From assembly GCF_039566955.1 (NCBI RefSeq), contig NZ_CP154796.1, positions 3,534,001-3,598,000 on the forward strand: 64,000 nt of DNA. Direction: 5' to 3'. Source of the stretch: Micromonospora sp. DSM 45708 (lineage in GTDB: Bacteria; Actinomycetota; Actinomycetes; Mycobacteriales; Micromonosporaceae). Positions 1 to 64,000 of the stretch are shown here, in pieces; position 1 is the first letter of the stretch, and each line of letters starts with the position of its first letter. The position numbers and the translations under genes were made by a program. The notes beneath the pieces are model-generated. The model saw only the letters and a program-made list of their open reading frames with translations, was not told where the DNA came from and searched no databases.

Positions 1-213
1 GCCAATCCACCCGTTCGGACGGTAACCGAAAGGTTCGGGTGTCGTCCGTCACGATCGACCGTTTCGAGATGCGGCGTCGCGCCGGATGCACTTTCCTTGA
101 CCGCGGACGCGTGCCCGCGCGTGTCCACCCGGCCGCTCGGCCACTCCCCACCACCCGCCCACCGCCGCCACCGATGCCGGCGTGTCCCACCCTGCACGGA
201 CGGAGATCGACAC

Positions 214-1611
214 GTGACCACTCTGCGGGTCGGCGCGCAGACCGCCACCGCGACGGACCGGCTCCACCGGCCCACCCTCACCTCCCGACCGACCGCGCCG
301 CCGCAGCCCGGCGTCGCGCCCCGGAAGCGGCGCATCCTGATGCTGTCGTGGGAGTACCCGCCGGTGCTCGTCGGTGGCCTCGGCCGCCACGTGCACGCGC
401 TCTCCGTCGCCCTGGCCGCCGCCGGGCACGAGGTCACCGTGGTCACCCGGCACGCCGAGGGCGCGCCGCTGGAGGAGTACGCCGACGGCGTACGCGTCGT
501 CCGCGCCGCCGAGGACCCGGTCACGTTCCCGCTCGCCACCGGGTCGCTGCTGGCCTGGACCATGGCGTTCAACCACACGCTCACCCGGGCCGCCCTGCGC
601 GCCGCCGAGTCCGGCACGTACGACGTGATCCACGCCCACGACTGGCTCGTCGCGCACACCGCCATGACGCTGCGCGAGCACCTGGACGTGCCGCTGGTGA
701 CCACCATCCACGCCACCGAGGCGGGCCGGCACCAGGGCTGGCTGCCCGAGGAGATGAACCGCACCATCCACGGCGTCGAGCAGTGGCTGGCCAGCGAGTC
801 CGGCCGGGTGATCGTCTGCTCCGGCTACATGCGCGACGAGGTCGGCGCGTTGTTCGGCGTGGACCGGTCCCGGGTCGACGTGGTCCCCAACGGCGTCGAG
901 CCGCACCGCTGGCGGGTGCCCGCCTCGGCGGTCGCCGCAGCCCGGGCCCGCTTCGCCGCCGACGGGCCGCTTGTCACGTTCGCCGGTCGGCTCGTCTACG
1001 AGAAGGGCGTGCAGCACCTGCTGGCCGGGCTGCCCCGGCTGCGGGACCGGCACCCCGGGCTGCGCGCGGTGATCATCGGCGACGGGCCGTACAAGGCGGA
1101 GCTGGAGTCCGAGGTGCAGCGGCTCGGGTTGGGCGGCACGGTCAGCATGCCCGGGTTCCTCGGCGGCACCGACCTGCCCGCCGTGATGGCCGCCTCGGAC
1201 TGCTTCGCGGTGCCCAGCATCTACGAGCCGTTCGGCATGGTCGCGCTGGAGGGCGCCGCCGCGGGCGCGCCGCTGGCGGTGTCGCGTACCGGCGGGTTGG
1301 CCGAGATCGTCGAGCCGGGCGTCACCGGGATGACGTTCGCCCCGCAGGACCCGGACGGGCTGGCCGAGGCGGTGCACGCGCTGCTCTCCGACACCGACCG
1401 GGCCCGTGCGCTGGCCCGACGCGCCCGCGCCATGGTGCACGAGCGGTACGGCTGGTCGGCCATCGCGTCCCGCACCGCCGCCGGGTACGCCGCCGCCATC
1501 GCCCAGGACGCCGCGTTCACCGCGAATCGGGCCGAGCAGCGGATGGCCCTCGGCCGGTCCCGGCCCGTCCTGCCCGAAGGCAACCTGCTCGCGACCGCCG
1601 GCCTGCGCTGA
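214..1611 (+). CDS. GT4 glycosyltransferase, Rv3032-like alpha-glucosyltransferase
   Basis: Retaining GT-B glycosyltransferase of family 4. The sugar-acceptor half carries SWEYPP (about residue 45) and GGLGRHVHAL (about 54), then HAHDWLVAHTAM and TTIHATEAGRHQGW. The donor half has GRLVYEKGVQHLL and the E-x7-E motif EPFGMVALE (Glu338 and Glu346). From memory, this pattern closely follows mycobacterial Rv3032, which builds alpha-1,4-glucan of methylglucose lipopolysaccharide type, so a cytoplasmic alpha-glucan role is likely but the acceptor is not proven. I chose the GTG at 214 because GGAG lies 9 bases upstream; longer starts exist at 97 but only add low-complexity residues. It is monocistronic, and a hairpin follows the stop. 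The 213 bases upstream hold no gene I can support. Confidence 0.85.
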   Translation: MTTLRVGAQTATATDRLHRPTLTSRPTAPPQPGVAPRKRRILMLSWEYPPVLVGGLGRHVHALSVALAAAGHEVTVVTRHAEGAPLEEYADGVRVVRAAEDPVTFPLATGSLLAWTMAFNHTLTRAALRAAESGTYDVIHAHDWLVAHTAMTLREHLDVPLVTTIHATEAGRHQGWLPEEMNRTIHGVEQWLASESGRVIVCSGYMRDEVGALFGVDRSRVDVVPNGVEPHRWRVPASAVAAARARFAADGPLVTFAGRLVYEKGVQHLLAGLPRLRDRHPGLRAVIIGDGPYKAELESEVQRLGLGGTVSMPGFLGGTDLPAVMAASDCFAVPSIYEPFGMVALEGAAAGAPLAVSRTGGLAEIVEPGVTGMTFAPQDPDGLAEAVHALLSDTDRARALARRARAMVHERYGWSAIASRTAAGYAAAIAQDAAFTANRAEQRMALGRSRPVLPEGNLLATAGLR

Positions 1612-1620
1612 GTCCGGACC

Positions 1621-1660
1621 ACGACGGCCGCCGACCCCGCGTGGGGGCGGCGGCCGTCGT
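1621..1660. terminator. Bidirectional hairpin terminator
   Basis: Arms 1621-1638 and 1643-1660 pair over 13 bases (ACGACGGCCGCCG with its complement), followed by one mismatch and four more G-C pairs. It sits in the 54 bases between two convergent genes and has no U-tract, as is usual in high-GC actinobacteria. Confidence 0.7.
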
Positions 1661-1665
1661 CACGG

Positions 1666-3021
1666 TCAGCCCGCTCGCTGGTCGTGCGGCACGGTGACGG
1701 TCACCGTGCAGCCGACCGGCCGGCCGATCTCGTCGTGGCCCGCGTACCGCAGGGTGTAGACCCGGTCCCCGCCGCCGCCGGGTCGTTCCGCGCGGAGCCG
1801 GCCGGTGGTGCCCGGCGTGCCGGCGACGAAGCCCTCGATGTCGGCGCCGCCGCCGGTCACCTCGGCCAGGGTCAGGGCGTACGGCCCGAGCACCCCGTCG
1901 GGCAGGTCCACCGACACGGCGACGTCCACCATCCGGTGGTCGGGCGGCCACAGCACCGGCCGGTCCACCGCGCAGTCCAGGGCGCGGGTGGGCACCGGCT
2001 CGGGCAGGGTGGCCACGGCGTGCCCGATCGTCGCGGTCAGCCGGCCCCCGGCCTCGTAGTACATGTGCGCGGTCCGCCCGTCGAAGTAGAAGGTCGGGGC
2101 GGCCGAGCGGCCCAGGTCCGGCGCCGCGTCGAGCGAGTCGTGCACGGTCCCGAGGTGCACCTCCCGGTCGAAGCCCTCGCCGACGTCCACGGCGTGCATG
2201 TTGCCGTCGGCGGCGTGGAAGATCACCAGGTTGCGTCCCTGCCAGCGGAGGAAGAACGGTCCGGAGGCGTTCGGGCCCTCGATGCCCTGCGGGGTGACGA
2301 TCGGGTCGGGCTGGACGGTCCAGGTGCGCGCGTCCGGCGAGACCGCCCAGCGGATCCGCCGGGAGACCGGGCCGGTCGGGCCGGGCGCCGCGGCCGTGGG
2401 GTTGTCCATGAACAGCATCAGGTACCGGCTGCCCAGGCGGGGCACCGACTGCTCGAACACCCGGGCGTACGAGGTCTCGCCGCCGGTGGTGGCGTCCCGG
2501 CTGATCGCCGTGCCGCCGTAGTCGAAGTGGATGCCGTCGGTGGAGGTGGCGTACCGGGTGATCGAGTTCTCGCCGTGGAAGTAGAGGAAGAGCTTCCGCT
2601 CCCCCTCGACCCAGATCGCGTGCGGCGACGAGATGTGGCTGACCGCGGAGTAGTACGGCGGCCAGTTGTTGCTGACCAGCGGGTTGGCCCGGTACTCGGT
2701 CCACGGGCCGTCGATCGAGTCGGCGTACGCCAGGGCGATACCGCCAGGCCGCTCGTGCGGGGCGTAGTAGAGGTAGTACGTGCCGAGCGGGTGCGCGAAG
2801 TAGTCGGCGGCCCGGATCACGCTGGGGAAGATGAACTCGTTCGTCGGGTTGTAGGCGAGGGCGCTCTTGTCGAACGCCGTACCGGCGTAGCTGAAGTGCG
2901 GGAACTCGAACGTCGGCTCGGCGGCGGCGGGTGCGGCGCCGCCGAGCGCGGCGACGAGCAGGCCCGCGCCGGCCGCGGCCACGGCGGCGCGGCGGCGGGA
3001 CGAACCGGGTGCAGTCGGCAT
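1666..3021 (-). CDS. Secreted beta-propeller glycoside hydrolase-like protein
   Basis: Exported protein of 451 residues. The N-terminus has a twin-arginine-like signal (RRRAAVAAAGAGLLVAAL, AxA cleavage before EPTFEF). The body is rich in YYLYYAP, GPWTEY, SPHAIWV, LFLYFHGE and GPNASGPFF blade motifs typical of five-bladed propellers of the GH43/GH117/GH130 sort. About the last 110 residues contain LWPPDHRMV, a motif of Ig-like surface domains. It lacks true Asp-boxes, so I do not call it a sialidase; the substrate is unknown. The ATG at 3021 has AGGAAGG upstream. It is divergent from the LacI gene, and CTAAT/ATTAG operators lie in the shared upstream region, so it is probably the extracellular arm of the sugar locus to its right. 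Confidence 0.7.
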   Translation of the reverse strand: MPTAPGSSRRRAAVAAAGAGLLVAALGGAAPAAAEPTFEFPHFSYAGTAFDKSALAYNPTNEFIFPSVIRAADYFAHPLGTYYLYYAPHERPGGIALAYADSIDGPWTEYRANPLVSNNWPPYYSAVSHISSPHAIWVEGERKLFLYFHGENSITRYATSTDGIHFDYGGTAISRDATTGGETSYARVFEQSVPRLGSRYLMLFMDNPTAAAPGPTGPVSRRIRWAVSPDARTWTVQPDPIVTPQGIEGPNASGPFFLRWQGRNLVIFHAADGNMHAVDVGEGFDREVHLGTVHDSLDAAPDLGRSAAPTFYFDGRTAHMYYEAGGRLTATIGHAVATLPEPVPTRALDCAVDRPVLWPPDHRMVDVAVSVDLPDGVLGPYALTLAEVTGGGADIEGFVAGTPGTTGRLRAERPGGGGDRVYTLRYAGHDEIGRPVGCTVTVTVPHDQRAG

Positions 3022-3153
3022 GTCGGCCTTCCTGTCCTTGAACGGCGGTGGGGGTGTCCACGGTGGCGCGACGCCGACCGTAGGCACGCACGGTGACGGT
3101 CGGCGGACGAGCGGCGCGGGGATCGTTGACGCGGGGGCGCCGACCAACCCCTG

Positions 3154-3167
3154 CTAATACGTATTAG
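3154..3167. promoter_or_regulatory. LacI-family operator O1 (perfect palindrome)
   Basis: CTAATACGTATTAG is a perfect 14-base palindrome, 132 bases upstream of the divergent hydrolase start. It is one of three related sites in the otherwise gene-free stretch 3022-3409. Odd-symmetry AT-rich palindromes with a central CG are typical LacI-family targets. Besides these sites I see only an isolated TTGACA at 3330-3335 there. Confidence 0.75.
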
Positions 3168-3275
3168 TGTCTATTCCTTCCGGATGCTGCCGCCCCGGGG
3201 GGCAGCTGTCAAGCCCCTCCTCCGCGCATCCGGTCGCCACGCACGGCGGCCTTGCCGAGTTCCCGCTGTCCATCG

Positions 3276-3289
3276 CTAATCCGCATTAG
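3276..3289. promoter_or_regulatory. LacI-family operator O2
   Basis: CTAATCCGCATTAG keeps both CTAAT and ATTAG half-sites with a less symmetric centre (CCGC). It lies 122 bases from O1 and 101 bases from O3 (start to start), spacings that would allow DNA looping across the divergent promoters. Confidence 0.7.
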
Positions 3290-3376
3290 TTCAGGGAGTT
3301 CATCCCCCGGAAATGTTCCGGCCAAGGTCTTGACACCACGCTTCCCGACCGCGAGGCTTCCTCCCGACGCCGTTCG

Positions 3377-3390
3377 TTAATACGCATTAG
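3377..3390. promoter_or_regulatory. LacI-family operator O3, just upstream of lacI
   Basis: TTAATACGCATTAG, with one half-site degenerate at its first base, ends 19 bases before the GTG of the LacI gene and 7 bases before its GGGAAGG ribosome site. It should therefore cover the start region of the lacI transcript, which points to autoregulation and co-control of the downstream operon. Confidence 0.7.
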
Positions 3391-3409
3391 CCCGACCGGG
3401 AAGGCCTCC

Positions 3410-4456
3410 GTGACCTCGACCCCCAAGCGCCTCACACAGCGTGACATCGCGCGGCTGGCCGGTGTCAGCCAGGCGACCGTCTCCCTGGTGCTCAACAAGC
3501 GGGCCGACGCGGACGTGCGCATCGCGCCCGAGACCCGCGACCGGGTGCTGCGGGTGATCGCGGAGACCGGCTACGCCGCCGACCCGGTGGCCCGCCGCCT
3601 GGCCGCCCGGTTCAACCGGATCATCGGCGTCTTCACCTACGAACCGGCCTTTCCGAGCGGCAGCCGCGACTTCTTCCACCCGTTCCTGGTCGGCATCGAG
3701 GAGTACGCCGAACGTGCCGGCTGTGACCTGCTGCTGTTCACCAGCGCGCCGGTGGTCGACGGCCGGCGGCGGATCTTCCACCAGGACAACCGGCTCCGGC
3801 TGGCGGACGGCTGCATCCTGCTCGGTCGCGAGATCGACGCCGCGGAACTGCACCGACTCAACCGCGACGGCTACCCGTACGTGGCGGTCGGGCGTCGCGA
3901 CGACGCGGGCGGCCCGGTCCCCTACGTCGGTGCCGACTACGCCAGCGCCGTCGGGGAGGCGGTCGAGCGGGCCCTCGCCCACGGCCACCGCCGGCTGGCC
4001 TACCTGGCGATGGGCTCGACCGCGGAGTCCTCCGAGGACCGCCGCCGGGGCTTCGTCCAACGCGGGGCGGACGCGGAGAGCGCCCGGCAGATCACCGCGG
4101 CCGGACGCGAGGTCGAGGGGATCCTCGACGGACTGCTCGACGACCGGGCCACCGCTGTCTTCGTCGAGGACTACGCCACCGCGGTCGCGCTGGACCTGGC
4201 CGCCCGGCGACGCGGGCTGAGCGTGCCCGGCGACCTGTCGGTGCTCACCCTCGGCGACCCCACCACGCCGGTGCCCACCGAGATCACCTTCAGCGGCTTC
4301 CACATCCCCCGCGAGGAGATGGGCCGGCAGGCGGTCGAGGTGCTGGCCGGCGTCATCGACGGCAGCGCCACCGGCCTGCCGCAGCGACTTCTCCCCTGCG
4401 AACCCGTCGAGGGCGAGACCCTCGGCATCCCCGATCCGGCGGTCGAGCGCCGCTGA
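3410..4456 (+). CDS. LacI-family transcriptional regulator
   Basis: Regulator of 348 residues, the usual LacI length. The N-terminal helix-turn-helix and hinge are clear (TQRDIARLAGVSQATVSLVLN, then the hinge region around residue 55). The rest is a periplasmic-binding-protein-like sugar sensor with IIGVFTYEP and an effector domain ending near residue 335. The GTG at 3410 has GGGAAGG upstream. It is first in an apparent operon running to nanE at 10777, and divergent from the hydrolase gene. Three CTAAT/ATTAG palindromes next to it are the probable targets. The effector is not predictable; an amino sugar such as N-acetylmannosamine would fit the downstream genes. Confidence 0.9.
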   Translation: MTSTPKRLTQRDIARLAGVSQATVSLVLNKRADADVRIAPETRDRVLRVIAETGYAADPVARRLAARFNRIIGVFTYEPAFPSGSRDFFHPFLVGIEEYAERAGCDLLLFTSAPVVDGRRRIFHQDNRLRLADGCILLGREIDAAELHRLNRDGYPYVAVGRRDDAGGPVPYVGADYASAVGEAVERALAHGHRRLAYLAMGSTAESSEDRRRGFVQRGADAESARQITAAGREVEGILDGLLDDRATAVFVEDYATAVALDLAARRRGLSVPGDLSVLTLGDPTTPVPTEITFSGFHIPREEMGRQAVEVLAGVIDGSATGLPQRLLPCEPVEGETLGIPDPAVERR

Positions 4457-4484
4457 GCGGCGACCGCCAACTGGAAGGAAGCAA

Positions 4485-6089
4485 GTGGCACAGATGCGTG
4501 CGGACGTCCTCGTCGTGGGCGGCGGGCTCGGCGGCGTCGCGGCGGCACTCGCCGCCCTCCGCGAGGGCCGGTCCGTCGTCCTGACCGAGGAGTTCGACTG
4601 GCTGGGCGGGCAGCTCACCAGCCAGGCGGTACCGCCGGACGAGCACTCGTGGATCGAGCAGTTCGGCGCCACCGCCAGCTACCGGGCGCTGCGCACCGGG
4701 ATTCGCGACTACTACCGCCGGCACTACCCGCTGACCGAGCGCTCCCGCCGCTGGACGGACCTCAACCCGGGCGCCGGCTGGGTCAGCCGACTCTGCCACG
4801 AGCCGCGGGTGGCCGTCGCGGTGATCGAGGAGATGTTGGCGCCGTACCGGGGTGCCGGTTTGCTGACCGTGCTCCAGCCGTACCGGCCGGTGGCGGTGGC
4901 GACCGACGGCGACCGGGTCGTCGGAGTCACCGTGGCGCACCGCGACCGCGACCAGCGGATCGAGATCACCGCGCCGTACACGCTGGACGCCACCGAGACC
5001 GGTGAGCTGCTGCCGCTGTCCGGCACCGAGTACGTGACCGGGTTCGAGTCGCGGGAGGAGACCGGCGAGCCGAGCGCGCCCGCCGAGGCCCAGCCGATGA
5101 ACATGCAGGCCGTCTCCGTCTGCTTCGCCATCGACCACGTCGACGGCGACCACACCATCGACCGCCCGGCCGGGTACGACTTCTGGCGCGACTACAAGCC
5201 CGACTTCTGGGGCGACCGGATGCTGTCCTGGCGCTCGCCGCACCCGCGGACGCTGGAGATCGTCGAGCGCAGCTTCACCCCGAACCCGGACGACGACCCG
5301 CTGGCCGTCAACGCCGACCAGCGGGTCAACCCCGGTGACGGCAACCTCTGGACGTTCCGGCGCATCGCCGCCCGGCGCAACTTCGTCGACGGCGCGTACG
5401 GCAGCGACATCACGCTGGTCAACTGGCCGATGATCGACTACTTCGAGGCACCGGTCATCGACGTGCCGAACGCCTCCTGGCACCTGGACAAGGCGCGGGA
5501 GCTGTCGTACTCGGTGCTGTACTGGCTGCAGACCGAGGCGCCCCGGCCGGACGGCGGCACCGGCTTCCCCGGGCTGCGGCTGCGCGGCGACGTGACCGGC
5601 AGCGCCGACGGCCTGGCCCAGGCTCCGTACATCCGCGAGTCCCGCCGGATCCGGGCCGAGTACACCGTCGTCGAGCAGGACCTGTCCCTGTCCGTCCGGG
5701 GCGACCACGGCGCCGTCAGCTACCCGGACGCGGTGGGCGTGGGCATGTACCGGATCGACCTGCACCCGTCGACCGGCGGCGACAACTACATCGACGTCGG
5801 CTCCTGCCCGTTCGAGATCCCGCTCGGCGCGCTGATCCCGCAGCGGATGGAGAACCTGCTGCCGGCCGGCAAGAACATCGGCACCACCCACGTCACCAAC
5901 GGCAGCTACCGGCTGCACCCGGTCGAGTGGAACGTCGGCGAGGTCGCCGGCCTGCTCGCCGACTTCTGTCTGGCGCGGGGCGAGTCCCCGCGCGCGGTCC
6001 GCAACACCCCCCGTCTGCTGGCCGACTTCCAGGACCGCCTCACCGCGGCCGGCGTGGAACAGCGCTGGCCCCGGATCGCGGGCTACTGA
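4485..6089 (+). CDS. FAD-dependent oxidoreductase (FAD_oxidored family)
   Basis: Cytoplasmic flavoprotein of 534 residues. A dinucleotide-binding GxGxxG lies at residues 12-17 (VVGGGLGGVAAAL), followed by the TEEFDWLGGQLTSQ block seen in the PF12831 family, and a second FAD contact near the C-terminus (NLLPAGKNIGTTHVTNG). No signal peptide. The start GTG has GGAAGGA 6 bases upstream, and the gene is 28 bases after lacI and 25 before the solute-binding gene, so it belongs to the operon. Family members oxidise or rearrange diverse small molecules. Here I infer action on a sugar or sugar acid imported by the neighbouring transporter; the exact reaction is unknown. Confidence 0.75.
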   Translation: MAQMRADVLVVGGGLGGVAAALAALREGRSVVLTEEFDWLGGQLTSQAVPPDEHSWIEQFGATASYRALRTGIRDYYRRHYPLTERSRRWTDLNPGAGWVSRLCHEPRVAVAVIEEMLAPYRGAGLLTVLQPYRPVAVATDGDRVVGVTVAHRDRDQRIEITAPYTLDATETGELLPLSGTEYVTGFESREETGEPSAPAEAQPMNMQAVSVCFAIDHVDGDHTIDRPAGYDFWRDYKPDFWGDRMLSWRSPHPRTLEIVERSFTPNPDDDPLAVNADQRVNPGDGNLWTFRRIAARRNFVDGAYGSDITLVNWPMIDYFEAPVIDVPNASWHLDKARELSYSVLYWLQTEAPRPDGGTGFPGLRLRGDVTGSADGLAQAPYIRESRRIRAEYTVVEQDLSLSVRGDHGAVSYPDAVGVGMYRIDLHPSTGGDNYIDVGSCPFEIPLGALIPQRMENLLPAGKNIGTTHVTNGSYRLHPVEWNVGEVAGLLADFCLARGESPRAVRNTPRLLADFQDRLTAAGVEQRWPRIAGY

Positions 6090-6114
6090 ACACACCCCCG
6101 ATGAGGAGAAGATT

Positions 6115-7398
6115 GTGAGAGCAGGAAAGGCCCTGCGCGGCGTCGCCGTTGCGCTGGCCGGCGCGCTCGCCCTGACCGCCTGCGGCGGCGGTGGCGAGGC
6201 TGCCGACAGTGGTCCGGCAAAGCTGCGGATGACCGTCTGGTCGGCCAACGAGGCCCACCTCAAGCTGTTCAACGAGATCGCCGACGAGTACCGCAAGAAC
6301 CACCCGGACGTGGCGGAGATCAAGTTCGACCCGCTGCCGTTCGACACCTACACCACGACGCTGACCACCCAGATCGCCGGCGGCAACGCCCCCGACCTGG
6401 CGTGGATCTTCGAGAACTCGGCACCCGACTTCGTGGCCTCCGGGGCGCTGCTGCCGGTGGACGAGACGCTCAAGAAGGCCGAGGGCTACCAGTACGACGA
6501 CCTCTCCCCCGCCACGCTCAGGCTCTGGCAGGACGGCGGCAAGCTCTACGCGTACCCCTTCTCGACCTCGCCGTTCGGGGTGTTCGTCAACACCGACCTG
6601 GTCAAGAAGGCCGGGCAGAAGACCCCGGCCGAGCTGATCGCGGCCGGCCAGTGGACCTGGGACAACGCCCTGGCCACCGCCGCCGCGACAGCCGGGAAGT
6701 CCGGCAAGGCCGGGCTGGTCATCCGGGACTTCGACTACAAGGGTTGGGACAACCTGTCCACCTTCTGGACCGGCTGGGGCGCCCAGGCGTGGTCCGAGGA
6801 CGGGAAGTCCTGCGGGTTCGGCTCACCGGAGATGGTCGACGCCATGACCACCCTCCACAAGGCGATCTTCACCGGCAAGGCGCTGCCCGGCCCGGGCACC
6901 ACGGCCGACTTCTTTGCCGGTGACGCGGCCATGACCATCACCCAGATCTCCCGCGCCTCGCTGCTCAAGGAGGGCGGCTTCGGGTGGGACCTGGTGCCGC
7001 TGCCGGCCGGACCGAAGGGCGACTACGCGGTGGTCGGCCAGGCCGGCCTCGGCGTGCTGAAGAATAGCCCGCACGCCAAGCAGGCCGCCGACTTCCTGGC
7101 CTTCCTCACCAACCCCACGAACTCGGCGAAGCTCGCCCAGTTCTTCCCGCCGCCCCGACAGGCGCAGCTGACCGCCGAGACGCTCGCCAAGACGAACCCG
7201 AAGCTCAAGCCGGAGCAACTGCAGAAGGTCGTCATCGACGGCATCACCAACGGTGTGGTCAAGCCCAACCACGCCGGGCAGGCCGAGCTGAGCCAGCAGG
7301 TCCGCGCCGGCCTGGACCCGCTGTGGCAGCCGAACGCGGACGTCAAGGCCGTGCTCGACGGCGTCTGCGCCAAGATCCAGCCGCTGCTGGCGAAGTGA
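6115..7398 (+). CDS. ABC sugar transporter solute-binding lipoprotein
   Basis: Extracytoplasmic sugar-binding lipoprotein of 427 residues. The signal peptide ends in the lipobox LTAC (Cys23), followed by a Gly-rich linker, so it should be lipid-anchored. The sequence then follows the family 1 extracellular solute-binding fold (KLRMTVWSANEAHLKLFNEI, GGNAPDLAWIFENS, AFLTNPTNSAKLAQFF). The GTG start has GAGGAGAAG upstream. It is followed by two CUT1-type permeases. No ATPase gene is present in the operon, which is normal in actinomycetes that share the MsiK ATPase among sugar importers. Confidence 0.9.
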   Translation: MRAGKALRGVAVALAGALALTACGGGGEAADSGPAKLRMTVWSANEAHLKLFNEIADEYRKNHPDVAEIKFDPLPFDTYTTTLTTQIAGGNAPDLAWIFENSAPDFVASGALLPVDETLKKAEGYQYDDLSPATLRLWQDGGKLYAYPFSTSPFGVFVNTDLVKKAGQKTPAELIAAGQWTWDNALATAAATAGKSGKAGLVIRDFDYKGWDNLSTFWTGWGAQAWSEDGKSCGFGSPEMVDAMTTLHKAIFTGKALPGPGTTADFFAGDAAMTITQISRASLLKEGGFGWDLVPLPAGPKGDYAVVGQAGLGVLKNSPHAKQAADFLAFLTNPTNSAKLAQFFPPPRQAQLTAETLAKTNPKLKPEQLQKVVIDGITNGVVKPNHAGQAELSQQVRAGLDPLWQPNADVKAVLDGVCAKIQPLLAK

Positions 7399-8354
7399 CC
7401 GTGTCCCGGACGGACACCCGGGCGGGACGGGTCGCGCAGACCCGCCCCGCCCCGGGCCGGACCCGACGCCCCTGGTGGACCACCCGGCGTCGCGACCAGC
7501 TCACCGGATACCTCTTCGTCGCCCCGCAACTGCTCGGCAGCGCGGTCTTCGTGATCCTGCCGCTGATCCTGGTGGTCTGGTACAGCCTGCACGAGTGGAA
7601 CGTGCTCGCCGGCACGTTTGACTACGTCGGCGCGGACAACTACACCGCGCTCGCCGACGATCCCAACCTGGGGCCGGTGCTGCGGAGCACCGGGGTCTTC
7701 TCGGTCGGGCTGGTGGTGGGCAACCTCGCGCTGGCGTTGCTGCTCGCCGTGCTTCTCAACCAGAAACTGCGCGGGACGATCCTGTTCCGCACCCTGTTCT
7801 TCTCCCCCGTGGTGGTCTCCCTGGTGGCCTGGACCATCGTCTGGGGCTTCCTGCTCCAGGACAACGGCGGGATCAACGGCCTGCTCGACACGCTCGGCGT
7901 GGACGGGCCGAACTGGCTGCGCGGCGAGGGCACCGCGATGGTGTCCGTGATCGTCGTGCAGGTGTTCAAGAACGTCGGCCTCAACATGGTGCTGTTCCTG
8001 GCCGCGCTCCAGGGCGTGCCCGCCGAGCTGTACGAGGCCGCCGAGGTCGACGGGGCCGGCCGGCTGCGCCAGTTCTGGCGGATCACCGTGCCGCTGATCA
8101 GCCCCACGATCCTGCTCACCTCGATCATCACGGTGGTCGGCTCGTTGCAGGTCTTCGCGCAGATCGCGGTGCTCACCCAGGGCGGGCCCGGCACCTCCAC
8201 CACCGTGCTCGTCTACTACCTCTACCAGCAGGCGTTCCAGTTCCATCACTTCGGCTACGGCGCCACCCTGTCGATCGTGCTGTTCGCGATCGTGCTGGCG
8301 CTCACCGTGCTGCAGTGGCAGATGCGCAGGAGGTGGGTCTTCCATGAGTCGTGA
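7395..8354 (+). CDS. ABC sugar transporter permease 1
   Basis: Integral membrane permease of 319 residues with about six membrane segments and the MalF-type cytoplasmic EAA loop (ELYEAAEVDGAGRLRQFWRI), which docks on the ATPase. Strong hydrophobic stretches start at LTGYLFVAPQLLGSAVF and continue to the C-terminus. The GTG at 7395 overlaps the stop of the solute-binding gene (GTGA), the usual translational coupling; a GTG at 7401 is an alternative. With the next gene it forms the CUT1 heterodimeric channel. Confidence 0.9.
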   Translation: MTVSRTDTRAGRVAQTRPAPGRTRRPWWTTRRRDQLTGYLFVAPQLLGSAVFVILPLILVVWYSLHEWNVLAGTFDYVGADNYTALADDPNLGPVLRSTGVFSVGLVVGNLALALLLAVLLNQKLRGTILFRTLFFSPVVVSLVAWTIVWGFLLQDNGGINGLLDTLGVDGPNWLRGEGTAMVSVIVVQVFKNVGLNMVLFLAALQGVPAELYEAAEVDGAGRLRQFWRITVPLISPTILLTSIITVVGSLQVFAQIAVLTQGGPGTSTTVLVYYLYQQAFQFHHFGYGATLSIVLFAIVLALTVLQWQMRRRWVFHES

Positions 8355-9186
8355 CCTGTCGCCCCGGGCCAAGCTGGTGCTCTACGGGGTGCTGCTGGTG
8401 CTCGCCGTCCCGTTCGTCTTCCCGACCTGGTGGATGGTCACCTCGTCGCTGAGGCCGGTGGCGGACATCTTCGCCTTCCCGCCGCAGCTCTGGCCGAGCA
8501 ACCCGCGGCTGGAGGCGTACCACCGGGTGTTCGAGCTGCAGCCGTTCGGCCGGCAGTACCTGAACAGCCTCTACATCGCCCTGGTGGTCACGGTCGGCAC
8601 GCTCGCCGTCTCCGCGCTGGCCGGGTACGCGTTCGCCCGGATCCGGTTCCGTGGGCAGAACGTGCTGTTCCTGGTGGTCCTCGCCGGCCTGCTCATCCCG
8701 AGTGAGGTGACGATCGTGCCGCTGTTCCAGATGTTCTTCAAGCTCGGCCTGATCGACACCCACTGGCCGCTGCTCCTGGTGCCGATCTTCGGCGCGCCGA
8801 GCGTGCTGGCCACCTTCATCATGCGGCAGTTCTTCATCGCGCTCCCCGGCGAGCTGGAGGAGGCGGCCCGCGTCGACGGGCTCGGCCGGTTCGCCACCTT
8901 CTGGAAGATCGCCCTGCCGCTGTCCCGGCCCGCCCTGGGCGCGGTGGCCATCTTCACCTTCCTGCACAGCTGGAACCTCTACCTGGAGCCGATCGTGTTC
9001 CTCTCCTCCCCGGAGAAGTTCACCCTGCCGCAGGCGCTCACCCAGTTCGTCGACGCGTACGGCGGACCGATGTGGGACGTGCAGCTTGCCGCCGCCTCGA
9101 TGACCGCCCTGCCGGTGCTGGTGGTCTTCGTCGTCGCCCAGAAGCAGTTCGTCGAGGGCCTCGCACACACCGGCCTGAAGGGATGA
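8344..9186 (+). CDS. ABC sugar transporter permease 2
   Basis: MalG-type permease of 280 residues with six predicted membrane segments and the EAA loop ELEEAARVDGLGRFATFWKI. The ATG at 8344 lies inside the end of permease 1 and has a strong AGGAGGTGGG site, so the two subunits should be made together. C-terminal HTGLKG is typical for MalG-type subunits. Substrate is inferred from the operon, which encodes amino-sugar kinase and epimerase. Confidence 0.9.
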   Translation: MSRDLSPRAKLVLYGVLLVLAVPFVFPTWWMVTSSLRPVADIFAFPPQLWPSNPRLEAYHRVFELQPFGRQYLNSLYIALVVTVGTLAVSALAGYAFARIRFRGQNVLFLVVLAGLLIPSEVTIVPLFQMFFKLGLIDTHWPLLLVPIFGAPSVLATFIMRQFFIALPGELEEAARVDGLGRFATFWKIALPLSRPALGAVAIFTFLHSWNLYLEPIVFLSSPEKFTLPQALTQFVDAYGGPMWDVQLAAASMTALPVLVVFVVAQKQFVEGLAHTGLKG

Positions 9187-10094
9187 CCGCCCCCGGCGCG
9201 TGGGTCGGCGTCGACATCGGCGGGACGAAGATCCTCGCCGCGCTGGTCGGCGCGGACGGCCGGGTGCGGGACCGCCGGTGTGCCGCCACCCCGGCCGCCG
9301 CCGGCCCCACGGCGGTGCTGGACACCGCCGCCGCGCTCGCCGCGCCGCTCCTCGACGGCCTCGGCGCGGGGCCGGTCGGCGTCGGCACCGCCGGCACCGT
9401 GGACCCGGCCACGGGCGCCATCCGGTACGCCACCGGCAGCCTGCCCGGCTGGACCGGCACCCCGGTCGCCGCCGAGCTGGCCGCCCGGCTGGCCCGGCCC
9501 GTGCGGGTGACCAACGACGTCGACGCCGCGGCGCTCGGCGAGAGCTGGGTGGGCGCCGGGCGGGGCCGGCGGCACCTGCTGCTGGTCACCGTCGGCACCG
9601 GGCTCGGCGGGGCGGTGGTCCGGCACGGCCGGGTGGAGCGGGGCGCCCGGGGCGCCACCGGCGAGGTGGCGCACCTGCCCGCGCCCGGCGCCGAGGCCCT
9701 GCGCTGCGGCTGCGGCCGGTACGGGCACCTGGAGGCGATCGCCTCCGGCACCGGGCTCGCCGCCGGGTACGCCCTGGCGACCGGCGACCCGGTCACCGGG
9801 CGGGAGGTGGCCCGGCGGGCCCACGCCGGCGACCCGGCCGCCGGGACGGTGGTACGGCGGGCCGGCACGGCGCTCGGCGCCGCCCTGGCCGGCCTGGTCG
9901 GCCTGCTCGACCCCGAGGTGGTGCTGGTCGGCGGCGGGGCGGCCGAGGCGCTGCTACCGGCCGCCGCCGAGGCGTACGCGGCCCACCTTCCCGCCGCCTG
10001 GGCCGGCGTGCCGCTGCTGCCGGCCGCGTTGGGCGGCGACGCCGTGGCGGTCGGCGCGGCCCGGCTCGCCCTGACCTGGACGGAGCACCCGTGA
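9183..10094 (+). CDS. nanK: ROK-family sugar kinase, probable N-acetylmannosamine kinase
   Basis: ROK kinase of 303 residues. It has the ATP-binding DIGGTK at the N-terminus, catalytic Asp in TNDVDAAALGE, the zinc histidine in TGEVAHL, and the zinc cysteines in RCGCGRYGHLEA, so all expected residues are present. ATG at 9183 overlaps the permease stop (ATGA); a longer in-frame start at 9072 would lie entirely inside the permease and is rejected. The next gene is NanE, which converts ManNAc-6-phosphate, so ManNAc is the best guess for substrate; glucose or N-acetylglucosamine remain possible. Confidence 0.75.
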   Translation: MTAPGAWVGVDIGGTKILAALVGADGRVRDRRCAATPAAAGPTAVLDTAAALAAPLLDGLGAGPVGVGTAGTVDPATGAIRYATGSLPGWTGTPVAAELAARLARPVRVTNDVDAAALGESWVGAGRGRRHLLLVTVGTGLGGAVVRHGRVERGARGATGEVAHLPAPGAEALRCGCGRYGHLEAIASGTGLAAGYALATGDPVTGREVARRAHAGDPAAGTVVRRAGTALGAALAGLVGLLDPEVVLVGGGAAEALLPAAAEAYAAHLPAAWAGVPLLPAALGGDAVAVGAARLALTWTEHP

Positions 10095-10777
10095 CTGCCC
10101 TCGACGACCTGGCCGGCGAGCTGATCGTCTCCTGCCAGCCGCTGCCCGACGACCCGGACGACCCGATGCGCGACCCGTACGTGCAGGCCCGGGTGGCGGC
10201 CGCGGCGGTACGCGGCGGCGCGGCGGGCATCCGGGCGAACGGGCCGGCCGACGTCACGGCGATCCGGGCGGCCGTGCCCGTGCCCGTGATCGGCCTGTAC
10301 AAGGCCGGCTCGGCCGACGTCTTCATCACCCCGACCGCCGCGCACGCGCTCGAGGTGGCGGCGGCGGGCGCCCAGGTCGTCGCCGTCGACGCCACGGACC
10401 GTCCGCGCCCGGACGGCCGGACCTTCGCCGACACGGTGCGCGCCCTGCGCGCGCACTCCGACGCCCTGGTGCTCGCCGACGTGTCCACGGTCGCGGAGGC
10501 GCTCGCCGCGGTCGACGCGGGCGCGGACGCCGTGGCCACCACGCTGTCCGGCTACACCTCGCCCGGTAGGCGTCCCGACGGGCCGGACCTGGACCTGCTC
10601 GCCCGGCTGGTCGGGCTGCTGCCGGTGCCGGTCCTCGCCGAGGGCCGCTACCGGGACGCCGGGCAGATCAGCCGGGCGTTCGCGGCGGGCGCCCACGCCG
10701 TGGTGGTGGGTAACGCCGTCACCTCACCGCTGTGGATCACCCGCCGGTTGGTGACGGCGGTCGCCCGCCACGGCTGA
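10091..10777 (+). CDS. nanE: N-acetylmannosamine-6-phosphate 2-epimerase NanE
   Basis: TIM-barrel epimerase of 228 residues that turns ManNAc-6-phosphate into GlcNAc-6-phosphate in the cytoplasm. Family marks are IVSCQPLP at the N-terminus, GLYKAGSADVFITPT (catalytic Lys), AVDATDRPRPDG (Asp), and LAEGRYRDAGQ (catalytic Glu) followed by the phosphate-binding GAHAVVVGNAVTSP. GTG at 10091 overlaps the kinase stop (GTGA). It is the last gene of the operon. No sialic acid lyase, NagA or NagB gene is in the window, so downstream steps must be encoded elsewhere. Confidence 0.88.
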   Translation: MTALDDLAGELIVSCQPLPDDPDDPMRDPYVQARVAAAAVRGGAAGIRANGPADVTAIRAAVPVPVIGLYKAGSADVFITPTAAHALEVAAAGAQVVAVDATDRPRPDGRTFADTVRALRAHSDALVLADVSTVAEALAAVDAGADAVATTLSGYTSPGRRPDGPDLDLLARLVGLLPVPVLAEGRYRDAGQISRAFAAGAHAVVVGNAVTSPLWITRRLVTAVARHG

Positions 10778-10910
10778 CACCATCTCGCGGCGGCCCCCGG
10801 GGCCGGCTGAGGCGCCACGGGATCGGCCCGACGGCTCGACCCGCATGATCGTCCGGTCGCGATCCTCCGTTCGGGCTGGTGGCGGCCGGTGCGGATCGGA
10901 CAGACTCGCG

Positions 10911-10932
10911 TGAACCTGTCGCGATAGGTTCA
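10911..10932. promoter_or_regulatory. Inverted repeat before response regulator gene
   Basis: TGAACCT and AGGTTCA form perfect 7-base arms around an 8-base spacer, ending where the AAGGAGA ribosome site of the response regulator begins. It may be an operator for the regulator itself or an RNA hairpin next to the ribosome site. Confidence 0.4.
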
Positions 10933-10942
10933 AGGAGACACG

Positions 10943-11599
10943 GTGCTGGTGCTTCTGGTGGAGGACGACCTGCGAGTCGCGTCCGCGCTCGCCGCCGCGC
11001 TGCGCCGCCGGGGCAACTCGGTCATCACGGCCACGACCGCGTCGGAGGCGGTCGAGGCCGGGCCGGTGGATCTCATACTGCTCGACCTCAACCTGCCCGA
11101 CCGGGACGGGCTGGCACTGTGCCGGGAGATCCGCCGCCACAACGAGGACATCGCGATCATCGCGGTGACCGCTCGCGGCGACGAGCGGGACCGGGTGGCG
11201 GGGCTGCGGGCCGGCGCCGACGACTACGTGGTGAAGCCGTTCTCGATGGCGGAGCTACAGGCCCGGATCGAGGCGGTGATGCGCCGCACCGCCCGCGCCC
11301 TCCGGGCCGAGACCGCGCTGGAGGTGGGCGACCTGCGGCTGGACCTCAATGCCCGGCGGGTCTGGCTCGGCGGCCGGGAGGTCGTCCTGACCCGCAAGGA
11401 GTTCGCGCTGCTGATGGCGCTGGCCCGACAGTCCGGGACGGTGGTGCCCCGAGAGCGGCTGCTGATGGACGTCTGGCAGACCACCTGGGGCGGCGGCCAC
11501 ACCCTCGACGTCCACGTCGCGGCCCTGCGGGGCAAGCTCGACGACGCCGGCCTCGTGGAGACCGTGCGCGGGGTGGGCTACCGGCTCCGGTCGGCCTGA
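10943..11599 (+). CDS. OmpR-family response regulator (orphan)
   Basis: Two-component DNA-binding regulator of 218 residues: receiver domain (acidic EDD at residues 7-9, phospho-acceptor Asp48 in ILLDLNLPDRDG, Lys in VVKPFS) joined to a winged-helix domain (LTRKEFALLMALA, VDVHVAALR-type recognition region, VRGVGYRLR). The GTG at 10943 has AAGGAGA 4 bases upstream. No histidine kinase is adjacent; neighbours are nanE and a secreted carboxypeptidase on the same strand. Its partner is unknown. The inverted repeat at 10911-10932 is a candidate self-binding site. Confidence 0.88.
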   Translation: MLVLLVEDDLRVASALAAALRRRGNSVITATTASEAVEAGPVDLILLDLNLPDRDGLALCREIRRHNEDIAIIAVTARGDERDRVAGLRAGADDYVVKPFSMAELQARIEAVMRRTARALRAETALEVGDLRLDLNARRVWLGGREVVLTRKEFALLMALARQSGTVVPRERLLMDVWQTTWGGGHTLDVHVAALRGKLDDAGLVETVRGVGYRLRSA

Positions 11600-11708
11600 G
11601 CGCGAATCCTCAGATCCACCTCAAGAAATCGCTGACCGCCGACCAGGGACGAGCCGACTCGCGTTGGCTGTCCGGACCGAGTCATCCCACCTGTTCTGGA
11701 GCGCACCC

Positions 11709-13811
11709 ATGAGAGACAGACGGACGACGGCCATCCTCTCCGCCCTGCTCGCCGCCAGTCTGGCGGTATTCGCCGGACCCGTACCCGCACAGGCCGACCC
11801 GATCGAAACGAACCAGGTCCAGGGCCTGACGGTCGTGCAGGGCGACGGATACGCCACCCTCGCCTGGACGCCGGTCGACGGCGCCACCGACTACCAGATC
11901 GAGCGCACCCCGGTCGCCGCCGACGACACGGCGGCCGGACCGGCGGTCATCACCGGCGTCTGGCGGCCGGGCCGCCAGATCAACAACTCCTCGCCCACGT
12001 TCGCCGACGCCGGGTTCAACCCGGGCGCCCGGTTCCAGTGGCGGGTCCGCGCCCGCGTCGGCACCACCGCCGAGCCGTACTCGACGCCGGTGGCCGACAC
12101 CACCCGGGCTCCCTGGGGCGACCCCGCCGTGCCGGGCCAGAACCTCCGGACCCAGTGGGAGACCACCCTCGCGGCCCAGTACACCAGCGACGTCAACGAG
12201 TACGCGTACACCGCGGCGGTCGACGAGCTGAGCGACCGGGTCCGGGTGACCGAGATCGGCCGGACCGCACTGGGCCGCCCGATCAACATGTTCGTCATCG
12301 GCTACCCCACGCCGCCGGCAACCCCGGCGGCGGTGGCCGCGACGTCGCCGCTGATGGTCAACTGCAACGTGCACGGCAACGAGCCCGGTGACCGGGAAGC
12401 CTGCCTGATCATGGCGCGCCAGCTGGCCTTCAGCGACGACCCGCGGACGCTGGACCTGCTGTCGCACACCACCGTGCTGATCGTGCCCACCATCAACGGG
12501 GACGGCCGGGCGGCCAACACCCGGGGCAACTCCACCGGCCAGGACCTCAACCGGGACTACTCGTTGATCCGCCAGCCCGAGACCTTCGCGCTGATGCGGA
12601 TGCTGCGTGACCACCGCCCGGTGGCCGGCTACGACGGGCACGAGTTCGGCAACTCCAGCGCCGGCGACCTGCCGATGCTGCCGCCGCGGCACCAGAACGT
12701 GGCCCAGCCGATCTTCGACGAGTCGCAGCACATGATCGAGGGCCACATGTACACCCAGGGCGCCAAGGACGGCTGGTGGCCCTGCCCATACGGGTGCAAC
12801 GGCGGCGGCAACGTGGGGCTGAGCGAGGAAACCATCCTGCGCAACACGCTCGGGCTCAAGAACGTCGTGAACTCCCTGCTGGAGCTGCGCAGCGCCGGCG
12901 GCACCACCCGGCCGGACGAGGGCAACACGGCGAACAACCGGCGGCGCAAAGCGTACTCGGCGCTCTGGACGTTCCAGCAGTTCCTCGACTACCACCGGGC
13001 GAACCTCAAGGAGATCACCTCCGCACGGGCCGACGCGATCACCTTCCAGGTGTCGAACACCGGGCGGATCGTCTTCCGCGGCTCCCGCCCCATCGCGGCG
13101 TACCCGGCCCCGCACCCGGGCGAGGCCCCGCCGCCGCTGGACGCCCCGCGCGAGGACCAGATCCTCACCGAGGCGCCGTGCGCCTACCGGCTCACCGAGG
13201 AGCAGTACCACGGCGAGCGCACCGACGGCCCGACCGGACAGCGGACCACCGTGGCGCAGCGGCTCGCCGCGCACGGCTGGAAGGTGGTCAAGGTCGCCGA
13301 CGGGTACGTGGTGCCGCTGGCCCAGCCCGAGCGGGGGCTGATCCCGCTGCTGCTCGACGGGCAGGCGGTGGAGAAGCTGGTCGACGCCGAGCGGGTGTAC
13401 CCGACGGTGACCGGCACGCGTAGCGGTCCGCTGGTGGTCTCCGGCTTCACCTGCCTGCGGGGCGCCACGGTGACCGGCCCGGTCCGGGTGCGGGCCGGCG
13501 GCACGCTGGTCGCCACCGGCTCGTCGATCACCGGCCCGGTGGACGCCTCCGGCGCCGCCGGCGTGTTCCTGACCGACACCAAGGTCACCGGCCCGGTCCG
13601 GATCGCGCAGGGCAGCGGGCCCGTGGTGGTCGTCGACACCACGGTCGACGGTCCGGTGGACGTGTCCGGCAACCGGGGCGACGCGCCGCTGCTGGCCGCC
13701 AACACGGTCACCGGCCCGCTGCGCTGCGACGGCAACAGCGCTGCCCCGGTCGACCTGGAGCTGGGCAACTCGGCGACAGGCCCGAAGACCGGCCAGTGCG
13801 CGAGCCTCTGA
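11709..13811 (+). CDS. Secreted M14-family zinc carboxypeptidase
   Basis: Exported metallopeptidase of 700 residues. A Sec signal peptide (ILSALLAASLAVFAGPVPAQA) is followed by a fibronectin-III-like region (about residues 35-135). The M14 domain has zinc ligands His222 and Glu225 in NVHGNEPGDRE and His311 in DGHEFGN, the substrate-binding region TGQDLNRDYS, and the probable catalytic Glu in GLSEETIL. About the last 110 residues hold repeated TGPV/DGPVDVSG strands resembling a small beta-solenoid. ATG at 11709 has GGAG 9 bases upstream. A strong hairpin separates it from the fasciclin gene. Confidence 0.85.
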   Translation: MRDRRTTAILSALLAASLAVFAGPVPAQADPIETNQVQGLTVVQGDGYATLAWTPVDGATDYQIERTPVAADDTAAGPAVITGVWRPGRQINNSSPTFADAGFNPGARFQWRVRARVGTTAEPYSTPVADTTRAPWGDPAVPGQNLRTQWETTLAAQYTSDVNEYAYTAAVDELSDRVRVTEIGRTALGRPINMFVIGYPTPPATPAAVAATSPLMVNCNVHGNEPGDREACLIMARQLAFSDDPRTLDLLSHTTVLIVPTINGDGRAANTRGNSTGQDLNRDYSLIRQPETFALMRMLRDHRPVAGYDGHEFGNSSAGDLPMLPPRHQNVAQPIFDESQHMIEGHMYTQGAKDGWWPCPYGCNGGGNVGLSEETILRNTLGLKNVVNSLLELRSAGGTTRPDEGNTANNRRRKAYSALWTFQQFLDYHRANLKEITSARADAITFQVSNTGRIVFRGSRPIAAYPAPHPGEAPPPLDAPREDQILTEAPCAYRLTEEQYHGERTDGPTGQRTTVAQRLAAHGWKVVKVADGYVVPLAQPERGLIPLLLDGQAVEKLVDAERVYPTVTGTRSGPLVVSGFTCLRGATVTGPVRVRAGGTLVATGSSITGPVDASGAAGVFLTDTKVTGPVRIAQGSGPVVVVDTTVDGPVDVSGNRGDAPLLAANTVTGPLRCDGNSAAPVDLELGNSATGPKTGQCASL

Positions 13812-13821
13812 ACCGCTGACC

Positions 13822-13863
13822 GTCGTACCGGCAGGTCCGCCCTCCCGGGCCTGCCGGTACGAC
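13822..13863 (+). terminator. 14-bp perfect hairpin after carboxypeptidase gene
   Basis: Arms GTCGTACCGGCAGG (13822-13835) and CCTGCCGGTACGAC (13850-13863) pair perfectly around a 14-base loop, 10 bases after the stop at 13811. Likely terminator or attenuator between the carboxypeptidase and fasciclin genes. Confidence 0.7.
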
Positions 13864-13884
13864 CCGACCCGACCGGAGAACGCC

Positions 13885-14589
13885 GTGGAACGGCCCGTCA
13901 TCCCCCCGCGATCCCGATCTCTCCCCCGGCTCCGGTGGCCGGCCCGTCGGCGACGGACCGCCGCGCTCGCCGCGGTCGCGCTGTCCCTGGTGCTCACCGG
14001 CACGGGCTGTTCCGGCGCCGGCACCGCTTCGCCGGCTACGGCCGGCGGCGCCGCACCGAAGGCGGCGGCCGTCGTGAGCGGCCCGCTGTGCGAGCTGCTG
14101 CCCTCCGGCAGCGAGCCGGGCAACCCGGCGGCGCTCGCCGGTCAGCCGGCCGAGGCGGCTCTGCAGTGGCTGCCCGTCCTCACCACGTTCGAGGCAGCGG
14201 TGCGGGCGTCCGGCATGTCCGCGGACCTGCACGGCGGCTCGGGGGTGACCATCCTGGCCCCCACCGACGACGCGTTCGCGGCCAAGTTCTCCGAGGACAA
14301 CCTGGACCAACTGCTCCTGGCTGACCGGGACAAGCTCCGCGGCCTGCTCCGCGAACACCTCGTCGCCGGGTCGCTGTCGCTGTCCGACCTGGTGACCGCC
14401 GGTACGGTGACCACGCTCGCCGGCACCACGCTGACCGTCACCGGGGGCGGAGGGACCGCGCGCCTGGCCGACCGGGCCGACACCGTGTGCGCCGACTACC
14501 AGGTCGCCAACGCCCGGATCCACATCATCAACCACGTGCTCGGCAGCCTGCCCACCACTGGTGGCGAGGACGGGCACCGCGCCCACTGA
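13885..14589 (+). CDS. Fasciclin-domain lipoprotein
   Basis: Surface lipoprotein of 234 residues. A basic N-terminus and hydrophobic core lead to the lipobox LTGTGC. The C-terminal ~150 residues form one FAS1 domain, recognised by VTILAPTDDAFAAKF, LREHLVAGSLSLSDL and the closing H-box-like region IHIINHVLGSLP. FAS1 proteins act in adhesion or as extracellular matrix components. GTG at 13885 has GGAG upstream. It lies between two secreted M14 peptidases on the same strand, suggesting a shared role at the cell surface. Confidence 0.82.
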   Translation: MERPVIPPRSRSLPRLRWPARRRRTAALAAVALSLVLTGTGCSGAGTASPATAGGAAPKAAAVVSGPLCELLPSGSEPGNPAALAGQPAEAALQWLPVLTTFEAAVRASGMSADLHGGSGVTILAPTDDAFAAKFSEDNLDQLLLADRDKLRGLLREHLVAGSLSLSDLVTAGTVTTLAGTTLTVTGGGGTARLADRADTVCADYQVANARIHIINHVLGSLPTTGGEDGHRAH

Positions 14590-14605
14590 CCACACCCACC
14601 GAGCC

Positions 14606-14635
14606 TTGACCCGGGAAACCGCAGGTCACTACGTT
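14606..14635 (+). promoter_or_regulatory. Candidate housekeeping promoter
   Basis: TTGACC (14606-14611), an 18-base spacer and TACGTT (14630-14635) resemble a SigA-type promoter placed about 48 bases before the ATG of the second M14 gene. Confidence 0.4.
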
Positions 14636-14682
14636 TCGATCCAGCTCGCTTGATCCCCCACCGAGTGAAACGAGGCATCCCG

Positions 14683-17499
14683 ATGCGCTTGTCGAAGCGT
14701 CCGCCCAGGACGGTCCGCACGAGAAGAACGGCCGGCGTCGCCGCGCTGCTCCTGCTCGTCGGTCTGACGCCGTTGCTCGCAGGCGCGCCGGCCGGCGCCG
14801 CCCCCACGCCCCCCGGCTGCAGCTACGACCCTGCCGCCCGGCTGTCCACCGTGCCCAGCCCCGAGTCCGCGCTGGGCTTCCCGCTCGGCACCGGCCAGGA
14901 GCGGATCGTCACCAACGACGAGGTCCGTGGCTACCTGAAGGCCGTCGACGCCGCCTCCGACCGCGTGGTCACCGGCGTCATGGCGACGAGCGTGCTCGGC
15001 CAGCCGCTGCCGTACGCCATCGTCTCCAACGAGCGGCACGTCCGACCGGGGGCGCTGCGACAGATCGCCGACGACATCCGCGATCTGCGCGACCCGCGCA
15101 GGACCAAGGCGAAGAAGGCCGCCGAGACCGCGGCCGACCGCCCGGCCATCGTCTGGGTGACCGCCAACGTGCACGGCGGGGAGAAGAGCGGCACCGACGC
15201 CGCGCTCAAGACCCTGTACGAGCTGGCGTCCGGGCTGTCCTGCGCGGTCGCGGAGCGGAACGACAACCTGGTCACGGTCATCGTGCCGACCCAGAACCCC
15301 GACGGCCGCGACGCCAACCGCCGGCAGAACGAGTACGGCTTCGACATGAACCGGGACTGGTTCGCCCGCACCCAGCAGGAGACCGACGGCAAGATCGAAC
15401 TCCTGCGGCAGTACCCGCCGCAGGTCTTCATCGACGCGCACGAGATGGGCGGGCGACAGTACTTCTTCCCGCCCAACGCCGACCCGATCCACCACGAGAT
15501 CTCCAGCGAGAACGTCGACTGGATCAACCGGATCGGCGAGGCCAACAAGGCCGGCTTCGGCTTCAACGGCGCCTGCGGCGGCGCCGTCACCACCGAGTGC
15601 TACTTCAACTACTCGACGTACGACCTGTTCTTCATGGGCTACGGCGACACCGTCCCGTCCGCCGGCTTCGGCGCCGCCGGCATGACCTTCGAGAAGGGCA
15701 GCGCCTCGGCGGTGGCCGACCGGGTCCAGCAGCAGTTCCACACCCAGTGGTCCACCCTCGGCTGGGCCGCCGCGAACAAGCACGAGGTGCTGACCGGCTA
15801 CTTCGAGATCTGGACGGACGCGCTCGCCGAGGGCAGGGCCGGGACGCTGGAGCCGAACGAGGTGGTCCAGCCGACCAACAGCGTCCAGTTCCCGGTGCCG
15901 GACGTCAGGATCCGCTCGTACTTCCTGCTCCCCGACCGGCAGCTCGGCGACGTGCGCCGGCTGGTCGAGCGGCTGCGCGGGATGGACGTCGAGGTCTACG
16001 AGGTGACCAAGCCGACGAAGGTGCCCACCGCCCGGGTCTTCGGCGGGCGCACCGCGACCGACGTCACGGTGCCGGTGGGCGCGTACTGGATCCCGATGGA
16101 CCAGCCGCAGAAGCACTGGATCCAGGCCATCATGGGCGAGGACCCGTACGTCCCGTTCCCCTACTTCTACGACGTGTCGTCCTGGAGCAACCCGCTGCTC
16201 ATGGGCGTGGACACCATCTACACCGGCGACGACGTCCGGCCGCACGCCCAACTGGTCCGGCAGATCACCGGCGGCAAGGCCTCGGCGGCCGGGGCGAAGG
16301 GTTCGTACGGGTACCCGCTGGACTCGGCGGCGGCGGCCGAACTCACCTTCCGGCTGCTCGGCCAGGGCGTGCCGCTCGTCCGGGACCTCGACACCAGCGT
16401 GGTGGGCTTCCCGGCGAAGAGCCTGACCCAGGAGATCGACCGGCTGGCCCGGTCGCTCGGGGTGACCCTGCGCCCGAGCGGCGCGGCGGCCAGCGGGAGC
16501 CCGGTGGACCTGCCGGATGTCGGGCTGTTCCAGGGCACCGGCATCTCCACCACCTCCGGCTCGCACGGCGAGGCCCGGTACGTGCTCGGCAAGCGCTGGA
16601 GACTCGACCTCAAGCCGGTGACCAGTACCGACATCAACGACAACACCCCGGCGTTCACCGAACGCACCGTGCTGCTCGTGCCGGACGGCAGCAGCTCGAC
16701 CGGCGGGCTCACCGCCGCCGGGCAGGCCAACCTGCGGAACTGGATCGCCCAGGGCCACACCTACCTCGGCCTGCGCAACGAGGGCACCCGGATGGCCCGG
16801 GCCGCCGGCCTCACCTCCACCACCGAGAAGACGAAGCCGGCGGACTACCGGATGATCGGTTCGCACCTGCGGGTCGACGTCGACGGCAGCAGCCCGGTCG
16901 CGCTGGGCCGCCCGGCGGAGGACTTCGAGTTCAACAACAACGACTCGATCCTGAACCCGAGCAGCACCGGCACCAACGTCCTCAGCTACCCGTCGGACGA
17001 CACCTTCTGGGCGAACGGCTACACGGTGCGCAGCGACGTGTTGAAGGGCACGGTCGCACTGGTGGACGAGCCCACCGGCGCCGGCCGGGCCGTGCTGTTC
17101 GCGTTCAACCCGCTCTTCCGGGCGTACAACGAGAACGGGCTGCACCTGGTGGCCAACGCCCTGCTCTATCCGTCGGGTGCGGCGGCGGACCGCGGCGCCG
17201 CACGGCGTACGACCGGTGTCGACCCCGCCCGGGCGGCTGCGGCAGCGCAGCCGGTGGCGGACGACCTGGACGGCGAGTGGCGCCCGATCATCGTCGAGGT
17301 GGCGGCCGGTGACCGCGGTCGTGCCGAAGCGATCGTCGCCCGGTACACCGACACCGCCCGGGTCTCCATGGCGGAAGGGTCGGCCCACCTGGTGATCCCG
17401 AACCCGGCCGGCCTCCAGGCCGACGAACACCCGTTCCTGCGTGACCTGGTAGGCGCCCTCCGGGACGCGCAGATCCCGCTCCGTTCCCTGGTGGGCTGA
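14683..17499 (+). CDS. Large secreted M14-family zinc carboxypeptidase
   Basis: Exported metallopeptidase of 938 residues. The signal peptide (TRRTAGVAALLLLVGLTPLLAGAPAGAA) is followed by the M14 domain: zinc ligands His164 and Glu167 in NVHGGEKSG, the NPDGRDANRRQNEYGFDMNR substrate region, and His253 in DAHEMGG. The catalytic-Glu region is probably GMTFEKGSAS. The C-terminal ~500 residues have no domain I can name; they contain a flavodoxin-like QGHTYLGLRNEG stretch typical of long M14 proteins of actinobacteria. ATG at 14683 follows CGAGG; GTG at 14665 is an alternative. The stop is followed by a strong bidirectional hairpin. Confidence 0.85.
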   Translation: MRLSKRPPRTVRTRRTAGVAALLLLVGLTPLLAGAPAGAAPTPPGCSYDPAARLSTVPSPESALGFPLGTGQERIVTNDEVRGYLKAVDAASDRVVTGVMATSVLGQPLPYAIVSNERHVRPGALRQIADDIRDLRDPRRTKAKKAAETAADRPAIVWVTANVHGGEKSGTDAALKTLYELASGLSCAVAERNDNLVTVIVPTQNPDGRDANRRQNEYGFDMNRDWFARTQQETDGKIELLRQYPPQVFIDAHEMGGRQYFFPPNADPIHHEISSENVDWINRIGEANKAGFGFNGACGGAVTTECYFNYSTYDLFFMGYGDTVPSAGFGAAGMTFEKGSASAVADRVQQQFHTQWSTLGWAAANKHEVLTGYFEIWTDALAEGRAGTLEPNEVVQPTNSVQFPVPDVRIRSYFLLPDRQLGDVRRLVERLRGMDVEVYEVTKPTKVPTARVFGGRTATDVTVPVGAYWIPMDQPQKHWIQAIMGEDPYVPFPYFYDVSSWSNPLLMGVDTIYTGDDVRPHAQLVRQITGGKASAAGAKGSYGYPLDSAAAAELTFRLLGQGVPLVRDLDTSVVGFPAKSLTQEIDRLARSLGVTLRPSGAAASGSPVDLPDVGLFQGTGISTTSGSHGEARYVLGKRWRLDLKPVTSTDINDNTPAFTERTVLLVPDGSSSTGGLTAAGQANLRNWIAQGHTYLGLRNEGTRMARAAGLTSTTEKTKPADYRMIGSHLRVDVDGSSPVALGRPAEDFEFNNNDSILNPSSTGTNVLSYPSDDTFWANGYTVRSDVLKGTVALVDEPTGAGRAVLFAFNPLFRAYNENGLHLVANALLYPSGAAADRGAARRTTGVDPARAAAAAQPVADDLDGEWRPIIVEVAAGDRGRAEAIVARYTDTARVSMAEGSAHLVIPNPAGLQADEHPFLRDLVGALRDAQIPLRSLVG

Positions 17500-17515
17500 C
17501 GCCCCGGCCGGAACC

Positions 17516-17554
17516 GCGAAGGCCGCCGACCCGCAGGGGGTCGGCGGCCTTCGC
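17516..17554. terminator. Bidirectional 17-bp hairpin terminator
   Basis: Arms 17516-17532 and 17538-17554 (GCGAAGGCCGCCGACCC and its complement) pair perfectly with a 5-base loop. It is centred between the convergent M14 and citrate synthase genes. Confidence 0.85.
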
Positions 17555-17568
17555 CGTCAGGACCGGGC

Positions 17569-18852
<1,284 letters not shown>

Positions 18853-18900
18853 CTGTTCCTCGCTTCGCCGGCAAGATCTTCGTTGAATTGCCTTCGCTTC

Positions 18901-18916
18901 TACCGTAATCACGGTA
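18901..18916. promoter_or_regulatory. Palindrome upstream of gltA
   Basis: TACCGT-AATC-ACGGTA is a perfect 16-base interrupted palindrome, 49 bases before the gltA start codon. Its position fits an operator of a repressor or activator of the citrate synthase promoter; the protein is unknown. Confidence 0.4.
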
Positions 18917-19005
18917 TGGGGGACAACGCTCGGCATGGTTTGGCAGGTGAGGTATGCGTCACCTGATTCCCGACTTGCCGGGGCGGAAACCGGCTACCGG
19001 CGCGG

Positions 19006-21048
19006 TCAGGACAGGGTGAGCCGCCGCGGCGTCCCACCGGCGTCGAGGCGGTAGAGGTCGAGACGGTTGGCGCCGGCGGCGAAGATCCGGTCGTCGGGGA
19101 GGAACGCGGCGAACCGCCGGCCGCCGGCGTCCGACGGCACCACCGGCACCACGGCGCCGACCGTGCCGTTGACCGCCACCGCGAGCCGGGTGCCGTCCGG
19201 CACGTCGGCGGGCACGGTGCCCCAGACCAGCGCCGGCAGCCCCCGCGCCGGGTCGACCGCGTCGAACGCGGCCCGGTTCGCGACCGTGGCCGTACCGCCG
19301 GGGGGCGCGTTCCCGACCCGGGTGCCGACCAGCGGGTCGACGGCGGGCGACGGCAGCGGGGCGGGGACCCCGCCGGTGATCGTCACCGGCTGGCCGGGCC
19401 GGTCGTAGAAGCGCTTGTCGGCCCGCGCGCGCGGGGCGGCCCTCGCCGGGACGCCGTCCATCCGCCAGGGCACCCGGACGTGGGTCTCGTCGGCGATGGT
19501 GGGCAGCAGGTCGACGTGCTCCCAGTTGCGGTCGTCGACCCGACCGGCCCGCTGCCCGGGCTGCTTGACGAACATCGGCACCCAGGCCACCTCGTTCGCG
19601 GCGTGCGTGATGGCGTCGATCCCCCGGCCCTGCCAGTCCCGGCGGAAGCTCACCCCGTGGTCCGCGGTGACCAGCACCAAGGCCTGGTCGTAGAGGCCGG
19701 TGGCGCGCAGCGTGCGCAGCGTCTCGCCGATCAGCCGGTCGGTGTAGCCGAGCTGGGCCAAGTGCCGGGCGCGGGCCAGGTCCACCCAGCCGGCCCCGTC
19801 GTTGGGCAGGTCCTCCGGCGCGTCGTAGTGCGCCCCGGACGGCAGGTAGGCCCACGGTGAGTGCGGCATCAGCAGGTGCAGGAAGTGCAGCGTGGGGCGG
19901 TCGGCGGGGCGCAGCCCGGCGAGGAACGAGGTGAACCGGGCCGGCTGGTTGTCGTCGAGCGTGTCCCAGCGGAACTTCGGGTCGTCGGGCACCGGTTCGG
20001 CGGCGTCCAGCCCGGCCTCGGCGGCGGTCTGTTCCCGGTACGAGTCCTCCGGGTCGACCCGGCTGTCCACCGGCGCGGTGAGCTGGCGCAGCAGCTTGCC
20101 GCTCTCCCGGGTCAGCACGCCGATGCCCTGCTGCGGGCTGGTCGGCTGCTCGCAGCGGCTGGGCGGGCAGAGCCGGGTGATGCTCTCCTCGGCCTTGATC
20201 CGGTAGAGGCCGCCGAGCGCGGTGAACAGGTTGTCCGGGTACTGCGAGTAGTGCGGCGCCACCGCCCGGTCCGGGTAGCGGCCGGTGAGCATGGCCGGCA
20301 GCGCGTAGGGCGTCCAGCCGCTGACGCCGGTGGCGTTGCGGTACCAGGTCGAGCCGGCGGCCAGCGCGGCGAAGTTCGGGTAGCGGGCGGCGTCGATCCG
20401 CCCGTCCGGGCCGAGCAGCGACACCAGCGGCAGCTCGTCCAGCACGATCATGACCACCGGCGGGTGGCTGCCCGCGCCGACCGTGCCGGCGGCGCCGCCG
20501 TCGCCCCGGGGCAGCACCACCGCCGAGGCCGGCGACGCGAACAGGAACAGCCCGACGAAGACCACCGGGCCGGCCGCGGCCACCCGCAGCACCCGGCGCA
20601 GCGCCCGCCACCGCCGGTGGGCGACCGCCGCGAGCGCCCCCGCCCCGCCGGCCACCAGCAGCAGCGGTACGCCCCGCAGCGGCGTCAGGTGGCGGCCGAC
20701 CTGGACCGCGAGCGCGGCGAGCAGCAACCCGACCAGCGCGGTGTGCACCGCCGCCCGGGTGGGCCGGCCGCCGAGCAGCGCCAGTGCGCCGAGCGCCGCG
20801 AACGGCAGCGTGGGCACCAGCGCGATCAGCGCGACCAGGAGCAGCACGTCGGCCCGGGAGGCGCCGTGGAACAGGAAGAAGTCGGGGCTGCGACCGAGCA
20901 CGTCCAGCAGCGGCTGGGTGACCACGAGGCCGACCAGCGCCGTCACCTCCGCCAGTCGCGCCGCCTCGGCCCGCCAGGCGCCACGCCGCCGGGGCGCGTC
21001 GGTGCCGGCCGGACGTGCCCGTGGTGGGGCGAGGGTGTCCTCAACCAC
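19006..21048 (-). CDS. Membrane-anchored sulfatase-superfamily enzyme
   Basis: Protein of 680 residues: about four to five membrane segments in the first 175 residues, then an extracytoplasmic alkaline-phosphatase/sulfatase fold. Metal-site motifs are VVMIVLDELP, HFLHLLMPHSPW and LVTADHGVSF; the nucleophile position reads WTPYALPAMLTG, with Thr rather than the formylglycine Cys of true sulfatases, as in LtaS-like and phosphoethanolamine transferases. So transfer or removal of a phospho-group on an envelope polymer is plausible. The GTG start at 21048 overlaps the end of the methyltransferase gene by 8 bases. Confidence 0.75.
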   Translation of the reverse strand: MVEDTLAPPRARPAGTDAPRRRGAWRAEAARLAEVTALVGLVVTQPLLDVLGRSPDFFLFHGASRADVLLLVALIALVPTLPFAALGALALLGGRPTRAAVHTALVGLLLAALAVQVGRHLTPLRGVPLLLVAGGAGALAAVAHRRWRALRRVLRVAAAGPVVFVGLFLFASPASAVVLPRGDGGAAGTVGAGSHPPVVMIVLDELPLVSLLGPDGRIDAARYPNFAALAAGSTWYRNATGVSGWTPYALPAMLTGRYPDRAVAPHYSQYPDNLFTALGGLYRIKAEESITRLCPPSRCEQPTSPQQGIGVLTRESGKLLRQLTAPVDSRVDPEDSYREQTAAEAGLDAAEPVPDDPKFRWDTLDDNQPARFTSFLAGLRPADRPTLHFLHLLMPHSPWAYLPSGAHYDAPEDLPNDGAGWVDLARARHLAQLGYTDRLIGETLRTLRATGLYDQALVLVTADHGVSFRRDWQGRGIDAITHAANEVAWVPMFVKQPGQRAGRVDDRNWEHVDLLPTIADETHVRVPWRMDGVPARAAPRARADKRFYDRPGQPVTITGGVPAPLPSPAVDPLVGTRVGNAPPGGTATVANRAAFDAVDPARGLPALVWGTVPADVPDGTRLAVAVNGTVGAVVPVVPSDAGGRRFAAFLPDDRIFAAGANRLDLYRLDAGGTPRRLTLS

Positions 21049-22456
21049 CCACCACCACCTGGTAGAGCGTGCGGGTGCCGGACGGCAGCTCGACGCGCGC
21101 CACCACCCGGCCGCGCCGGGCCAGCAGCGCCTCGAACGCGTCCCGCCGGTAGTCGGGGAAGAGGCCGTCCGGCTTGTTGGCGAGCAGCCGCCGGGCCATC
21201 GGGTCGTCCGGGTGGACGAACTCCACCACCAGGCTGCCGCCGGTCCCGGTGAGCGCGACGAGCTGGTCGAGCACGTCCGGCAGCGGCACGTTGCGGCCGA
21301 TCGCCAGGTGGTGCACCACGGCCAGGGCGAGCACCAGGTCGGCGCGCGCCCGGTCGACGAACGCGGCCCGCTCGACGCCGCGCCAGCCGCCGCCGGGCGA
21401 CGGGTCGGCCAGGTCCATCACCAGCGGCAGGATCCGCCCCTCCCCCTCGTCGCGCAGCGCGCGGTAGAGCGCGTCGACCACGGCCGGGTCCTGCTCGACG
21501 GCGACCACGCACGCGGCGTGCCGGGCCGCGATGCGGGCGTACCGGCCGTCGTTGGCGCCCACGTCCAGTGCGGTGTGCGGCGCGGTGGCCGCCACCGCCC
21601 GGTCGACGAAGGCTTCCTTGGCCTGCCGGTCCGGCACCGAGTAGGCGCAGGTGCGCTGGTAGTCCGACCAGTGGCTGTCGCCGGGCCGGTGGTCGAGCCG
21701 GCGGACCAGCCGGGTGAGTCCGCGTACGGTGGCCAGGGCCAGGTCGCGGGAGAAGCCGGCGGCACGCAGTTGGGCGCGGACGTCGCTGCTGCTGGCGTCG
21801 GCGTGGCGGGCCTGCATCGCGCCGTGCAGGTGCACGTGGGTGGGTACGCCGGCGCGCCAGCGGCGGGTGCCGGCGAACAGGCGGCGCATCTGGTCCGGCT
21901 CGACGCCGTCGATCCGGGCCCGCAGGAACGGCTGGAAGTCCAGCCCGAGGTGGGCCTGGATCAGCAGCGGGTAGAGCAGCGTCTGGCAGAACTGCCGGTA
22001 GCCGGCCCAGGGTTCACCGTCGCGCAGCGCCTCGAACGAGCCGACGTCGATGAAGACCGGCCGGGCGCCGCGCCACTGCACGTTGTAGGCCGACCCGTCC
22101 TTGGTGGTGAAGCCGGCGTCCAGCGCGGCGCGCAGCACGTCCAGGTGCAGCAGCGCCGCGTCGCGCAGCATCGCGTACGACCACTCGTAGGGGTGGGACA
22201 CGAACGGGATGCGGTCGTGCCGCAGCACCGCGGCCCAGGGCACGTCGACCGGGGTGGGGACGAGTTCCTCGGTGCCGACCAGGTGGCCGGCGGCGGTGAG
22301 GTCACGGAAGAGGTCGGTGGCGGCCAGCGCCCGCCAGTCCCGCGCGGACCGCTCGTCGAGCCCGCGCAGCACCTCCCCGGCCCGGTGGAAGACCCGGTTG
22401 CCGGGGTCGCGGAAGGAGCCTGGTTCGACGCGGACGCCGGTGTCGGGAACCGTCAT
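21041..22456 (-). CDS. Class I SAM-dependent methyltransferase (NoeA-like)
   Basis: Protein of 471 residues. The N-terminal ~270 residues (FRDPGNRVFHRAGEVLRGL, FVSHPYEWSYAMLRDAALL) are typical of NoeA-like nodulation-type methyltransferases, and the C-terminal part is a Rossmann methyltransferase with the SAM motif LDVGANDGRYARIAA, acidic VAVEQDP and LVLALAVVHHLAIG. ATG at 22456. It is the middle gene of an operon with a 49-residue membrane protein upstream and the sulfatase-like enzyme downstream (overlapping). The acceptor is unknown; a cell-envelope or capsule-like glycan is inferred from the context. Confidence 0.75.
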   Translation of the reverse strand: MTVPDTGVRVEPGSFRDPGNRVFHRAGEVLRGLDERSARDWRALAATDLFRDLTAAGHLVGTEELVPTPVDVPWAAVLRHDRIPFVSHPYEWSYAMLRDAALLHLDVLRAALDAGFTTKDGSAYNVQWRGARPVFIDVGSFEALRDGEPWAGYRQFCQTLLYPLLIQAHLGLDFQPFLRARIDGVEPDQMRRLFAGTRRWRAGVPTHVHLHGAMQARHADASSSDVRAQLRAAGFSRDLALATVRGLTRLVRRLDHRPGDSHWSDYQRTCAYSVPDRQAKEAFVDRAVAATAPHTALDVGANDGRYARIAARHAACVVAVEQDPAVVDALYRALRDEGEGRILPLVMDLADPSPGGGWRGVERAAFVDRARADLVLALAVVHHLAIGRNVPLPDVLDQLVALTGTGGSLVVEFVHPDDPMARRLLANKPDGLFPDYRRDAFEALLARRGRVVARVELPSGTRTLYQVVVGG

Positions 22457-22460
22457 GCCG

Positions 22461-22610
22461 TCAGCCCTGGTCGGTGGGCTGGCGACGGAACCGGGTCACC
22501 AGGCGCCGCCAGTAGAGCTTGGCGGCCACGGCCACTCCGGCCACCCCGCCGACCACCGCCTGCACGATGAGACTGCCGGATCCCGCGTCCAGGTAGGCCA
22601 GGTGCGTCAC
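22461..22610 (-). CDS. 49-residue single-pass membrane protein
   Basis: Small gene preceding the methyltransferase by 4 bases. The product begins MTHLAYLDAGSGSLIVQAVV, continues with the hydrophobic GGVAGVAVAAKLYW and ends basic (RRLVTRFRRQPTDQG). The YLDxGSGS-x-hydrophobic-x-YWRR pattern is one I know from small proteins in bacterial sulfatase/polysaccharide operons. GTG at 22610 has GGAAGG upstream. Likely a membrane partner or scaffold for the downstream enzymes; its function is not known. Confidence 0.75.
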   Translation of the reverse strand: MTHLAYLDAGSGSLIVQAVVGGVAGVAVAAKLYWRRLVTRFRRQPTDQG

Positions 22611-22793
22611 GGCTGCTTTTCCTTCCCTCGCCGGTCATCGGAGCCCAGCCCGGTATGTGAGGTTTATTGCTCAAAGCCGGGCTTATCCCCTACGGTACGC
22701 GTCTGACCGGACACGCGCGGCCACACCGGGCACTCCTTTCCCCGTCCGATCCGTTCAAGACGAAGCGGCCCCTGGCCACCTACCGTGGCTGCC

Positions 22794-23192
22794 ATGACAC
22801 CGCAGTTCGATCTCGTCGGGACCGTCGTCACCGACATGGCCCGCACCCTCGACTTCTACCGCCGGCTGGGGCTGCCGATCCCGGCCGGCGCCGAGACGGA
22901 ACCGCACGTGGAGGTCACCCTGCCCAACGGGGTCCGGCTGGCCTGGGACACCGTCGACACCATCCGCGGCTTCCATCCCGGTTTCACGCCGTCCGCCGGC
23001 AGCCCGCGGATGAGCCTGGCCTTCCGCTGCGCCGGCCCGGCCGAGGTGGACCGCTGGTACGCCGAGCTGACCGCCGCCGGCCACCACGGGGAACTGCCGC
23101 CGTGGGACGCCGTCTGGGGCCAGCGGTACGCGGTCCTGCACGATCCGGACGGCAACGGCGTGGACCTGTTCGCGCCGCTGCCGGCCGGCTGA
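22794..23192 (+). CDS. VOC-family (glyoxalase/bleomycin-resistance fold) protein
   Basis: Small cytoplasmic protein of 132 residues with two beta-alpha-beta-beta-beta modules: FDLVGTVVTDMARTLDFYRRLG at the start and YAVLHDPDGNGVDLFAPL at the end, the latter holding the C-terminal metal-type acidic position. Function could be dioxygenase, glyoxalase or drug binding; the sequence does not decide. ATG at 22794 is preferred over the GTG at 22785; neither has a strong ribosome site. Divergent from the sulfatase operon and convergent with the AraC gene. Confidence 0.75.
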   Translation: MTPQFDLVGTVVTDMARTLDFYRRLGLPIPAGAETEPHVEVTLPNGVRLAWDTVDTIRGFHPGFTPSAGSPRMSLAFRCAGPAEVDRWYAELTAAGHHGELPPWDAVWGQRYAVLHDPDGNGVDLFAPLPAG

Positions 23193-23229
23193 CCGCACGC
23201 CCTCGCCGCCGGCCGGGGCGGTCAGCCGG
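23185..23229. terminator. 12-bp hairpin overlapping the VOC stop codon
   Basis: CCGGCTGACCGC (23185-23196) and GCGGTCAGCCGG (23218-23229) pair perfectly; the first arm contains the stop codon of the VOC gene. Probable terminator between convergent genes. Confidence 0.6.
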
Positions 23230-23240
23230 AGGGCGGCATT

Positions 23241-23321
23241 GCGGCGTGCTCCCGCCCGTCACCCGGCCGACGGGGCAGCCACCCGGCCGGCGGCGGCGTG
23301 CTCCCGCCCGTCGCCCGGTCG
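23241..23321. repeat. Two-copy 29-bp direct repeat
   Basis: Copies at 23241-23269 and 23293-23321 begin GCGGCGTGCTCCCGCCCGTC and differ at two positions. They fill the space between the convergent VOC and AraC genes. Looks like a local duplication. Confidence 0.6.
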
Positions 23322-23338
23322 GCGCGGCGGTCCGCCGG

Positions 23339-24076
23339 TCAGTCGGTGGGCGGGGCGAGCAGCCGGGTCGGTGGGACGCCGGCCAGCTCCCGCACGTCGC
23401 GGGTGAGGTGGGCCTGGTCGGCGTACCCGGACCGCGCGGCGACCTCGGCGAGCGGCACGCCGCCACGGGCCAGGTCCAGCGCGCGACGCATGCGCAGGAT
23501 GCGGGCCAGCGTCTTCGGGCCGTACCCGAACAGGGCCCGGCTGCGCCGGTGCAGGGCCCGCGCGCCGAGGCCGACCTCGGCGGCGGTCGCGGCGACCGTG
23601 GCCCCGGCGGCGAGCCGGGCGGCCACGTGCGCGCCGAGCGGGTCGGGCCCACCGGCGGCCCGCAGCCGGTCGAGCGCCACCTCCTCCAGGGCCGTGGCGC
23701 CGGCGTCCGACCAGCGGGCCGCGCACCGCGACCCGGTTGGACCGGTCGCCGCCCGGACCCGTTCGGCCAGGTCCACGGCGGCGCGGCCCCACAGGTCGGC
23801 GAGCGGGACACGTCGGTCCCGTAGTTCCTCGGCGGGCACCCCGAACACGGCCGGGCCGACGCCCGGCGGCAGGCGCAGCCCGATCCACCTCTCCCCCGGC
23901 GCTGACCACGACACCTGCGCCACCCGGTCCGGCCCGGCCACCAGCAGCCCGGCCCGACTGGACCAGAGCAGGTCCAGACACCCGTCCGGCAGCACGCGCA
24001 CCGGCCCGGCGCCGGGCGAGACGCTCGCCCACCGCACCGCCGACCGGATGCCCACCGCCGCCCGTTCCCGGTACAT
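23339..24076 (-). CDS. AraC-family transcriptional regulator
   Basis: Regulator of 245 residues. The N-terminal ~110 residues include VRVLPDGCLDLLW, a motif of the DUF6597-type ligand domain. The C-terminal ~100 residues are an AraC helix-turn-helix pair (LGARALHRRSRALFGYGPKTL and the second helix region VAARSGYADQAHLTRDVREL). ATG at 24076 is the start that matches the family; a longer frame upstream reads through a hairpin region and is rejected. It follows the GT2-GtrA gene in the same direction but a large inverted repeat separates them, so it is probably a separate unit. Confidence 0.82.
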   Translation of the reverse strand: MYRERAAVGIRSAVRWASVSPGAGPVRVLPDGCLDLLWSSRAGLLVAGPDRVAQVSWSAPGERWIGLRLPPGVGPAVFGVPAEELRDRRVPLADLWGRAAVDLAERVRAATGPTGSRCAARWSDAGATALEEVALDRLRAAGGPDPLGAHVAARLAAGATVAATAAEVGLGARALHRRSRALFGYGPKTLARILRMRRALDLARGGVPLAEVAARSGYADQAHLTRDVRELAGVPPTRLLAPPTD

Positions 24077-24097
24077 CCGTCCACCCTGCCACCCACC

Positions 24098-24160
24098 GTC
24101 GATCATGAAGTTGGCGGCAGGTCTTCGCGGCGTGTCGCGACCGCCGACTTCATGATCGAC
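24098..24160. repeat. Long inverted repeat, family A
   Basis: Arms 24098-24117 (GTCGATCATGAAGTTGGCGG) and 24141-24160 match in 19 of 20 positions around a 23-base loop. It fills the gap between the GT2-GtrA stop and the AraC start, both on the minus strand, and probably works as a terminator. I have a memory of similar GATCATGAAGTTGGCGG arms scattered in Micromonospora intergenic DNA, which I cannot verify here. Confidence 0.7.
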
Positions 24161-24171
24161 GAGGCTGGGGA

Positions 24172-25395
24172 TCAGGGGCGGTGGTGCAGGGCCAGACGCA
24201 GCAGCAGGAAGCGCAGCGCGGTGGCGACCAGGTTGGCCGCCACCAGGACGGCCAGCTCGACCGCGCGCGGCGGGACCGTCACGGCGTGCAGGACGGCCAG
24301 GGAGCCACTGGTCAGGGCCAGGCCCAGCGCGAACGCGAGCAGCCCCTGGAGGTGGTGCCGTCCGGCATGCCGGCGGCCGGTGACGCCGAACGTCAGCCGG
24401 CGGTTGGCCGCCGTGTTCGCCACCGCGGTCAGCAGCAGCGCCAGCAGGTTCGCCGGTTGCGCGCCGAGCGGGCCGCGGGCCACCAGGAAAAGCACCAGGT
24501 ACGCGAGCGTGCTGGCCACCCCCACCGCGGCGAAGCGGACGAGCTGGCCGGGCAGCCCGACCGGCACCTGCGCCGGCGGCGCCGGCAGCGGCCCCCGGCC
24601 GAGCTGGGCGCGCAGTCGCGCCAACGGCAACGCGCCGGTGAGCAGCGCGCGGCCCAGCCGTCCGATGCCGCGCAGGTCGGCCAGGGCGGTGGCGACCACG
24701 TCCACCCGGCTGTCCGGGTCGTCCACCCAGTCCACCGGCACCTCGTGGATCCGCAGCCCGGCCCGCTGGGCCAGCACCAGCAGCTCCGTGTCGAAGAACC
24801 AGCCGGTGTCCTGGACCAGCGGCAGCAGCTCGGCCGCCACGTCGGCGCGGATCGCCTTGAACCCGCACTGGGCGTCGGAGAAGCGCACCGCGAGCGTGCC
24901 GCGCAGCAGCAGGTTGTAGCCCCGGGAGATCACCTCCCGCCTGGCGCCCCGGACCACCCGGCTGGTGCGCGCCAGCCGGGTGCCGATGGCCAGGTCGGAA
25001 TGCCCGGACAGCAGCGGCGCCACCAGCGGCGGCAGCGCCGCCAGATCGGTGGAGAGGTCCACGTCCAGGTACGCGAGCACCGGTGCCGGCGAGGCCGACC
25101 AGGCGGCCCGCAACGCCCGTCCGCGCCCCTTCTCCGCCAGGTGCAGCACCGCCACCTCGGGCAGCTCGGCGGCGAGCGCCTCGGCCAACGCCAGGGTGCC
25201 GTCGGAGCTGGCGTTGTCGGCCACCGTGATCCGGAACGGGTACGGGAACTGGGCGGTCAGGTAGGCGTGCAGCCGCCGGACACAGGGGCCGAGGTCGACC
25301 TCCTCGTTGTAGACCGGGACCACCACGTCCAGCACCACGCCCTCGGCGGTGGGCCGGGCCTGCACGGCGGCCCGGGGCTCCGGCATCAGGATCAT
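24172..25395 (-). CDS. GT2 glycosyltransferase fused to GtrA-like membrane domain
   Basis: Fusion of 407 residues. The N-terminal ~250 residues form a GT-A polyprenyl-phosphate sugar transferase (VVPVYNEEVDLGPCVRRL, DVDLSTDLAALPPL for the DxD region, and the DPM-like QCGFKAIRAD). The C-terminal ~130 residues are a GtrA-type domain with four membrane segments (LVRFAAVGVASTLAYL onwards). It likely makes and flips an undecaprenyl-phosphate sugar for the ArnT-like enzyme encoded 3 bases upstream. Starts at ATG 25395; ATG 25386 is possible. Last gene of the four-gene operon with the two-component system. Confidence 0.85.
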   Translation of the reverse strand: MILMPEPRAAVQARPTAEGVVLDVVVPVYNEEVDLGPCVRRLHAYLTAQFPYPFRITVADNASSDGTLALAEALAAELPEVAVLHLAEKGRGRALRAAWSASPAPVLAYLDVDLSTDLAALPPLVAPLLSGHSDLAIGTRLARTSRVVRGARREVISRGYNLLLRGTLAVRFSDAQCGFKAIRADVAAELLPLVQDTGWFFDTELLVLAQRAGLRIHEVPVDWVDDPDSRVDVVATALADLRGIGRLGRALLTGALPLARLRAQLGRGPLPAPPAQVPVGLPGQLVRFAAVGVASTLAYLVLFLVARGPLGAQPANLLALLLTAVANTAANRRLTFGVTGRRHAGRHHLQGLLAFALGLALTSGSLAVLHAVTVPPRAVELAVLVAANLVATALRFLLLRLALHHRP

Positions 25396-25398
25396 CGC

Positions 25399-28014
25399 TC
25401 AGCCCTGCTTTCCGCTGCTCAGGTCGTACACGGTCACCCCGTCGACGGTGGTCGCGGTGAAGTTCTCGGCGACCCAGGCGGTGATCTCGGCCGACGCGCT
25501 GCTGCCGCCGTTGGCCCGGAACCCGCCGCCGCCGAGGAACCAGTGGATCCGGCCGTCGGCCACGTACCGCTGGAACTGCGCCAGCGTCGGCGACGGGTCG
25601 CTGCCGTTGAAGCCGCCGATCGGCATCACCGGCTCGCCGGTGGCGAGTTGGTAGCCGGAGGCGTTGTTCGAGCCGATCGTGGCCGCGACCCAGGTGTAGT
25701 CCTCGGCGTCGGTCTTGAGCAGCGCCGTCATCTCGGCGCTCGGCTCACGCGCGTCGAGCAGCCCGCCCATGCCGCCGCCGCGTTGGCCACGCCCGACACC
25801 GCCGTCCTGACCGACACCGCCGTTCTGGCCGGTGCCGCCGTTCTGGCCGGTGCCGCCGTTCTGGCCGGTGCCGCCGTTCTGGCCGGTGCCGCCGTTCTGG
25901 CCGGTGCCGCCGTTCTGGCCGGTGCCGCCGTTCTGGCCGCCGGGAGCGCCGGGCGGCTGGCCGCCGCCCGGGAACCCCGGGAACGCGCCGTTCTGACCGC
26001 CTGGAAAACCCGGGAACGGACCGTTCCCGCCGCCCGGGAAGCCGGGCATCGCGCCGCCGCGGAACTCCCCGCCCGGCATCCGTCCGCCGGGGAAGCCGCC
26101 CCGGCCGCCCGGCCCGAAGCCACCCATCACGTCGGGGCCGGCGCTCGGGATCGAGCCGGTGTGCGGGGTCGCCGCGGTCTGGAGCGCGTACGCCGCCGGC
26201 CCGGCCAGCCCCGCCGACACCCCCAGCGCCGCCACCCCCGTCACCACCCCGCGCGTCCACCACCGACCCGCCCGACCCGCCCGACCCGCCCGACCCGTGG
26301 TGACCAAGGAGTTCGCGTCGGTGGGTGGCGCCCCGGCCGACACAAAGCCCTTGATCACCGGGAGGTCGAGGAGGGCCAGGAGGACGGCGGCGGTCAGGCC
26401 GGCCGTCAGGACGGTGGGACGCAGCCAGGGCTGCCAGTCGGGGCTGCGGCCGAGCAGGCGCCAGGACCACCAGGCGGTGACCGCCAGCGTGCCGGCCAGG
26501 ACCAGCGTGGCGGCGTGTGCGCGCCAGCCGTTCCGCGCCGGGGTGCGCTCGGCCCCGACCGGTCCGGCCGACGCGACGCCGGGCCCGACGGGATCGGACG
26601 CGGCCGACACCAGACCGGCCGGCGGGGCCGGGGCGGTCGCCGGGGCAGGGGCAGTCGCCGGGGCAGGGGCAGTCGCCGGGGCGGGGGCGGTCGCCGGGGC
26701 AGGCATGGTCGCCGGGGAGGAGGCGGCAGCGGACGCGGTGGGCACGGTCCGGGCCCGCCAGAGCTGGGTGACCCCGATGCCGACTAGCGCGCCGACGGCC
26801 GGGGCCAGGGCGACCGTGTAGTAGGCGTGGAAGATGCCGGACATGAAGCTGAAGATCAGCCCGGTGACCAGCAGCCAACCGCCCCAGAGCAGCAGGCCGG
26901 CCCGGCGGCGGTCGGTCCGCGCCGACCGCCCGGCCAGCCACAGGCCGGCCACCAGCAGGATCAGCGCGGCCGGCAGCAGCCAGGAGATCTGCCCGCCGAC
27001 CTCGGTGTCGAACATCCGCAGCAGACCTGCCTGGCCGGAGAACGGGCCGCCGCCCCCGCCGCCCGGCCGACCGCCCCCGCCGACGCTGCCCACCTCGTCA
27101 CCGGTGATCCGGCCCAGGCCGTTGTAGCCGAGGGTCAGCTCCAGGATGCTGTTGTGCTGCGAGCCGCCGACGTACGGACGGGCGCTGGCCGGCACCAACT
27201 CCACGACCGCCACCCACCAGCCGGCGGACACCACCACGGCCAGCCCGGCCAGCAGGAGCTGACGGATCCGCCGCCACAGGCCGGTCGGCGCCGCCAGCAG
27301 GTAGACACCGGCGAACACCGGGATCACCAGGAACGCCTGGAGCATCTTGGTGAGGAAGCCGAAGCCGACCAGCGCGCCGGCCAGCGCGATCCACCGGGTG
27401 CCCGCGGTCTCGACCGCCCGGACCGTGGCGTACGCGGCGGCCAGCAGCAGGAACACCAGCAGCGCGTCGGGGTTGTTGAACCGGAACATCAGCGTGGCCA
27501 CCGGGGTCAGCGCCAGGACCGCGCCGGCGAGCAGACCGGCCACCGGGCCGTACCAGCGGCGCACGGTCGCGTACAGCACGGCCACCGACGCGACGCCGAG
27601 CAGCGCCTGCGGCACCAGGACCGACCAGGCGTTCAGCCCGAAGACGCGCACCGAGAGCGCCATCAGCCAGAGCGAGGCCGGCGTCTTGTCGACGGTGATC
27701 GAGTTGGCCGCGTCCGAGGAGCCGTAGAGGAACGCCGTCCAGCTCTCCGAGCCGGCCTGCACGGCCGCCGAGTAGAACGCGTTCGCCCAGCCGGAGGCGC
27801 CCAGACCCCACAGGTAGAGCAACCCGGTGGCCACCAGCAGGCCGAGCAGGGCCGGGCGGGCCCAGCGCGGGTCGCGGCCGGGCGGGTCCGCCGGGGTCGG
27901 GGTCGGCTCGGGTACGGGCGCGGCGGCCGGTCCGGTCGCGGGTGGGCCGGCGGACGCGGCTCGTCCGGGCGGGCCGGCCGTCGGCGAGGTCAGCAGGCTC
28001 TCGGTTCTGTCCAT
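25399..28014 (-). CDS. ArnT/PMT-like membrane glycosyltransferase with repeats
   Basis: GT-C glycosyltransferase of 871 residues with about 12 membrane segments. The N-terminal catalytic part has the acidic loop and family block GSSDAANSITVDKTPASLW, then alternating hydrophobic segments. A large extracytoplasmic C-terminal region carries Gly-Asn repeats (six exact NGGTGQ units) and ends in a conserved folded domain (GFNGSDPSPTLAQF, WFLGGGGF). It likely transfers a sugar from a lipid carrier to an envelope acceptor. The PAPATA linker and the VIKGFV loop are described separately. ATG at 28014, 45 bases after the histidine kinase stop. Confidence 0.85.
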   Translation of the reverse strand: MDRTESLLTSPTAGPPGRAASAGPPATGPAAAPVPEPTPTPADPPGRDPRWARPALLGLLVATGLLYLWGLGASGWANAFYSAAVQAGSESWTAFLYGSSDAANSITVDKTPASLWLMALSVRVFGLNAWSVLVPQALLGVASVAVLYATVRRWYGPVAGLLAGAVLALTPVATLMFRFNNPDALLVFLLLAAAYATVRAVETAGTRWIALAGALVGFGFLTKMLQAFLVIPVFAGVYLLAAPTGLWRRIRQLLLAGLAVVVSAGWWVAVVELVPASARPYVGGSQHNSILELTLGYNGLGRITGDEVGSVGGGGRPGGGGGGPFSGQAGLLRMFDTEVGGQISWLLPAALILLVAGLWLAGRSARTDRRRAGLLLWGGWLLVTGLIFSFMSGIFHAYYTVALAPAVGALVGIGVTQLWRARTVPTASAAASSPATMPAPATAPAPATAPAPATAPAPATAPAPPAGLVSAASDPVGPGVASAGPVGAERTPARNGWRAHAATLVLAGTLAVTAWWSWRLLGRSPDWQPWLRPTVLTAGLTAAVLLALLDLPVIKGFVSAGAPPTDANSLVTTGRAGRAGRAGRWWTRGVVTGVAALGVSAGLAGPAAYALQTAATPHTGSIPSAGPDVMGGFGPGGRGGFPGGRMPGGEFRGGAMPGFPGGGNGPFPGFPGGQNGAFPGFPGGGQPPGAPGGQNGGTGQNGGTGQNGGTGQNGGTGQNGGTGQNGGTGQNGGVGQDGGVGRGQRGGGMGGLLDAREPSAEMTALLKTDAEDYTWVAATIGSNNASGYQLATGEPVMPIGGFNGSDPSPTLAQFQRYVADGRIHWFLGGGGFRANGGSSASAEITAWVAENFTATTVDGVTVYDLSSGKQG
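25801..25944 (-). repeat. In-gene 18-bp tandem repeat coding NGGTGQ
   Basis: Eight 18-base units: one diverged (25801-25818), six identical (25819-25926, unit GCCGTTCTGGCCGGTGCC on the plus strand), and one partial (25927-25944). Because 18 is a multiple of 3, copy changes keep the frame of the ArnT-like protein and alter the length of its extracellular linker. Confidence 0.9.
26299..26359. repeat. Inverted repeat family B, translated within ArnT gene
   Basis: Arms 26299-26320 (begins GGTGACCAAGGAGTTCGCGT) and 26338-26359 pair in 17 of 22 positions around a 17-base loop. The left arm matches the family B copy at 47722-47743 in 20 of 22 positions. It lies inside the ArnT coding region, on the minus strand encoding VIKGFVSAGAPPTDANSLVT in the loop between two membrane segments. 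Confidence 0.75.
26627..26710 (-). repeat. In-gene 18-bp tandem repeat coding PAPATA
   Basis: About 4.7 copies of an 18-base unit (GCCGGGGCAGGGGCAGTC) at 26627-26710, encoding a Pro-Ala linker (PAPATA) in a cytoplasmic or periplasmic loop of the ArnT-like protein. Units differ at one to four positions. Confidence 0.8.
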
Positions 28015-28059
28015 GCCGGCAAGCCTCGCCAGAGCCGCTGGCTCGTCCCCGTGAGCGAC

Positions 28060-29553
28060 CTATGTGTCCGCTGTGGATCCCGGCAGCCAGACGCGGAACG
28101 CGGTGTGGCCGGGGCGGCTGGTCACCTCGACCCGGCCGTGGTGGGCCTCCACCACGGCGGCGACGATGGCCAGCCCCAGGCCGGTGCTGCCGTGCGCGCG
28201 GGAGCGCGAGCCGTCGCCGCGGGCGAACCGTTCGAACACCTCCGGTTGCAGCTCGGCCGGGATGCCCGGCCCGTCGTCGGTGACCCGGAGTTCCACGCCG
28301 TCCGGGGCCGGTGACAGTCGGGTGGTCACGGTGGTGCCGGCCGGCGTGTGCACGCGCGCGTTGGCGAGCAGGTTCGTCAGCACCTGGTGCAGGCGGTGGC
28401 CGTCGCCGGTGACGGTGAGCGGCTCGTCCGGCAGGTCGAGCTGCCAGCGGTGTTCCGGGCCGGCCACGTGCGCGTCACTGACCGCGTCCACCGCCATGGC
28501 GGTCAGGTCGACCGGGTCGGCGGCCAGCGGTCGGCCGGAGTCCAACCGGGCGAGCAGCAGCAGGTCGTCCACGAGGCTGGTCATCCGGGTGCTCTCCGAC
28601 TCGACCCGGCGCAACGCGTGCGCCACGTCCGGTGGCACCTCCTGCCGGCCGCGCCGGGCCACTTCCGCGTACCCCCGGATGGCGGCCAGCGGCGTCCGCA
28701 GCTCGTGGCTGGCGTCGGCGACGAACTGGCGTACCCGCGTCTCGCTGGCCTGCCGGGCGGCGAGCGCGGCGGCGACGTGGCCGAGCATCCGGTTGAGCGC
28801 GCCCCCGACCTGCCCGACCTCGGTGCGCGGGTCGGTGTCGGCGGCCGGCACCCGGACCGACAGCGCCACCTCGCCCCGGTCCAGCGGCAGCTCGGTGACC
28901 CGGGCGGCGGTGGCGGCGACCCGGTTCAACGGCCGCAGCGTGCCCCGGACGATGAGCGCGCCGAGACCGCCGGCGATGACCAGCCCGGCACCGATCACCC
29001 CGGCCTGGGCCACCACCATCCACATGACCGTCTCGTCGACCTCGGCCAGCGGGATGGCGAAGACCAGGACGTCGCCGTCGGGCATCTGCCGGGCCACCGC
29101 CCGGTAGTCGCCGCGTCCGGCGAGCGCGACCGTGCGCGGCGCGGCATCGGGACGGAGCCGGGCCAGCGGCGCCACCTCGTCCGCCGGCACCGTGGTCGGC
29201 TGCGTGGCCGCCTGCCGGAACGCCAGGGCGACCTTCCCGTCGACGACCCGCGCCGCCACGGACTCGGCCGGGTAGCCGGGTGGGAACCCCGGGCGGAAGG
29301 TGTCCGGCCGGTCCTGCGGCAGCTCGAAGGGAGAGGGCTGCCGCACGTGGCGGCGGGATTCGCCACCGGTGAGCTGGTCGTCGATCCGCGTGATCAGGAA
29401 GTGCCGCAGCGCGACCGTGGTCAGGCCGCCGATGCCGACGCTGACCAGCGCCAGCAGCGCCACCACGGAGAGCACCAGGCGGCGGCGCAGCGACCAGCCG
29501 GCCAGCCGGCGGCGCAGCCGCCCGCCCCGGTCACTCCGCGGGCTTGAGGACAT
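28060..29553 (-). CDS. Sensor histidine kinase
   Basis: Membrane kinase of 497 residues: membrane segments at about 26-48 and 178-203 with an extracytoplasmic sensor between, HAMP at about 204-256, phospho-acceptor His283 in DASHELRTPLAAIRGY, and HATPase motifs NLLANARVHTP, DDGPGIP and GSTGLGLAIV. The start ATG at 29553 overlaps the end of the response regulator gene by 23 bases. With the regulator it should control the envelope-glycosylation genes that follow 45 bases downstream. Resembles mycobacterial TrcS/TcrY kinases. Confidence 0.9.
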   Translation of the reverse strand: MSSSPRSDRGGRLRRRLAGWSLRRRLVLSVVALLALVSVGIGGLTTVALRHFLITRIDDQLTGGESRRHVRQPSPFELPQDRPDTFRPGFPPGYPAESVAARVVDGKVALAFRQAATQPTTVPADEVAPLARLRPDAAPRTVALAGRGDYRAVARQMPDGDVLVFAIPLAEVDETVMWMVVAQAGVIGAGLVIAGGLGALIVRGTLRPLNRVAATAARVTELPLDRGEVALSVRVPAADTDPRTEVGQVGGALNRMLGHVAAALAARQASETRVRQFVADASHELRTPLAAIRGYAEVARRGRQEVPPDVAHALRRVESESTRMTSLVDDLLLLARLDSGRPLAADPVDLTAMAVDAVSDAHVAGPEHRWQLDLPDEPLTVTGDGHRLHQVLTNLLANARVHTPAGTTVTTRLSPAPDGVELRVTDDGPGIPAELQPEVFERFARGDGSRSRAHGSTGLGLAIVAAVVEAHHGRVEVTSRPGHTAFRVWLPGSTADT

Positions 29554-30286
29554 AGCCCGCGCCGCGCAGCGTATGGATCATGGGCGCGCGGCCCGCGTCG
29601 ATCTTCTTGCGCAGGTACGAGATGTACAGCTCGACCACGTTGGCCTGGCCGCCGAAGTCGTAGTTCCAGACCCGGTCGAGGATCTGCGCCTTGCTGAGCA
29701 CCCGGCGCGGGTTGCGCATCAGGTAGCGCAGCAGCTCGAACTCGGTGGCGGTGAGCGTGATCAGGGCGTCACCGCGGCGGACCTCGTGGCTGTCCTCGTC
29801 GAGGCTGAGGTCGCCGACGGTCAGCACCGCCTCCTCCCGGGCGGCGACCGCGAACCCGGAGCGGCGCAGCAGGGCGCGCAGCCGGGCGATCACCTCCTCC
29901 AGGCTGAACGGCTTGGTGACGTAGTCGTCACCGCCGACGGTGAGCCCGGCGACGCGCTCCTCCACCGCGTCCCGGGCGGTCAGGAACAGCACCGGCACGC
30001 TGGGCGACTGCTCGCGCAGGCGACGCAGCACCTGGAAGCCGTCCAGGTCGGGCAGCATCACGTCGAGCACCACGGCGTCCGGCCGGAACTGGCGGGCCGC
30101 GCTGATCGCCGCCATCCCGTTGCCGGCGGTGGCGACCTGCCAGCCCTCGTAGCGCAGGGCCATCGACAGCAGGTCGGTGAGCGTCGGCTCGTCGTCCACC
30201 ACCAGCACCCGCACCGGTTCGCCGTCCGGTCGACGCAGTTCGATCCGGCCCTGCGCGGCCTGCCCGTTCATGACCATGCTCCCCAT
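29531..30286 (-). CDS. OmpR-family response regulator
   Basis: Regulator of 251 residues, partner of the kinase just downstream. The receiver has VVDDEP, phospho-acceptor Asp75 in VVLDVMLPDLDG and VTKPFS; the winged-helix domain has LTATEFELLRYLMRNPRRVLS and the recognition helix region NVVELYISYLRKKID. Similar to TrcR/TcrX of mycobacteria. First gene of the operon running to the GT2-GtrA gene at 24172. ATG at 30286 is taken; ATG at 30277 or 30271 are equally possible because the first residues are unconserved. Confidence 0.9.
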   Translation of the reverse strand: MGSMVMNGQAAQGRIELRRPDGEPVRVLVVDDEPTLTDLLSMALRYEGWQVATAGNGMAAISAARQFRPDAVVLDVMLPDLDGFQVLRRLREQSPSVPVLFLTARDAVEERVAGLTVGGDDYVTKPFSLEEVIARLRALLRRSGFAVAAREEAVLTVGDLSLDEDSHEVRRGDALITLTATEFELLRYLMRNPRRVLSKAQILDRVWNYDFGGQANVVELYISYLRKKIDAGRAPMIHTLRGAGYVLKPAE

Positions 30287-30410
30287 CGTGGGCGCGCCGG
30301 CTGTACCGGTGCTGTCCCGATCCTGTGTACCAGCTGTGCCGGCGGCGCGTGGGGATCAGGCGGACCGATCCGGCCTTCCCCGGCCGACTACCCGGTGGTA
30401 ACTTGCCGGC

Positions 30411-30515
30411 ATGTCCATCGACGGCCGTCCCACCGGCCGGCTTACCGGCCGGGTGGTGCCGGTGACCGGCGCGGCCCGGGGCACCGGCCCCGGCACGTCG
30501 CCGGCCGGGCCGTGA
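30411..30515 (+). pseudogene. N-terminal remnant of a short-chain dehydrogenase gene
   Basis: A 34-codon frame (MSIDGRPTGRLTGRVVPVTG...) carries the SDR cofactor signature TGAARGTG preceded by the first beta-strand, but stops at 30513-30515 where a full SDR would continue for about 220 residues. Its TGA overlaps the GTG of the alpha/beta hydrolase. Best explained as a deletion that joined the start of an SDR gene to the hydrolase; alternatively it now serves as a leader peptide. Confidence 0.5.
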
Positions 30516-31324
30516 CCGCGCCGGATCCCCGCCCCGGCGGGCAGGTGGTCTTCGAGCGGCGCGGCGCCGGGCCGGCGCTGGTGCTGCGGCACGGCATCGG
30601 CCACCACGGCGGCGCCTGGCTGCCGGTGCTGGACCGGCTCGCCGGGACGCACGACGTGATCGCCGTCGACCTGCCCGGCTTCGGCCGGTCCCCGGTGCCC
30701 GCCGCCGGCCTGCCCGCCGACATGCCCGGGCTGGTGGCCGGCGTGGTCGAGCTTTTCGCCGCGCTCGGGCTGGACCGCCCGCACGTGGCCGGCAACAGCC
30801 TCGGTGGCGCGATCGCGCTGGAGCTGGCCGCCGCCGGGGCGGTCGCCTCGGCCACCGCGCTGTCGCCGGCCGGCTTCTGCACCGCACGCGAGCTGCGCTG
30901 GGCGCTCACCGTGCTCACCCTGCACCGCAACGCGGCCCGGCTGCCCGAGCCGGTGCTGCGTCACCTGTTCGCCGCGCCGGCGCTGCGGGCCGTGGCGCTG
31001 GGCATGATCCTGGCCCGGCCGGACCGGTTGACGCCGGACGTGGCGCTCGCGGACGCCCGCGCGCTGCGCCGGGCACGCGCGTTCCGCGCCGTCGCCCGCG
31101 CCGGCCGGGGGTACGCCTTCGCCGGCCGGCCCACCGTCCCGGTGACGGTGGCCTGGGGCACCCGGGACCGCATCCTGCCCCACCGGCAGGCCGCGCTGGC
31201 CCGCGCCCGGCTGCCCACCGCCCGGCACCTGGACCTGCCCGGCTGCGGGCACGTGCCGATGCACGACGACCCGGAGCTGGTCGCCTCGGTCATCCTCGGC
31301 ACCACCGGTGTCCAGCCGGCCTGA
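30512..31324 (+). CDS. Alpha/beta-fold hydrolase
   Basis: Cytoplasmic hydrolase of 270 residues. Oxyanion strand LRHGIGHHGGAWLPVLDRL, nucleophile elbow VAGNSLGGAIALELA (Ser), acid in VAWGTRDRILP (Asp) and catalytic His in LPGCGHVPMHDDPE are all present. The GTG at 30512 overlaps the stop of the SDR remnant (GTGA). Substrate is not predictable; esters, lactones or haloalkanes are all hydrolysed in this fold. It is monocistronic here, ending before a small minus-strand gene. Confidence 0.85.
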   Translation: MTAPDPRPGGQVVFERRGAGPALVLRHGIGHHGGAWLPVLDRLAGTHDVIAVDLPGFGRSPVPAAGLPADMPGLVAGVVELFAALGLDRPHVAGNSLGGAIALELAAAGAVASATALSPAGFCTARELRWALTVLTLHRNAARLPEPVLRHLFAAPALRAVALGMILARPDRLTPDVALADARALRRARAFRAVARAGRGYAFAGRPTVPVTVAWGTRDRILPHRQAALARARLPTARHLDLPGCGHVPMHDDPELVASVILGTTGVQPA

Positions 31325-31367
31325 ACCGTCCGCGCCGCGCCGGGTCGACGCGCCGCCACGTCCGCCC

Positions 31368-31592
31368 CTACTCGGTGGCGCCGAACGGGTCCGTGCGCAC
31401 GTAGCGCATCGTCCAGCCGTCCGGGCCGACCCGGTCGCCCCGCTCGTAGAGATGGTCCGCCACGTCGGCGGGCGGCTGCTCGGGGTGGCGCAGGATCCAC
31501 CGGCGCGGCGGCGCGCCGTCCGGTTCCGCCGGCAGGTCCCGGGCCACGCCGTCGGCCGGACCACCGACGAACCGTACGCGCACCAGCGCCAC
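31368..31592 (-). CDS. Small conserved hypothetical protein
   Basis: 74-residue product with no domain I recognise. It begins ALVRVRFVGGPADGVARDLP and ends with YERGDRVGPDGWTMRYVRTD, a compact two-sheet-like pattern with many Arg and Asp. GTG at 31592 has GGAGG 6 bases upstream, better than the GTG at 31598, which abuts it. Neighbours are the hydrolase (convergent) and the Ser/Thr kinase (divergent). I cannot assign a function. Confidence 0.65.
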   Translation of the reverse strand: MALVRVRFVGGPADGVARDLPAEPDGAPPRRWILRHPEQPPADVADHLYERGDRVGPDGWTMRYVRTDPFGATE

Positions 31593-31662
31593 GCTCACCC
31601 TCCGTCCCGGCGTCGACACCCCCGCTCGCGAAGCTACCCCGACGGCCGACCCACCCCGGGCG

Positions 31663-31688
31663 GTTTGCACAGCTCGGAGGCCGGGTAG
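31663..31688 (+). promoter_or_regulatory. SigB/SigF-type promoter for the Ser/Thr kinase gene
   Basis: GTTT (31663-31666), a 16-base spacer and GGGTAG (31683-31688) match the GTTT-N15-17-GGGTA stress promoter, 37 bases before the kinase ATG. Confidence 0.55.
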
Positions 31689-31725
31689 CGGGTCCGGGGG
31701 GACCGGACGAGACAGGGAGTGGTCG

Positions 31726-32673
31726 ATGAGGACGCTGGGCGGGCGGTACGAGCTCGAACAGCGCGCGGCCGTGGGTGGCATGTCGGAGGTGTGGCGCGCA
31801 CACGACCGCGTGCTGGACCGGACCGTCGCGATCAAGCTGATCTCGCCGGGGCTGGACGGCGACGCCGGTTCGGTGGAACGGATCCAAGCCGAGGCCCGCT
31901 CGGCGGCGCGGCTGGTGCACCCGAACGTGGCCAGCGTGCACGACTTCGGCACCGCCACGCTGCCGGACGGACGGCCGGTGCCCTACATCGTGATGGAGCT
32001 GGCCGAGGGCGAGACGCTCGCCGCGCACCTGCGCGCCGGCCCGCTGGACTGGCATATCGCGGTGCGGGTCTGCGCCGAGGTGTGCGCCGCGCTGGCCGCC
32101 GCGCACGGGCACGGCATCGTGCACCGGGACGTGAAGCCGGCAAACGTGATCCTCACCCCGTCCGGCGTGAAGGTGCTCGACTTCGGCATCGCCACGCCGG
32201 CCGGCGCGCTCGACCACACCCCGGAGGGAATCGTGGTGGGCACCCCGGCGTACCTCGCCCCGGAGCAGCTCGACCGGCAACCGGCCACCCCGGCCGCCGA
32301 CATGTACGCGCTCGGCGTGCTGCTCTACTACTGCCTGACCGGCCGGCTGCCGTACGACGCCGTCAGCACCACCCAGCTGCTCGGCGCACGTCGCCGCCTG
32401 CCGCCCCGGCCGCTGCCGGAGGTCCCCGGGCTGCCGGCCGAGGTGGTCGAGCTGTGCGAGCGTTGCCTCGACTCCGACCCCGCCGCGCGGCCGACCAGCC
32501 CGATGGCCGCGCTGCTGCTGGCCGAGGCGGTCGACGCCCGCATCTACGTGCCGATGACCGTGGTGCTGCCCCGGCAGCGGATCGGCGAGACGTCCCCGTG
32601 GACCGGACGGGACGCCGCCGAGGCGACCGAGGCGATGGCCGTGGACGCCGCCACGAGCGGGGGGATCCGCTGA
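31726..32673 (+). CDS. Soluble Ser/Thr protein kinase (PknB-like)
   Basis: Kinase of 315 residues with Gly-rich loop (about residue 12, VGGMSEVW), VAIKLI Lys, catalytic HRDVKPANV, Mg-binding DFGIA and GTPAYLAPEQ. The catalytic domain fills residues 5-270; the tail lacks a membrane segment or PASTA domains, so it is cytosolic. The product ends shortly after an acidic/Ala-rich tail. ATG at 31726 follows GGGAG. A candidate SigB-type promoter lies upstream. Targets are unknown. A second kinase of this type is at 59135. Confidence 0.9.
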   Translation: MRTLGGRYELEQRAAVGGMSEVWRAHDRVLDRTVAIKLISPGLDGDAGSVERIQAEARSAARLVHPNVASVHDFGTATLPDGRPVPYIVMELAEGETLAAHLRAGPLDWHIAVRVCAEVCAALAAAHGHGIVHRDVKPANVILTPSGVKVLDFGIATPAGALDHTPEGIVVGTPAYLAPEQLDRQPATPAADMYALGVLLYYCLTGRLPYDAVSTTQLLGARRRLPPRPLPEVPGLPAEVVELCERCLDSDPAARPTSPMAALLLAEAVDARIYVPMTVVLPRQRIGETSPWTGRDAAEATEAMAVDAATSGGIR

Positions 32674-32683
32674 GCGTACTGCG

Positions 32684-32708
32684 GTTTCGCCCGTCGGCGG
32701 CCGGGAAC
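32684..32708 (+). promoter_or_regulatory. Possible SigB/SigF-type promoter for the OsmC gene
   Basis: GTTT (32684-32687), 15-base spacer and GGGAAC (32703-32708), one base from GGGTAC. It begins 10 bases past the kinase stop, so the OsmC gene could be transcribed independently. Confidence 0.4.
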
Positions 32709-32737
32709 GCGGGCCGGTGAGTGACGGGAGGAACGCG

Positions 32738-33166
32738 ATGCCGGATCCGAGTTCCTGGCTGGCCGAGACGGCCACGGCGACCGCGGCGGGCGGTCACGTA
32801 CGCACCGACGACGGCGGTTTCTCCTCCGCCCTGGCGTCCCCGCTGGCGCCACACTGTTCCGGTCTGACGCCGGAGCAGTTGTTGGCCGCCGCGTTCGCCT
32901 CCTGCCTGCACCACGCCGCGGTGGAGGCGGCCGGCGAGATCACCGACGAGGCGCACACCGTGCAGGTGACCGCCGAGGCGACGCTGGGCCGCGACGACGA
33001 CGGCCGCTACCGGGCCGACGTGCACGCCGAGATCTCCTCGGCCGGACTCACCCGGGACCAGTTGGCCGAGCTGGTCGCGTACGCCGACCGGCTCTGGCCG
33101 TTCTCCAGCGGTGACCCGAGCCGCCACCGGCTCACGGTCACCCCGGCCGAGAACGGCCGGCACTGA
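32738..33166 (+). CDS. OsmC/Ohr-family organic hydroperoxide resistance protein
   Basis: 142-residue OsmC/Ohr-type protein, which reduces organic peroxides using two Cys. The first redox-type Cys is in LASPLAPHCSGLTPEQLLAAA and the second in FASCLHHAAVEAAGE, both at the expected spacing. ATG at 32738 has GGGAGG 5 bases upstream and is preferred over GTG 32717. It probably protects against peroxides; a stress-type promoter candidate sits just upstream. Confidence 0.8.
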   Translation: MPDPSSWLAETATATAAGGHVRTDDGGFSSALASPLAPHCSGLTPEQLLAAAFASCLHHAAVEAAGEITDEAHTVQVTAEATLGRDDDGRYRADVHAEISSAGLTRDQLAELVAYADRLWPFSSGDPSRHRLTVTPAENGRH

Positions 33167-33175
33167 ACGCCCGGC

Positions 33176-34135
33176 TCACCAGCGGAAGCCGGCGGTCACC
33201 GCGCGGTGGTCGGTGTCCGGCGTGTGCACCACGCCCGCGGCGGTCGGGGTGAGCCCCCGGTAGAGCACGTGGTCCGGGCGGGTCACCGGCACCTCCGCCG
33301 GCCAGGTGAAGCCGAAGCCCTGCCCGGCCTCGGCCTGCGCGTCGCCGAGCAGTCGGGTCAGCGGGTCGAAGACCCGGTCGGTGGTGGCCGTGTTCAGGTC
33401 GCCGAGCACCACCAGCCGGTCGGCCGGGTCGGCACGGACGGCGCGGGCCAGCGCCGCCACCGTCTCGTCGCGGGTGGTGGTGTGCCCGGCGCGGGCGGAG
33501 CCGAGGTGGACGACGTACACGGTCAGGTCGCCCTGCGGGGCGGCCACCACGGCGCGCAGCGCGCGGTCCCAGCCCAGCCCGGTGTCCACGCCGTGGGTTT
33601 CGCGGATCGGCCAGCGGCTCCACAGCGCCACCGTGGAGACCGCCGTCCGGTGCGGGTAGCGGCCGGCCAGGGCGGGCGCGATCCGCTCCCCGTCGTCGAC
33701 CTCCTGCAACCCGATCAGGTCCGGGGCGTCATCGGCCAGCGCGCCGACGGTGGCGGCCGGGTCGGGGTTCCCGGATCGCAGGTTCTGGCTGGCCACCCGC
33801 ACCGAGGTGCCGTCGGCGCCGGCGGCCGGGGGCAGCCAGGCCCGACCGAAGAGCCCGGCCCAGACCAGCGCCGGCACCAGCACGGCGAGCAGCGCGCGGC
33901 GGGAGCGGCGCAGCAGCGCCGCGAGCCCGAGCAAAGGTACGCCGAGACCGAGCAGCGGGGTGGCGCTGTCCACCAGGCTGCCCAGCCCGTGCACGTTGGG
34001 CACCGCCCGGTGCCCGAGCAGGAGCACGGTGAGCAGCACGGCGCAGGAGATGACGATCGTGCCCCGGCGGCCCCGCCGACCGGCGGGCTCACCGGCGGCC
34101 CGTTCGTCGACCCTCTGCTCCGTCACCGTCCGCAT
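33176..34135 (-). CDS. Membrane-linked endonuclease/exonuclease/phosphatase-family protein
   Basis: 319 residues. Three hydrophobic segments in the first ~110 residues (IVISCAVLLTVLLLGH, LLGLGVPLLGLAALL, ALLAVLVPALVWAGLF) precede an EEP domain: VRVASQNLRSGN, DLIGLQEVDDGERI (metal Glu), LVVLGDLNTATTDRVF (Asp-Asn) and TDHRAVTAGFRW (catalytic Asp-His). Such proteins are often lipid- or DNA-directed; no substrate can be set. ATG at 34135; GTG 34126 is possible. The gene is convergent with the OsmC gene, 9 bases apart. Confidence 0.8.
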   Translation of the reverse strand: MRTVTEQRVDERAAGEPAGRRGRRGTIVISCAVLLTVLLLGHRAVPNVHGLGSLVDSATPLLGLGVPLLGLAALLRRSRRALLAVLVPALVWAGLFGRAWLPPAAGADGTSVRVASQNLRSGNPDPAATVGALADDAPDLIGLQEVDDGERIAPALAGRYPHRTAVSTVALWSRWPIRETHGVDTGLGWDRALRAVVAAPQGDLTVYVVHLGSARAGHTTTRDETVAALARAVRADPADRLVVLGDLNTATTDRVFDPLTRLLGDAQAEAGQGFGFTWPAEVPVTRPDHVLYRGLTPTAAGVVHTPDTDHRAVTAGFRW

Positions 34136-34479
34136 CGTATCGAGCGGCCGGACACCCGGTGCGCCGCATTCGGGTAGCCGCACCGGCCCCGGACGGTGGC
34201 GGGTCGGGGACGGCTGGCCTCGGCGGGCCGGCGTCGATCACGTGGCCGGGTGACCGGTGGGTCCTCCCCCGTTCGGAGGAGGTCGTCACGACGGGCACGG
34301 CAACGGGACTCATGCCCGGATCGTCATCCCGAATCCGTCATGAGCGACTTTACGGAGAACAGAGGCTTGATCGTTTGATGAGCGGCTGACGGTTATGCCG
34401 CACCGGATTCCGGCAAACTGTGGCGCATGCCACCAACCACCCCGATGGCAAGCGCCGCGAAGCTTTCTAGCCTCGGCGG
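34136..34479. other. 344-base gene-free region
   Basis: Between the divergent EEP and lysozyme-like genes. It holds a short CCTCC/GGAGG hairpin near 34263-34287, and an AT-richer part around 34325-34440. A GGGTAG at 34171-34176 lacks a matching GTTT. I see no gene or RNA motif in it. Confidence 0.5.
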
Positions 34480-35316
34480 GTGCATCCCGACCACCCCGAC
34501 CACCAGCCATCGCCCGCGAACCGTCCGGTTGGCCGAACGATCGACCCGGCATCGGCCGAACGCCGGGTGGGGCGGCACCGCTCCCCGGAGCCACCCCGGC
34601 GCGGCGCGGCCCGCTCCCGCCCCGGCCGGATCGCGGTGGCCACCGGCGTCACCTGCTGCCTCGGCCTGATCGGCGTGGTCGGCGTCGGCGAGGCCGGGCA
34701 GCCGCCCCTGGAGGTACGCGAGGCGCTCGCCGACCGGGCCGCCGTCGAGCAGCGCGCCTCCCGCGACTTCACCCGCGCGGTGCCGCCCGCCGCCGCCCCG
34801 GCGTCGCCCGCCCCGGTCGCCACCCCGAGCCCGAGGCCGGCGGAGAGGAAGCCACCGAGGAAGGTGGTCCGCCCGAAGCACCCGCGCCCCGTCGCCGGCC
34901 TGGACCAGCGGCAGATGGACAACGCGAAGGCGATCGTCGACGTCGGCCGGGACATGCGGCTGCCGCGCCGGGCGATGGTGGTGGCGGTGGCCACCGCCAT
35001 GCAGGAGAGCGACCTGCACAACCTGGCCAGCGACGTGCTGCCCGAGTCGTTCGCGCAGCCGCACCAGGGCAGCGGCTCCGACCACGACTCGGTCGGGCTG
35101 TTCCAGCAGCGCCCGAGCAGCGGCTGGGGCACGGTCACCGAACTCATGCGACCGGCGTACGCGGCCCGGGCGTTCTACACCGCGCTGGTCGACGTCCCGG
35201 GCTGGGCGGACATGAGCGTCACCGGCGCAGCCCAGGCGGTCCAGATCTCCGCGTTCCCCGACGCGTACGCGAAACACGAGAAGCGGGCCACCACGGTGGT
35301 GGCGGCGCTGTCCTGA
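34480..35316 (+). CDS. Exported lysozyme-fold (transglycosylase-like) protein
   Basis: 278 residues. After an Arg/Pro-rich N-terminal tail, the single hydrophobic segment IAVATGVTCCLGLIGVVGVG anchors it in the membrane; a Pro/Ala linker leads to a soluble domain with helices typical of lysozyme-like enzymes (AMVVAVATAMQESDLHN, with the likely catalytic Glu, then SVGLFQQRPSSGWG and the AARAFYTAL helix). This is the peptidoglycan-hydrolase class common in Micromonosporaceae. GTG at 34480; the longer upstream region contains no better start. Likely cell-wall remodelling. Confidence 0.75.
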   Translation: MHPDHPDHQPSPANRPVGRTIDPASAERRVGRHRSPEPPRRGAARSRPGRIAVATGVTCCLGLIGVVGVGEAGQPPLEVREALADRAAVEQRASRDFTRAVPPAAAPASPAPVATPSPRPAERKPPRKVVRPKHPRPVAGLDQRQMDNAKAIVDVGRDMRLPRRAMVVAVATAMQESDLHNLASDVLPESFAQPHQGSGSDHDSVGLFQQRPSSGWGTVTELMRPAYAARAFYTALVDVPGWADMSVTGAAQAVQISAFPDAYAKHEKRATTVVAALS

Positions 35317-35332
35317 GGCCCGGAACGCCGCC

Positions 35333-35782
35333 TCACCGCCCGGCGGCGGCGGTGGGGGTGTCGGCGGACACGCGGGCGCCGGAGAGGATCTCGTCGACCC
35401 GGGCCTCGTGGCGGCGGCGGGCCAGCAGCGCGGCCTCGAACTCACGGCGCGCCCGCACCGCCTCCGCGTACGCCTCCTCCCGCACCCGGCGGGCCTCCTC
35501 CCGGGCGGCGTCCAGCTCAGCCCGGGCCCGGGCCAGCAGCTCGGCGGCCTCCCGCTCGACGACCGACGGGCCGGCCGGGACGGACCCGTCGGCCGGCGCC
35601 GCGCGGCGCCGGAGATAGTCGCAGAGGTGCCCGGCGTCCAGCCGGATCTGGTCCCACTCCCGGCCCGTCCCCGCGACGCCCTCCGCACGCGCCGCCAGCC
35701 GGCGCAGCCGGAGATCCAGCTCGTCCAGGCAGGCATCCACCTGACGCCGGTCGTAACCGGCCTCCACCACCGAGAACCTCAT
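35333..35782 (-). CDS. DivIVA-domain coiled-coil protein
   Basis: 149-residue protein. The N-terminal MRFSVVEAGYDRRQVDACLD is a DivIVA-type domain, followed by an extended coiled coil (REAAELLARARAELDAAREE) with alternating charge. DivIVA proteins bind curved membrane at poles or septa and recruit wall-growth factors. ATG at 35782 is preferred over longer starts because the domain begins there. It lies at the end of the signalling island, after the CheY-like gene; no overlap. A cytoskeletal or polar role is inferred. Confidence 0.75.
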   Translation of the reverse strand: MRFSVVEAGYDRRQVDACLDELDLRLRRLAARAEGVAGTGREWDQIRLDAGHLCDYLRRRAAPADGSVPAGPSVVEREAAELLARARAELDAAREEARRVREEAYAEAVRARREFEAALLARRRHEARVDEILSGARVSADTPTAAAGR

Positions 35783-35903
35783 GCTGTCGCCCCCCAGGCA
35801 GCCGGCGCGCGTCCCCCACCTGACGATCCTGCGGGGCGGGCGGGACCGGCGGCGGCCGTTCACCGGAAATGTTCAGCATCCGGACACCGGGACGGGCGGG
35901 TCG

Positions 35904-36350
35904 TCAGGCGTGCTTGGGGAGCACGACCACCCGACCGAAGAACTCGTCGATGCGGCGCACCACGTCGTTGAAGTCGTCCAGGTCGATCGGCTTGGTGACG
36001 TACGCGTTGGCCTGGAGCGTGTAGCTGCTCACCACGTCCGTGTCGGCGTTGGAGGTGGTGAGCACCACGATCGGGATGCTCCGGAGGTTCTCGTCCCGCT
36101 TGACCTCGCCGAGCACCTGCCGCCCGTCCATCCGGGGCATGTTGAGGTCGAGCAGGATGACGTCCGGTCGCTGCGCCCCGGTGTGCCGGCCCTCGCGACG
36201 GAGGAACTCCATCGCCTCCTCGCCGTCGGCGACCACGTCGATGACCTTCTCGACGTCCGACTCCTCGAGCGCCTCCTCGATCATCAGGACGTCACCCGGA
36301 TCGTCGTCCACCACCAGGATGCGGACCGGGCTCGAACTGGGCTGACCCAT
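35904..36350 (-). CDS. Single-domain CheY/Rcp-like response regulator
   Basis: 148 residues, one receiver domain of the Rcp1 type: VVDDDPGD, phospho-acceptor Asp in ILLDLNMPRMDG, the switch TS in VVLTTSNAD, and YVTKPIDLDDF (Lys). No output domain. Rcp-type regulators partner with phytochrome- or other sensor kinases; none is in the window. ATG at 36350. Located 70 bases after the STAS gene, on the same strand, so may share the island transcript. Confidence 0.85.
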   Translation of the reverse strand: MGQPSSSPVRILVVDDDPGDVLMIEEALEESDVEKVIDVVADGEEAMEFLRREGRHTGAQRPDVILLDLNMPRMDGRQVLGEVKRDENLRSIPIVVLTTSNADTDVVSSYTLQANAYVTKPIDLDDFNDVVRRIDEFFGRVVVLPKHA

Positions 36351-36420
36351 GGGGCTACCTGCTTCGTGTCGAGGAGGGCACCGGCCGCGCGGCCGGCCGT
36401 TGGCGGGGAAATCTATCCGA

Positions 36421-36768
36421 TCAGGAGCTGGCCGACGGCGTCGGGTCGACCGTGTCGCGGTCGTCGTGCAGCACCTCGGCCAGCCCGGTCACCTGGAGCA
36501 CCCGGGCGACCCGGCCGGCCGCCCCGGTGAGCCGCAGCCAGCCACCGTCGGCGGCGACGAGGTTGTCCCCGCGGACGAAGGCGGCGATGCCTGTCGAGTC
36601 GCAGAACGTCAGCTCGGTGAGGTCGAGCAGCAGCTCGCGCCGGCCCTCGGCGACCAGCCGGTCGATCTCGGCGGTCAGCTCCCCGGCCGTGCTGAGGTCC
36701 AGTTCGCCGGCGAGCCGGAGGCAGGTCACGCCCTGGTCCCGCTGGGCGGACGTGACGGCGAACGTCAC
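36421..36768 (-). CDS. STAS-domain anti-sigma-factor antagonist
   Basis: 115-residue STAS protein of the SpoIIAA/RsbV type, with the phosphorylatable Ser in FCDSTGIAAFV and the LAGELDLSTAGELTAEIDRL strand-helix. Unphosphorylated, it should bind an anti-sigma kinase and free a sigma factor. GTG at 36768 has AGAGGGG 7 bases upstream; earlier frame adds a low-complexity N-terminus with no family match. It follows the cobalamin-binding gene in the same direction; the gap of 76 bases contains CTTGC/GCAAG arms and a TATACT element (36816-36821, minus strand), so it may also have its own promoter. Confidence 0.85.
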   Translation of the reverse strand: MTFAVTSAQRDQGVTCLRLAGELDLSTAGELTAEIDRLVAEGRRELLLDLTELTFCDSTGIAAFVRGDNLVAADGGWLRLTGAAGRVARVLQVTGLAEVLHDDRDTVDPTPSASS

Positions 36769-36844
36769 CGTGGCCCCTCTCACTTCCACCGCAGGCAGAC
36801 GCTTGCAGTACAGCAAGTATAGGGGGAGTCCCGTCCGGCCCCGG

Positions 36845-37897
36845 TCAGCGGCCCGCCGCCACCGACGCCCGGCCGCCCACCACGGCCCGCCCCCGCTCCA
36901 GGAAGCCGGAGGCGCGGGGGAAGTCCCGTAGCTGCTGTCCATAGTGGTCGAGCGTGAGGCCGACCGCGCCCGCCGGCACGCCGCGACTGACCAAAATCTC
37001 CACCAACCACTCGACGAACTCGGCGAACAGCGTCCCGTCGTCGACGTAGAGCGCGGCGGCCAGAAAGTCGACGATGTAGCCCAGGTCGCCCACTGTCGAG
37101 TCGAGCTGCGCCGGCGTGTAGTCGACCACCGTCGGCACCCGCTCGCGCAGGTCGGCCAGCGCGCTGTCGATCAGCTCACCCCGCCGCTTGACCAGGCTGG
37201 CGTACTCGTCGTCGACGAGGTGGTCCAGCCGTGCGGGCGGCGTCGCGCGCAGCGCCCGGTCGTCGGCGACCAGGTCGGCCGCGGCCGGCGCGTCCGGCGC
37301 CCACGCCACACCGAGCACCCGCGCCCAGCGGCCGTCCGCGCCGAACCCACGCCCACCCACCACCACCGGCACGTCGGACCGGCGGCACGCCTCGATCATC
37401 CGGTGGGCGTGCGGCAGCCGCATCGGCAGCGCGCAGGCCAGGGCCACCGCGTCGGCGTCGTAACGGTGCAGGTAGGACACCAGGTGCGCGGACGGCACGC
37501 TGGCACCGAGAAAGACCACCTGCCAGCCGCGCAGCCGCAGCACCTCGGCGACCAGCCGGGCCGGCAGCGCGTGCCACTCACCGTCCATGCAGGCCATCAC
37601 GATCCGGCCGCGGGTCGGCCGGGGATCGGCGTACGCGGCGACCGCGGCCACCACCCGCTCGCTGATGTGGGTGGCGGCGTGCTCCTGGGCCACGCTCCAC
37701 TCGTTGCGTGCCCACCGCTCGCCCACCTCGGCCTGCGCCGGGGCGACCAGGTCGAGCAGGACCCGCTCGGCCGGCGCGCCCGCCTCCAGCAGCCCCCGGG
37801 CGACCGCCACCGCGCCCTGCTCGTCGGCCTCGGCCAGGCACTCCAGATAGCGGGCGAAGGCGTACGCCGGGCTTGCTGCGGTGGTCGTCGCGGTCAC
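36845..37897 (-). CDS. B12-binding sensor with CarH-type W-x9-EH motif
   Basis: Cytoplasmic protein of 350 residues. Residues ~15-90 form the four-helix cap of cobalamin proteins, with Trp62 and Glu72-His73 matching W-x9-E-H of CarH light sensors (RWARNEWSVAQEH). The Rossmann domain (~95-190) has the lower-ligand His109 in DGEWHALP and VVVGGRGFG. There is no MerR DNA-binding domain; instead ~150 C-terminal residues (about 215-350) form a helical region without a name I know. I infer an adenosylcobalamin light sensor that signals by protein contact. ATG at 37897 overlaps the phosphatase stop (ATGA). Which partner it binds is unknown. Confidence 0.75.
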   Translation of the reverse strand: MTATTTAASPAYAFARYLECLAEADEQGAVAVARGLLEAGAPAERVLLDLVAPAQAEVGERWARNEWSVAQEHAATHISERVVAAVAAYADPRPTRGRIVMACMDGEWHALPARLVAEVLRLRGWQVVFLGASVPSAHLVSYLHRYDADAVALACALPMRLPHAHRMIEACRRSDVPVVVGGRGFGADGRWARVLGVAWAPDAPAAADLVADDRALRATPPARLDHLVDDEYASLVKRRGELIDSALADLRERVPTVVDYTPAQLDSTVGDLGYIVDFLAAALYVDDGTLFAEFVEWLVEILVSRGVPAGAVGLTLDHYGQQLRDFPRASGFLERGRAVVGGRASVAAGR

Positions 37898-39663
37898 TCG
37901 GGCAGCTCCCTCGTCGGTTCGGCGCTCGTCGGGCCCGGCACCGCGTGCAGGTGACGGGTCGCGCGGCCGGCCGCACCGGTCGCCCGCAACGCCAGCACCG
38001 CGATGTCGTCGTGGTCACCGTGGGCGAGCCAGTCGCAGGTCACCTGCTCGACCCGCTCGGCCAGCGCCGGCGCGGGCATCCGGTGACAGCCGGTCACGGC
38101 GTTGAGCAGCCGGTCGGCGCCGAACTGCTCGTCGCCGCGCCACCCGCCCCGCGCCTCGGTCACGCCGTCGCTGTAGAGCAGGCACGTCTCGCCCGGCGCC
38201 AGGTGCACGGTGGCCTCGCCGATCCGCGGATCCGGCACCACGCCGATCAGCATGCCGCTCAACGGCACCACCTCGACCTCGCCGGAGGCGCGCAACACCA
38301 GCGGCGGCAGGTGACCGCCGCCGGCCATCGTCAGGGTCAGCCCGCCGTCGCGGTGCGGCCGGGCCACCCCGAGCACCATGGTGGCGAACCGGCCCTGCCC
38401 GTGGGCCTGGGTGGTCTCCAGCAACGCGTCGTTGAGCAGCTTCAGCAGCCGCGCCGGCTGCGGCTGCACCCGGTGCAACGCGTGCAGGCACTGGCGGAGC
38501 TGGCCGGTGAAGACCGCCGCTTCCACGCCCTTGCCCGACACGTCGCCGAGGAAGAAGACCGAGCCGCCGTCGGCCAGCCGGTGCGAGCCGTAGAAGTCGC
38601 CGCCGATGCGCAGACCGGCCTGCGCCGGCCGGTACGCCGTACCCCACTGCACGCCCGAGGCCGCCGCCGGCTCGACCGGCACCAGGCTGGCCTGCAACGT
38701 GTCGGCCACCTCGGCCTGGTCGCGGTAGAGCATGGCGGTGGTCAGCGCCGCGCCGGCCCGGGCCGCGAACGCGCGCACCAGGTCGACGTCGGCCTCGTCG
38801 TACCAGCGACCGGCCCGGCGGGCCACCAGCAGCACACCGACCGGGGCGTCCCGGCCCGGCAGCGGCACCACCCGGGCGGTGGCGCCGGTCACGTCCAGGC
38901 CGGGCAGCCAGCCCGCCTCGGCGGCCTGCTCGACGAGCCAGTCCAGCGCGTGCGGTTCGGTCCCGGCGAGGCCGGCCTCGATGGCCGCGGGCAGCGCGCT
39001 GGCGGGCAGCACGCCGCCGTCCACGGTGGGCGCGTCGTCCTCGGCGCGCACCGCCCGCCACCAGCGGGCCCGGCCGGAACGCGGGGCCAGCACCAGCACC
39101 CCCACGTCGGCCACCGTGGGCACCGCCAGCCGCGCCACCGCGGCGGCGGCCCGGTCGGGATGCAGCGGATTGCCGAGCTTCTCGCCGACCACGGCGAGGA
39201 ACAACGAACGGGCCCGCTCGGCGAGCAACGCGTCCGCCCGGCTGACGCTCTCGGTGACGTCCTCGACGTACCAGCAGCGCCGGGCGTGGGAGAGTGCGAC
39301 CGGGCGCAGCCGCAACCGCCGGCCGTGGTGGGTGAACTCGGTCCGACCGTCGCCGCCCAGCGCCGCCACGCCGGTGGCGGCGAGCACCTCGCCCGGCACG
39401 ACCTCGGGGACCAGCCGCTCCGCGACCGGGCTCACGTGCCGCACCACGCCGTCGGCGTCGCAGACGATGAGACCCTCGCGGAAGTGCTCCACGACCTCGG
39501 ACCAGTCGGGGACGGGGACGATCGAGGCGTCGTGGTCGGGGGCCAGCAGTGGGAGGACAGACGCCGTGGGAGCGCCGGCGGACCACACCCGAGCCCGGTC
39601 GGCACTCGGCGTGGAGATCCGTCCGTCGCCCGGGTCGGAACCCCTGACGTCGGCAGCAGTCAC
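37894..39663 (-). CDS. PAS-GAF-SpoIIE (RsbU-type) phosphatase
   Basis: PP2C-type Ser phosphatase of 589 residues. Order: PAS-like sensor (~53-140, VVEHFREGLIVCDADGVVRH), GAF-like domain (~160-305), and SpoIIE domain (~340-555) with metal sites IGGDFYG, FFLGDVSGKGVEAA, YSDGVTEARGG and GDHDDIAVLAL. It should dephosphorylate STAS proteins such as those at 36421, 39871 and 40298, releasing a sigma factor. The stop overlaps the B12 gene start, so both are translated together. GTG at 39663 is preferred; a GTG at 39735 adds 24 unconserved residues. Its position suggests it is the effector of the light or signal input. Confidence 0.85.
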   Translation of the reverse strand: MTAADVRGSDPGDGRISTPSADRARVWSAGAPTASVLPLLAPDHDASIVPVPDWSEVVEHFREGLIVCDADGVVRHVSPVAERLVPEVVPGEVLAATGVAALGGDGRTEFTHHGRRLRLRPVALSHARRCWYVEDVTESVSRADALLAERARSLFLAVVGEKLGNPLHPDRAAAAVARLAVPTVADVGVLVLAPRSGRARWWRAVRAEDDAPTVDGGVLPASALPAAIEAGLAGTEPHALDWLVEQAAEAGWLPGLDVTGATARVVPLPGRDAPVGVLLVARRAGRWYDEADVDLVRAFAARAGAALTTAMLYRDQAEVADTLQASLVPVEPAAASGVQWGTAYRPAQAGLRIGGDFYGSHRLADGGSVFFLGDVSGKGVEAAVFTGQLRQCLHALHRVQPQPARLLKLLNDALLETTQAHGQGRFATMVLGVARPHRDGGLTLTMAGGGHLPPLVLRASGEVEVVPLSGMLIGVVPDPRIGEATVHLAPGETCLLYSDGVTEARGGWRGDEQFGADRLLNAVTGCHRMPAPALAERVEQVTCDWLAHGDHDDIAVLALRATGAAGRATRHLHAVPGPTSAEPTRELPE

Positions 39664-39870
39664 CAGCTGAGCCCCACTCTCCTCGTCGACATCGGCGGAG
39701 CGCCGGAAGTGGCGCCTGTGGTCACATCTCGTCACCCCACCCTACGCGGGTATGCCCGGAGCGCCACCGGACGGCGGCGCGGCGCCGCGAACACACGCCG
39801 AGCGCCCCGGCCCCGGGGTTGTTACGATCCGGACGTCCCTGCCAGACCGGCAGCCTGCGGAAAGGGCGTG

Positions 39871-40254
39871 ATGGTGGTTCCTCGACGGAGAAAGCCCGAA
39901 GCGACGCCGCTGAGCATCTCCGTGGACCATTCCGACCCGGGCGTTCCGGTCGTCCGCGTCGGCGGCGACCTGGCCTACGCCACCGCGGCACCGCTGCGCG
40001 CCGAGGTCGACCGCCTGCTCGTCGCGCGTCCCACCCGGCTGGTGCTGGATTTCGGCGACCTGGTCTTCCTGGACAGCACCGGCCTGTCGGTGATCGTGCA
40101 CGCCTGGCGCGAGGGGCAGCAGGCCGGCACCGTGATCCAGCTCCGGGCGGTCCCCCGCTTCCTGGCGACCATCCTCGACCTGACCGGGGTGACCGGTCTG
40201 CTGGACCGCCCGCCTGTCCACCGGTCCGCGGCCGACTCCACCGCGTCCGCCTGA
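39871..40254 (+). CDS. STAS-domain anti-sigma-factor antagonist
   Basis: 127-residue STAS protein with phospho-Ser in FLDSTGLSVIVHA and the LVLDFGDLVFLD strand. The N-terminus is basic (RRRKPEA). ATG at 39871 with GGAAAGGG 4 bases upstream. Divergent from the phosphatase gene and followed 43 bases later by a second STAS gene. Probable target of the SpoIIE phosphatase. Confidence 0.85.
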   Translation: MVVPRRRKPEATPLSISVDHSDPGVPVVRVGGDLAYATAAPLRAEVDRLLVARPTRLVLDFGDLVFLDSTGLSVIVHAWREGQQAGTVIQLRAVPRFLATILDLTGVTGLLDRPPVHRSAADSTASA

Positions 40255-40262
40255 CCCCGGAG

Positions 40263-40289
40263 GTTTCCGGGCCACGGACGACTGGGAAC
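40263..40289 (+). promoter_or_regulatory. Candidate SigB/SigF-type promoter for the second STAS gene
   Basis: GTTT (40263-40266), 17-base spacer and GGGAAC (40284-40289), with the GTG start 9 bases later, so the transcript would be nearly leaderless. A self-amplifying loop is possible. Confidence 0.4.
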
Positions 40290-40297
40290 ATGGACCT

Positions 40298-40645
40298 GTG
40301 CCCTCCCCGCTGTTGACCATCGAGGTGGACCGGCGCGACGCCGGCTCCGCCCGGCTCCGGCTGGCCGGCGAGCTGGACTTCGACACCGCGCCGGAACTCG
40401 TCGAGGCCGCCGCCGGGCTGCGCCGCGACGGTCTTCAGGAGCTGTGGCTCGACTTCACCGACGTGACGCTCTGCGACTCCTCCGGGCTGAGCGCACTGGT
40501 GCTGATCCACCGCGCCGGCACCGGCGCGGTCCACCTGCTCGGCCTGAACGCGCAGATCCGACAGCTACTGGACCGCACCGGCCTGGCCGAGCTGCTCACC
40601 GCCCCGCCCCGCACGGCGACCGGCGACGCCCGCGAGGTGGGCTGA
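40298..40645 (+). CDS. STAS-domain anti-sigma-factor antagonist
   Basis: 115-residue STAS protein with phospho-Ser in LCDSSGLSALVL and the LAGELDFDTAPELVEAA block. GTG at 40298; no clear ribosome site, which suits a leaderless transcript. A strong hairpin follows. Third STAS protein of this island; the anti-sigma kinase and the sigma factor themselves are not in the window. Confidence 0.85.
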   Translation: MPSPLLTIEVDRRDAGSARLRLAGELDFDTAPELVEAAAGLRRDGLQELWLDFTDVTLCDSSGLSALVLIHRAGTGAVHLLGLNAQIRQLLDRTGLAELLTAPPRTATGDAREVG

Positions 40646-40676
40646 CCGACCCGCGTCCCGTCCCCGGGCAGGGGGC

Positions 40677-40709
40677 GGCCCCCGACCCTGGGACCAGGGG
40701 TCGGGGGCC
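40677..40709. terminator. Hairpin terminator
   Basis: GGCCCCCGACCC (40677-40688) and GGGTCGGGGGCC (40698-40709) pair perfectly with a 9-base loop, between the convergent STAS gene and the 104-residue gene. Confidence 0.8.
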
Positions 40710-40720
40710 TGGAGGAAGGC

Positions 40721-41035
40721 TCAGGCGGTGGGCGCCACGGCCATGCGGCGCGGGACGCCGTCCCGCGGCTCCCCCGTCGCCGACGGTTCGGCGTCCTCCG
40801 GCACACCGGCGTCAGGCGTCTGGAACAGGTAACGGACGAAGTCTCCGGCCCCGTCGTCGTCCGCGCCGGGCCACTGCCCCACGCAGTCGACGCCGACCAC
40901 TTCCCGCCCACCGCCGTCGGCGCCCTCCAGCAGCGCCCAGAGCGTCACCGGGTAGCAGCGGGTGGCATCCGGGCCGAGGCGCCAGCGGGCGTACCAACCG
41001 GGACGAGCGGGGACGATCTCCACGATCCGTTTCAT
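40721..41035 (-). CDS. Hypothetical protein, 104 residues
   Basis: Short cytoplasmic protein with no domain I can name. It starts MKRIVEIVPARPGWYARWRL and then contains PVTLWALLE and VGVDCVGQWP, with a loose acidic middle and a Pro/Arg-rich end. ATG at 41035 has an AGG-type site upstream. It is monocistronic between the terminator and the DUF2267 gene. Function unknown. Confidence 0.6.
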   Translation of the reverse strand: MKRIVEIVPARPGWYARWRLGPDATRCYPVTLWALLEGADGGGREVVGVDCVGQWPGADDDGAGDFVRYLFQTPDAGVPEDAEPSATGEPRDGVPRRMAVAPTA

Positions 41036-41219
41036 GACGACCTGCCCTTCCGCGTGCGTCGGAAGTTGTCCGGTCCACCCCGATCGTGCGGCCCCACCGG
41101 GTGACCGCTCCTCACCCGCAGCGAATGAAGCGGAACGCCCCGCCGGGCGCCGTTAGCTTCCCCGTGGCACCGGGAAGGCGACCGGCGCAAGCGCAACCGA
41201 CCCGGAACGAGGTGCGACG

Positions 41220-42191
41220 ATGCGCAAGCAGATGGAGGGCGACAACCAGCGCCGCCGGGCCCTGGCCCGCCAGGCCCGGGAACAGGGGCGGCGACCGAGC
41301 CAGACCGGCGCCAGCCTGAGCGCGTCCAAGCAGGTCACCTCGCTGGACCAGCACGAGCGGTCCGGCCCGCCGCCGGCCGGCCGGCACAAGCCCAACAGCA
41401 CGCGGGGCGGGCCCACGCCGCCGGCGGTGGGGGTGGCCGAGCGGCCCCGCCCGCTACCGGATCCGCCGCCGGACCGGGGCGTCCGGCGCCGCTACCGGGA
41501 CCTCGTCGACGACGTGAGCCGCCGCGCCGGCGTCGACTTCGCCGAGGCGAAGGTCGCGGCGGAGGCCACCGTGCTGGCGCTGGCCTGGGCGCTCGACGAC
41601 GCGGAGCGGGAACGGCTGCTCGAAGCGGTGCCGGTGAAGCTGCACGACGTGGTCCCGGTGGACGGCATCGAACGGCGGCAGGACCTGCCGGGCTTCCTGG
41701 CCGAGGTCGGACGGCGCAGCCGGCTCACCCCGGAACAGGCCCGCTACCAGGCGGAGGCGACGCTGGCCGCGCTCGCCGACGCCGACGCCGAGCTGGTCGG
41801 GTCGTTGCGCGTACCCGACGGGTTGCGGGATTTGCTCGGGCCGGCCGAGTACGGCGGCGGCTTGGTGGGCGCCAGCTCCGCCACCGCGCCGCTTACCGAG
41901 GCGGAGCTGCGCGAGGCGCTCGCCACGCTGCCGTACTGGTCCAGTGACCGGCGCTCGCTGGTGCGCACCATCGAGCTGCCCGGCGGCAACCTGGACCGGG
42001 TGCTGGACCGGCTGGACCGGCTCCGGGCCGAGGGCGGGCGCGGCCCGCAGATCGGCCGGCCGGACCCGGACAACGCGGTGCTCACCGTCCGGACCCAGCA
42101 GGTCGACGGCGTGACCGCCGCGGACGTGGACCTGGCGCACCGCGTCGACGACGCCGTCGACGCGGCCGGCGCCGGCATGGCCGCCGGCTGA
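41220..42191 (+). CDS. DUF2267 protein fused to a pterin dehydratase-like domain
   Basis: 323 residues. After a charged, Pro-rich tail of about 85 residues, residues ~88-215 contain a DUF2267-like helical repeat (RYRDLVDDVSRRAGVDF, LPGFLAEVGRRSRLTPEQAR). The C-terminal ~95 residues resemble pterin-4a-carbinolamine dehydratase (LTEAELREALATLPYWSSD and VTAADVDLAHRVDDAV), but the catalytic His-His-Pro is replaced by GRPDPDN, so activity is unlikely. ATG at 41220. DUF2267 proteins are often stress-induced. Another DUF2267 gene lies at 55227. Confidence 0.7.
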   Translation: MRKQMEGDNQRRRALARQAREQGRRPSQTGASLSASKQVTSLDQHERSGPPPAGRHKPNSTRGGPTPPAVGVAERPRPLPDPPPDRGVRRRYRDLVDDVSRRAGVDFAEAKVAAEATVLALAWALDDAERERLLEAVPVKLHDVVPVDGIERRQDLPGFLAEVGRRSRLTPEQARYQAEATLAALADADAELVGSLRVPDGLRDLLGPAEYGGGLVGASSATAPLTEAELREALATLPYWSSDRRSLVRTIELPGGNLDRVLDRLDRLRAEGGRGPQIGRPDPDNAVLTVRTQQVDGVTAADVDLAHRVDDAVDAAGAGMAAG

Positions 42192-42277
42192 CTTGCGAGG
42201 CGGGGTCCCCGCTCGACGCCGCCGGTACCGGCGGGGGCCCCGACCTGCACCGCATCCGCGCCGGTAGCGTTCCGGAC

Positions 42278-43063
42278 GTGGAGCGCGACCGCGAGGTGCT
42301 GGAGATCGTCGTCGACCCGGCCCGGCCCACCGGGCGGACGCTGCTCGCCGACGGCGTCGAGCAGTCCTACGTGGACGTGGCCGACGCCCGTCACCTGCAC
42401 TTCGAGTACGTGCGACGGATCGCCACGGTGGTCGACCTGAGCGCACCGCCCGGACAGCCGCTGACCGCCCTGCACCTGGGCGGCGGCGCGCTCACGCTGC
42501 CCCGCTGGCTGGCCGCCACCCGGCCCGGCTCGGCGCAGCGGGTGGTCGAACGCGATCCCGGCGTGGTCGAGCTGGTCCGCCGGAAGCTGCCGCCGCTGCC
42601 GCCGGAGGTGACGGTGGTGCTGGGCGACGCCCGCGCCGCGGTCGCCGGGGCGCCGGACGCCGCATACGACCTGGTGGTGGGCGACGTCTACCGGGCGGCC
42701 CGGATGCCCGCGCACGTGTCGGCCGTCGAGTTCGCCGCCGAGGCGGCCCGGGTGCTCCGCCCGGACGGCGTCTACCTGGTGAACCTCACCGACCTGCCGC
42801 CGCTGGCGCACACCCGCGCGCAGGTGGCCACGCTGCGCGCCGTCTTCGCCGACGTCTGCCTGCTCACCGACCGGAGGATGCTGCGCGGCCGGCGGTACGG
42901 CAACGTGGTGCTCGCCGGCGCACTCCGGCCGGGGCGGCTGCCGGTCCGCCGGATCGCCGCGCGGGTCGCCGGTGACCCGGTGCCCGGGACCGTGCTGCAC
43001 GCCGCCGCACTCGACGCGTTCGCCGCGGACGCCTGGCCGGTCACCGACGCCGACCTGCGGTGA
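42278..43063 (+). CDS. Spermidine synthase-like methyltransferase-fold protein
   Basis: 261 residues with the spermidine-synthase-like Rossmann fold: LTALHLGGGALTLPRWL (SAM or dcSAM loop), RVVERDPGVVELV (acidic end of strand 2) and VTVVLGDARAAVAG. It lacks the tetrameric N-terminal domain and some aminopropyltransferase residues, as in the 'fused spermidine synthase-like' proteins of actinobacteria, so the reaction is uncertain. GTG at 42278. Likely independent of the neighbours; a 73-base gap precedes the permease gene. Confidence 0.75.
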   Translation: MERDREVLEIVVDPARPTGRTLLADGVEQSYVDVADARHLHFEYVRRIATVVDLSAPPGQPLTALHLGGGALTLPRWLAATRPGSAQRVVERDPGVVELVRRKLPPLPPEVTVVLGDARAAVAGAPDAAYDLVVGDVYRAARMPAHVSAVEFAAEAARVLRPDGVYLVNLTDLPPLAHTRAQVATLRAVFADVCLLTDRRMLRGRRYGNVVLAGALRPGRLPVRRIAARVAGDPVPGTVLHAAALDAFAADAWPVTDADLR

Positions 43064-43102
43064 GCCCGGGAGCGTAGCGATCCTCCCGGCGCGCGGCGTG
43101 GA

Positions 43103-43127
43103 GTTTCTCCGCCGGCAGGGCGGGTAG
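43103..43127 (+). promoter_or_regulatory. SigB/SigF-type promoter before the AI-2E-type gene
   Basis: GTTT (43103-43106), 15-base spacer, GGGTAG (43122-43127). The permease ATG lies 10 bases later, so the transcript would be nearly leaderless. One of the best matches in the window to GTTT-N15-17-GGGTA. Confidence 0.55.
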
Positions 43128-43136
43128 CCGCGCCGG

Positions 43137-44261
43137 ATGAGCGTCGCCGACGACCGGTCCACCGCCCGCCGGACGTTGATCGTGATCGGTCTGGTGCTGG
43201 CCACCCTGGTCGGGTTGGCGCTGGTCTGGGCGACCCGGCGGGTGCTCGTCTGGGGGTTGGTCGCGGCGTTCCTCGCGGTCGCGCTCAAGCCGCTCGTCGA
43301 CCGGCTGGAGCGTCGGGTACAGCGGCGGGCACTGGCCACCCTGCTGGTCTTCCTGGCCACGTTCGTGCTGCTCGCGGCGCTGGGTACGGTGATCGTCCTG
43401 CCGTTGGTGGACGAGCTGGGCCGGCTCGCCGACCGGGTGCCGGAGTTGGTGCACGAGGCCCAGGCCGGGCGGGGACCGGTCGGCCGGCTGCTGGACCGCC
43501 TGCACCTGCTCCGGTACGCCGAGCCCGGCCAGTTGCGCCGGTACGGCTCCCGGCTCGGCGAGCCGACGGTCGGGCTGGTCCGGGGCGCGGCGCAGGCCGC
43601 CGCAGCGCTGGTCACGGTGGTGGTGCTGGCGTACCTGATGGTGCTGGAGGCGCCCCGGATCGTGGCGGCGACGCTGCGGCTGGTCGGGGACGGCCCGGCG
43701 GAGCGGTTGCGGCGCATCGGCCGCGACTCCTCCCGGATCGTCACCGGCTACCTGAGCGGAAACCTGGTGATCAGCCTGATCTGCGGCGGCCTGACGTTCG
43801 TGGTGCTGCTTCTGCTCGGGGTGCCGTTCGCCGCGGTGATCGCGCTGGTGGTCGCCGTGTTCGACCTGATCCCGCTGGTCGGCGCCACGATGGGCGCGAT
43901 CGTCGCGGCCGGCGCGGGCTTCGCGCGCTCCCCCACGGCCGGCGTCGTGGTGCTGGTCTTCTTCGTGGTCTACCAGCAGGTGGAGAACCACCTGCTGCAA
44001 CCGGTGATCATGGCTCGCGCGGTCCGGCTCAACCCGTTGACCGTGCTGGTCAGCGTGCTGCTGGCGGCCGAGCTGGCCGGGCTGGTCGGCGCGCTGCTGG
44101 CGATCCCGGCGGCCGGCGTCGTGCAGGTGCTGCTGCGCGAGTTCGTTCCGGCCGGACGGCTGGTGCTGGCCGCTCCGGCGGACCCGGGGCCGGGCCCGGG
44201 AGGCGGTCCGGCCGGCGACCCGGATCCCGTGGCGCGGGACCGGCCGCCGGCCGGCGGATGA
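43137..44261 (+). CDS. AI-2E/PerM-family permease-like membrane protein
   Basis: 374 residues with about eight membrane segments: an N-terminal pair (LIVIGLVLATLVGLALVW), a large hydrophilic loop at ~85-160 and then six helices. Family motif VVYQQVENHLLQPVIM near residue 280 is intact. The family includes autoinducer exporters and Na+/H+ antiporters, so the substrate is not predicted. ATG at 43137 close to a SigB-type promoter. The Pro/Gly-rich tail after residue 345 is not conserved. Confidence 0.88.
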   Translation: MSVADDRSTARRTLIVIGLVLATLVGLALVWATRRVLVWGLVAAFLAVALKPLVDRLERRVQRRALATLLVFLATFVLLAALGTVIVLPLVDELGRLADRVPELVHEAQAGRGPVGRLLDRLHLLRYAEPGQLRRYGSRLGEPTVGLVRGAAQAAAALVTVVVLAYLMVLEAPRIVAATLRLVGDGPAERLRRIGRDSSRIVTGYLSGNLVISLICGGLTFVVLLLLGVPFAAVIALVVAVFDLIPLVGATMGAIVAAGAGFARSPTAGVVVLVFFVVYQQVENHLLQPVIMARAVRLNPLTVLVSVLLAAELAGLVGALLAIPAAGVVQVLLREFVPAGRLVLAAPADPGPGPGGGPAGDPDPVARDRPPAGG

Positions 44262-44270
44262 CCCCGGGTG

Positions 44271-45569
44271 TCAGGGCCGGCGGACCAGCTCCGGGGACTC
44301 GCTCTCCAGCGGCACCGCGTTGGCCGGCACGAGACCGAGCTGCACGGCCGGCCGGGGCAGGGTCGCGTCGAGCGCCCAGTCCGCGGCGACGCGGGGCCGG
44401 TTGCCGGGCATGGCCAGCAGGTGGTAGCCGCGGGTGACCGCCTTGGCCGGCAGGCCGGACAGCGGCACCTTGAGCGGGTTCGCCGCCGCGTCCTTGCCGC
44501 CCAGGTCCACCACCCAGCCCAGGTCGTGGTGCTTGTAGGACTTGCGGGTGCCCTGGCCGTACGAGGCGGCGATGTTGTGCGCGGCCAGCTTGCCCTGCCG
44601 CTGGGCGTGCTGCGCGGTCATCGCGCACACCTGGCCGGGGCGGGTCGGGTCGGGGACGGCCGCCGCGTCACCGCAGGCGAACACCTCCGGGTACCCGGGA
44701 ACGTTGAGGAACCCGTCGACCACCAACCGGCCCTTCTCGGTGCGCAGGCCCAGGTCGGCCACGAACGGGTCGGGGCGTACCCCGACGCACCAGATGAGGC
44801 TGCACGTGGGCACGTACTCGCCGTCGGTGAGCATCACGCCGTCCGGGGTGGCCTCGCCGACCGAGGTGCCCATCCGCACGTCCACCCCGCGGCGACGCAG
44901 CACCCGGTCGGCGGTGACGGACATCCGCCGGTCCAGTTCGGGCAGCACCCGCGGGGCGACGTCGAGCAGCATCCAGCGGGGCCGGACGGTCAGGTGCGGA
45001 CGCTGGGCCACCAGCCGGTCGGTGAACAACTGCCCGTGCGCGGCGACCTCGGTGCCGGTGTAGCCGGCGCCGACCACCACGAACGTGGTGCGGGCCCGCT
45101 GCTCGGCCGGGTCGTCGGTCAGCTCGGCCAGCTCGACCTGCCGGACCACGTGATCGTGCAGGTAGAGCGCCTCGGGCAGGCCGCGGAAGCCGTGCGCGTA
45201 CTCGGTGACCCCGGGGATGGGCAGCAGCTTGTTGACGCTGCCGACGGAGAGGACCAGCCGGTCGTACGCGAGCTGGCCGTGCTCGCCCTCGGCGGAGCGG
45301 TAGCCGACCCAGCGGTTCTGGAGATCCACCCGGTCGGCCTCGCCGACCACCACCCGGACGCCGTCGAGCGTGCCGGCGAGCGGCACCGAGATCCGGGTCG
45401 GCTCGACCACGCCGGCCGCGACCTCGGGCAGCAGCGGCAGGTAGAGGAAGTAGTCGGTCGTGTTCAACAGGACGATCTCGGCCCGGTCGCGGGCCAGCCG
45501 GCGCAACGTCTTGGCCGCGTGGTACCCGGCGAACCCGGCCCCCACGATCACCACACGTGGTTTCGTCAT
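44271..45569 (-). CDS. Type II NADH:quinone oxidoreductase (NDH-2-like)
   Basis: 432-residue flavoprotein that passes electrons from NADH to quinone without pumping protons. FAD-binding VVIVGAGFAGYHAAKTL at the N-terminus, the second dinucleotide site FVVVGAGYTGTEVAA near residue 160, and FACGDAAAV plus the C-terminal membrane-associated helix region. ATG at 45569 is preferred over an upstream frame that adds 11 residues. It is convergent with the permease gene and divergent from the M28 peptidase. Confidence 0.88.
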   Translation of the reverse strand: MTKPRVVIVGAGFAGYHAAKTLRRLARDRAEIVLLNTTDYFLYLPLLPEVAAGVVEPTRISVPLAGTLDGVRVVVGEADRVDLQNRWVGYRSAEGEHGQLAYDRLVLSVGSVNKLLPIPGVTEYAHGFRGLPEALYLHDHVVRQVELAELTDDPAEQRARTTFVVVGAGYTGTEVAAHGQLFTDRLVAQRPHLTVRPRWMLLDVAPRVLPELDRRMSVTADRVLRRRGVDVRMGTSVGEATPDGVMLTDGEYVPTCSLIWCVGVRPDPFVADLGLRTEKGRLVVDGFLNVPGYPEVFACGDAAAVPDPTRPGQVCAMTAQHAQRQGKLAAHNIAASYGQGTRKSYKHHDLGWVVDLGGKDAAANPLKVPLSGLPAKAVTRGYHLLAMPGNRPRVAADWALDATLPRPAVQLGLVPANAVPLESESPELVRRP

Positions 45570-45669
45570 GTCTGCTGCCGTTCCCGGGCAGACCTCCGAC
45601 AAACGTCAGGACAACCCATCCACCCCGGCCGATATGGACATTCCTCGTGATCGGCGCGAGGATGCCGGG

Positions 45670-47115
45670 ATGGGAAACCACGAGTCCGCCGAGGGCCCAC
45701 CCACGAGGTCGAGCCGGCGTACCTTCCTCACCGCCTCGGCCGCGGCCACCGCCGCCGCCGTCACCACGCCGCTCGCCGCGGGCCCGGCGTCCGCGGCGGC
45801 CGACACGCCGCGCGGCCCGGGGCGACCGGCCCGGCCGCAGCCGCCGGACCGCGAGCTGACCGCGCTGCTGCGCGAGATCGACCGGGCCCGGATCGAGGCC
45901 ACCGTCCGTCGCCTGGCCGCGTTCGGCACCCGGCACACGCTCTCCAGCCAGGACGATCCGGTACGCGGCATCGGCGCCGCCCGGGACTGGATCCACGCGC
46001 AACTGGCCGGGTACGCCGCCGCCTCCGGCGGCCGGATGACAGTCGAACTCCAGTCGTACGTGCAGGAGCCCGCCTCCCGGATCCCGACCGCCACCACCAT
46101 CACCAACGTGGTGGCCACGCTGCGCGGCGGCGTCACGCCCGAGCGGGTGTACGTGATCACCGGCCACTACGACTCCCGCGCCACCGACGTGATGGACGCG
46201 GTCAGCGACGCCCCGGGCGCCGACGACGACGCGTCCGGCGTGGCCGTGGTGCTGGAACTGGCCCGGGTGCTGGCCACCCGCCGCACCGAGGCGACGATCG
46301 TGCTCGCCGCCGTCGCCGGCGAGGAGCAGGGCCTGTACGGCTCGGCGTACCTGGCCGGCCGGTTGAAGGCGGCCGGCGTGGACGTGCAGGGCATGTTCAG
46401 CAACGACATCGTCGGCAGCAGCACCGCCGACGACGGCACCCGCGACCCGCGTACCGTGCGACTGTTCGCCGAGGGCGTGCCGACCGCCGAGACGCCGGCG
46501 GAGGCGAGCGTGCGGCAGTCCGTCGGCGGCGAGAACGACTCCCCGTCCCGGCAGCTCGCCCGGTTCGTCACCGACGTGGCGGACCACGGCGCGACCGGGA
46601 TGGACGTGCGGGTGATCTACCGGCGGGACCGCTACCTGCGCGGCAGCGACCACATCTCGTTCCTGCGCGAGGGCTGGCCGGCCGGCCGGTTCACCGAGCC
46701 CGCCGAGGACTTCGCCCACCAGCACCAGGACGTCCGGGTGGTCGACGGCGTGCAGTACGGCGACCTGCCCGAGTTCTGCGACTTCGACTACATCACCCGG
46801 GTGGCCCGGGTGAACGGCGCGGCGCTCTGGTCGCTCGCCCAGGCCCCGGGCACACCGAAGGGCGCCACCGTGGTCACCACGAACCTGACCAACGACACCA
46901 CGCTGCGCTGGCAGCGCGGCACCGAGCCGGACCTGGCCGGCTACGAGGTGGTGTGGCGGGAGACCACCGCCGACCAATGGCAGAAGGTGCTGGCGGTCGG
47001 CGACGTCACCGAGGTGACCATCGACCTGTCCAAGGACAACGTGTTCTTCGGCGTACGCGCGGTGGACCGGGCCGGGCACCGCAGCCCCGTCGCGTTCCCG
47101 AGGCCCGGTAGCTGA
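45670..47115 (+). CDS. Secreted M28-family aminopeptidase
   Basis: 481 residues. Twin-arginine signal SSRRTFLTASAAATAAAV and AxA site; folded export via Tat is likely. M28 zinc ligands: His in VITGHYDSRA, Asp in DAPGADDDASG, Glu in AGEEQGLYGS, Asp in FSNDIVG and the final His in GSDHISF. About 75 residues after the peptidase domain form a fibronectin-III-like module (TLRWQRGTEPDLAGYEVVWR). ATG at 45670 follows GAGGAT. Monocistronic and 6 bases from the convergent GNAT gene. Confidence 0.88.
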   Translation: MGNHESAEGPPTRSSRRTFLTASAAATAAAVTTPLAAGPASAAADTPRGPGRPARPQPPDRELTALLREIDRARIEATVRRLAAFGTRHTLSSQDDPVRGIGAARDWIHAQLAGYAAASGGRMTVELQSYVQEPASRIPTATTITNVVATLRGGVTPERVYVITGHYDSRATDVMDAVSDAPGADDDASGVAVVLELARVLATRRTEATIVLAAVAGEEQGLYGSAYLAGRLKAAGVDVQGMFSNDIVGSSTADDGTRDPRTVRLFAEGVPTAETPAEASVRQSVGGENDSPSRQLARFVTDVADHGATGMDVRVIYRRDRYLRGSDHISFLREGWPAGRFTEPAEDFAHQHQDVRVVDGVQYGDLPEFCDFDYITRVARVNGAALWSLAQAPGTPKGATVVTTNLTNDTTLRWQRGTEPDLAGYEVVWRETTADQWQKVLAVGDVTEVTIDLSKDNVFFGVRAVDRAGHRSPVAFPRPGS

Positions 47116-47121
47116 GGCCGG

Positions 47122-47649
47122 TCAGGGTGTCGACGGGGCCGTGATCGCCCAGCGCTCGTGGTCCCGCCACGCGCCGTCCACGAACAGGTAGTCCGGGGAG
47201 AATCCCTCCAGCCGGAACCCGAGGCGGCGGGCCAGCCGCTTCGACGGCTCGTTGCCCGGCTGGATGTTCGCCTCCAACCGGTGCAGCCCGAGCGCGCCGA
47301 ACGCGTGCGCGATCACCAGTCGCACGCCGGCCGAGGCGTGACCGGTCCCCGCGTACGGGCGGAACGCGGCGTAACCGAGGTAGCCGCCCCGTAGCGCGCC
47401 CAGCACAATGCCGCCGATGTTCGCGTACCCGGCGATCTCGCCGCTGGCCCGGTCGCAGAACAGGAACCCGGAGGTGTCCTGCCGCCGGATCCGGCGCAGG
47501 TACGCCGCGTAGCGCTCGGCGTCGTCCGGCGCGGTCACCCACGGGTGGTGCAGGTCCCGGCTGCGCCGGGCGGCGGCCACGAACTCCGCCTCGTCGCCGG
47601 CCCGGGGACGTCGGATCGCGACGCGGCCGTCGCTGCGCAGGTATCTCAC
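47122..47649 (-). CDS. GNAT-family N-acetyltransferase (RimJ-like)
   Basis: 175-residue acetyltransferase. Acceptor-side VAIRRPRAGDEAEFVAAARRS leads to IAGYANIGGIVLGALRGGYLGY, the acetyl-CoA pyrophosphate region YAGTGHASAGVRLVIAHAFG and the C-terminal LGFRLEGFSPDYLF. This is the RimJ/RimL subgroup, which acetylates amino termini of proteins or small molecules; which one is open. GTG at 47649 is the best start; a longer frame would run into the G-rich tract and the family B repeat, neither of which looks coding. Confidence 0.82.
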   Translation of the reverse strand: MRYLRSDGRVAIRRPRAGDEAEFVAAARRSRDLHHPWVTAPDDAERYAAYLRRIRRQDTSGFLFCDRASGEIAGYANIGGIVLGALRGGYLGYAAFRPYAGTGHASAGVRLVIAHAFGALGLHRLEANIQPGNEPSKRLARRLGFRLEGFSPDYLFVDGAWRDHERWAITAPSTP

Positions 47650-47668
47650 GTGCACCACTCTCGGCCAT

Positions 47669-47711
47669 CCCCCACCCCACGCCCCCTCCACCCCTCCCCT
47701 CCCCCCACCCC
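47669..47711 (-). other. G-rich tract with seven G-runs upstream of the GNAT gene
   Basis: On the plus strand, C-runs of 4-6 lie at 47669-73, 75-78, 82-86, 91-94, 96-99, 47701-706 and 708-711, separated by 1-4 bases. The minus strand thus has seven G-runs in 43 bases, starting 20 bases before the GNAT start codon. Strong G-quadruplex potential; function unknown. Confidence 0.7.
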
Positions 47712-47721
47712 GCCGTACCCC

Positions 47722-47782
47722 GGTGATCAAGGAGTTCGTGTCGCCCGCAGAGCCCAACCCCCACCCGAACTCCTTGATCATC
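47722..47782. repeat. Inverted repeat family B, intergenic copy
   Basis: Arms 47722-47743 (begins GGTGATCAAGGAGTTCGTGT) and 47761-47782 pair in 19 of 22 positions around a 17-base loop. The left arm matches the copy inside the ArnT gene (26299) in 20 of 22. The larger gene-free stretch 47650-48168 contains this repeat, the G-rich tract, and C-rich sequence up to the C39-like gene; I see no gene or RNA in the rest. Confidence 0.8.
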
Positions 47783-48168
47783 GGGCCGAACCCGGCGCAA
47801 CCCACACCACCCGCCCGGGCCGTGATGCGGGGCGTCCCGGGGCGGGTGCCCGGTTTCGTCGGCTATGCGGTGGTCGGGGTCACCGGCTCGGGGGAATCGG
47901 GGCCGGGGGCGGGGCGTTATACCTGGCAGACCGCGTGGAGCCCGGCCCCTGGGCCGCTGGCAGCCCGGTCGGAATGACCGGCCACCGGCCGTCGTTACAC
48001 CCCCTGAGCCGCCGACCCCGGCCACCCCGCGTGGCCCCCGGTCGCACCGGCCCTCTCCGGGCCCCCGAGCAGGCCAACCCCTCGGCCGCCGGGCCCACCC
48101 CTTCAGACTTTCCCCCTGCGCGGCCCCCCGGCCGCGTCATCCCCCACCCCCCTTTGGGAGGCACTGTC

Positions 48169-48813
48169 ATGGCTACCACTCTGCTGCGTACCACTGTGCT
48201 GACCGCTGCCGGTATCGCCGCGACCGCCGGTGGGATCGCCGGCCCCGCGATCGCCGCGCACGCCGCCCCCGCCGAGAAGACCGCCGTGGTCGCCGACCGC
48301 ACGAGCGGCGAACGTGAGTTGGACGTGCGCTACGAAGCCCAGCCCAACTTCTACTACTGCGGCCCCGCCGCCGCCCGCAACGCCATCAGCGTGCTCGGCA
48401 AGAACATCGACGTGCACGCCATGGCCCGCGAGATGGGCACCACCGAGAACGGCACCAACAGCATCAACGACATCACCCCCGTCCTGAACAAGGAAACCGG
48501 CAAGACCTACCGGTCGGTCGAGATCAAGGACCCCAAGGCCAACGACACGCAGACCGACAAGCTGCGCGCCGACATCGTCCGCACCGTCGACGACGGCCGC
48601 GCCGTGGTCGCCAACATCGCCGGCACCACCACCGACACCGACGGCAGCACCCACTCCTTCGAAGGCGGCCACTACATCAGCGTCGTCGGCTACCAGAACA
48701 ACGGCACCACCGTCACCATCGCCGACAGCGCCAACCCGAACACCGCCTCCTACCGGATCACCGTCGACAACCTCGCCGACTGGATCGCCACCCGCGGCTA
48801 CAGCACCAGCTGA
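48169..48813 (+). CDS. Secreted C39-family (papain-like) protein
   Basis: 214 residues. Sec signal (TVLTAAGIAATAGGIAGPAIAAHA) then a papain-fold C39-like domain: Cys in NFYYCGPAAARNAIS, His in EGGHYISVVGYQ and Asp in TIADSANPN, the usual order of a Cys-His-Asp triad. It is single-domain and likely an exported peptidase or a related non-catalytic binder. ATG at 48169 with GGGAGG 6 bases upstream. Followed by a strong hairpin. Codon choice is strongly biased to AAC/ACC/GAC. Confidence 0.8.
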   Translation: MATTLLRTTVLTAAGIAATAGGIAGPAIAAHAAPAEKTAVVADRTSGERELDVRYEAQPNFYYCGPAAARNAISVLGKNIDVHAMAREMGTTENGTNSINDITPVLNKETGKTYRSVEIKDPKANDTQTDKLRADIVRTVDDGRAVVANIAGTTTDTDGSTHSFEGGHYISVVGYQNNGTTVTIADSANPNTASYRITVDNLADWIATRGYSTS

Positions 48814-48825
48814 GCGAACACCGAC

Positions 48826-48859
48826 AAGGGCCCGACCCCACGAACGGGGTCGGGCCCTT
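48826..48859 (+). terminator. 14-bp perfect hairpin with short T tract
   Basis: AAGGGCCCGACCCC (48826-48839) and GGGGTCGGGCCCTT (48846-48859), 6-base loop, followed by TCGG, 13 bases after the C39-like stop. Confidence 0.85.
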
Positions 48860-48981
48860 TCGGCGTATCCAACGGCTGCCTGCCGGTCATCTGGCCGTCA
48901 CGTCGGTGTCGTCACCCGGACGGGTCGCTCCACCACGCTCGGTCGCGTCGGACAAGCCGGGCGACCAACGGAGGATCAGCT

Positions 48982-50676
48982 GTGGCAGCCGAGGAGGCGA
49001 CGGACCGCCCACCGACCATCCGCCCCGACGTGAGCGTGGTCGTGCCGGTCTACAACACGCTCCGCTACCTGCGGCCCTGCCTCGACTCGCTGCTGCGGCA
49101 GACCATCGGGCACGACCGGATGGAGATCGTGGCGGTGGACGACGGGTCCACCGACGGCAGCGGTCGCCTGCTGGACCGGCTCGCCGCCCGGCACCCCGGC
49201 ACGCTGCGGGTGGTCCACCAGGCCAACTCGGGCGGCCCGGCCGCGCCCTGCAACCGGGGTCTGGAGCTGGCCACCGGCCGGTACGTCTTCTTCCTCGGCT
49301 CGGACGACCGGCTCGGTCCCGAGGCGCTGGAACGGCTGGTCGCCGCCGCCGACCGGTACGGCTCCGACGTGGTGCTCGGCAAGGTCGTCGGCGTCAACGG
49401 CCGGCACGTCTTCGCCGACGTGTTCGCCGGCGGCAACATGGTCGACGTGAGCCTGTACGACTCGGCGCTGCCCTGGTCGTTGGCGAACACCAAGCTGTTC
49501 CGCCGCGAACTCGTCGACCGGCTCGGGTTGCGGTTCCCCGAGGACATGCCGGTCCTCAGCGACCAGCCGTTCACGCTGGCGGCCTGCCACCACGCCCGCC
49601 GGATCTCCGTGCTCGCCGACTACGACTACTACCACGCGGTACGCCGGCTGGACGCCCGCAACATCACCTACCACAGCCGGATCGAGCAGCGGACGGTCAG
49701 CGTGCAGCGGCTGTTCGCGTTCGTCGCTGACCTGATCCCGGCCGGTCCGCGCCGGGACGCCGTGTTGAGCCGGCACGTCGGGCTGGAACTGGCCAACCTG
49801 GTCGGCGACGACTTCCGCCGGCTGGACCGGGCCGCGCAGGAACGGGTGCACGCGACGGTCCGCCGGCTGGTCGACCGTCATCTCACCGACGGCATCCGGA
49901 ACCGGCTCGACATCGAGGCCCGGCTGCGCCTGGGCGCGGTGACCGCCGGCGGCGTCGACGAGTTGCTGGCCGTCATCGCGCAGGACACGGAACGGGGCGT
50001 ACCGGCCACGGTGGTGGAGGCCGGGCGGTGGCACGCCGGCTACCCGGGCGCCCCGGCCGCGTGGACCGACGTCACCGACGTACGCGCCGACTGGCTGGCC
50101 CGACTGGACACCGTCGAGGTGAGCTGGGTCGACGGGCGGACCGTGACGGTGACCGCGCGCAGCCCGTACCCCCGCTTCGCCGCCGAGGCCGGGCCGGTCC
50201 GGCTGGTGGCCGGTCCGGTCGCCGGCACCACCCGCCTGGACGCCACCGATCCGACCGGGCGGACCGTGCGCACCGACTTCCCGGTCGACCGGCTCCTCGC
50301 CGCCAGCGCGGCCAGCGGTCAGCGCCATCCGGTACGCGCCGACGTGGACGGCGGGCACGGCCGTGGCGGCGCGCCGGTCCGTGCGCCCCGGCTGGCCGCC
50401 GGCCGGCCGCGGCTGCTGCGGCACGGCACCCGGCTGTACGGGGTGGCCGCGACCGTCGATCCGCGTACCGGGCAGCTCGTCCTGTCCGTGGTGCCGGTGA
50501 CCGTGGGGCAGCTGGTCAGCCGGCTGCGCCGTCGCTTCTCCGGGACGACGCGGCCGGCTCCGGCCGGCGTGCCGCCCCGGCTCGGGGTGGCCCCGGCGGA
50601 CAGCGCCCCCGAACACGCGAACCACCACGCCGATCCCGTGCCGGCGAAGCTGGACCACCTGACCGTCGCGTCCTGA
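48982..50676 (+). CDS. GT2 glycosyltransferase with C-terminal extension
   Basis: 564 residues. The N-terminal GT-A domain has VVPVYNTLRYLRPCLDSLLRQ, DDGSTDGS and the DxD-like FLGSDDRLGPEA; FPEDMPVLSDQPF and the YHAVRRLDARN stretch resemble teichoic-acid- or capsule-type polymerases. The rest (~300-564) has no named domain; it is rich in Asp, Arg and Val strands. GTG at 48982 follows GGAGGA. Cytoplasmic, single-gene; the product polymer is not predictable. Confidence 0.82.
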   Translation: MAAEEATDRPPTIRPDVSVVVPVYNTLRYLRPCLDSLLRQTIGHDRMEIVAVDDGSTDGSGRLLDRLAARHPGTLRVVHQANSGGPAAPCNRGLELATGRYVFFLGSDDRLGPEALERLVAAADRYGSDVVLGKVVGVNGRHVFADVFAGGNMVDVSLYDSALPWSLANTKLFRRELVDRLGLRFPEDMPVLSDQPFTLAACHHARRISVLADYDYYHAVRRLDARNITYHSRIEQRTVSVQRLFAFVADLIPAGPRRDAVLSRHVGLELANLVGDDFRRLDRAAQERVHATVRRLVDRHLTDGIRNRLDIEARLRLGAVTAGGVDELLAVIAQDTERGVPATVVEAGRWHAGYPGAPAAWTDVTDVRADWLARLDTVEVSWVDGRTVTVTARSPYPRFAAEAGPVRLVAGPVAGTTRLDATDPTGRTVRTDFPVDRLLAASAASGQRHPVRADVDGGHGRGGAPVRAPRLAAGRPRLLRHGTRLYGVAATVDPRTGQLVLSVVPVTVGQLVSRLRRRFSGTTRPAPAGVPPRLGVAPADSAPEHANHHADPVPAKLDHLTVAS

Positions 50677-50694
50677 GGCCCGACGCGCGCCCGG

Positions 50695-50988
50695 TCAGGG
50701 GGCTGGGTGGAGGCGCTGATCCGGCGGCATGGCCACCTGGAGGTAGGTGGTGCCACGCAGGTCCAGCCAGGCGCGCTCCGGCGCGCGGACCAGGCGCACC
50801 ATCACCCCGGTGCACGCCGGGCACCGCCCGACCAGGCCGGGGGCGTGCGAGTAGACGTGCAGGCCGGCCATCGGGCCGGTCATGCCGCAGTTGTCGCACC
50901 GCCCGGTGGTGGCGCTCAGGTCGACCGCGAGGAGTTCGCGCAGCGGTCCGTCGAGCATGTTGCCGTCCAGGTACGACGGTTCGGTCAT
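50695..50988 (-). CDS. DUF6510-family zinc-ribbon protein
   Basis: 97 residues. Two CxxC knuckles (CDNCGMTG and CPACTG, with HVYSHAPGLVGRC between) form a zinc-ribbon; the start MTEPSYLDGNMLDGPLRELL is the family hallmark. ATG at 50988 has AGAGGAGGG upstream. It is the last gene of the molybdopterin oxidoreductase operon, 17 bases after the reductase. Function unknown; perhaps a structural or maturation partner. Confidence 0.78.
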   Translation of the reverse strand: MTEPSYLDGNMLDGPLRELLAVDLSATTGRCDNCGMTGPMAGLHVYSHAPGLVGRCPACTGVMVRLVRAPERAWLDLRGTTYLQVAMPPDQRLHPAP

Positions 50989-51005
50989 GCGCCCTCCTCT
51001 GGTCG

Positions 51006-51767
51006 TCAGCCGGTCGGACCGAACCGTTCGGTCCGCACCCGCCGCGTCGGATGGCCGAGCCCCACCAGCAGGTCGGCCGCGGTCTCCACGAATCCGGTCG
51101 GACCGCAGACGTAGCAGAGCGGCTCCAACGCCGGTGGCCAGCCGTGACTGTTCACGTCGGCCAGCCCGATCCGGTGCGGCTCGCCCCGCCAGCCCTCGGG
51201 CGCCCGGCGGGTGTAGACGTACGCGACGTCCAGGCCCTGGTCGTCGCGGGCCCGGCGGCGCAGCTCGTCGGCGTAGATCACGTCGTCGGCGGTCCGCACC
51301 GAGTAGATGAGCCGGAACGGCGTCCGACTGCCGGCCGCCCGGCGGGCCCGGATCATGGCCATCAACGGCACCACCCCGGAACCGCCGGCCACCAGCAGCA
51401 CCGGCTCGGTCCCGTCGGTCTGCCAGACGAACCAGCCGCCGACCGGGCCGCGCACCTCCACCGGGTCGCCCTCGGCGTACGTGTCGATCAGGTACGGCGA
51501 CACCTCGCCGTCGGTCACCCGCTGCACGGTCACCTCGATCCGCTCGCCCTGCGCCGGGCCGGCGAGCGAGTACGAGCGGGCCGCCTGGTAGCCGTCGGCG
51601 GCGGTCAGGCGCAGGTCGACGTGCTGCCCGGGTAGGTGCCCCGGCCAACCCGGCACGTCAAGCACCAGCGTCTGGGCGGTCGCCGTCTCGACCCGCCGCT
51701 CGACCAGTCGGGCCACCCGCCAGGTCAGCGGCGCCACCACCCGGCCGCCGGCGGTCGGCGCGGTCAT
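51006..51767 (-). CDS. FAD/NAD(P)-binding ferredoxin reductase-type protein
   Basis: 253 residues of the FNR/phenol-hydroxylase reductase class without an iron-sulfur domain: flavin-binding RSYSLAGPAQGERIEV and GPVGGWFVW, NAD(P) site LLVAGGSGVVPLMAMI and LCYVCGPTGFVETA with the final FG-type end. It probably feeds electrons to, or takes them from, the molybdopterin enzyme encoded one base upstream. ATG at 51767 with AGGG 8 bases upstream; GTG 51776 would overlap that gene. Confidence 0.85.
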   Translation of the reverse strand: MTAPTAGGRVVAPLTWRVARLVERRVETATAQTLVLDVPGWPGHLPGQHVDLRLTAADGYQAARSYSLAGPAQGERIEVTVQRVTDGEVSPYLIDTYAEGDPVEVRGPVGGWFVWQTDGTEPVLLVAGGSGVVPLMAMIRARRAAGSRTPFRLIYSVRTADDVIYADELRRRARDDQGLDVAYVYTRRAPEGWRGEPHRIGLADVNSHGWPPALEPLCYVCGPTGFVETAADLLVGLGHPTRRVRTERFGPTG

Positions 51768-51768
51768 C

Positions 51769-52368
51769 TCAGTCACCCTGGTAGCGCTGCTCGCGCCACG
51801 GGTCGCCGTAGTCGTGGTAGCCGGCTGTCTCCCAGAAGCCGGGTCGGTCGTCGACGAGCAACCGGATGCCGCGCACCCATTTGGCGGACTTCCACAGGTA
51901 GAGGTGCGGCACGAGCAGCCGGGCCGGGCCGCCGTGCTCGGCCGGCAGGGGGCCGCCGTCGTACGTGTGCACCACCCAGGCTCGCCCGCCGCGCAGGTCG
52001 TCGAGCGGCAGGTTGGTGGTGTAGCCGCCGTACGAGTGGGCCAGCGCGTAGCGCGCGTCGGTGTCCACGCCGTCGAACAGCGTGTCCAGCGAGACGCCCT
52101 GCCAGGTGGTGCCGAGCTTGGACCAGCGGGTCACGCAGTGCAGGTCCACCGTCGGCGTGTCCTGCGGCAGTCGCATCAGTTCGTCCCAGGACCAGCGGTG
52201 TTCCGCGCCGGTCTCGCTGGTCAGCACGAACTCCCAGGTGTCGAGCGCCACGCGCGGCGTCGGGCCGGCGGAGAGCACCGGGAAGTCCTCGGTGAGGTAC
52301 TGCCCCGGTGGCAGGTCCGGCGCGGACGAACGGGGCCGGCCCTGAAATCCCGGCGACACGATTCCCAC
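51769..52368 (-). CDS. Molybdopterin-dependent sulfite oxidase-like protein
   Basis: 199 residues. Single sulfite-oxidase molybdopterin domain with Mo-binding Cys in DLHCVTRWSKLGTTWQGV, plus GGPARLLVPHLYLWKSAKWV and the GFWETAGYHDYGDPW C-terminal block. No signal peptide or haem domain, so cytosolic, unlike MsrP/YedY which is exported. Begins at GTG 52368. First gene of a three-gene operon with the FAD reductase and DUF6510 protein. Substrate not known. Confidence 0.85.
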   Translation of the reverse strand: MGIVSPGFQGRPRSSAPDLPPGQYLTEDFPVLSAGPTPRVALDTWEFVLTSETGAEHRWSWDELMRLPQDTPTVDLHCVTRWSKLGTTWQGVSLDTLFDGVDTDARYALAHSYGGYTTNLPLDDLRGGRAWVVHTYDGGPLPAEHGGPARLLVPHLYLWKSAKWVRGIRLLVDDRPGFWETAGYHDYGDPWREQRYQGD

Positions 52369-52427
52369 CCGTCAGTCCTATCACCCCCGGTAGCGCCGAG
52401 GAACGGGTTCCGGGTGCAAGGCGGGCG

Positions 52428-53462
52428 CTAAGCGGGGTCCCCGCCTTGCGTCTCGTGCACGACGGTGCGGTCGCCGTCGCCGCTGCTGCGGGTGGCGCGG
52501 AGGCTGGTGATGGTGACGATCACCAGAACCCCGATGATCACGCCGAGCGAGGCCAGCGTCGGGATCTCCGGTACGCCCTTCCAGATGCCGTGCGCCCAGT
52601 GCAGGCCGAGCTTGAGCCCGATGAACGCCAGGATGACGGCGAGCCCGTAGCTGAGGTGCACCAGCCGGCTGAGCGCCGCGTGCAGCACGAAGTAGAGCGC
52701 CCGCAGGCCCAGCAGCGCGAACGCGTTGGTGGCGAACACCAGGTACGGATCCTCGGTGATGCCGTAGACGGCGGGCACCGAGTCGACCGCGAAGACGATG
52801 TCGGTGGCCAGCACCGCGACCACGACCAGCGCGAACGGGGTGAGCGCCCGCCGGCCCTGCTGCCGGATGGTCATCCGGGTGCCGTGGTACTCCTCGACCA
52901 CCGGCATGACCTTGCGCAGCAGCCGCACGGACCGCATCTTGTTGATGTCGACCTCCTGCTCGTGCCCGGAGAGGGCGTCGCGCAGCAGCTTGACCGCGGT
53001 GGCGATCAGGATGAGCGCGAAGAGCAGGAAGGCGAAGTCGAGCGTCTGGAGGGCGGCGGCGCCGAGCGCGATGAAGATCGCGCGCAGCACCAGCGCGCCG
53101 GCGATGCCGTAGAGCAGCACCCGCTGGGCGAGCACGGCGGGCACCGCGAACGCAGCCAGCAGCAGCATGAACACGAACAGGTTGTCGACCGAGAGCGACT
53201 TCTCGACCAGGTAACCGGTGAGGTACTCGACGCCCTGCTGGCTGCCGTAGCGGGACCAGATCCAGGCGCCGAAGGCCAGCGGCAGGGCGATGTAGAAGGC
53301 CGACCAGCCGAGCGCCTCCCGGATGGAGACCTCGTGCGGCTTGCGGGTGACCAGGAAGTCCAGCACCAGCAGCGCGAGCACGCCGGCGATCGTCACCGCC
53401 CACAGCGTGGGCGTGCCCACCGACGACAGCTCGGCGGCGGACAGGTAGGACACTTCGGTCAT
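52428..53462 (-). CDS. TerC-family membrane protein (probable Mn exporter)
   Basis: 344 residues with about nine membrane segments and family motifs: VEKSLSVDNLFVFMLLLAAF with the Asn-Asp metal pair, DFAFLLFALILIATAVKL and TDIVFAVDSVPAVYGI with a second acidic pair. TerC proteins export manganese or protect secreted metalloproteins. ATG at 53462 with AGGAGG 5 bases upstream. Preceded by a yybP-ykoY-like leader whose stem covers the ribosome site, so translation should rise with manganese. Confidence 0.88.
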   Translation of the reverse strand: MTEVSYLSAAELSSVGTPTLWAVTIAGVLALLVLDFLVTRKPHEVSIREALGWSAFYIALPLAFGAWIWSRYGSQQGVEYLTGYLVEKSLSVDNLFVFMLLLAAFAVPAVLAQRVLLYGIAGALVLRAIFIALGAAALQTLDFAFLLFALILIATAVKLLRDALSGHEQEVDINKMRSVRLLRKVMPVVEEYHGTRMTIRQQGRRALTPFALVVVAVLATDIVFAVDSVPAVYGITEDPYLVFATNAFALLGLRALYFVLHAALSRLVHLSYGLAVILAFIGLKLGLHWAHGIWKGVPEIPTLASLGVIIGVLVIVTITSLRATRSSGDGDRTVVHETQGGDPA

Positions 53463-53469
53463 GGGGCCT

Positions 53470-53605
53470 CCTCGAACACCGTGTCATGTTCGAGGTCTCC
53501 TTCACCCACGGTTTCGTGGGCAACCACCCGAGGCTCGCCCCGGGGGCTCGCCGTACTGACCGGAATGGTTCGTGGGAAGTACTCCCCTCGCGACTCCAAG
53601 GCTAG
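53470..53605 (-). ncRNA. yybP-ykoY-type manganese riboswitch leader
   Basis: Reading the minus strand: GGGGAGTACTTCCC (53574-53587), then GGTCAGTACGGCG (about 53552-53564) and GGAGACCTCGAACA toward the start, the element order of actinobacterial yybP-ykoY leaders. At the gene end, CCTCGAACA (53487-53495) pairs with TGTTCGAGG (53470-53478), and the latter overlaps the AGGAGG ribosome site (53467-53472). This fits translational control: no metal, hairpin closed; metal, aptamer pairs and frees the site. Confidence 0.75.
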
Positions 53606-53715
53606 GCCAACCGGAGCCGGACGCCAAGTCGGGGCACAGGTGATTGCCCTGGTCAACCGCTGTGGGGGCCTTCGGGCCGTGGCGTCGTGAGGTTCGGACA
53701 CCTAGGGTGACGCGG

Positions 53716-54864
53716 GTGACCAACTCCGGACCGCTGACCGGCGTACGGGTGATCGAGCTGGCCGGCATCGGCCCGGGGCCGTTCGCCGCCATGATGCTGG
53801 CCGACCTGGGCGCGGACGTGGTCCGGGTGGACCGGGTGGGCGGCGGCGGGTTCGGCGCGTTCCCCGGCGACCTGCTGAACCGCAACCGGCGCTCGATCGC
53901 GCTGGACCTGAAACACCCGGACGGCCGGGAGCTGCTGCTGTCGCTCGTGGCCGGCGCGGACGCGCTGGTCGAGGGATTCCGCCCGGGGGTGGCCGAGCGG
54001 CTCGGCCTCGGCCCGCGGGAGTGCCTCGCCGCCAACCCGCGACTGGTGTACGGGCGGATGACCGGCTGGGGGCAGGACGGGCCGCTCGCCCGGACCGCCG
54101 GCCACGACATCGACTACCTGGCGCTGACCGGCGCGCTGCACGGGGTGGGCCGGGCCGGCGAGCGTCCGGTGCCCCCGATGAACCTGCTCGGCGACTTCGG
54201 CGGCGGCGGCATGATGCTGGCCCTGGGCGTGGTCGCGGCCGTGTACGCGGTGCGCGGCGGGGCACCCGGCCAGGTGGTCGACGCGGCCATCGTGGACGGT
54301 GTGTCGGTGCTGGCCACCCAGATCCACGCGCTGCGCGGCCTCGGCCTCTGGCAGGACCCGCGGGGCGTGAACCTGCTCGACGGCGGCGCGCCGTTCTACG
54401 ACACGTACGAGTGCGCCGACGGGCGGTACGTGGCGGTGGGCGCGCTGGAGCCGCAGTTCTACGCCGAACTGGTCCGGCTCACCGGCTTTCCGGTGGACGG
54501 CGACGACGCCCCGGACCGGGACGACCCGGCGAACTGGCCGGCGTTGCGCGCGGCCTGGGCGCGGCTGTTCCGGACCCGGTCCCGGGACGAGTGGGCGGAA
54601 CTGCTGGCCGGCACGGACGCCTGCGTGGCGCCGGTGCTCGACTGGGCGGAGGCGCCCCGGCATCCGCACCTGGCCGCCCGGGACGTCTTCGTCGCGCCGG
54701 ACGGGGTCGTCCAGCCGGCCCCGGCGCCGCGCTTCTCGGCCACGCCGACCGCGGTGCGCCGCCCGCCACCGCGGCCCGGCGAGCACACCGACGAGGTGCT
54801 GGCCGACGCCGGTGTGGACGCCGCCCGGATCGCCGCGCTGCGCGCCGCCGGCGCGGTCGGGTGA
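53716..54864 (+). CDS. CaiB/BaiF-family CoA-acyl racemase (AMACR-type)
   Basis: 382 residues, family III CoA transferase fold. It carries the alpha-methylacyl-CoA racemase pair: His in TAGHDIDYLAL and Asp in MNLLGDFGGGGM, and VYGRMTGWGQDGPL. So epimerisation of 2-methylacyl-CoA in branched-chain fatty acid or sterol metabolism is the best call. GTG at 53716 has AGGG 8 bases upstream; GTG at 53707 is a close alternative. The gene is alone, between the TerC leader and a gene-free repeat region. Confidence 0.85.
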   Translation: MTNSGPLTGVRVIELAGIGPGPFAAMMLADLGADVVRVDRVGGGGFGAFPGDLLNRNRRSIALDLKHPDGRELLLSLVAGADALVEGFRPGVAERLGLGPRECLAANPRLVYGRMTGWGQDGPLARTAGHDIDYLALTGALHGVGRAGERPVPPMNLLGDFGGGGMMLALGVVAAVYAVRGGAPGQVVDAAIVDGVSVLATQIHALRGLGLWQDPRGVNLLDGGAPFYDTYECADGRYVAVGALEPQFYAELVRLTGFPVDGDDAPDRDDPANWPALRAAWARLFRTRSRDEWAELLAGTDACVAPVLDWAEAPRHPHLAARDVFVAPDGVVQPAPAPRFSATPTAVRRPPPRPGEHTDEVLADAGVDAARIAALRAAGAVG

Positions 54865-54952
54865 GCGGGCACCGCGGATCTCACTGACGGTAGCCCCCGC
54901 TGCGGTCACTGTCCGTTTCCGCGCGGCGCGGGTGACGGGTGTCGCTGTCGGC

Positions 54953-55080
54953 GCCTTTGCTCTGCAGCCACCGACGCAGCGGGGCCTTGACCTGGCCTTG
55001 CAGGCGTGAAGGCGCGGCGACGGTCGAGCCGGCGCCGTTACTCCCCGTGCGGGATGCGCCGGTGGCTGCAGAGCAAAGGC
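54953..55080. repeat. Inverted repeat family C (21-bp perfect arms)
   Basis: Arms 54953-54973 (begins GCCTTTGCTCTGCAGCCACC) and 55060-55080 are perfect reverse complements, with 86 bases between. It lies in the 362-base gene-free stretch 54865-55226 after the racemase gene. No open frame or transposase is inside, so it may be a short non-autonomous element or paired terminator arms. Confidence 0.85.
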
Positions 55081-55151
55081 GGTTCCGGGTGACCGCGACG
55101 GGTCCGGCCGTCGTGACGGACGGTATCCACCTTCGACGCGGCCGATCCCAC

Positions 55152-55237
55152 GCCGGCCAACGTCCCCGCCGGCCAACGTCCCCGCCGGCCAACGTCCCCG
55201 CCGGCCGACGTCCACGCCGGCCGACGTCAGCGCCGGC
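55152..55237. repeat. 16-bp tandem repeat abutting a DUF2267 stop codon
   Basis: Units at 55152, 55168, 55184 (three exact copies of GCCGGCCAACGTCCCC), then 55200 and 55216 with two and three changes, plus a GCCGGC tail to 55237. The last unit overlaps the DUF2267 stop codon (55227-55229), so copy changes would alter only the 3' flank. Confidence 0.85.
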
Positions 55238-55634
55238 GGGTGGCGGCCGGCGCGAGGGCCGGCTCCACCATGTCCCGGTAGTCGCGGGGCAGTTGCACCA
55301 CCACGTCGGCGAACTCGCCACCGCTGATCGCCTCGCGCAGCGTGGCGAACACCGCCCGCGCCGCGCCTCGGGCGACGTTCTCGTCGCAGTCGGCCCGCCG
55401 AGCGACCCGGGCGACGAACTCGGCCGCCCCGAACCGTTCGGCCGCCTCGGTGTGCGGATGGGGGTTGAGCATCCCCCACAGCGGCTTCGGCAGTTGCGCG
55501 GCGAGGTCCAGCACCTCGCCGCCGGTCAGCCGCTCGGCCAGCGTCTCCAGCGTGGCGGCGGTGAGCGTCGCGGCCCGGTCCTCGGCGGTCCCGGTGAGCC
55601 GGGCGACCCGGGCCACGAACGTGTGGTGGTCCAT
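55227..55634 (-). CDS. DUF2267 protein
   Basis: 135 residues, a full-length DUF2267 helical protein: FVARVARLTGTAEDRAATLT, LTGGEVLDLAAQLPKPLWG and the second copy FVARVARRADCDENVARGA with LREAISGGEFADVVVQLP. The two halves are internal repeats. ATG at 55634 with GGGGG upstream. A SigB-type promoter candidate lies 34-58 bases upstream (55668-55692). Such proteins are often induced in stress, role unclear. Confidence 0.8.
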   Translation of the reverse strand: MDHHTFVARVARLTGTAEDRAATLTAATLETLAERLTGGEVLDLAAQLPKPLWGMLNPHPHTEAAERFGAAEFVARVARRADCDENVARGAARAVFATLREAISGGEFADVVVQLPRDYRDMVEPALAPAATRRR

Positions 55635-55667
55635 GGGTGGTACCCCCCTTCGGTGCGCGCGGAGCGG

Positions 55668-55692
55668 CTACCCGCCCCGGCGCGACCGAAAC
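55668..55692 (-). promoter_or_regulatory. SigB/SigF-type promoter for the DUF2267 gene
   Basis: On the minus strand GTTT (55689-55692), 15-base spacer and GGGTAG (55668-55673), about 34 bases before the ATG at 55634. A full match to GTTT-N15-17-GGGTA. Confidence 0.55.
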
Positions 55693-55777
55693 AGCGGGAG
55701 ATCGGGGCGTGAGCCGCCGCGCTACGGGTAACCGCCGCGCGGTCATGACCCGACAACTGGCGCGAGGAGCCCGACCC

Positions 55778-56047
55778 ATGGCGAGTTATTCGGACGTCCT
55801 TGAGTACCTGTCCGCGCTGGACTACCCGGCGGAGAAGGACGACGTCATCCGGGAGGCGGAGCGGGAGGGCGCGCCGCCGGACGTGTTGCGGGCGTTGCGC
55901 GCGTTGCCGCCGGTGGACTACGCCAACGGCACCGAGGTGGCGCGGTCGGCCGGCATCGACGCGGCCCCCGAGGTCAGCCGGTCGCAGCGGGCGGCCCAGG
56001 CCCGGGACGACCACCCACGCGTCTCGCAGCACGTACGCCGGATCTGA
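55778..56047 (+). CDS. DUF2795 small protein
   Basis: 89 residues. ASYSDVLEYLSALDYPAEKDDVIREAE is the DUF2795 helical domain; the tail (residues 55-89) is unordered. ATG at 55778 with GAGGAGC upstream. Possibly stress-related like the divergent DUF2267 gene; a GGGTAA at 55734-55739 is upstream but without a good -35. Function unknown. Confidence 0.78.
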   Translation: MASYSDVLEYLSALDYPAEKDDVIREAEREGAPPDVLRALRALPPVDYANGTEVARSAGIDAAPEVSRSQRAAQARDDHPRVSQHVRRI

Positions 56048-56132
56048 GCCCGTCCGGCGCCGCCCGGTCGCGTCGCGGCCGGGCGCGACGCCGTGCCCGG
56101 GCACACCGTGGGTGGGGGTCCGTCGACAGGCG

Positions 56133-56167
56133 GGCGCCCCGGGTCACGAACCGCGACCTGGGGCGCC
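56133..56167 (+). terminator. 13-bp hairpin terminator
   Basis: Arms 56133-56145 (GGCGCCCCGGGTC) and 56155-56167 pair with one G-U wobble around a 9-base loop, downstream of the DUF2795 gene. The remainder of 56048-56328 holds nothing else I can name. Confidence 0.55.
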
Positions 56168-56328
56168 ACGCAACACCTGGCCCTGACGGTGCGCGCCCGA
56201 ATCGGGTCGCGATCACCAGGCGGTGGATGTTCGCCCGAACCGGGCGGGCATCACTGCCACGATCATCATACGACGTGCCATCAGCCGAACGGGTGAGATC
56301 CGGGAAAGTGTGTCCGGGGGCACGTCGC

Positions 56329-57300
56329 TCAGCCGCGGAGGCCGCCACTGCGGTCGCGGGCCTTGAGCCGGGTGGTGGGCAACGCGGGCGCGGGCAGCGG
56401 CGGCGCGGCGTCGTCGGCGACCGTGCCGAACCGGCGACCGGCCATCCAGTCCTCCCGCGCGGCGGCGACCTCCTCGTGCGACCGGCCGACGAAGTTCCAC
56501 CACATCACCAGCGGCTCGTCGAACGGTGCGCCGCCGAGCAGCAGCAGCCGGCTGCCCGGCGCGACGCGCAGCGTCACCGTCGTCCGGCCGGCGCCCAGGT
56601 AGAGCAACGCGCCGGGGGCCAACGCCAACCCGTCGACCTCGGCCGATCCTGACATCGCCAGCAGCCCGTACTCGAAGTCGGGGCGCAACCGCAGCGTGGC
56701 CGACGCCGGACCGCGCGCCTCGAGCTGCGCGCCGAGCAGCGGGGTGTGCGCGACGGCCGGCGAGCGCTCCCCGCCGAACTCCCCGACGAGCAGCGTCAGG
56801 TCCAGGTCGCCGTCGCGCCACCGGGGCAACTCGGCGTGGTGGGCGAAGTCCGGGTCGCCGGCCCGGGCCGGGTCGGGCAGCGCCACCCAGAGCTGCACGC
56901 CGTGCATCAGCGGTGGATGGACCAGCGGTGAGCGCTCCGAGTGGGCGATGCCCCGGCCGGAGGTCATCACGTTGAGCTGGCCGGGACGAATCGGTTGCAC
57001 GTTGCCGAGGCTGTCCCGGTGCAGGATCTCGCCGTCGAGCAGCCAGGTGACGGTCTGGAGCCCGGTGTGCGGGTGCGGTGGCACCTCCATGCCGGGCCGC
57101 TGCGCCACGTCGTCCGGGCCGAAGTGGTCGACGAAGCACCACGCGCCGACCATCCGCCGCTGCCGCTGCGGCAGCAGCCGGCGCACCGTGGTGTAGCGGC
57201 CGAGCGGGACGTCGTGCCCGGGCAGCAGCACACTGCCCGGATCGGTGGCGCCGACGCCGGGTGGGAGCGTCTGCGCGGGCAACGATTCGGTACGGTCCAC
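56329..57300 (-). CDS. Pirin-family bicupin protein
   Basis: 323 residues, pirin fold. The N-terminal cupin has metal ligands in VPPHPHTGLQTVTWLLDG (two His), and the RGIAHSERSPL and HGVQLWVALPDPAR blocks follow. Pirins are iron proteins with quercetinase-like activity or cofactor roles. GTG at 57300. Followed immediately by the divergent start region; convergent with the DUF2795 gene. No clue to substrate. Confidence 0.88.
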   Translation of the reverse strand: MDRTESLPAQTLPPGVGATDPGSVLLPGHDVPLGRYTTVRRLLPQRQRRMVGAWCFVDHFGPDDVAQRPGMEVPPHPHTGLQTVTWLLDGEILHRDSLGNVQPIRPGQLNVMTSGRGIAHSERSPLVHPPLMHGVQLWVALPDPARAGDPDFAHHAELPRWRDGDLDLTLLVGEFGGERSPAVAHTPLLGAQLEARGPASATLRLRPDFEYGLLAMSGSAEVDGLALAPGALLYLGAGRTTVTLRVAPGSRLLLLGGAPFDEPLVMWWNFVGRSHEEVAAAREDWMAGRRFGTVADDAAPPLPAPALPTTRLKARDRSGGLRG

Positions 57301-57316
57301 CGCCCGAACTGTACGC

Positions 57317-58150
57317 TCAGTCCGCGGTGACGCTCACCGCGTTCGCACCGGCCACCAGGTCGAGGTAGAGCCGGTCCGCCGCCCGGTCCCAGCCCGGTGA
57401 GCTGACCAGATCCCCGGCGGCGATGCCGGCGCGGCGCTCGTCGTACACGGCCAGCGAGCCGGCGCCGGACGCCACCCGCACCCGGACCGGCGGCCGGCCC
57501 GGCACGGCCACGCTCAGGTCGCTGACCCCGCCGGTCATCCGCACGGTGAGCGTGCCGTCGAGCGGGGGCAACCGCAACCGGGTACGCGACGCGCCGCCGA
57601 CCAGCTCGATCCCGGCGAGTCGGGCCGCGCCCAGGTCGAGCCGCTGCTCACGGACGCCGCCGACCAGCCGTACCCGCCAGGTCAGGCGGGCGTTGAGCAC
57701 CACCTCGACGGCGGCCGGCCCGGAACGGCCGTTCTCGGCGATCCGCAGCCGGACCCGGTCGCCGGCCACCTGCGGGCGGGGCGTCACGCCGGCGTCGTCC
57801 GGCGCGCCGATCCGGTAGAGGTCGTCACCGAGGTCGGCGGCCCGCAGCGTGAAGCTGGTCAGACCGTCGACCAGCTCGAACTCGGCCTGCCGCCGGTCAC
57901 CGCGCGGCGCGGTGAGCGTCTCGGCGGCGGCCACCTCGGCGCCACCGACGCCACCGGAGCCCACGTCGGTGGCCGGCGAGGGCGGCGGACCGCCGGAGAA
58001 GACCACCCCGAGGCGGGCCGGGTTGGACAGCGTCACCGCGACCGCCACCGCGCCGAGCACGACCACCAGCACGGCGGCGGCGGACAGCCAGCGGGCGGCC
58101 CCGGACCAGCGTGTGTCGGGCAGGTCGGCGTCGTCCCCGGATGCCGTCAT
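57317..58150 (-). CDS. Membrane-anchored beta-rich protein (DUF4097-like)
   Basis: 277 residues. One N-terminal membrane segment (AARWLSAAAVLVVVLGAVAVAV) with the C-terminal domain outside. The domain is all beta, with repeated strands such as ARLAGIELVGGASRTRLRLP and LTVRMTGGVSDLSVAVP that resemble DUF4097/toast-rack proteins. ATG at 58150. Upstream is a possible ECF promoter (GAACC-N16-CGTATGA). It may sense or bind an envelope ligand, but this is a guess. Confidence 0.6.
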   Translation of the reverse strand: MTASGDDADLPDTRWSGAARWLSAAAVLVVVLGAVAVAVTLSNPARLGVVFSGGPPPSPATDVGSGGVGGAEVAAAETLTAPRGDRRQAEFELVDGLTSFTLRAADLGDDLYRIGAPDDAGVTPRPQVAGDRVRLRIAENGRSGPAAVEVVLNARLTWRVRLVGGVREQRLDLGAARLAGIELVGGASRTRLRLPPLDGTLTVRMTGGVSDLSVAVPGRPPVRVRVASGAGSLAVYDERRAGIAAGDLVSSPGWDRAADRLYLDLVAGANAVSVTAD

Positions 58151-58180
58151 GGTCGTCCCCTCTCGCCGGTCCCCACCGGG

Positions 58181-58208
58181 TCATACGTCTCCGTTTCCGC
58201 CACGGTTC
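58181..58208 (-). promoter_or_regulatory. Possible ECF-sigma promoter
   Basis: On the minus strand GAACC (58204-58208), a 16-base spacer and CGTATGA (58181-58187), just upstream of the 58150 gene, resemble ECF -35/-10 patterns. Confidence 0.35.
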
Positions 58209-58276
58209 ATTCCGGCGGCGGGACGTGCTGACCGCGACCCGGCCGTCTGGACCGCCGGCACCGGCACCGGCCGCCT

Positions 58277-59029
58277 CTACCCGGCCTGCTGGTCGTCGTC
58301 GGTTCCGTACCAGCCGCCCCGGTAGACCGTGCCCGGCCGGGGCGGGGCCTCCGGGGTGGACCGGCGGGACCGGCGGACCCGGCTCACCACGAACCAGCCG
58401 ACGCCGGCCACGACCGCCAGGATGACCACGTTCTGGAGCGTGCCGACGTACGCCTCGACCACGTGCCAGTTCTCGCCCAGCAGATAGCCGGCGAGCACGA
58501 ACGCGGTGTTCCAGATCAGACTGCCCAGCGCGGTGAAGAGCAGGAACACCGGCACCGGCATCCGCTCCACGCCGGCCGGGATCGAGATCAGGCTGCGGAA
58601 GATCGGGATCATCCGGCCGAAGAACACGGCCTTGACGCCGTGCCGGAGGAACCACGCCTCGGTACGGTCCACGTCCGCCAGCTTGACCAGCGGCAGCCGG
58701 CCGACCAGGCGGCGCATCCGGTCCCGTCCGAGCGCCGCCCCGACGTAGTAGAGCGCCAGCGCGCCCAGCACCGACCCGAGCGTGGTCCAGGCGATCGCGC
58801 CGAACAGGCTCATCCGGCCCTGGCTGGCGGTGAACCCGGCCAGCGGCAGGATGACCTCGCTGGGGATGGGCGGGAACAGGTTCTCCAGGGCCACCGCGAG
58901 CCCGGCCCCGGGGCCGCCGAGACGTTCCACCAGGCCGGTGACCCAGCCGACGGGTCCTTCGCCGGCCGGCTCCGCGGCCCGCGCGGCACTCACCCGGGGG
59001 CCGGCGAGCAGCTGTGCGTTTCCGATCAT
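58277..59029 (-). CDS. DedA-family membrane protein
   Basis: 250 residues with about five to six membrane segments and the DedA signature: NLFPPIPSEVILPLAGF, then GALALYYVGAALGR and FFGRMIPIFRSLISIPAG. DedA proteins translocate C55-phosphate or other lipids across the membrane and affect proton-motive force. ATG at 59029; a start at 59065 adds 12 unlikely residues. Cytoplasmic tail is Pro/Arg/Gly-rich. Monocistronic. Confidence 0.88.
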   Translation of the reverse strand: MIGNAQLLAGPRVSAARAAEPAGEGPVGWVTGLVERLGGPGAGLAVALENLFPPIPSEVILPLAGFTASQGRMSLFGAIAWTTLGSVLGALALYYVGAALGRDRMRRLVGRLPLVKLADVDRTEAWFLRHGVKAVFFGRMIPIFRSLISIPAGVERMPVPVFLLFTALGSLIWNTAFVLAGYLLGENWHVVEAYVGTLQNVVILAVVAGVGWFVVSRVRRSRRSTPEAPPRPGTVYRGGWYGTDDDQQAG

Positions 59030-59134
59030 CCGACCACGGTACGGGGCACTCCGGCCGGCGACCACGGAAAGCGGCGCCGGTTCCGGGCCCGACCCGCGCC
59101 CCGGCCGGGCCGGTCGCCGACCGGTGCGGGACGG

Positions 59135-60559
59135 TCAGCCTCCGTCGCCACGCAGCCGGTCGTAGGCGTCGAGCAGCCGGCGCAGCGCGGCGGCGGTGGC
59201 ACCGTCGAGCTTGTCGTCGTCGGCCGCGTCCTCGATCCGCTCGTGCAGCTCCTCGACCCGCTTGGTGCGGTCCTTGAGCTTCCCCCGGTCCAGCTCGGCG
59301 GCCTTCTTCCGCAGGTCGTCGGCGGTCTTGCGGTCGATCAGCCGGGCCGCCTCGGCCCGGTCCAGCAGCTCGGTGAAGCGGTCCGCGAGCTGCCGGGCGG
59401 TGACCGGCTCGGCCACCGCCGACGACGGCGCGGCGCGGGTCGGCGCCGGGCGGGCGCTGCTCGACGCGGGCGCGGGCGGTGGGGCGGCGGCGGGCGCCGT
59501 GGCGGCCGGCGGCGTCCCGGAGCGGCCGTCGAACACCAGCGCGCCGACCAGCGCGAGCAGCAGCACCACCGCGCCGGCGACCAGCACGCCGGTGAGCCGG
59601 TTCGATGGGACCTCCGGGCGGGCCGGCGGGACCGGACGGGCCGCCACGGCGGGCCGCTCGATCAGCGTGGCGGGATGCGCCACCGGGGGCACCGTGGGCA
59701 GGAGCGCGGTCGGCGGGTCGACCGGGCGGCCGGCGCCGAGCCGGTCGGCGACCTGGGCGGCGGTGGGTCGCCGGGCCGGGTCGAGAGCCAGGCAGGCCAG
59801 CACCAGGTCGGCGACGTCGGCGGGCAGCCCGGGCACCCGCAGCGGCGGCACCGGGGGTCGCCGGTCCCGCAGGTCGACCACGTCGTCCCAGGTCCGCACC
59901 GGCAGCGGGGGCCGGCCGGTGAGGCTGCGGTAGAGCAGCGCGCCGAGCGCGTAGACGTCGCCGGCCGGGTGGGTGGGCCCGGGATCGAGTCGTTCCGGGG
60001 CGAAGTAGGCGGGGGTGCCGGCCAGCGGTTCACCGACCGGCCCGGTGACCGGCCGGTGCGGGCCGGCCGGCGCGGCGATGCCGAAGTCGAGCACTTTCGC
60101 GCCGGTCTCGGTGAGCATCACGTTGGCCGGCTTCACGTCCCGGTGCACCACGCCGATCCGGTGCGCGGCGGCCAGCGCGGCGGCGACCTGCCCGGCCGTC
60201 CGGAGCGCGTCCGGCCAGGCCAGCGGCCCGCCGGCCAACCGGTCGGCCAGCGTCCGCCCCGCCACCAGCTCCATGACCAGGTACGGCGTCACCACCCCGC
60301 CGGGCAGCGTGGCCTCGCCGTAGTCGTACACCTGGGTCACGTGCGGGTGGGTGAGTCGCGCGGCGGCGCGGGCCTCGCGTTGGATGGTGGCCCGCAGGTT
60401 CGGGTCCGCGGCGAGCCGGCCGGCGAGCGCCTTGACCGCGACCGGGCGGTGCAGCACCTCGTCGTCGGCGCGCCACACCTCGGACATCCCGCCGAGCCCG
60501 ATGCGCGCGCGCAGGACGTACCGGTCGTGCAGCCGGAGATCGGGCGTGAACGACGACAT
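59135..60559 (-). CDS. Transmembrane Ser/Thr protein kinase (PknB-like)
   Basis: 474 residues: kinase domain (~10-270) with GMSEVWRADD glycine loop, VAVKAL Lys, HRDVKPANVML, DFGIA and GTPAYFAPER; then a Pro/Ala linker, one membrane segment (LTGVLVAGAVVLLLALVGALVF, about residue 325) and a short extracellular helical domain (RFTELLDRAEAARLIDRK) without PASTA units. So a receptor kinase with an unusual sensor. ATG at 60559 is the start; the frame continues 13 codons upstream. Confidence 0.9.
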   Translation of the reverse strand: MSSFTPDLRLHDRYVLRARIGLGGMSEVWRADDEVLHRPVAVKALAGRLAADPNLRATIQREARAAARLTHPHVTQVYDYGEATLPGGVVTPYLVMELVAGRTLADRLAGGPLAWPDALRTAGQVAAALAAAHRIGVVHRDVKPANVMLTETGAKVLDFGIAAPAGPHRPVTGPVGEPLAGTPAYFAPERLDPGPTHPAGDVYALGALLYRSLTGRPPLPVRTWDDVVDLRDRRPPVPPLRVPGLPADVADLVLACLALDPARRPTAAQVADRLGAGRPVDPPTALLPTVPPVAHPATLIERPAVAARPVPPARPEVPSNRLTGVLVAGAVVLLLALVGALVFDGRSGTPPAATAPAAAPPPAPASSSARPAPTRAAPSSAVAEPVTARQLADRFTELLDRAEAARLIDRKTADDLRKKAAELDRGKLKDRTKRVEELHERIEDAADDDKLDGATAAALRRLLDAYDRLRGDGG

Positions 60560-60631
60560 GATGCCCCAGTCTGCCTGCCCACCCCCGGACCGCACCAACC
60601 CGCATCCGGCTCGCGCCGGCCGACGCGTCGG

Positions 60632-61498
60632 TCAGGGCTTGCGGGCCACCCCGCCGTACATGCTGACGTCGGCCGCGGAGGGCCGCAGCTCGGGATCATC
60701 GTCGGCGCGCCACTCGGCGACCGAGCAGACGCCCGGCTCGACCGGTTCGAGGCCGTCGAAGAAGCGCACGAACTCGTCCCGACCGCGCAGGTTGATCGTG
60801 CCGTGCGGGCCGCCGCGGGCCGCCGCCTTCGCCTCGTCGGCGAGCTGGGCCGGCAGGTGGTCGTGGGTGGCGTGTGAGGCGGCCAGGTAGCTGCCGGCCG
60901 GCAGCGCGTCCAGCAGCCGGGCGACCGTGGCGTAGGGGTCGTCCGCGTCCGGCACGAAGTGCAGCACCGCGACGAGCATCAACGCGACCGGCTCGGACAG
61001 GTCGAGGGTGCGGCGCAGCTCGGGGTGGGCGAGGATCTTCTCCGGGTCGCGCAGGTCCGCGTCGAGGTAGGCGGTGGCGCCCTCGGGCGAGCTGGTGAGC
61101 AGCGCCCGGGCGTGGGCCAGCACGATCGGGTCGTTGTCGACGTAGACCACCCGGGCGCTCGGGTCGACGGCCTGTGCCACCTCGTGCGTGTTGTCCGCGG
61201 TCGGGATGCCGGTGCCGATGTCGAGGAACTGGCGGATGCCCGCCTCGGCGGCCAGGTACCGGACCGCGCGCCGCAGGAACCGCCGGTTCTCCAGCGCGCT
61301 GAGCCGGATCGTCGGGAAGGCGGCGGCCATCGCGTCGCCGGACTCCCGGTCGGCCTGGAAGTTGTCCTTGCCGCCGAGCCAGTAGTTGTACCGCCGGGCC
61401 GGGTGGGCGACCGAGGTGTCGATCCGGTCGGCCGGGTGGCCCGGCTCGGTCGCCGTGCCGCTCGTCTCGCTGGTCAAGGCCGCCTCCACGACTCGCAC
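60632..61498 (-). CDS. DUF574 S-adenosyl methyltransferase
   Basis: 288 residues of the actinomycete methyltransf_19 family: RIDTSVAHPARRYNYWLGGK at the start, SAM site FLDIGTGIPTADNTHEVAQ and VVYVDNDPIVLAHA, then LSEPVALMLVAVLHFV. These are common in streptomycetes and Micromonosporaceae, with an unknown substrate. GTG at 61498; alternative GTG at 61489. Not obviously in an operon. Confidence 0.85.
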   Translation of the reverse strand: MRVVEAALTSETSGTATEPGHPADRIDTSVAHPARRYNYWLGGKDNFQADRESGDAMAAAFPTIRLSALENRRFLRRAVRYLAAEAGIRQFLDIGTGIPTADNTHEVAQAVDPSARVVYVDNDPIVLAHARALLTSSPEGATAYLDADLRDPEKILAHPELRRTLDLSEPVALMLVAVLHFVPDADDPYATVARLLDALPAGSYLAASHATHDHLPAQLADEAKAAARGGPHGTINLRGRDEFVRFFDGLEPVEPGVCSVAEWRADDDPELRPSAADVSMYGGVARKP

Positions 61499-61571
61499 GC
61501 CGCCGTTGCGGGGAGGCGTGCGTCCACTGTCTCCGGTACGCCGGTCATGGTATAGCCCGCCACGGCGGCGG

Positions 61572-62456
61572 TCAGGCCGGGTAGAGCTCGTCGCGGACGC
61601 GGGCCAGCAGCTCCCGGGTGCGCTCCGGCGGCGCGGCCTCGACGCACAACCGCTCCATCGCCTCGGCGTAGTAGTCGAGGTCGTCGCGCTTGTCGAGGTA
61701 GATGGCGCTGGTCAGCTGCTCGATGTAGACGATGTCCGGCAGGTCCGCGTCGCCGAAGCGCAGGATGCTGAAGGCGCCGCTGGCGGCGGCGTGCCCGCCG
61801 GCGGTGAACGGGACGATCTGGAGTCGCACGTGCGGCGCGGCGGTCGCCTCGATCAACGCGTCGAGCTGTTCGCGCATCACCGCGGCGCCACCGATCGGCC
61901 GACGCAGCACCGCCTCGTCCAGCACCGCCCACAGTTGCGGCGGGTTGGCGCGACGCAGCAGCTCCTGGCGCTCCATCCGCAGGTCGACGCGGCGGTCCAG
62001 CTCCGCCGGCGCCGCGCCGCGGTGCCCGAGCAGGATCACCTCCCGCGCGTACGCGGCGGTCTGTAGCAGGCCGGGCACGAACTGCACCTCGTACGTGCGG
62101 ATCAGCGCGGCGGCGGCCTCCAGCCCCAGGTAGGACTGGAACCAGGCGGGCAGCACGTCGCCGTAGCGGTGCCACCAACCCGGGCTGTTCGCGTCCCGGG
62201 CCAGCTTGAGCAGCGCGGCGCGCTCGTCCGGCGCGGTGACGCCGTAGAGCGTGAGCAGGTCGGCGACGTCGCGTTCCTTGAAGCCGACCCGGCCCAGCTC
62301 CATCCGGCTGATCTTGGACTCGGAGGAGCGGATCTCCCAGCCGGCGCTCTCCCGGCTGACCCCGGCGCCCTCCCGCAGACGGCGGAGCTGCGCCCCGAGC
62401 AGCATGCGCAGGACCGTGGGACCACTTGTCGGTCCACCCTCGACGGGCACCGCCAC
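61572..62456 (-). CDS. XRE-family regulator with DUF5753 domain (Scr1 type)
   Basis: 294 residues. N-terminal helix-turn-helix LRRLREGAGVSRESAGWEIR and SSESKISRMELGRVGFKERD, then the DUF5753 region (~90-280) with FVPGLLQTAAYAREV and LQIVPFTAGGHAA. Actinomycete regulators of this type work with a small DUF397 protein, as for WhiJ/Scr1 pairs. GTG at 62456 chosen (GTG at 62450 and 62459 are near). The DUF397 gene lies upstream on the same strand, 107 bases away. Confidence 0.82.
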   Translation of the reverse strand: MAVPVEGGPTSGPTVLRMLLGAQLRRLREGAGVSRESAGWEIRSSESKISRMELGRVGFKERDVADLLTLYGVTAPDERAALLKLARDANSPGWWHRYGDVLPAWFQSYLGLEAAAALIRTYEVQFVPGLLQTAAYAREVILLGHRGAAPAELDRRVDLRMERQELLRRANPPQLWAVLDEAVLRRPIGGAAVMREQLDALIEATAAPHVRLQIVPFTAGGHAAASGAFSILRFGDADLPDIVYIEQLTSAIYLDKRDDLDYYAEAMERLCVEAAPPERTRELLARVRDELYPA

Positions 62457-62563
62457 CACCTGACCGCCCTCGCATCCCGGCTGCTCCCGACCGGGTGCCC
62501 TCCCGGCCGACGAGTAAGCATGCCATGAACCGACAGTGAGGTGAACTCCTCCGGACGGCGGAT

Positions 62564-62821
62564 TCAGTCCCGTGTACGGGACGGTGGGATCAGGTGGTCG
62601 AAGTCCCCGTCCCGGGCACCGAGCACGAACGCCGCGATCTCGTCCACGGTGTAGATCAGCGCCGGCCCGTCGGGGTGCCGGGAGTTGCGTACCGCGATGC
62701 CGCTGCCGCCGGGCAGTTCGGCCAGCTCGACGCAGTTGCCGCTGGGATTGCTGCGGCGACTCTTCAACCACCGCATCGGGGGCAACTCGGTCACGGGTAC
62801 GCCGTTCGGGGGCTGTTGCAT
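62564..62821 (-). CDS. DUF397 protein, partner of the XRE regulator
   Basis: 85 residues: WLKSRRSNPSGNCVELAELP, VRNSRHPDGPALIYTVDEIA and FVLGARDGDFDHL are the full DUF397 signature. Such proteins antagonise or bind the adjacent XRE regulators. ATG at 62821 follows AAGGAC. It precedes the XRE gene on the same strand and probably shares its promoter. The cluster of TGCATC half-sites at 62898-62928 lies upstream. Confidence 0.88.
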   Translation of the reverse strand: MQQPPNGVPVTELPPMRWLKSRRSNPSGNCVELAELPGGSGIAVRNSRHPDGPALIYTVDEIAAFVLGARDGDFDHLIPPSRTRD

Positions 62822-62897
62822 GGGCGTCCTTCGGGAAGAGCCAGCCGAGGCCGCGGGGAGGGGCGGTGGGTGGCGACGTCTGTCGACTGAGGAGTGA

Positions 62898-62928
62898 GAT
62901 GCACGTGCATCTGCTATTGCATCTGCAA
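62898..62928. promoter_or_regulatory. Palindromic operator cluster upstream of DUF397/XRE pair
   Basis: ATGCACGTGCAT (62899-62910, perfect palindrome) and TTGCATCTGCAA (62917-62928) lie 5 bases apart. TGCATCTGC occurs at 62906-62914 and 62918-62926, and an inverted GATGCA at 62898-62903. An AT-richer patch in GC-rich DNA 77-107 bases before the DUF397 start. Probable target of the XRE regulator. Confidence 0.5.
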
Positions 62929-63042
62929 TGGACAGCGAGCATGATAGCCGAACGTACGGTGTGCCGGGTCGCTCACGTTCGGTGACCTGAACCCGGCCCC
63001 CGGAAGCCGCTGTGCGCGGCCGGGGACTGGTGAGGAGGGCGC

Positions 63043-63678
63043 GTGCCGGATCCGATGACCGTCGCCTCCAGCATCTCCGCCGCCGGCGCACTGCTCTCCG
63101 CCTGGCAGCTCCGTCGCCGGGCCGTGCGCGCCGAGGCCGAGCTCGAACTGCTCCAGGCGGAACTGGCCGCCGAGCGGCACGCCGCCAGCCACGACCCGCT
63201 GACCGGGCTGCCCAACCGCCGCGCCTTCTTCCGACTGGCCGCCGCCCTGCTCACCGACCCCGCCGGCCAGCCCCTGGTGGCGGTGGTGCTCGACCTGGAC
63301 GACTTCAAACAGGTCAACGACCGCTACGGGCACGCCGCCGGGGACCAGGTGCTGGTCAGCGTGGCCCAACGGCTGGCCGCCTTCGCCGGCAACAACCTGG
63401 TGGCCCGGCTCGGCGGCGACGAGTTCGCCGGCCTGCTGGCCAGCCCCACACCCGACCGGCGCTGGATCGAGCACGCCACCCGCCGGCTCTGCGAGGCGCT
63501 GGCCGCGCCGATCCCGCTCGGCGGGCGCAGCATCCGGGTCACCGCCTCGGTCGGGCTCGCCCCGGTGCACGGCCCCGCCCAGCTCGCCGACGCGCTGTGC
63601 CGCGCCGACGCCGCCATGTACGAGGCGAAGACGCTCGGCGCCGTCCGCCCACCGCGCCAGCTCGTCGCCGAGCACTGA
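63043..63678 (+). CDS. GGDEF-domain diguanylate cyclase
   Basis: 211 residues. A short amphipathic/coiled-coil N-terminus (residues ~1-50) is followed by a diguanylate cyclase domain with DPLTGLPNRRAFF, VVLDLDDFKQVND and the intact catalytic GGDEF (RLGGDEFAGLL). No allosteric RxxD is visible at the usual spot. It should make c-di-GMP from two GTP. GTG at 63043 with GGAGGG 5 bases upstream. Convergent with the partial toxin gene. Confidence 0.88.
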   Translation: MPDPMTVASSISAAGALLSAWQLRRRAVRAEAELELLQAELAAERHAASHDPLTGLPNRRAFFRLAAALLTDPAGQPLVAVVLDLDDFKQVNDRYGHAAGDQVLVSVAQRLAAFAGNNLVARLGGDEFAGLLASPTPDRRWIEHATRRLCEALAAPIPLGGRSIRVTASVGLAPVHGPAQLADALCRADAAMYEAKTLGAVRPPRQLVAEH

Positions 63679-63736
63679 CCCCGTCGGCGGTCAGCCGGCC
63701 GGCCCGGCGTGCGCGCGTGGGCTCCGGCCCGGTCGG

Positions 63737-64000
63737 TCAGCGCCAGCCGTAGCCGGCGCGCAGCGCCTGGCCGACCCGGTCGAACCGGGGCCGGTCCAGC
63801 ACCGCGCCCTCCCGGCGGATGCTGTCCTCGCGCATGGTGAGCACCCGGTCCAGGCGGACCCAGCTCGGCCGCTGGTCCCGGTCCCACTCCCCCGGGCCGA
63901 GCGACAGCCAGTGCCGCTGGCCGTCCCGCTCGCTCTGGCTGGACAGCATCAGCCCGAACAACGTGCGGCTCTGCCGGCCCACAACCAGCACCGGCCGGTC
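63737..64000 (-). CDS. MazF/PemK-family toxin-like protein (partial)
   Basis: C-terminal 87 residues only; the 5' part is beyond the right edge. RPVLVVGRQSRTLFGLMLSS matches the core strand of the PemK/MazF endoribonuclease fold, and the end DRPRFDRVGQALRAGYGW resembles the C-terminal helix. Whether an antitoxin gene lies upstream cannot be seen. It is convergent with the GGDEF gene, 58 bases apart. Confidence 0.6.
   Translation of the reverse strand, partial: DRPVLVVGRQSRTLFGLMLSSQSERDGQRHWLSLGPGEWDRDQRPSWVRLDRVLTMREDSIRREGAVLDRPRFDRVGQALRAGYGWR

Follow-up and report, generated by a model that had tools for sequence, protein, structure and literature searches.

A probable photocobilin gene is linked to a SpoIIE-type phosphatase gene in Micromonospora and across its class

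Introduction

Inputs to partner switches include flavin ones (YtvA, LOV), and RsbT, a partner protein of such switches, has a GHKL fold. The closest described relatives of the protein reported here are the photocobilins (Zhang et al. 2024, PMC10979010). In the part of that paper available to us, the stand-alone photocobilin SasPcob binds adenosylcobalamin (AdoCbl) and biliverdin (BV), undergoes light-driven monomerisation and controls a foreign cyclase in trans, and an interaction of SasPcob with STAS, SpoIIE and PP2C was predicted. The same text reports by SAXS that AbDPcob remains a dimer in light, which counts against an explanation based on monomerisation, and calls the function of stand-alone photocobilins less clear. 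The photocobilin family and its predicted link to SpoIIE and STAS are therefore already known, although an initial annotation of the locus described below knew of no description of the arrangement. What is new here are the counts of linkage and co-loss.

Results

The window analysed is a stretch of 64,000 nt from Micromonospora sp. DSM 45708 (Actinomycetes, Micromonosporaceae), NZ_CP154796.1 positions 3,534,001-3,598,000 (GCF_039566955.1). The host is a soil bacterium. Features of the locus are collected in Table 1.

Table 1. Features of the photocobilin (Pcob) locus, in window positions
Feature	Position	Strand	Details
Stand-alone response regulator receiver	35904..36350	-	Pfam 80.5 bits; kept downstream neighbour in Micromonospora
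STAS anti-sigma factor antagonist	36421..36768	-	start GTG 36768 or 36783; CDSTGI motif; Pfam STAS 63.5 bits
TATA then palindrome CTTGC-TGTACT-GCAAG	36802..36821		Pcob-STAS gap; minus strand TATACTTGCTGTACTGCAAG
Probable photocobilin (Pcob)	36845..37897	-	350 aa, GTG start; phmmer match to photocobilin structures
GTGA overlap, Pcob start/SpoIIE stop	37894..37897	-	sequence, 4 bp
PAS-GAF-SpoIIE (PPM) serine phosphatase	37894..39735	-	613 aa, or 589 aa from GTG 39663; Pfam PF07228 147 bits
STAS protein, divergent from SpoIIE	39871..40254	+	Pfam STAS 50.1 bits
Second divergent STAS protein	40298..40645	+	Pfam STAS 46.5 bits

The initial annotation had described a 350-residue open reading frame at 36845 that is followed by a STAS antagonist and overlaps the stop of the phosphatase gene by four nucleotides. 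All of this is present, but the start is GTG and the overlap GTGA, not ATG and ATGA as had been given. Judged from these letters, the overlap makes translational coupling likely. The earlier phosphatase boundary corresponds to the in-frame GTG at 39663. The STAS protein at 36421 also exceeds the NCBIfam cut-off of TIGR00377 (68.3 bits against 53.45), and its CDSTGI motif is presumably the phospho-acceptor site. In the gap between the Pcob and STAS genes the element TATACTTGC is at least 95% conserved among 43 aligned sequences, the window included. Conserved blocks upstream, examined as candidate promoters, gave no confident sigma class.

We found that Pfam assigns residues 15-85 of Pcob to B12-binding_2 (four-helix bundle) and residues 97-199 to B12-binding (Rossmann domain). 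Only these B12 domains exceed the Pfam cut-off and a MerR DNA-binding domain was not found, as had been noted before. By phmmer, residues 18-340 align with chain residues 11-333 or 12-334 of the SasPcob structures 8j2w/8j2x (E=4.2e-101, 180/322 identical), and AbDPcob (8j2y) is matched with E=2.2e-47. Alignment to the photocobilin structures places a globin/bilin domain at residues ~222-340; this C-terminal globin domain had been overlooked.

The cobalamin motifs W62-x9-E72-H73 and E107-x-H109 are in place, confirming the residues named earlier. The bilin contacts Asp271 and Trp297 are also kept (Asp270 and Trp296 in SasPcob numbering); they were mapped by hand from the phmmer alignment with the numbering offset (6) fixed by W61 and H108. 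No Cys, covalent-type or other, occurs in residues 222-340. W62, E72, H73 and H109 are unchanged in 113/113 complete family rows and each is kept in 63 or 64 of the 64 class rows. Trp297 is nearly invariant, and 99/113 family rows and 50/64 class rows retain the bilin Asp. The 36845 protein is thus probably a photocobilin, a B12-plus-bilin light sensor. The label CarH-like was rejected because the NCBIfam CarH score is low (62.6 bits, where the cut-off is 400) and the match to photocobilins is full-length; of the CarH-type domain proposed earlier the residue signature stands, but it belongs to a photocobilin with a globin domain and a bilin pocket. A tree, quickly built and with several long branches, was used only for a strongly supported paralogue clade, whose members do not have the bilin Asp.

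For the phosphatase, the SpoIIE part of its earlier PAS-GAF-SpoIIE description is borne out by Pfam, but PAS has no Pfam match and the best GAF match (25.4 bits) lies under the cut-off of 27. Its AF2 model (mean pLDDT 83) contains ordered N-terminal alpha/beta regions at ~78-159 and 193-306, joined to the phosphatase domain by a 37-residue helix (314-350), a prediction that fits a PAS-GAF-linker-PPM layout. Asp 380, 398, 523 and 576/577, which we take to be metal-binding, are invariant in 37 sequences. The best Foldseek matches were the phosphatase domains of RssB, SiaA and Rv1364c. A docking domain common to SpoIIE and other partners was sought by scanning six neighbour proteins with a profile of the N-terminal part of SpoIIE, which gave no credible match (best E 0.023).

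Linkage of homologues to SpoIIE genes had been proposed as a check, and it holds within the class but at none of the few loci examined outside it. Among 200 family genomes, 115 of the 118 photocobilin loci have SpoIIE directly 5', and among 394 class genomes 56 of 65 do, against a chance expectation of ~0.3%; 8 of the 65 class loci are unlinked. Outside the class, SpoIIE adjoined none of the 4 photocobilin loci examined (L136-L139). At 4/10 unlinked loci a GGDEF gene abuts the photocobilin gene in SpoIIE's place, and at another unlinked locus (L101) Pcob abuts CbiZ, a cobamide salvage gene.

The two genes are also lost together. Among Micromonospora genomes SpoIIE accompanies 31/31 intact photocobilins, whereas it is found in 1/6 genomes that have no photocobilin. 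One genome (G131) keeps SpoIIE, STAS and regulator with Pcob gone, and another (G150) keeps SpoIIE, with one internal stop, beside a broken Pcob, so that the phosphatase may work without Pcob. These counts make SpoIIE-type phosphatases the leading candidate output of stand-alone photocobilins in the sampled class.

The STAS link is weaker than the SpoIIE link. With a profile seeded from the window locus, so that counts outside Micromonospora are lower bounds, STAS was found downstream in 38/118 family and 32/65 class loci and divergent upstream in 21 family and 4 class loci. At 7/78 loci none was found directly downstream, although one of these seven is truncated where its contig stops. The response regulator lies downstream in 75/78 Micromonospora loci, and a same-strand downstream one was found in only 1 (L080) of 51 non-Micromonospora loci.

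Six longer proteins matched Pcob, and four of them (P0122, P0124, P0126, P0127) were examined as possible fusions. P0122, a single member sequence, is a continuous in-frame SpoIIE-Pcob fusion; by eye P0124, P0126 and P0127 look like frame-shifted gene calls and were rejected. A further one, P0125, carries GGDEF among its listed domains.

With regard to an RsbU-type partner switch, the locus holds a SpoIIE PPM with the Asp set and a STAS gene in the operon. A HATPase_c_2 scan of the window found no linked RsbW-like switch kinase: its sole match (~28123-28380) is part of a 505-aa frame which, given an OmpR-type regulator ~1.2 kb away, probably encodes a histidine kinase. No SigB/F/G-type sigma gene was found within the window either; the genome has four above cut-off, the nearest ~53 kb from the operon. 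Genome-wide there are 20 SpoIIE matches and 49 HATPase_c_2 matches, 32 of these above cut-off, and some of the latter domain's matches are surely histidine kinases.

As to cofactors, the genome has an adenosyltransferase gene (PF02572). A heme-oxygenase-like gene is present but scores right at the cut-off (23 bits; best PDB match E=0.011; no NCBIfam match), and no phytochrome PHY domain was found in the genome. Heme oxygenase homologues of either type occur in 13/31 Pcob-intact Micromonospora genomes, a partial match in G134 included, versus 0/7 others (one-sided Fisher 0.038, uncorrected for ancestry), which makes biliverdin supply uncertain. For other Pcob-bearing genera the figure is 19/22, in a set that has no Pcob-free control.

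Discussion

We consider it likely that Pcob senses light and serves in trans as a partner subunit to the PAS-GAF-SpoIIE phosphatase, which in turn acts on STAS antagonists. In the dark, AdoCbl-loaded Pcob would form a head-to-tail dimer. Light would cleave the Co-C bond, green directly and red via biliverdin if this is bound, the adenosyl group would depart and the dimer would open into monomers, with this polarity of the light response a prediction. Opening would alter how Pcob contacts the phosphatase at its N-terminal/linker region, although linkage does not prove such contact, and the long linker helix would set phosphatase activity. The substrates would be the 36421 STAS protein and probably both divergent STAS proteins, and dephosphorylated STAS would bind an anti-sigma or other switch kinase encoded elsewhere. 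Sigma factor release is a plausible output. By analogy, the linker precedent of RsbT-RsbU, as far as the available part of PMC12143880 goes, and the linker helix of the Pcob-linked SpoIIE count for a partner subunit. The P0122 fusion, the intact Asp set, the adenosyltransferase gene and the sigma, SpoIIE and HATPase_c_2 matches elsewhere in the genome also favour this reading. Against it stand the loci outside the class, the unlinked class loci, G131 and G150, the weaker STAS link, the absence of a linked switch kinase or sigma gene and the patchy occurrence of heme oxygenase homologues. Homology to a solved photoreceptor, operon linkage within the class and co-loss support the earlier proposal that a B12 light sensor feeds a SpoIIE/STAS switch, but not with a CarH-like domain alone.

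It is unlikely, in our judgement, that Pcob instead senses cobalamin or its redox/adenosylation state, such that phosphatase activity follows AdoCbl occupancy and cleavage by light is a side effect. The CbiZ neighbour at L101, the 18/31 Pcob-intact Micromonospora genomes in which heme oxygenase homologues were not found and the different cyclase activity of apo and AdoCbl forms of AbDPcob (PMC10979010, in the part available) would suit such a sensor, whereas the near invariance of the photoreceptor residues Trp62, Glu72-His73 and Trp297, the frequent retention of the bilin Asp and the photoactivity of the nearest solved homologues argue for light.

We find it quite improbable that Pcob and SpoIIE merely share an operon, with the response regulator or a cyclase as the target of Pcob and with SpoIIE responding to PAS/GAF signals of its own. 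The regularity of SpoIIE as the 5' partner across the class and the P0122 fusion speak against separate action, although G131 keeps the phosphatase without Pcob and SasPcob acts on a foreign cyclase in vitro (PMC10979010, same part). The response regulator, a regular neighbour in Micromonospora, was found as a same-strand downstream neighbour only at L080 among the 51 loci from other genera. A CarH-like repressor that lacks its DNA-binding domain, or a degenerate MtbC1-like corrinoid methyl carrier, can practically be dismissed: the B12-binding_2/B12-binding architecture, weak matches to corrinoid proteins and names given in databases, methanogenic corrinoid protein MtbC1 among them, would suggest one, but the CarH score is low, corrinoid models fall far under their own cut-offs and the photocobilin match covers the globin domain.

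More tentatively, and with rather less than even confidence, we propose that stand-alone photocobilins are plug-in light-sensing partners, RsbT/RsbQ-like, for dimeric enzymes that are controlled via helical linkers. PAS-GAF-SpoIIE would normally occupy the 5' slot, and in other lineages a diguanylate cyclase; biliverdin supply or clade-wide loss of the bilin Asp would set the spectral range and might also decide the response's sign. The regular SpoIIE pairing points to where a photocobilin's job may be sought, and the GGDEF exchange offers a natural comparison. If our preferred reading is true, vitamin B12 photochemistry feeds a serine phosphatase partner switch, placing a cobalamin/bilin input beside the flavin ones. 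The genera concerned are known for antibiotics and sporulation.

Among known systems, stand-alone SasPcob (Saccharothrix syringae, 8J2W/8J2X) has the same W/EH/H cofactor set and bilin-pocket Asp and Trp as the window Pcob; it comes from another species, and for the window Pcob cofactor binding, light response and partners are predictions from sequence. AbDPcob (8J2Y) has the same photosensory module, with light controlling an attached enzyme, but is more distant, is fused to a diguanylate cyclase and has the bilin Asp replaced by His. CarH likewise has an AdoCbl domain with W-x9-EH and a His lower ligand; unlike CarH, Pcob is without a MerR DNA-binding domain and has an extra globin domain. 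In RsbT-RsbU and RsbQ-RsbP (PMC12143880, the part available) a stand-alone partner acts on the sensor/linker region of a STAS-targeting PPM phosphatase, as we would expect of Pcob; Pcob differs from RsbT and from RsbQ, an alpha/beta-hydrolase, and from their loci in having no linked RsbW or sigma gene, and would bring to such a phosphatase a B12/bilin photoreceptor.

Photocobilin identity and operon layout

A phmmer search of solved structures placed the 350-residue B12 protein (Pcob) closest to SasPcob, the stand-alone photocobilin of Saccharothrix syringae (8j2x/8j2w; E=4.2e-101 over residues 18-340, with 180/322 aligned residues identical), then to AbPcob, a photocobilin-diguanylate cyclase fusion (8j2y; E=2.2e-47), and to another cobalamin protein (8jbs; E=8.7e-16). 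Chains named CarH reached only 4e-12 to 1e-11. With the numbering offset set by W61 and H108 of SasPcob, alignment mapping makes D271 and W297 of Pcob the counterparts of SasPcob Asp270 and Trp296. The AbPcob His named in the available text of PMC10979010 falls in the D271 column of the phmmer alignment. The initial annotation had read the B12 signature residues correctly from the sequence; it gave the start codon and gene overlap in error as ATG and ATGA, and overlooked the C-terminal domain.

Features of the photocobilin locus
Feature	Coordinates	Strand	Remarks
SpoIIE phosphatase	37894-39735	-	first gene of operon
Pcob, 350-aa B12 protein	36845-37897	-	GTG start; 4-bp GTGA overlap with SpoIIE
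STAS protein	36421 to ~36768	-	3' of Pcob
Response regulator	35904-36350	-	3' of STAS gene
Divergent STAS gene	39871-40254	opposite to operon	upstream of SpoIIE
Second divergent STAS gene	40298-40645	opposite to operon	upstream of SpoIIE

Pcob is 96% identical to its counterpart in the closest named genome, a Micromonospora. The Pcob-STAS gap holds a TATA box followed by the palindrome CTTGCTGTACTGCAAG (36802-36821), and TATACTTGC in this gap is at least 95% conserved across 43 aligned sequences.

Linkage to SpoIIE

A locus counted as linked when the photocobilin had a co-oriented SpoIIE domain no more than 1.5 kb to its 5' side. In the family sample (200 genomes), taking every match stronger than ~1e-19 gave 118 loci, 115 of them linked, with a median inter-domain gap of 123 bp; of the other three, one was cut by a contig end and two were unlinked (L101, L207). 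In the class sample 61 of 394 genomes matched at E<=1e-35, giving 65 loci: 56 linked, one cut by a contig end and eight unlinked, among them a Pcob fragment (L193). Four loci are common to both samples. The expected chance linkage is ~0.3% per locus (20 SpoIIE in 7.0 Mb). Since the SpoIIE profile was seeded from the window locus, a distant SpoIIE could escape detection. SpoIIE was also present in 78/78 loci of a separate set, kept out of the totals because it partly covers the same species.

In the phylum sample 25/296 genomes matched at E<=1e-20, 11 of these across the B12 part only; eight fuller matches, in six genomes, lie outside the class. None of the four loci fetched there (L136-L139) has an adjoining SpoIIE, so the pairing is established for the class only. 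One member sequence, P0122, reads as an uninterrupted 908-aa PAS-GAF-SpoIIE-photocobilin protein, either a real fusion or a sequencing error.

The two genes also tend to be lost together. Intact Pcob was found in 31/38 Micromonospora genomes of the family sample, with SpoIIE 5' in 31/31. Six genomes lack Pcob, and SpoIIE (E<=1e-60) is missing from five of these; in the sixth (G131) it is followed directly by STAS and the regulator. In a further genome (G150) Pcob is broken and SpoIIE is retained with one internal stop. Fisher's test (31/0 vs 1/5) gives p=1.4e-5, a value that ignores ancestry and includes several draft genomes.

STAS is a less constant companion of Pcob than SpoIIE. It lies downstream in 71/78 loci of the separate set and, by a locus-seeded profile, in 38/118 family and 32/65 class loci; the same profile places it divergently upstream in 21 family (n=118) and four class loci (n=65). 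In five Micromonospora loci (L029, L059, L064, L066, L075) that retain SpoIIE and Pcob, no STAS gene turned up in the interval from Pcob to the response regulator.

Exchange of output at unlinked loci

Ten unlinked loci remain across the two samples; at eight of them (all but L182 and L193) we scanned neighbouring proteins, ten in all. In L185, L192, L195 and L207 a GGDEF or GGDEF-EAL gene abuts Pcob directly 5', in SpoIIE's place. As AbDPcob is a natural cyclase fusion, phosphatase and cyclase outputs both occur with the photocobilin module. The SpoIIE N-terminal profile had no match in the photocobilins' GGDEF partners; by eye, those of L185, L195 and L207 share a similar stretch ahead of GGDEF. 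In L101 (4203-6014) the direct 5' neighbour is CbiZ, which encodes an adenosylcobinamide amidohydrolase; its presence hints at B12 salvage or sensing. At L184 a KaiC gene lies 3' of the photocobilin. The scan covered an amidase encoded on the other strand at L189 and a glycosyltransferase at L190, neither being a direct 5' partner.

Conservation of cofactor residues

W62, E72, H73, H109 and W297 are invariant in the 113 complete family rows, from which five loci whose Pcob frame is broken were excluded; Glu occupies position 107 in 112 of these rows and Asp in one, and D271 is retained in 99. The class rows leave out three loci with fragmentary frames and add two tandem copies. Here E72 and H73 occur in 64/64, W62, H109 and W297 each in 63/64, E107 in 62 (D in two) and D271 in 50. 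Among the rows without the bilin Asp is a paralogue clade of Micromonospora (L120-L128), well supported in the tree, that carries S, V, A or G instead, in operons reading SpoIIE-Pcob-SpoIIE (second SpoIIE gene downstream; Pfam check for L123 alone). These are possibly B12-only sensors. The class-sample photocobilin of L177 (3995-5098) has lost several ligands, with R replacing Trp62, His109 and Trp297, and still has SpoIIE 5'; it is perhaps a cofactor-free partner or a decaying gene. L149 and L150 (4007-5720 in each) carry one SpoIIE gene, then two tandem photocobilin genes.

Chromophores and possible sigma output

The genome encodes an adenosyltransferase and a borderline match to heme oxygenase. 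Heme oxygenase is patchy in Micromonospora (13/31 intact-Pcob genomes vs 0/7 others), and Pfam finds it in 19/22 Pcob-bearing genomes tried from other genera. Because biliverdin-free SasPcob reversed the light effect on a cyclase, according to the available text of PMC10979010, the sign of the light response is unpredictable. Genome-wide scans found four SigBFG-type sigma genes over the cut-off, none inside the window, and many HATPase_c_2 proteins, none adjoining the operon.

Comparison with known systems

The initial annotation knew of no description of this arrangement. The sensor-SpoIIE link had in fact been put forward for Saccharothrix, as a network prediction, in the available text of PMC10979010, the sole mention in a full-text search that was short on subscription papers and the photoglobin paper; PMC11796333 nowhere mentions SpoIIE or STAS. 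The kind of sensor is thus already known, and what is added here, published supplements aside, is the linkage counts, the co-loss, the GGDEF exchange and the clade lacking the bilin Asp.

D380, D398, D523, D576 and D577 of the SpoIIE protein are invariant across 37 sequences. An AF2 model from the 37-row alignment (mean pLDDT 83, pTM 0.65) is ordered over ~75-592. Foldseek matched it best to phosphatase domains from RssB, SiaA and Rv1364c, and weakly to phytochrome structures (TM 0.22). The model and weak Pfam GAF scores point to N-terminal PAS and GAF domains. RsbT activates RsbU by ordering a linker, and PAS- and GAF-bearing phosphatases are argued, partly from AlphaFold models, to operate alike (PMC12143880, available text). 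The linker that RsbT orders in RsbU would have an obvious counterpart in the modelled helix 314-350 of the window SpoIIE.
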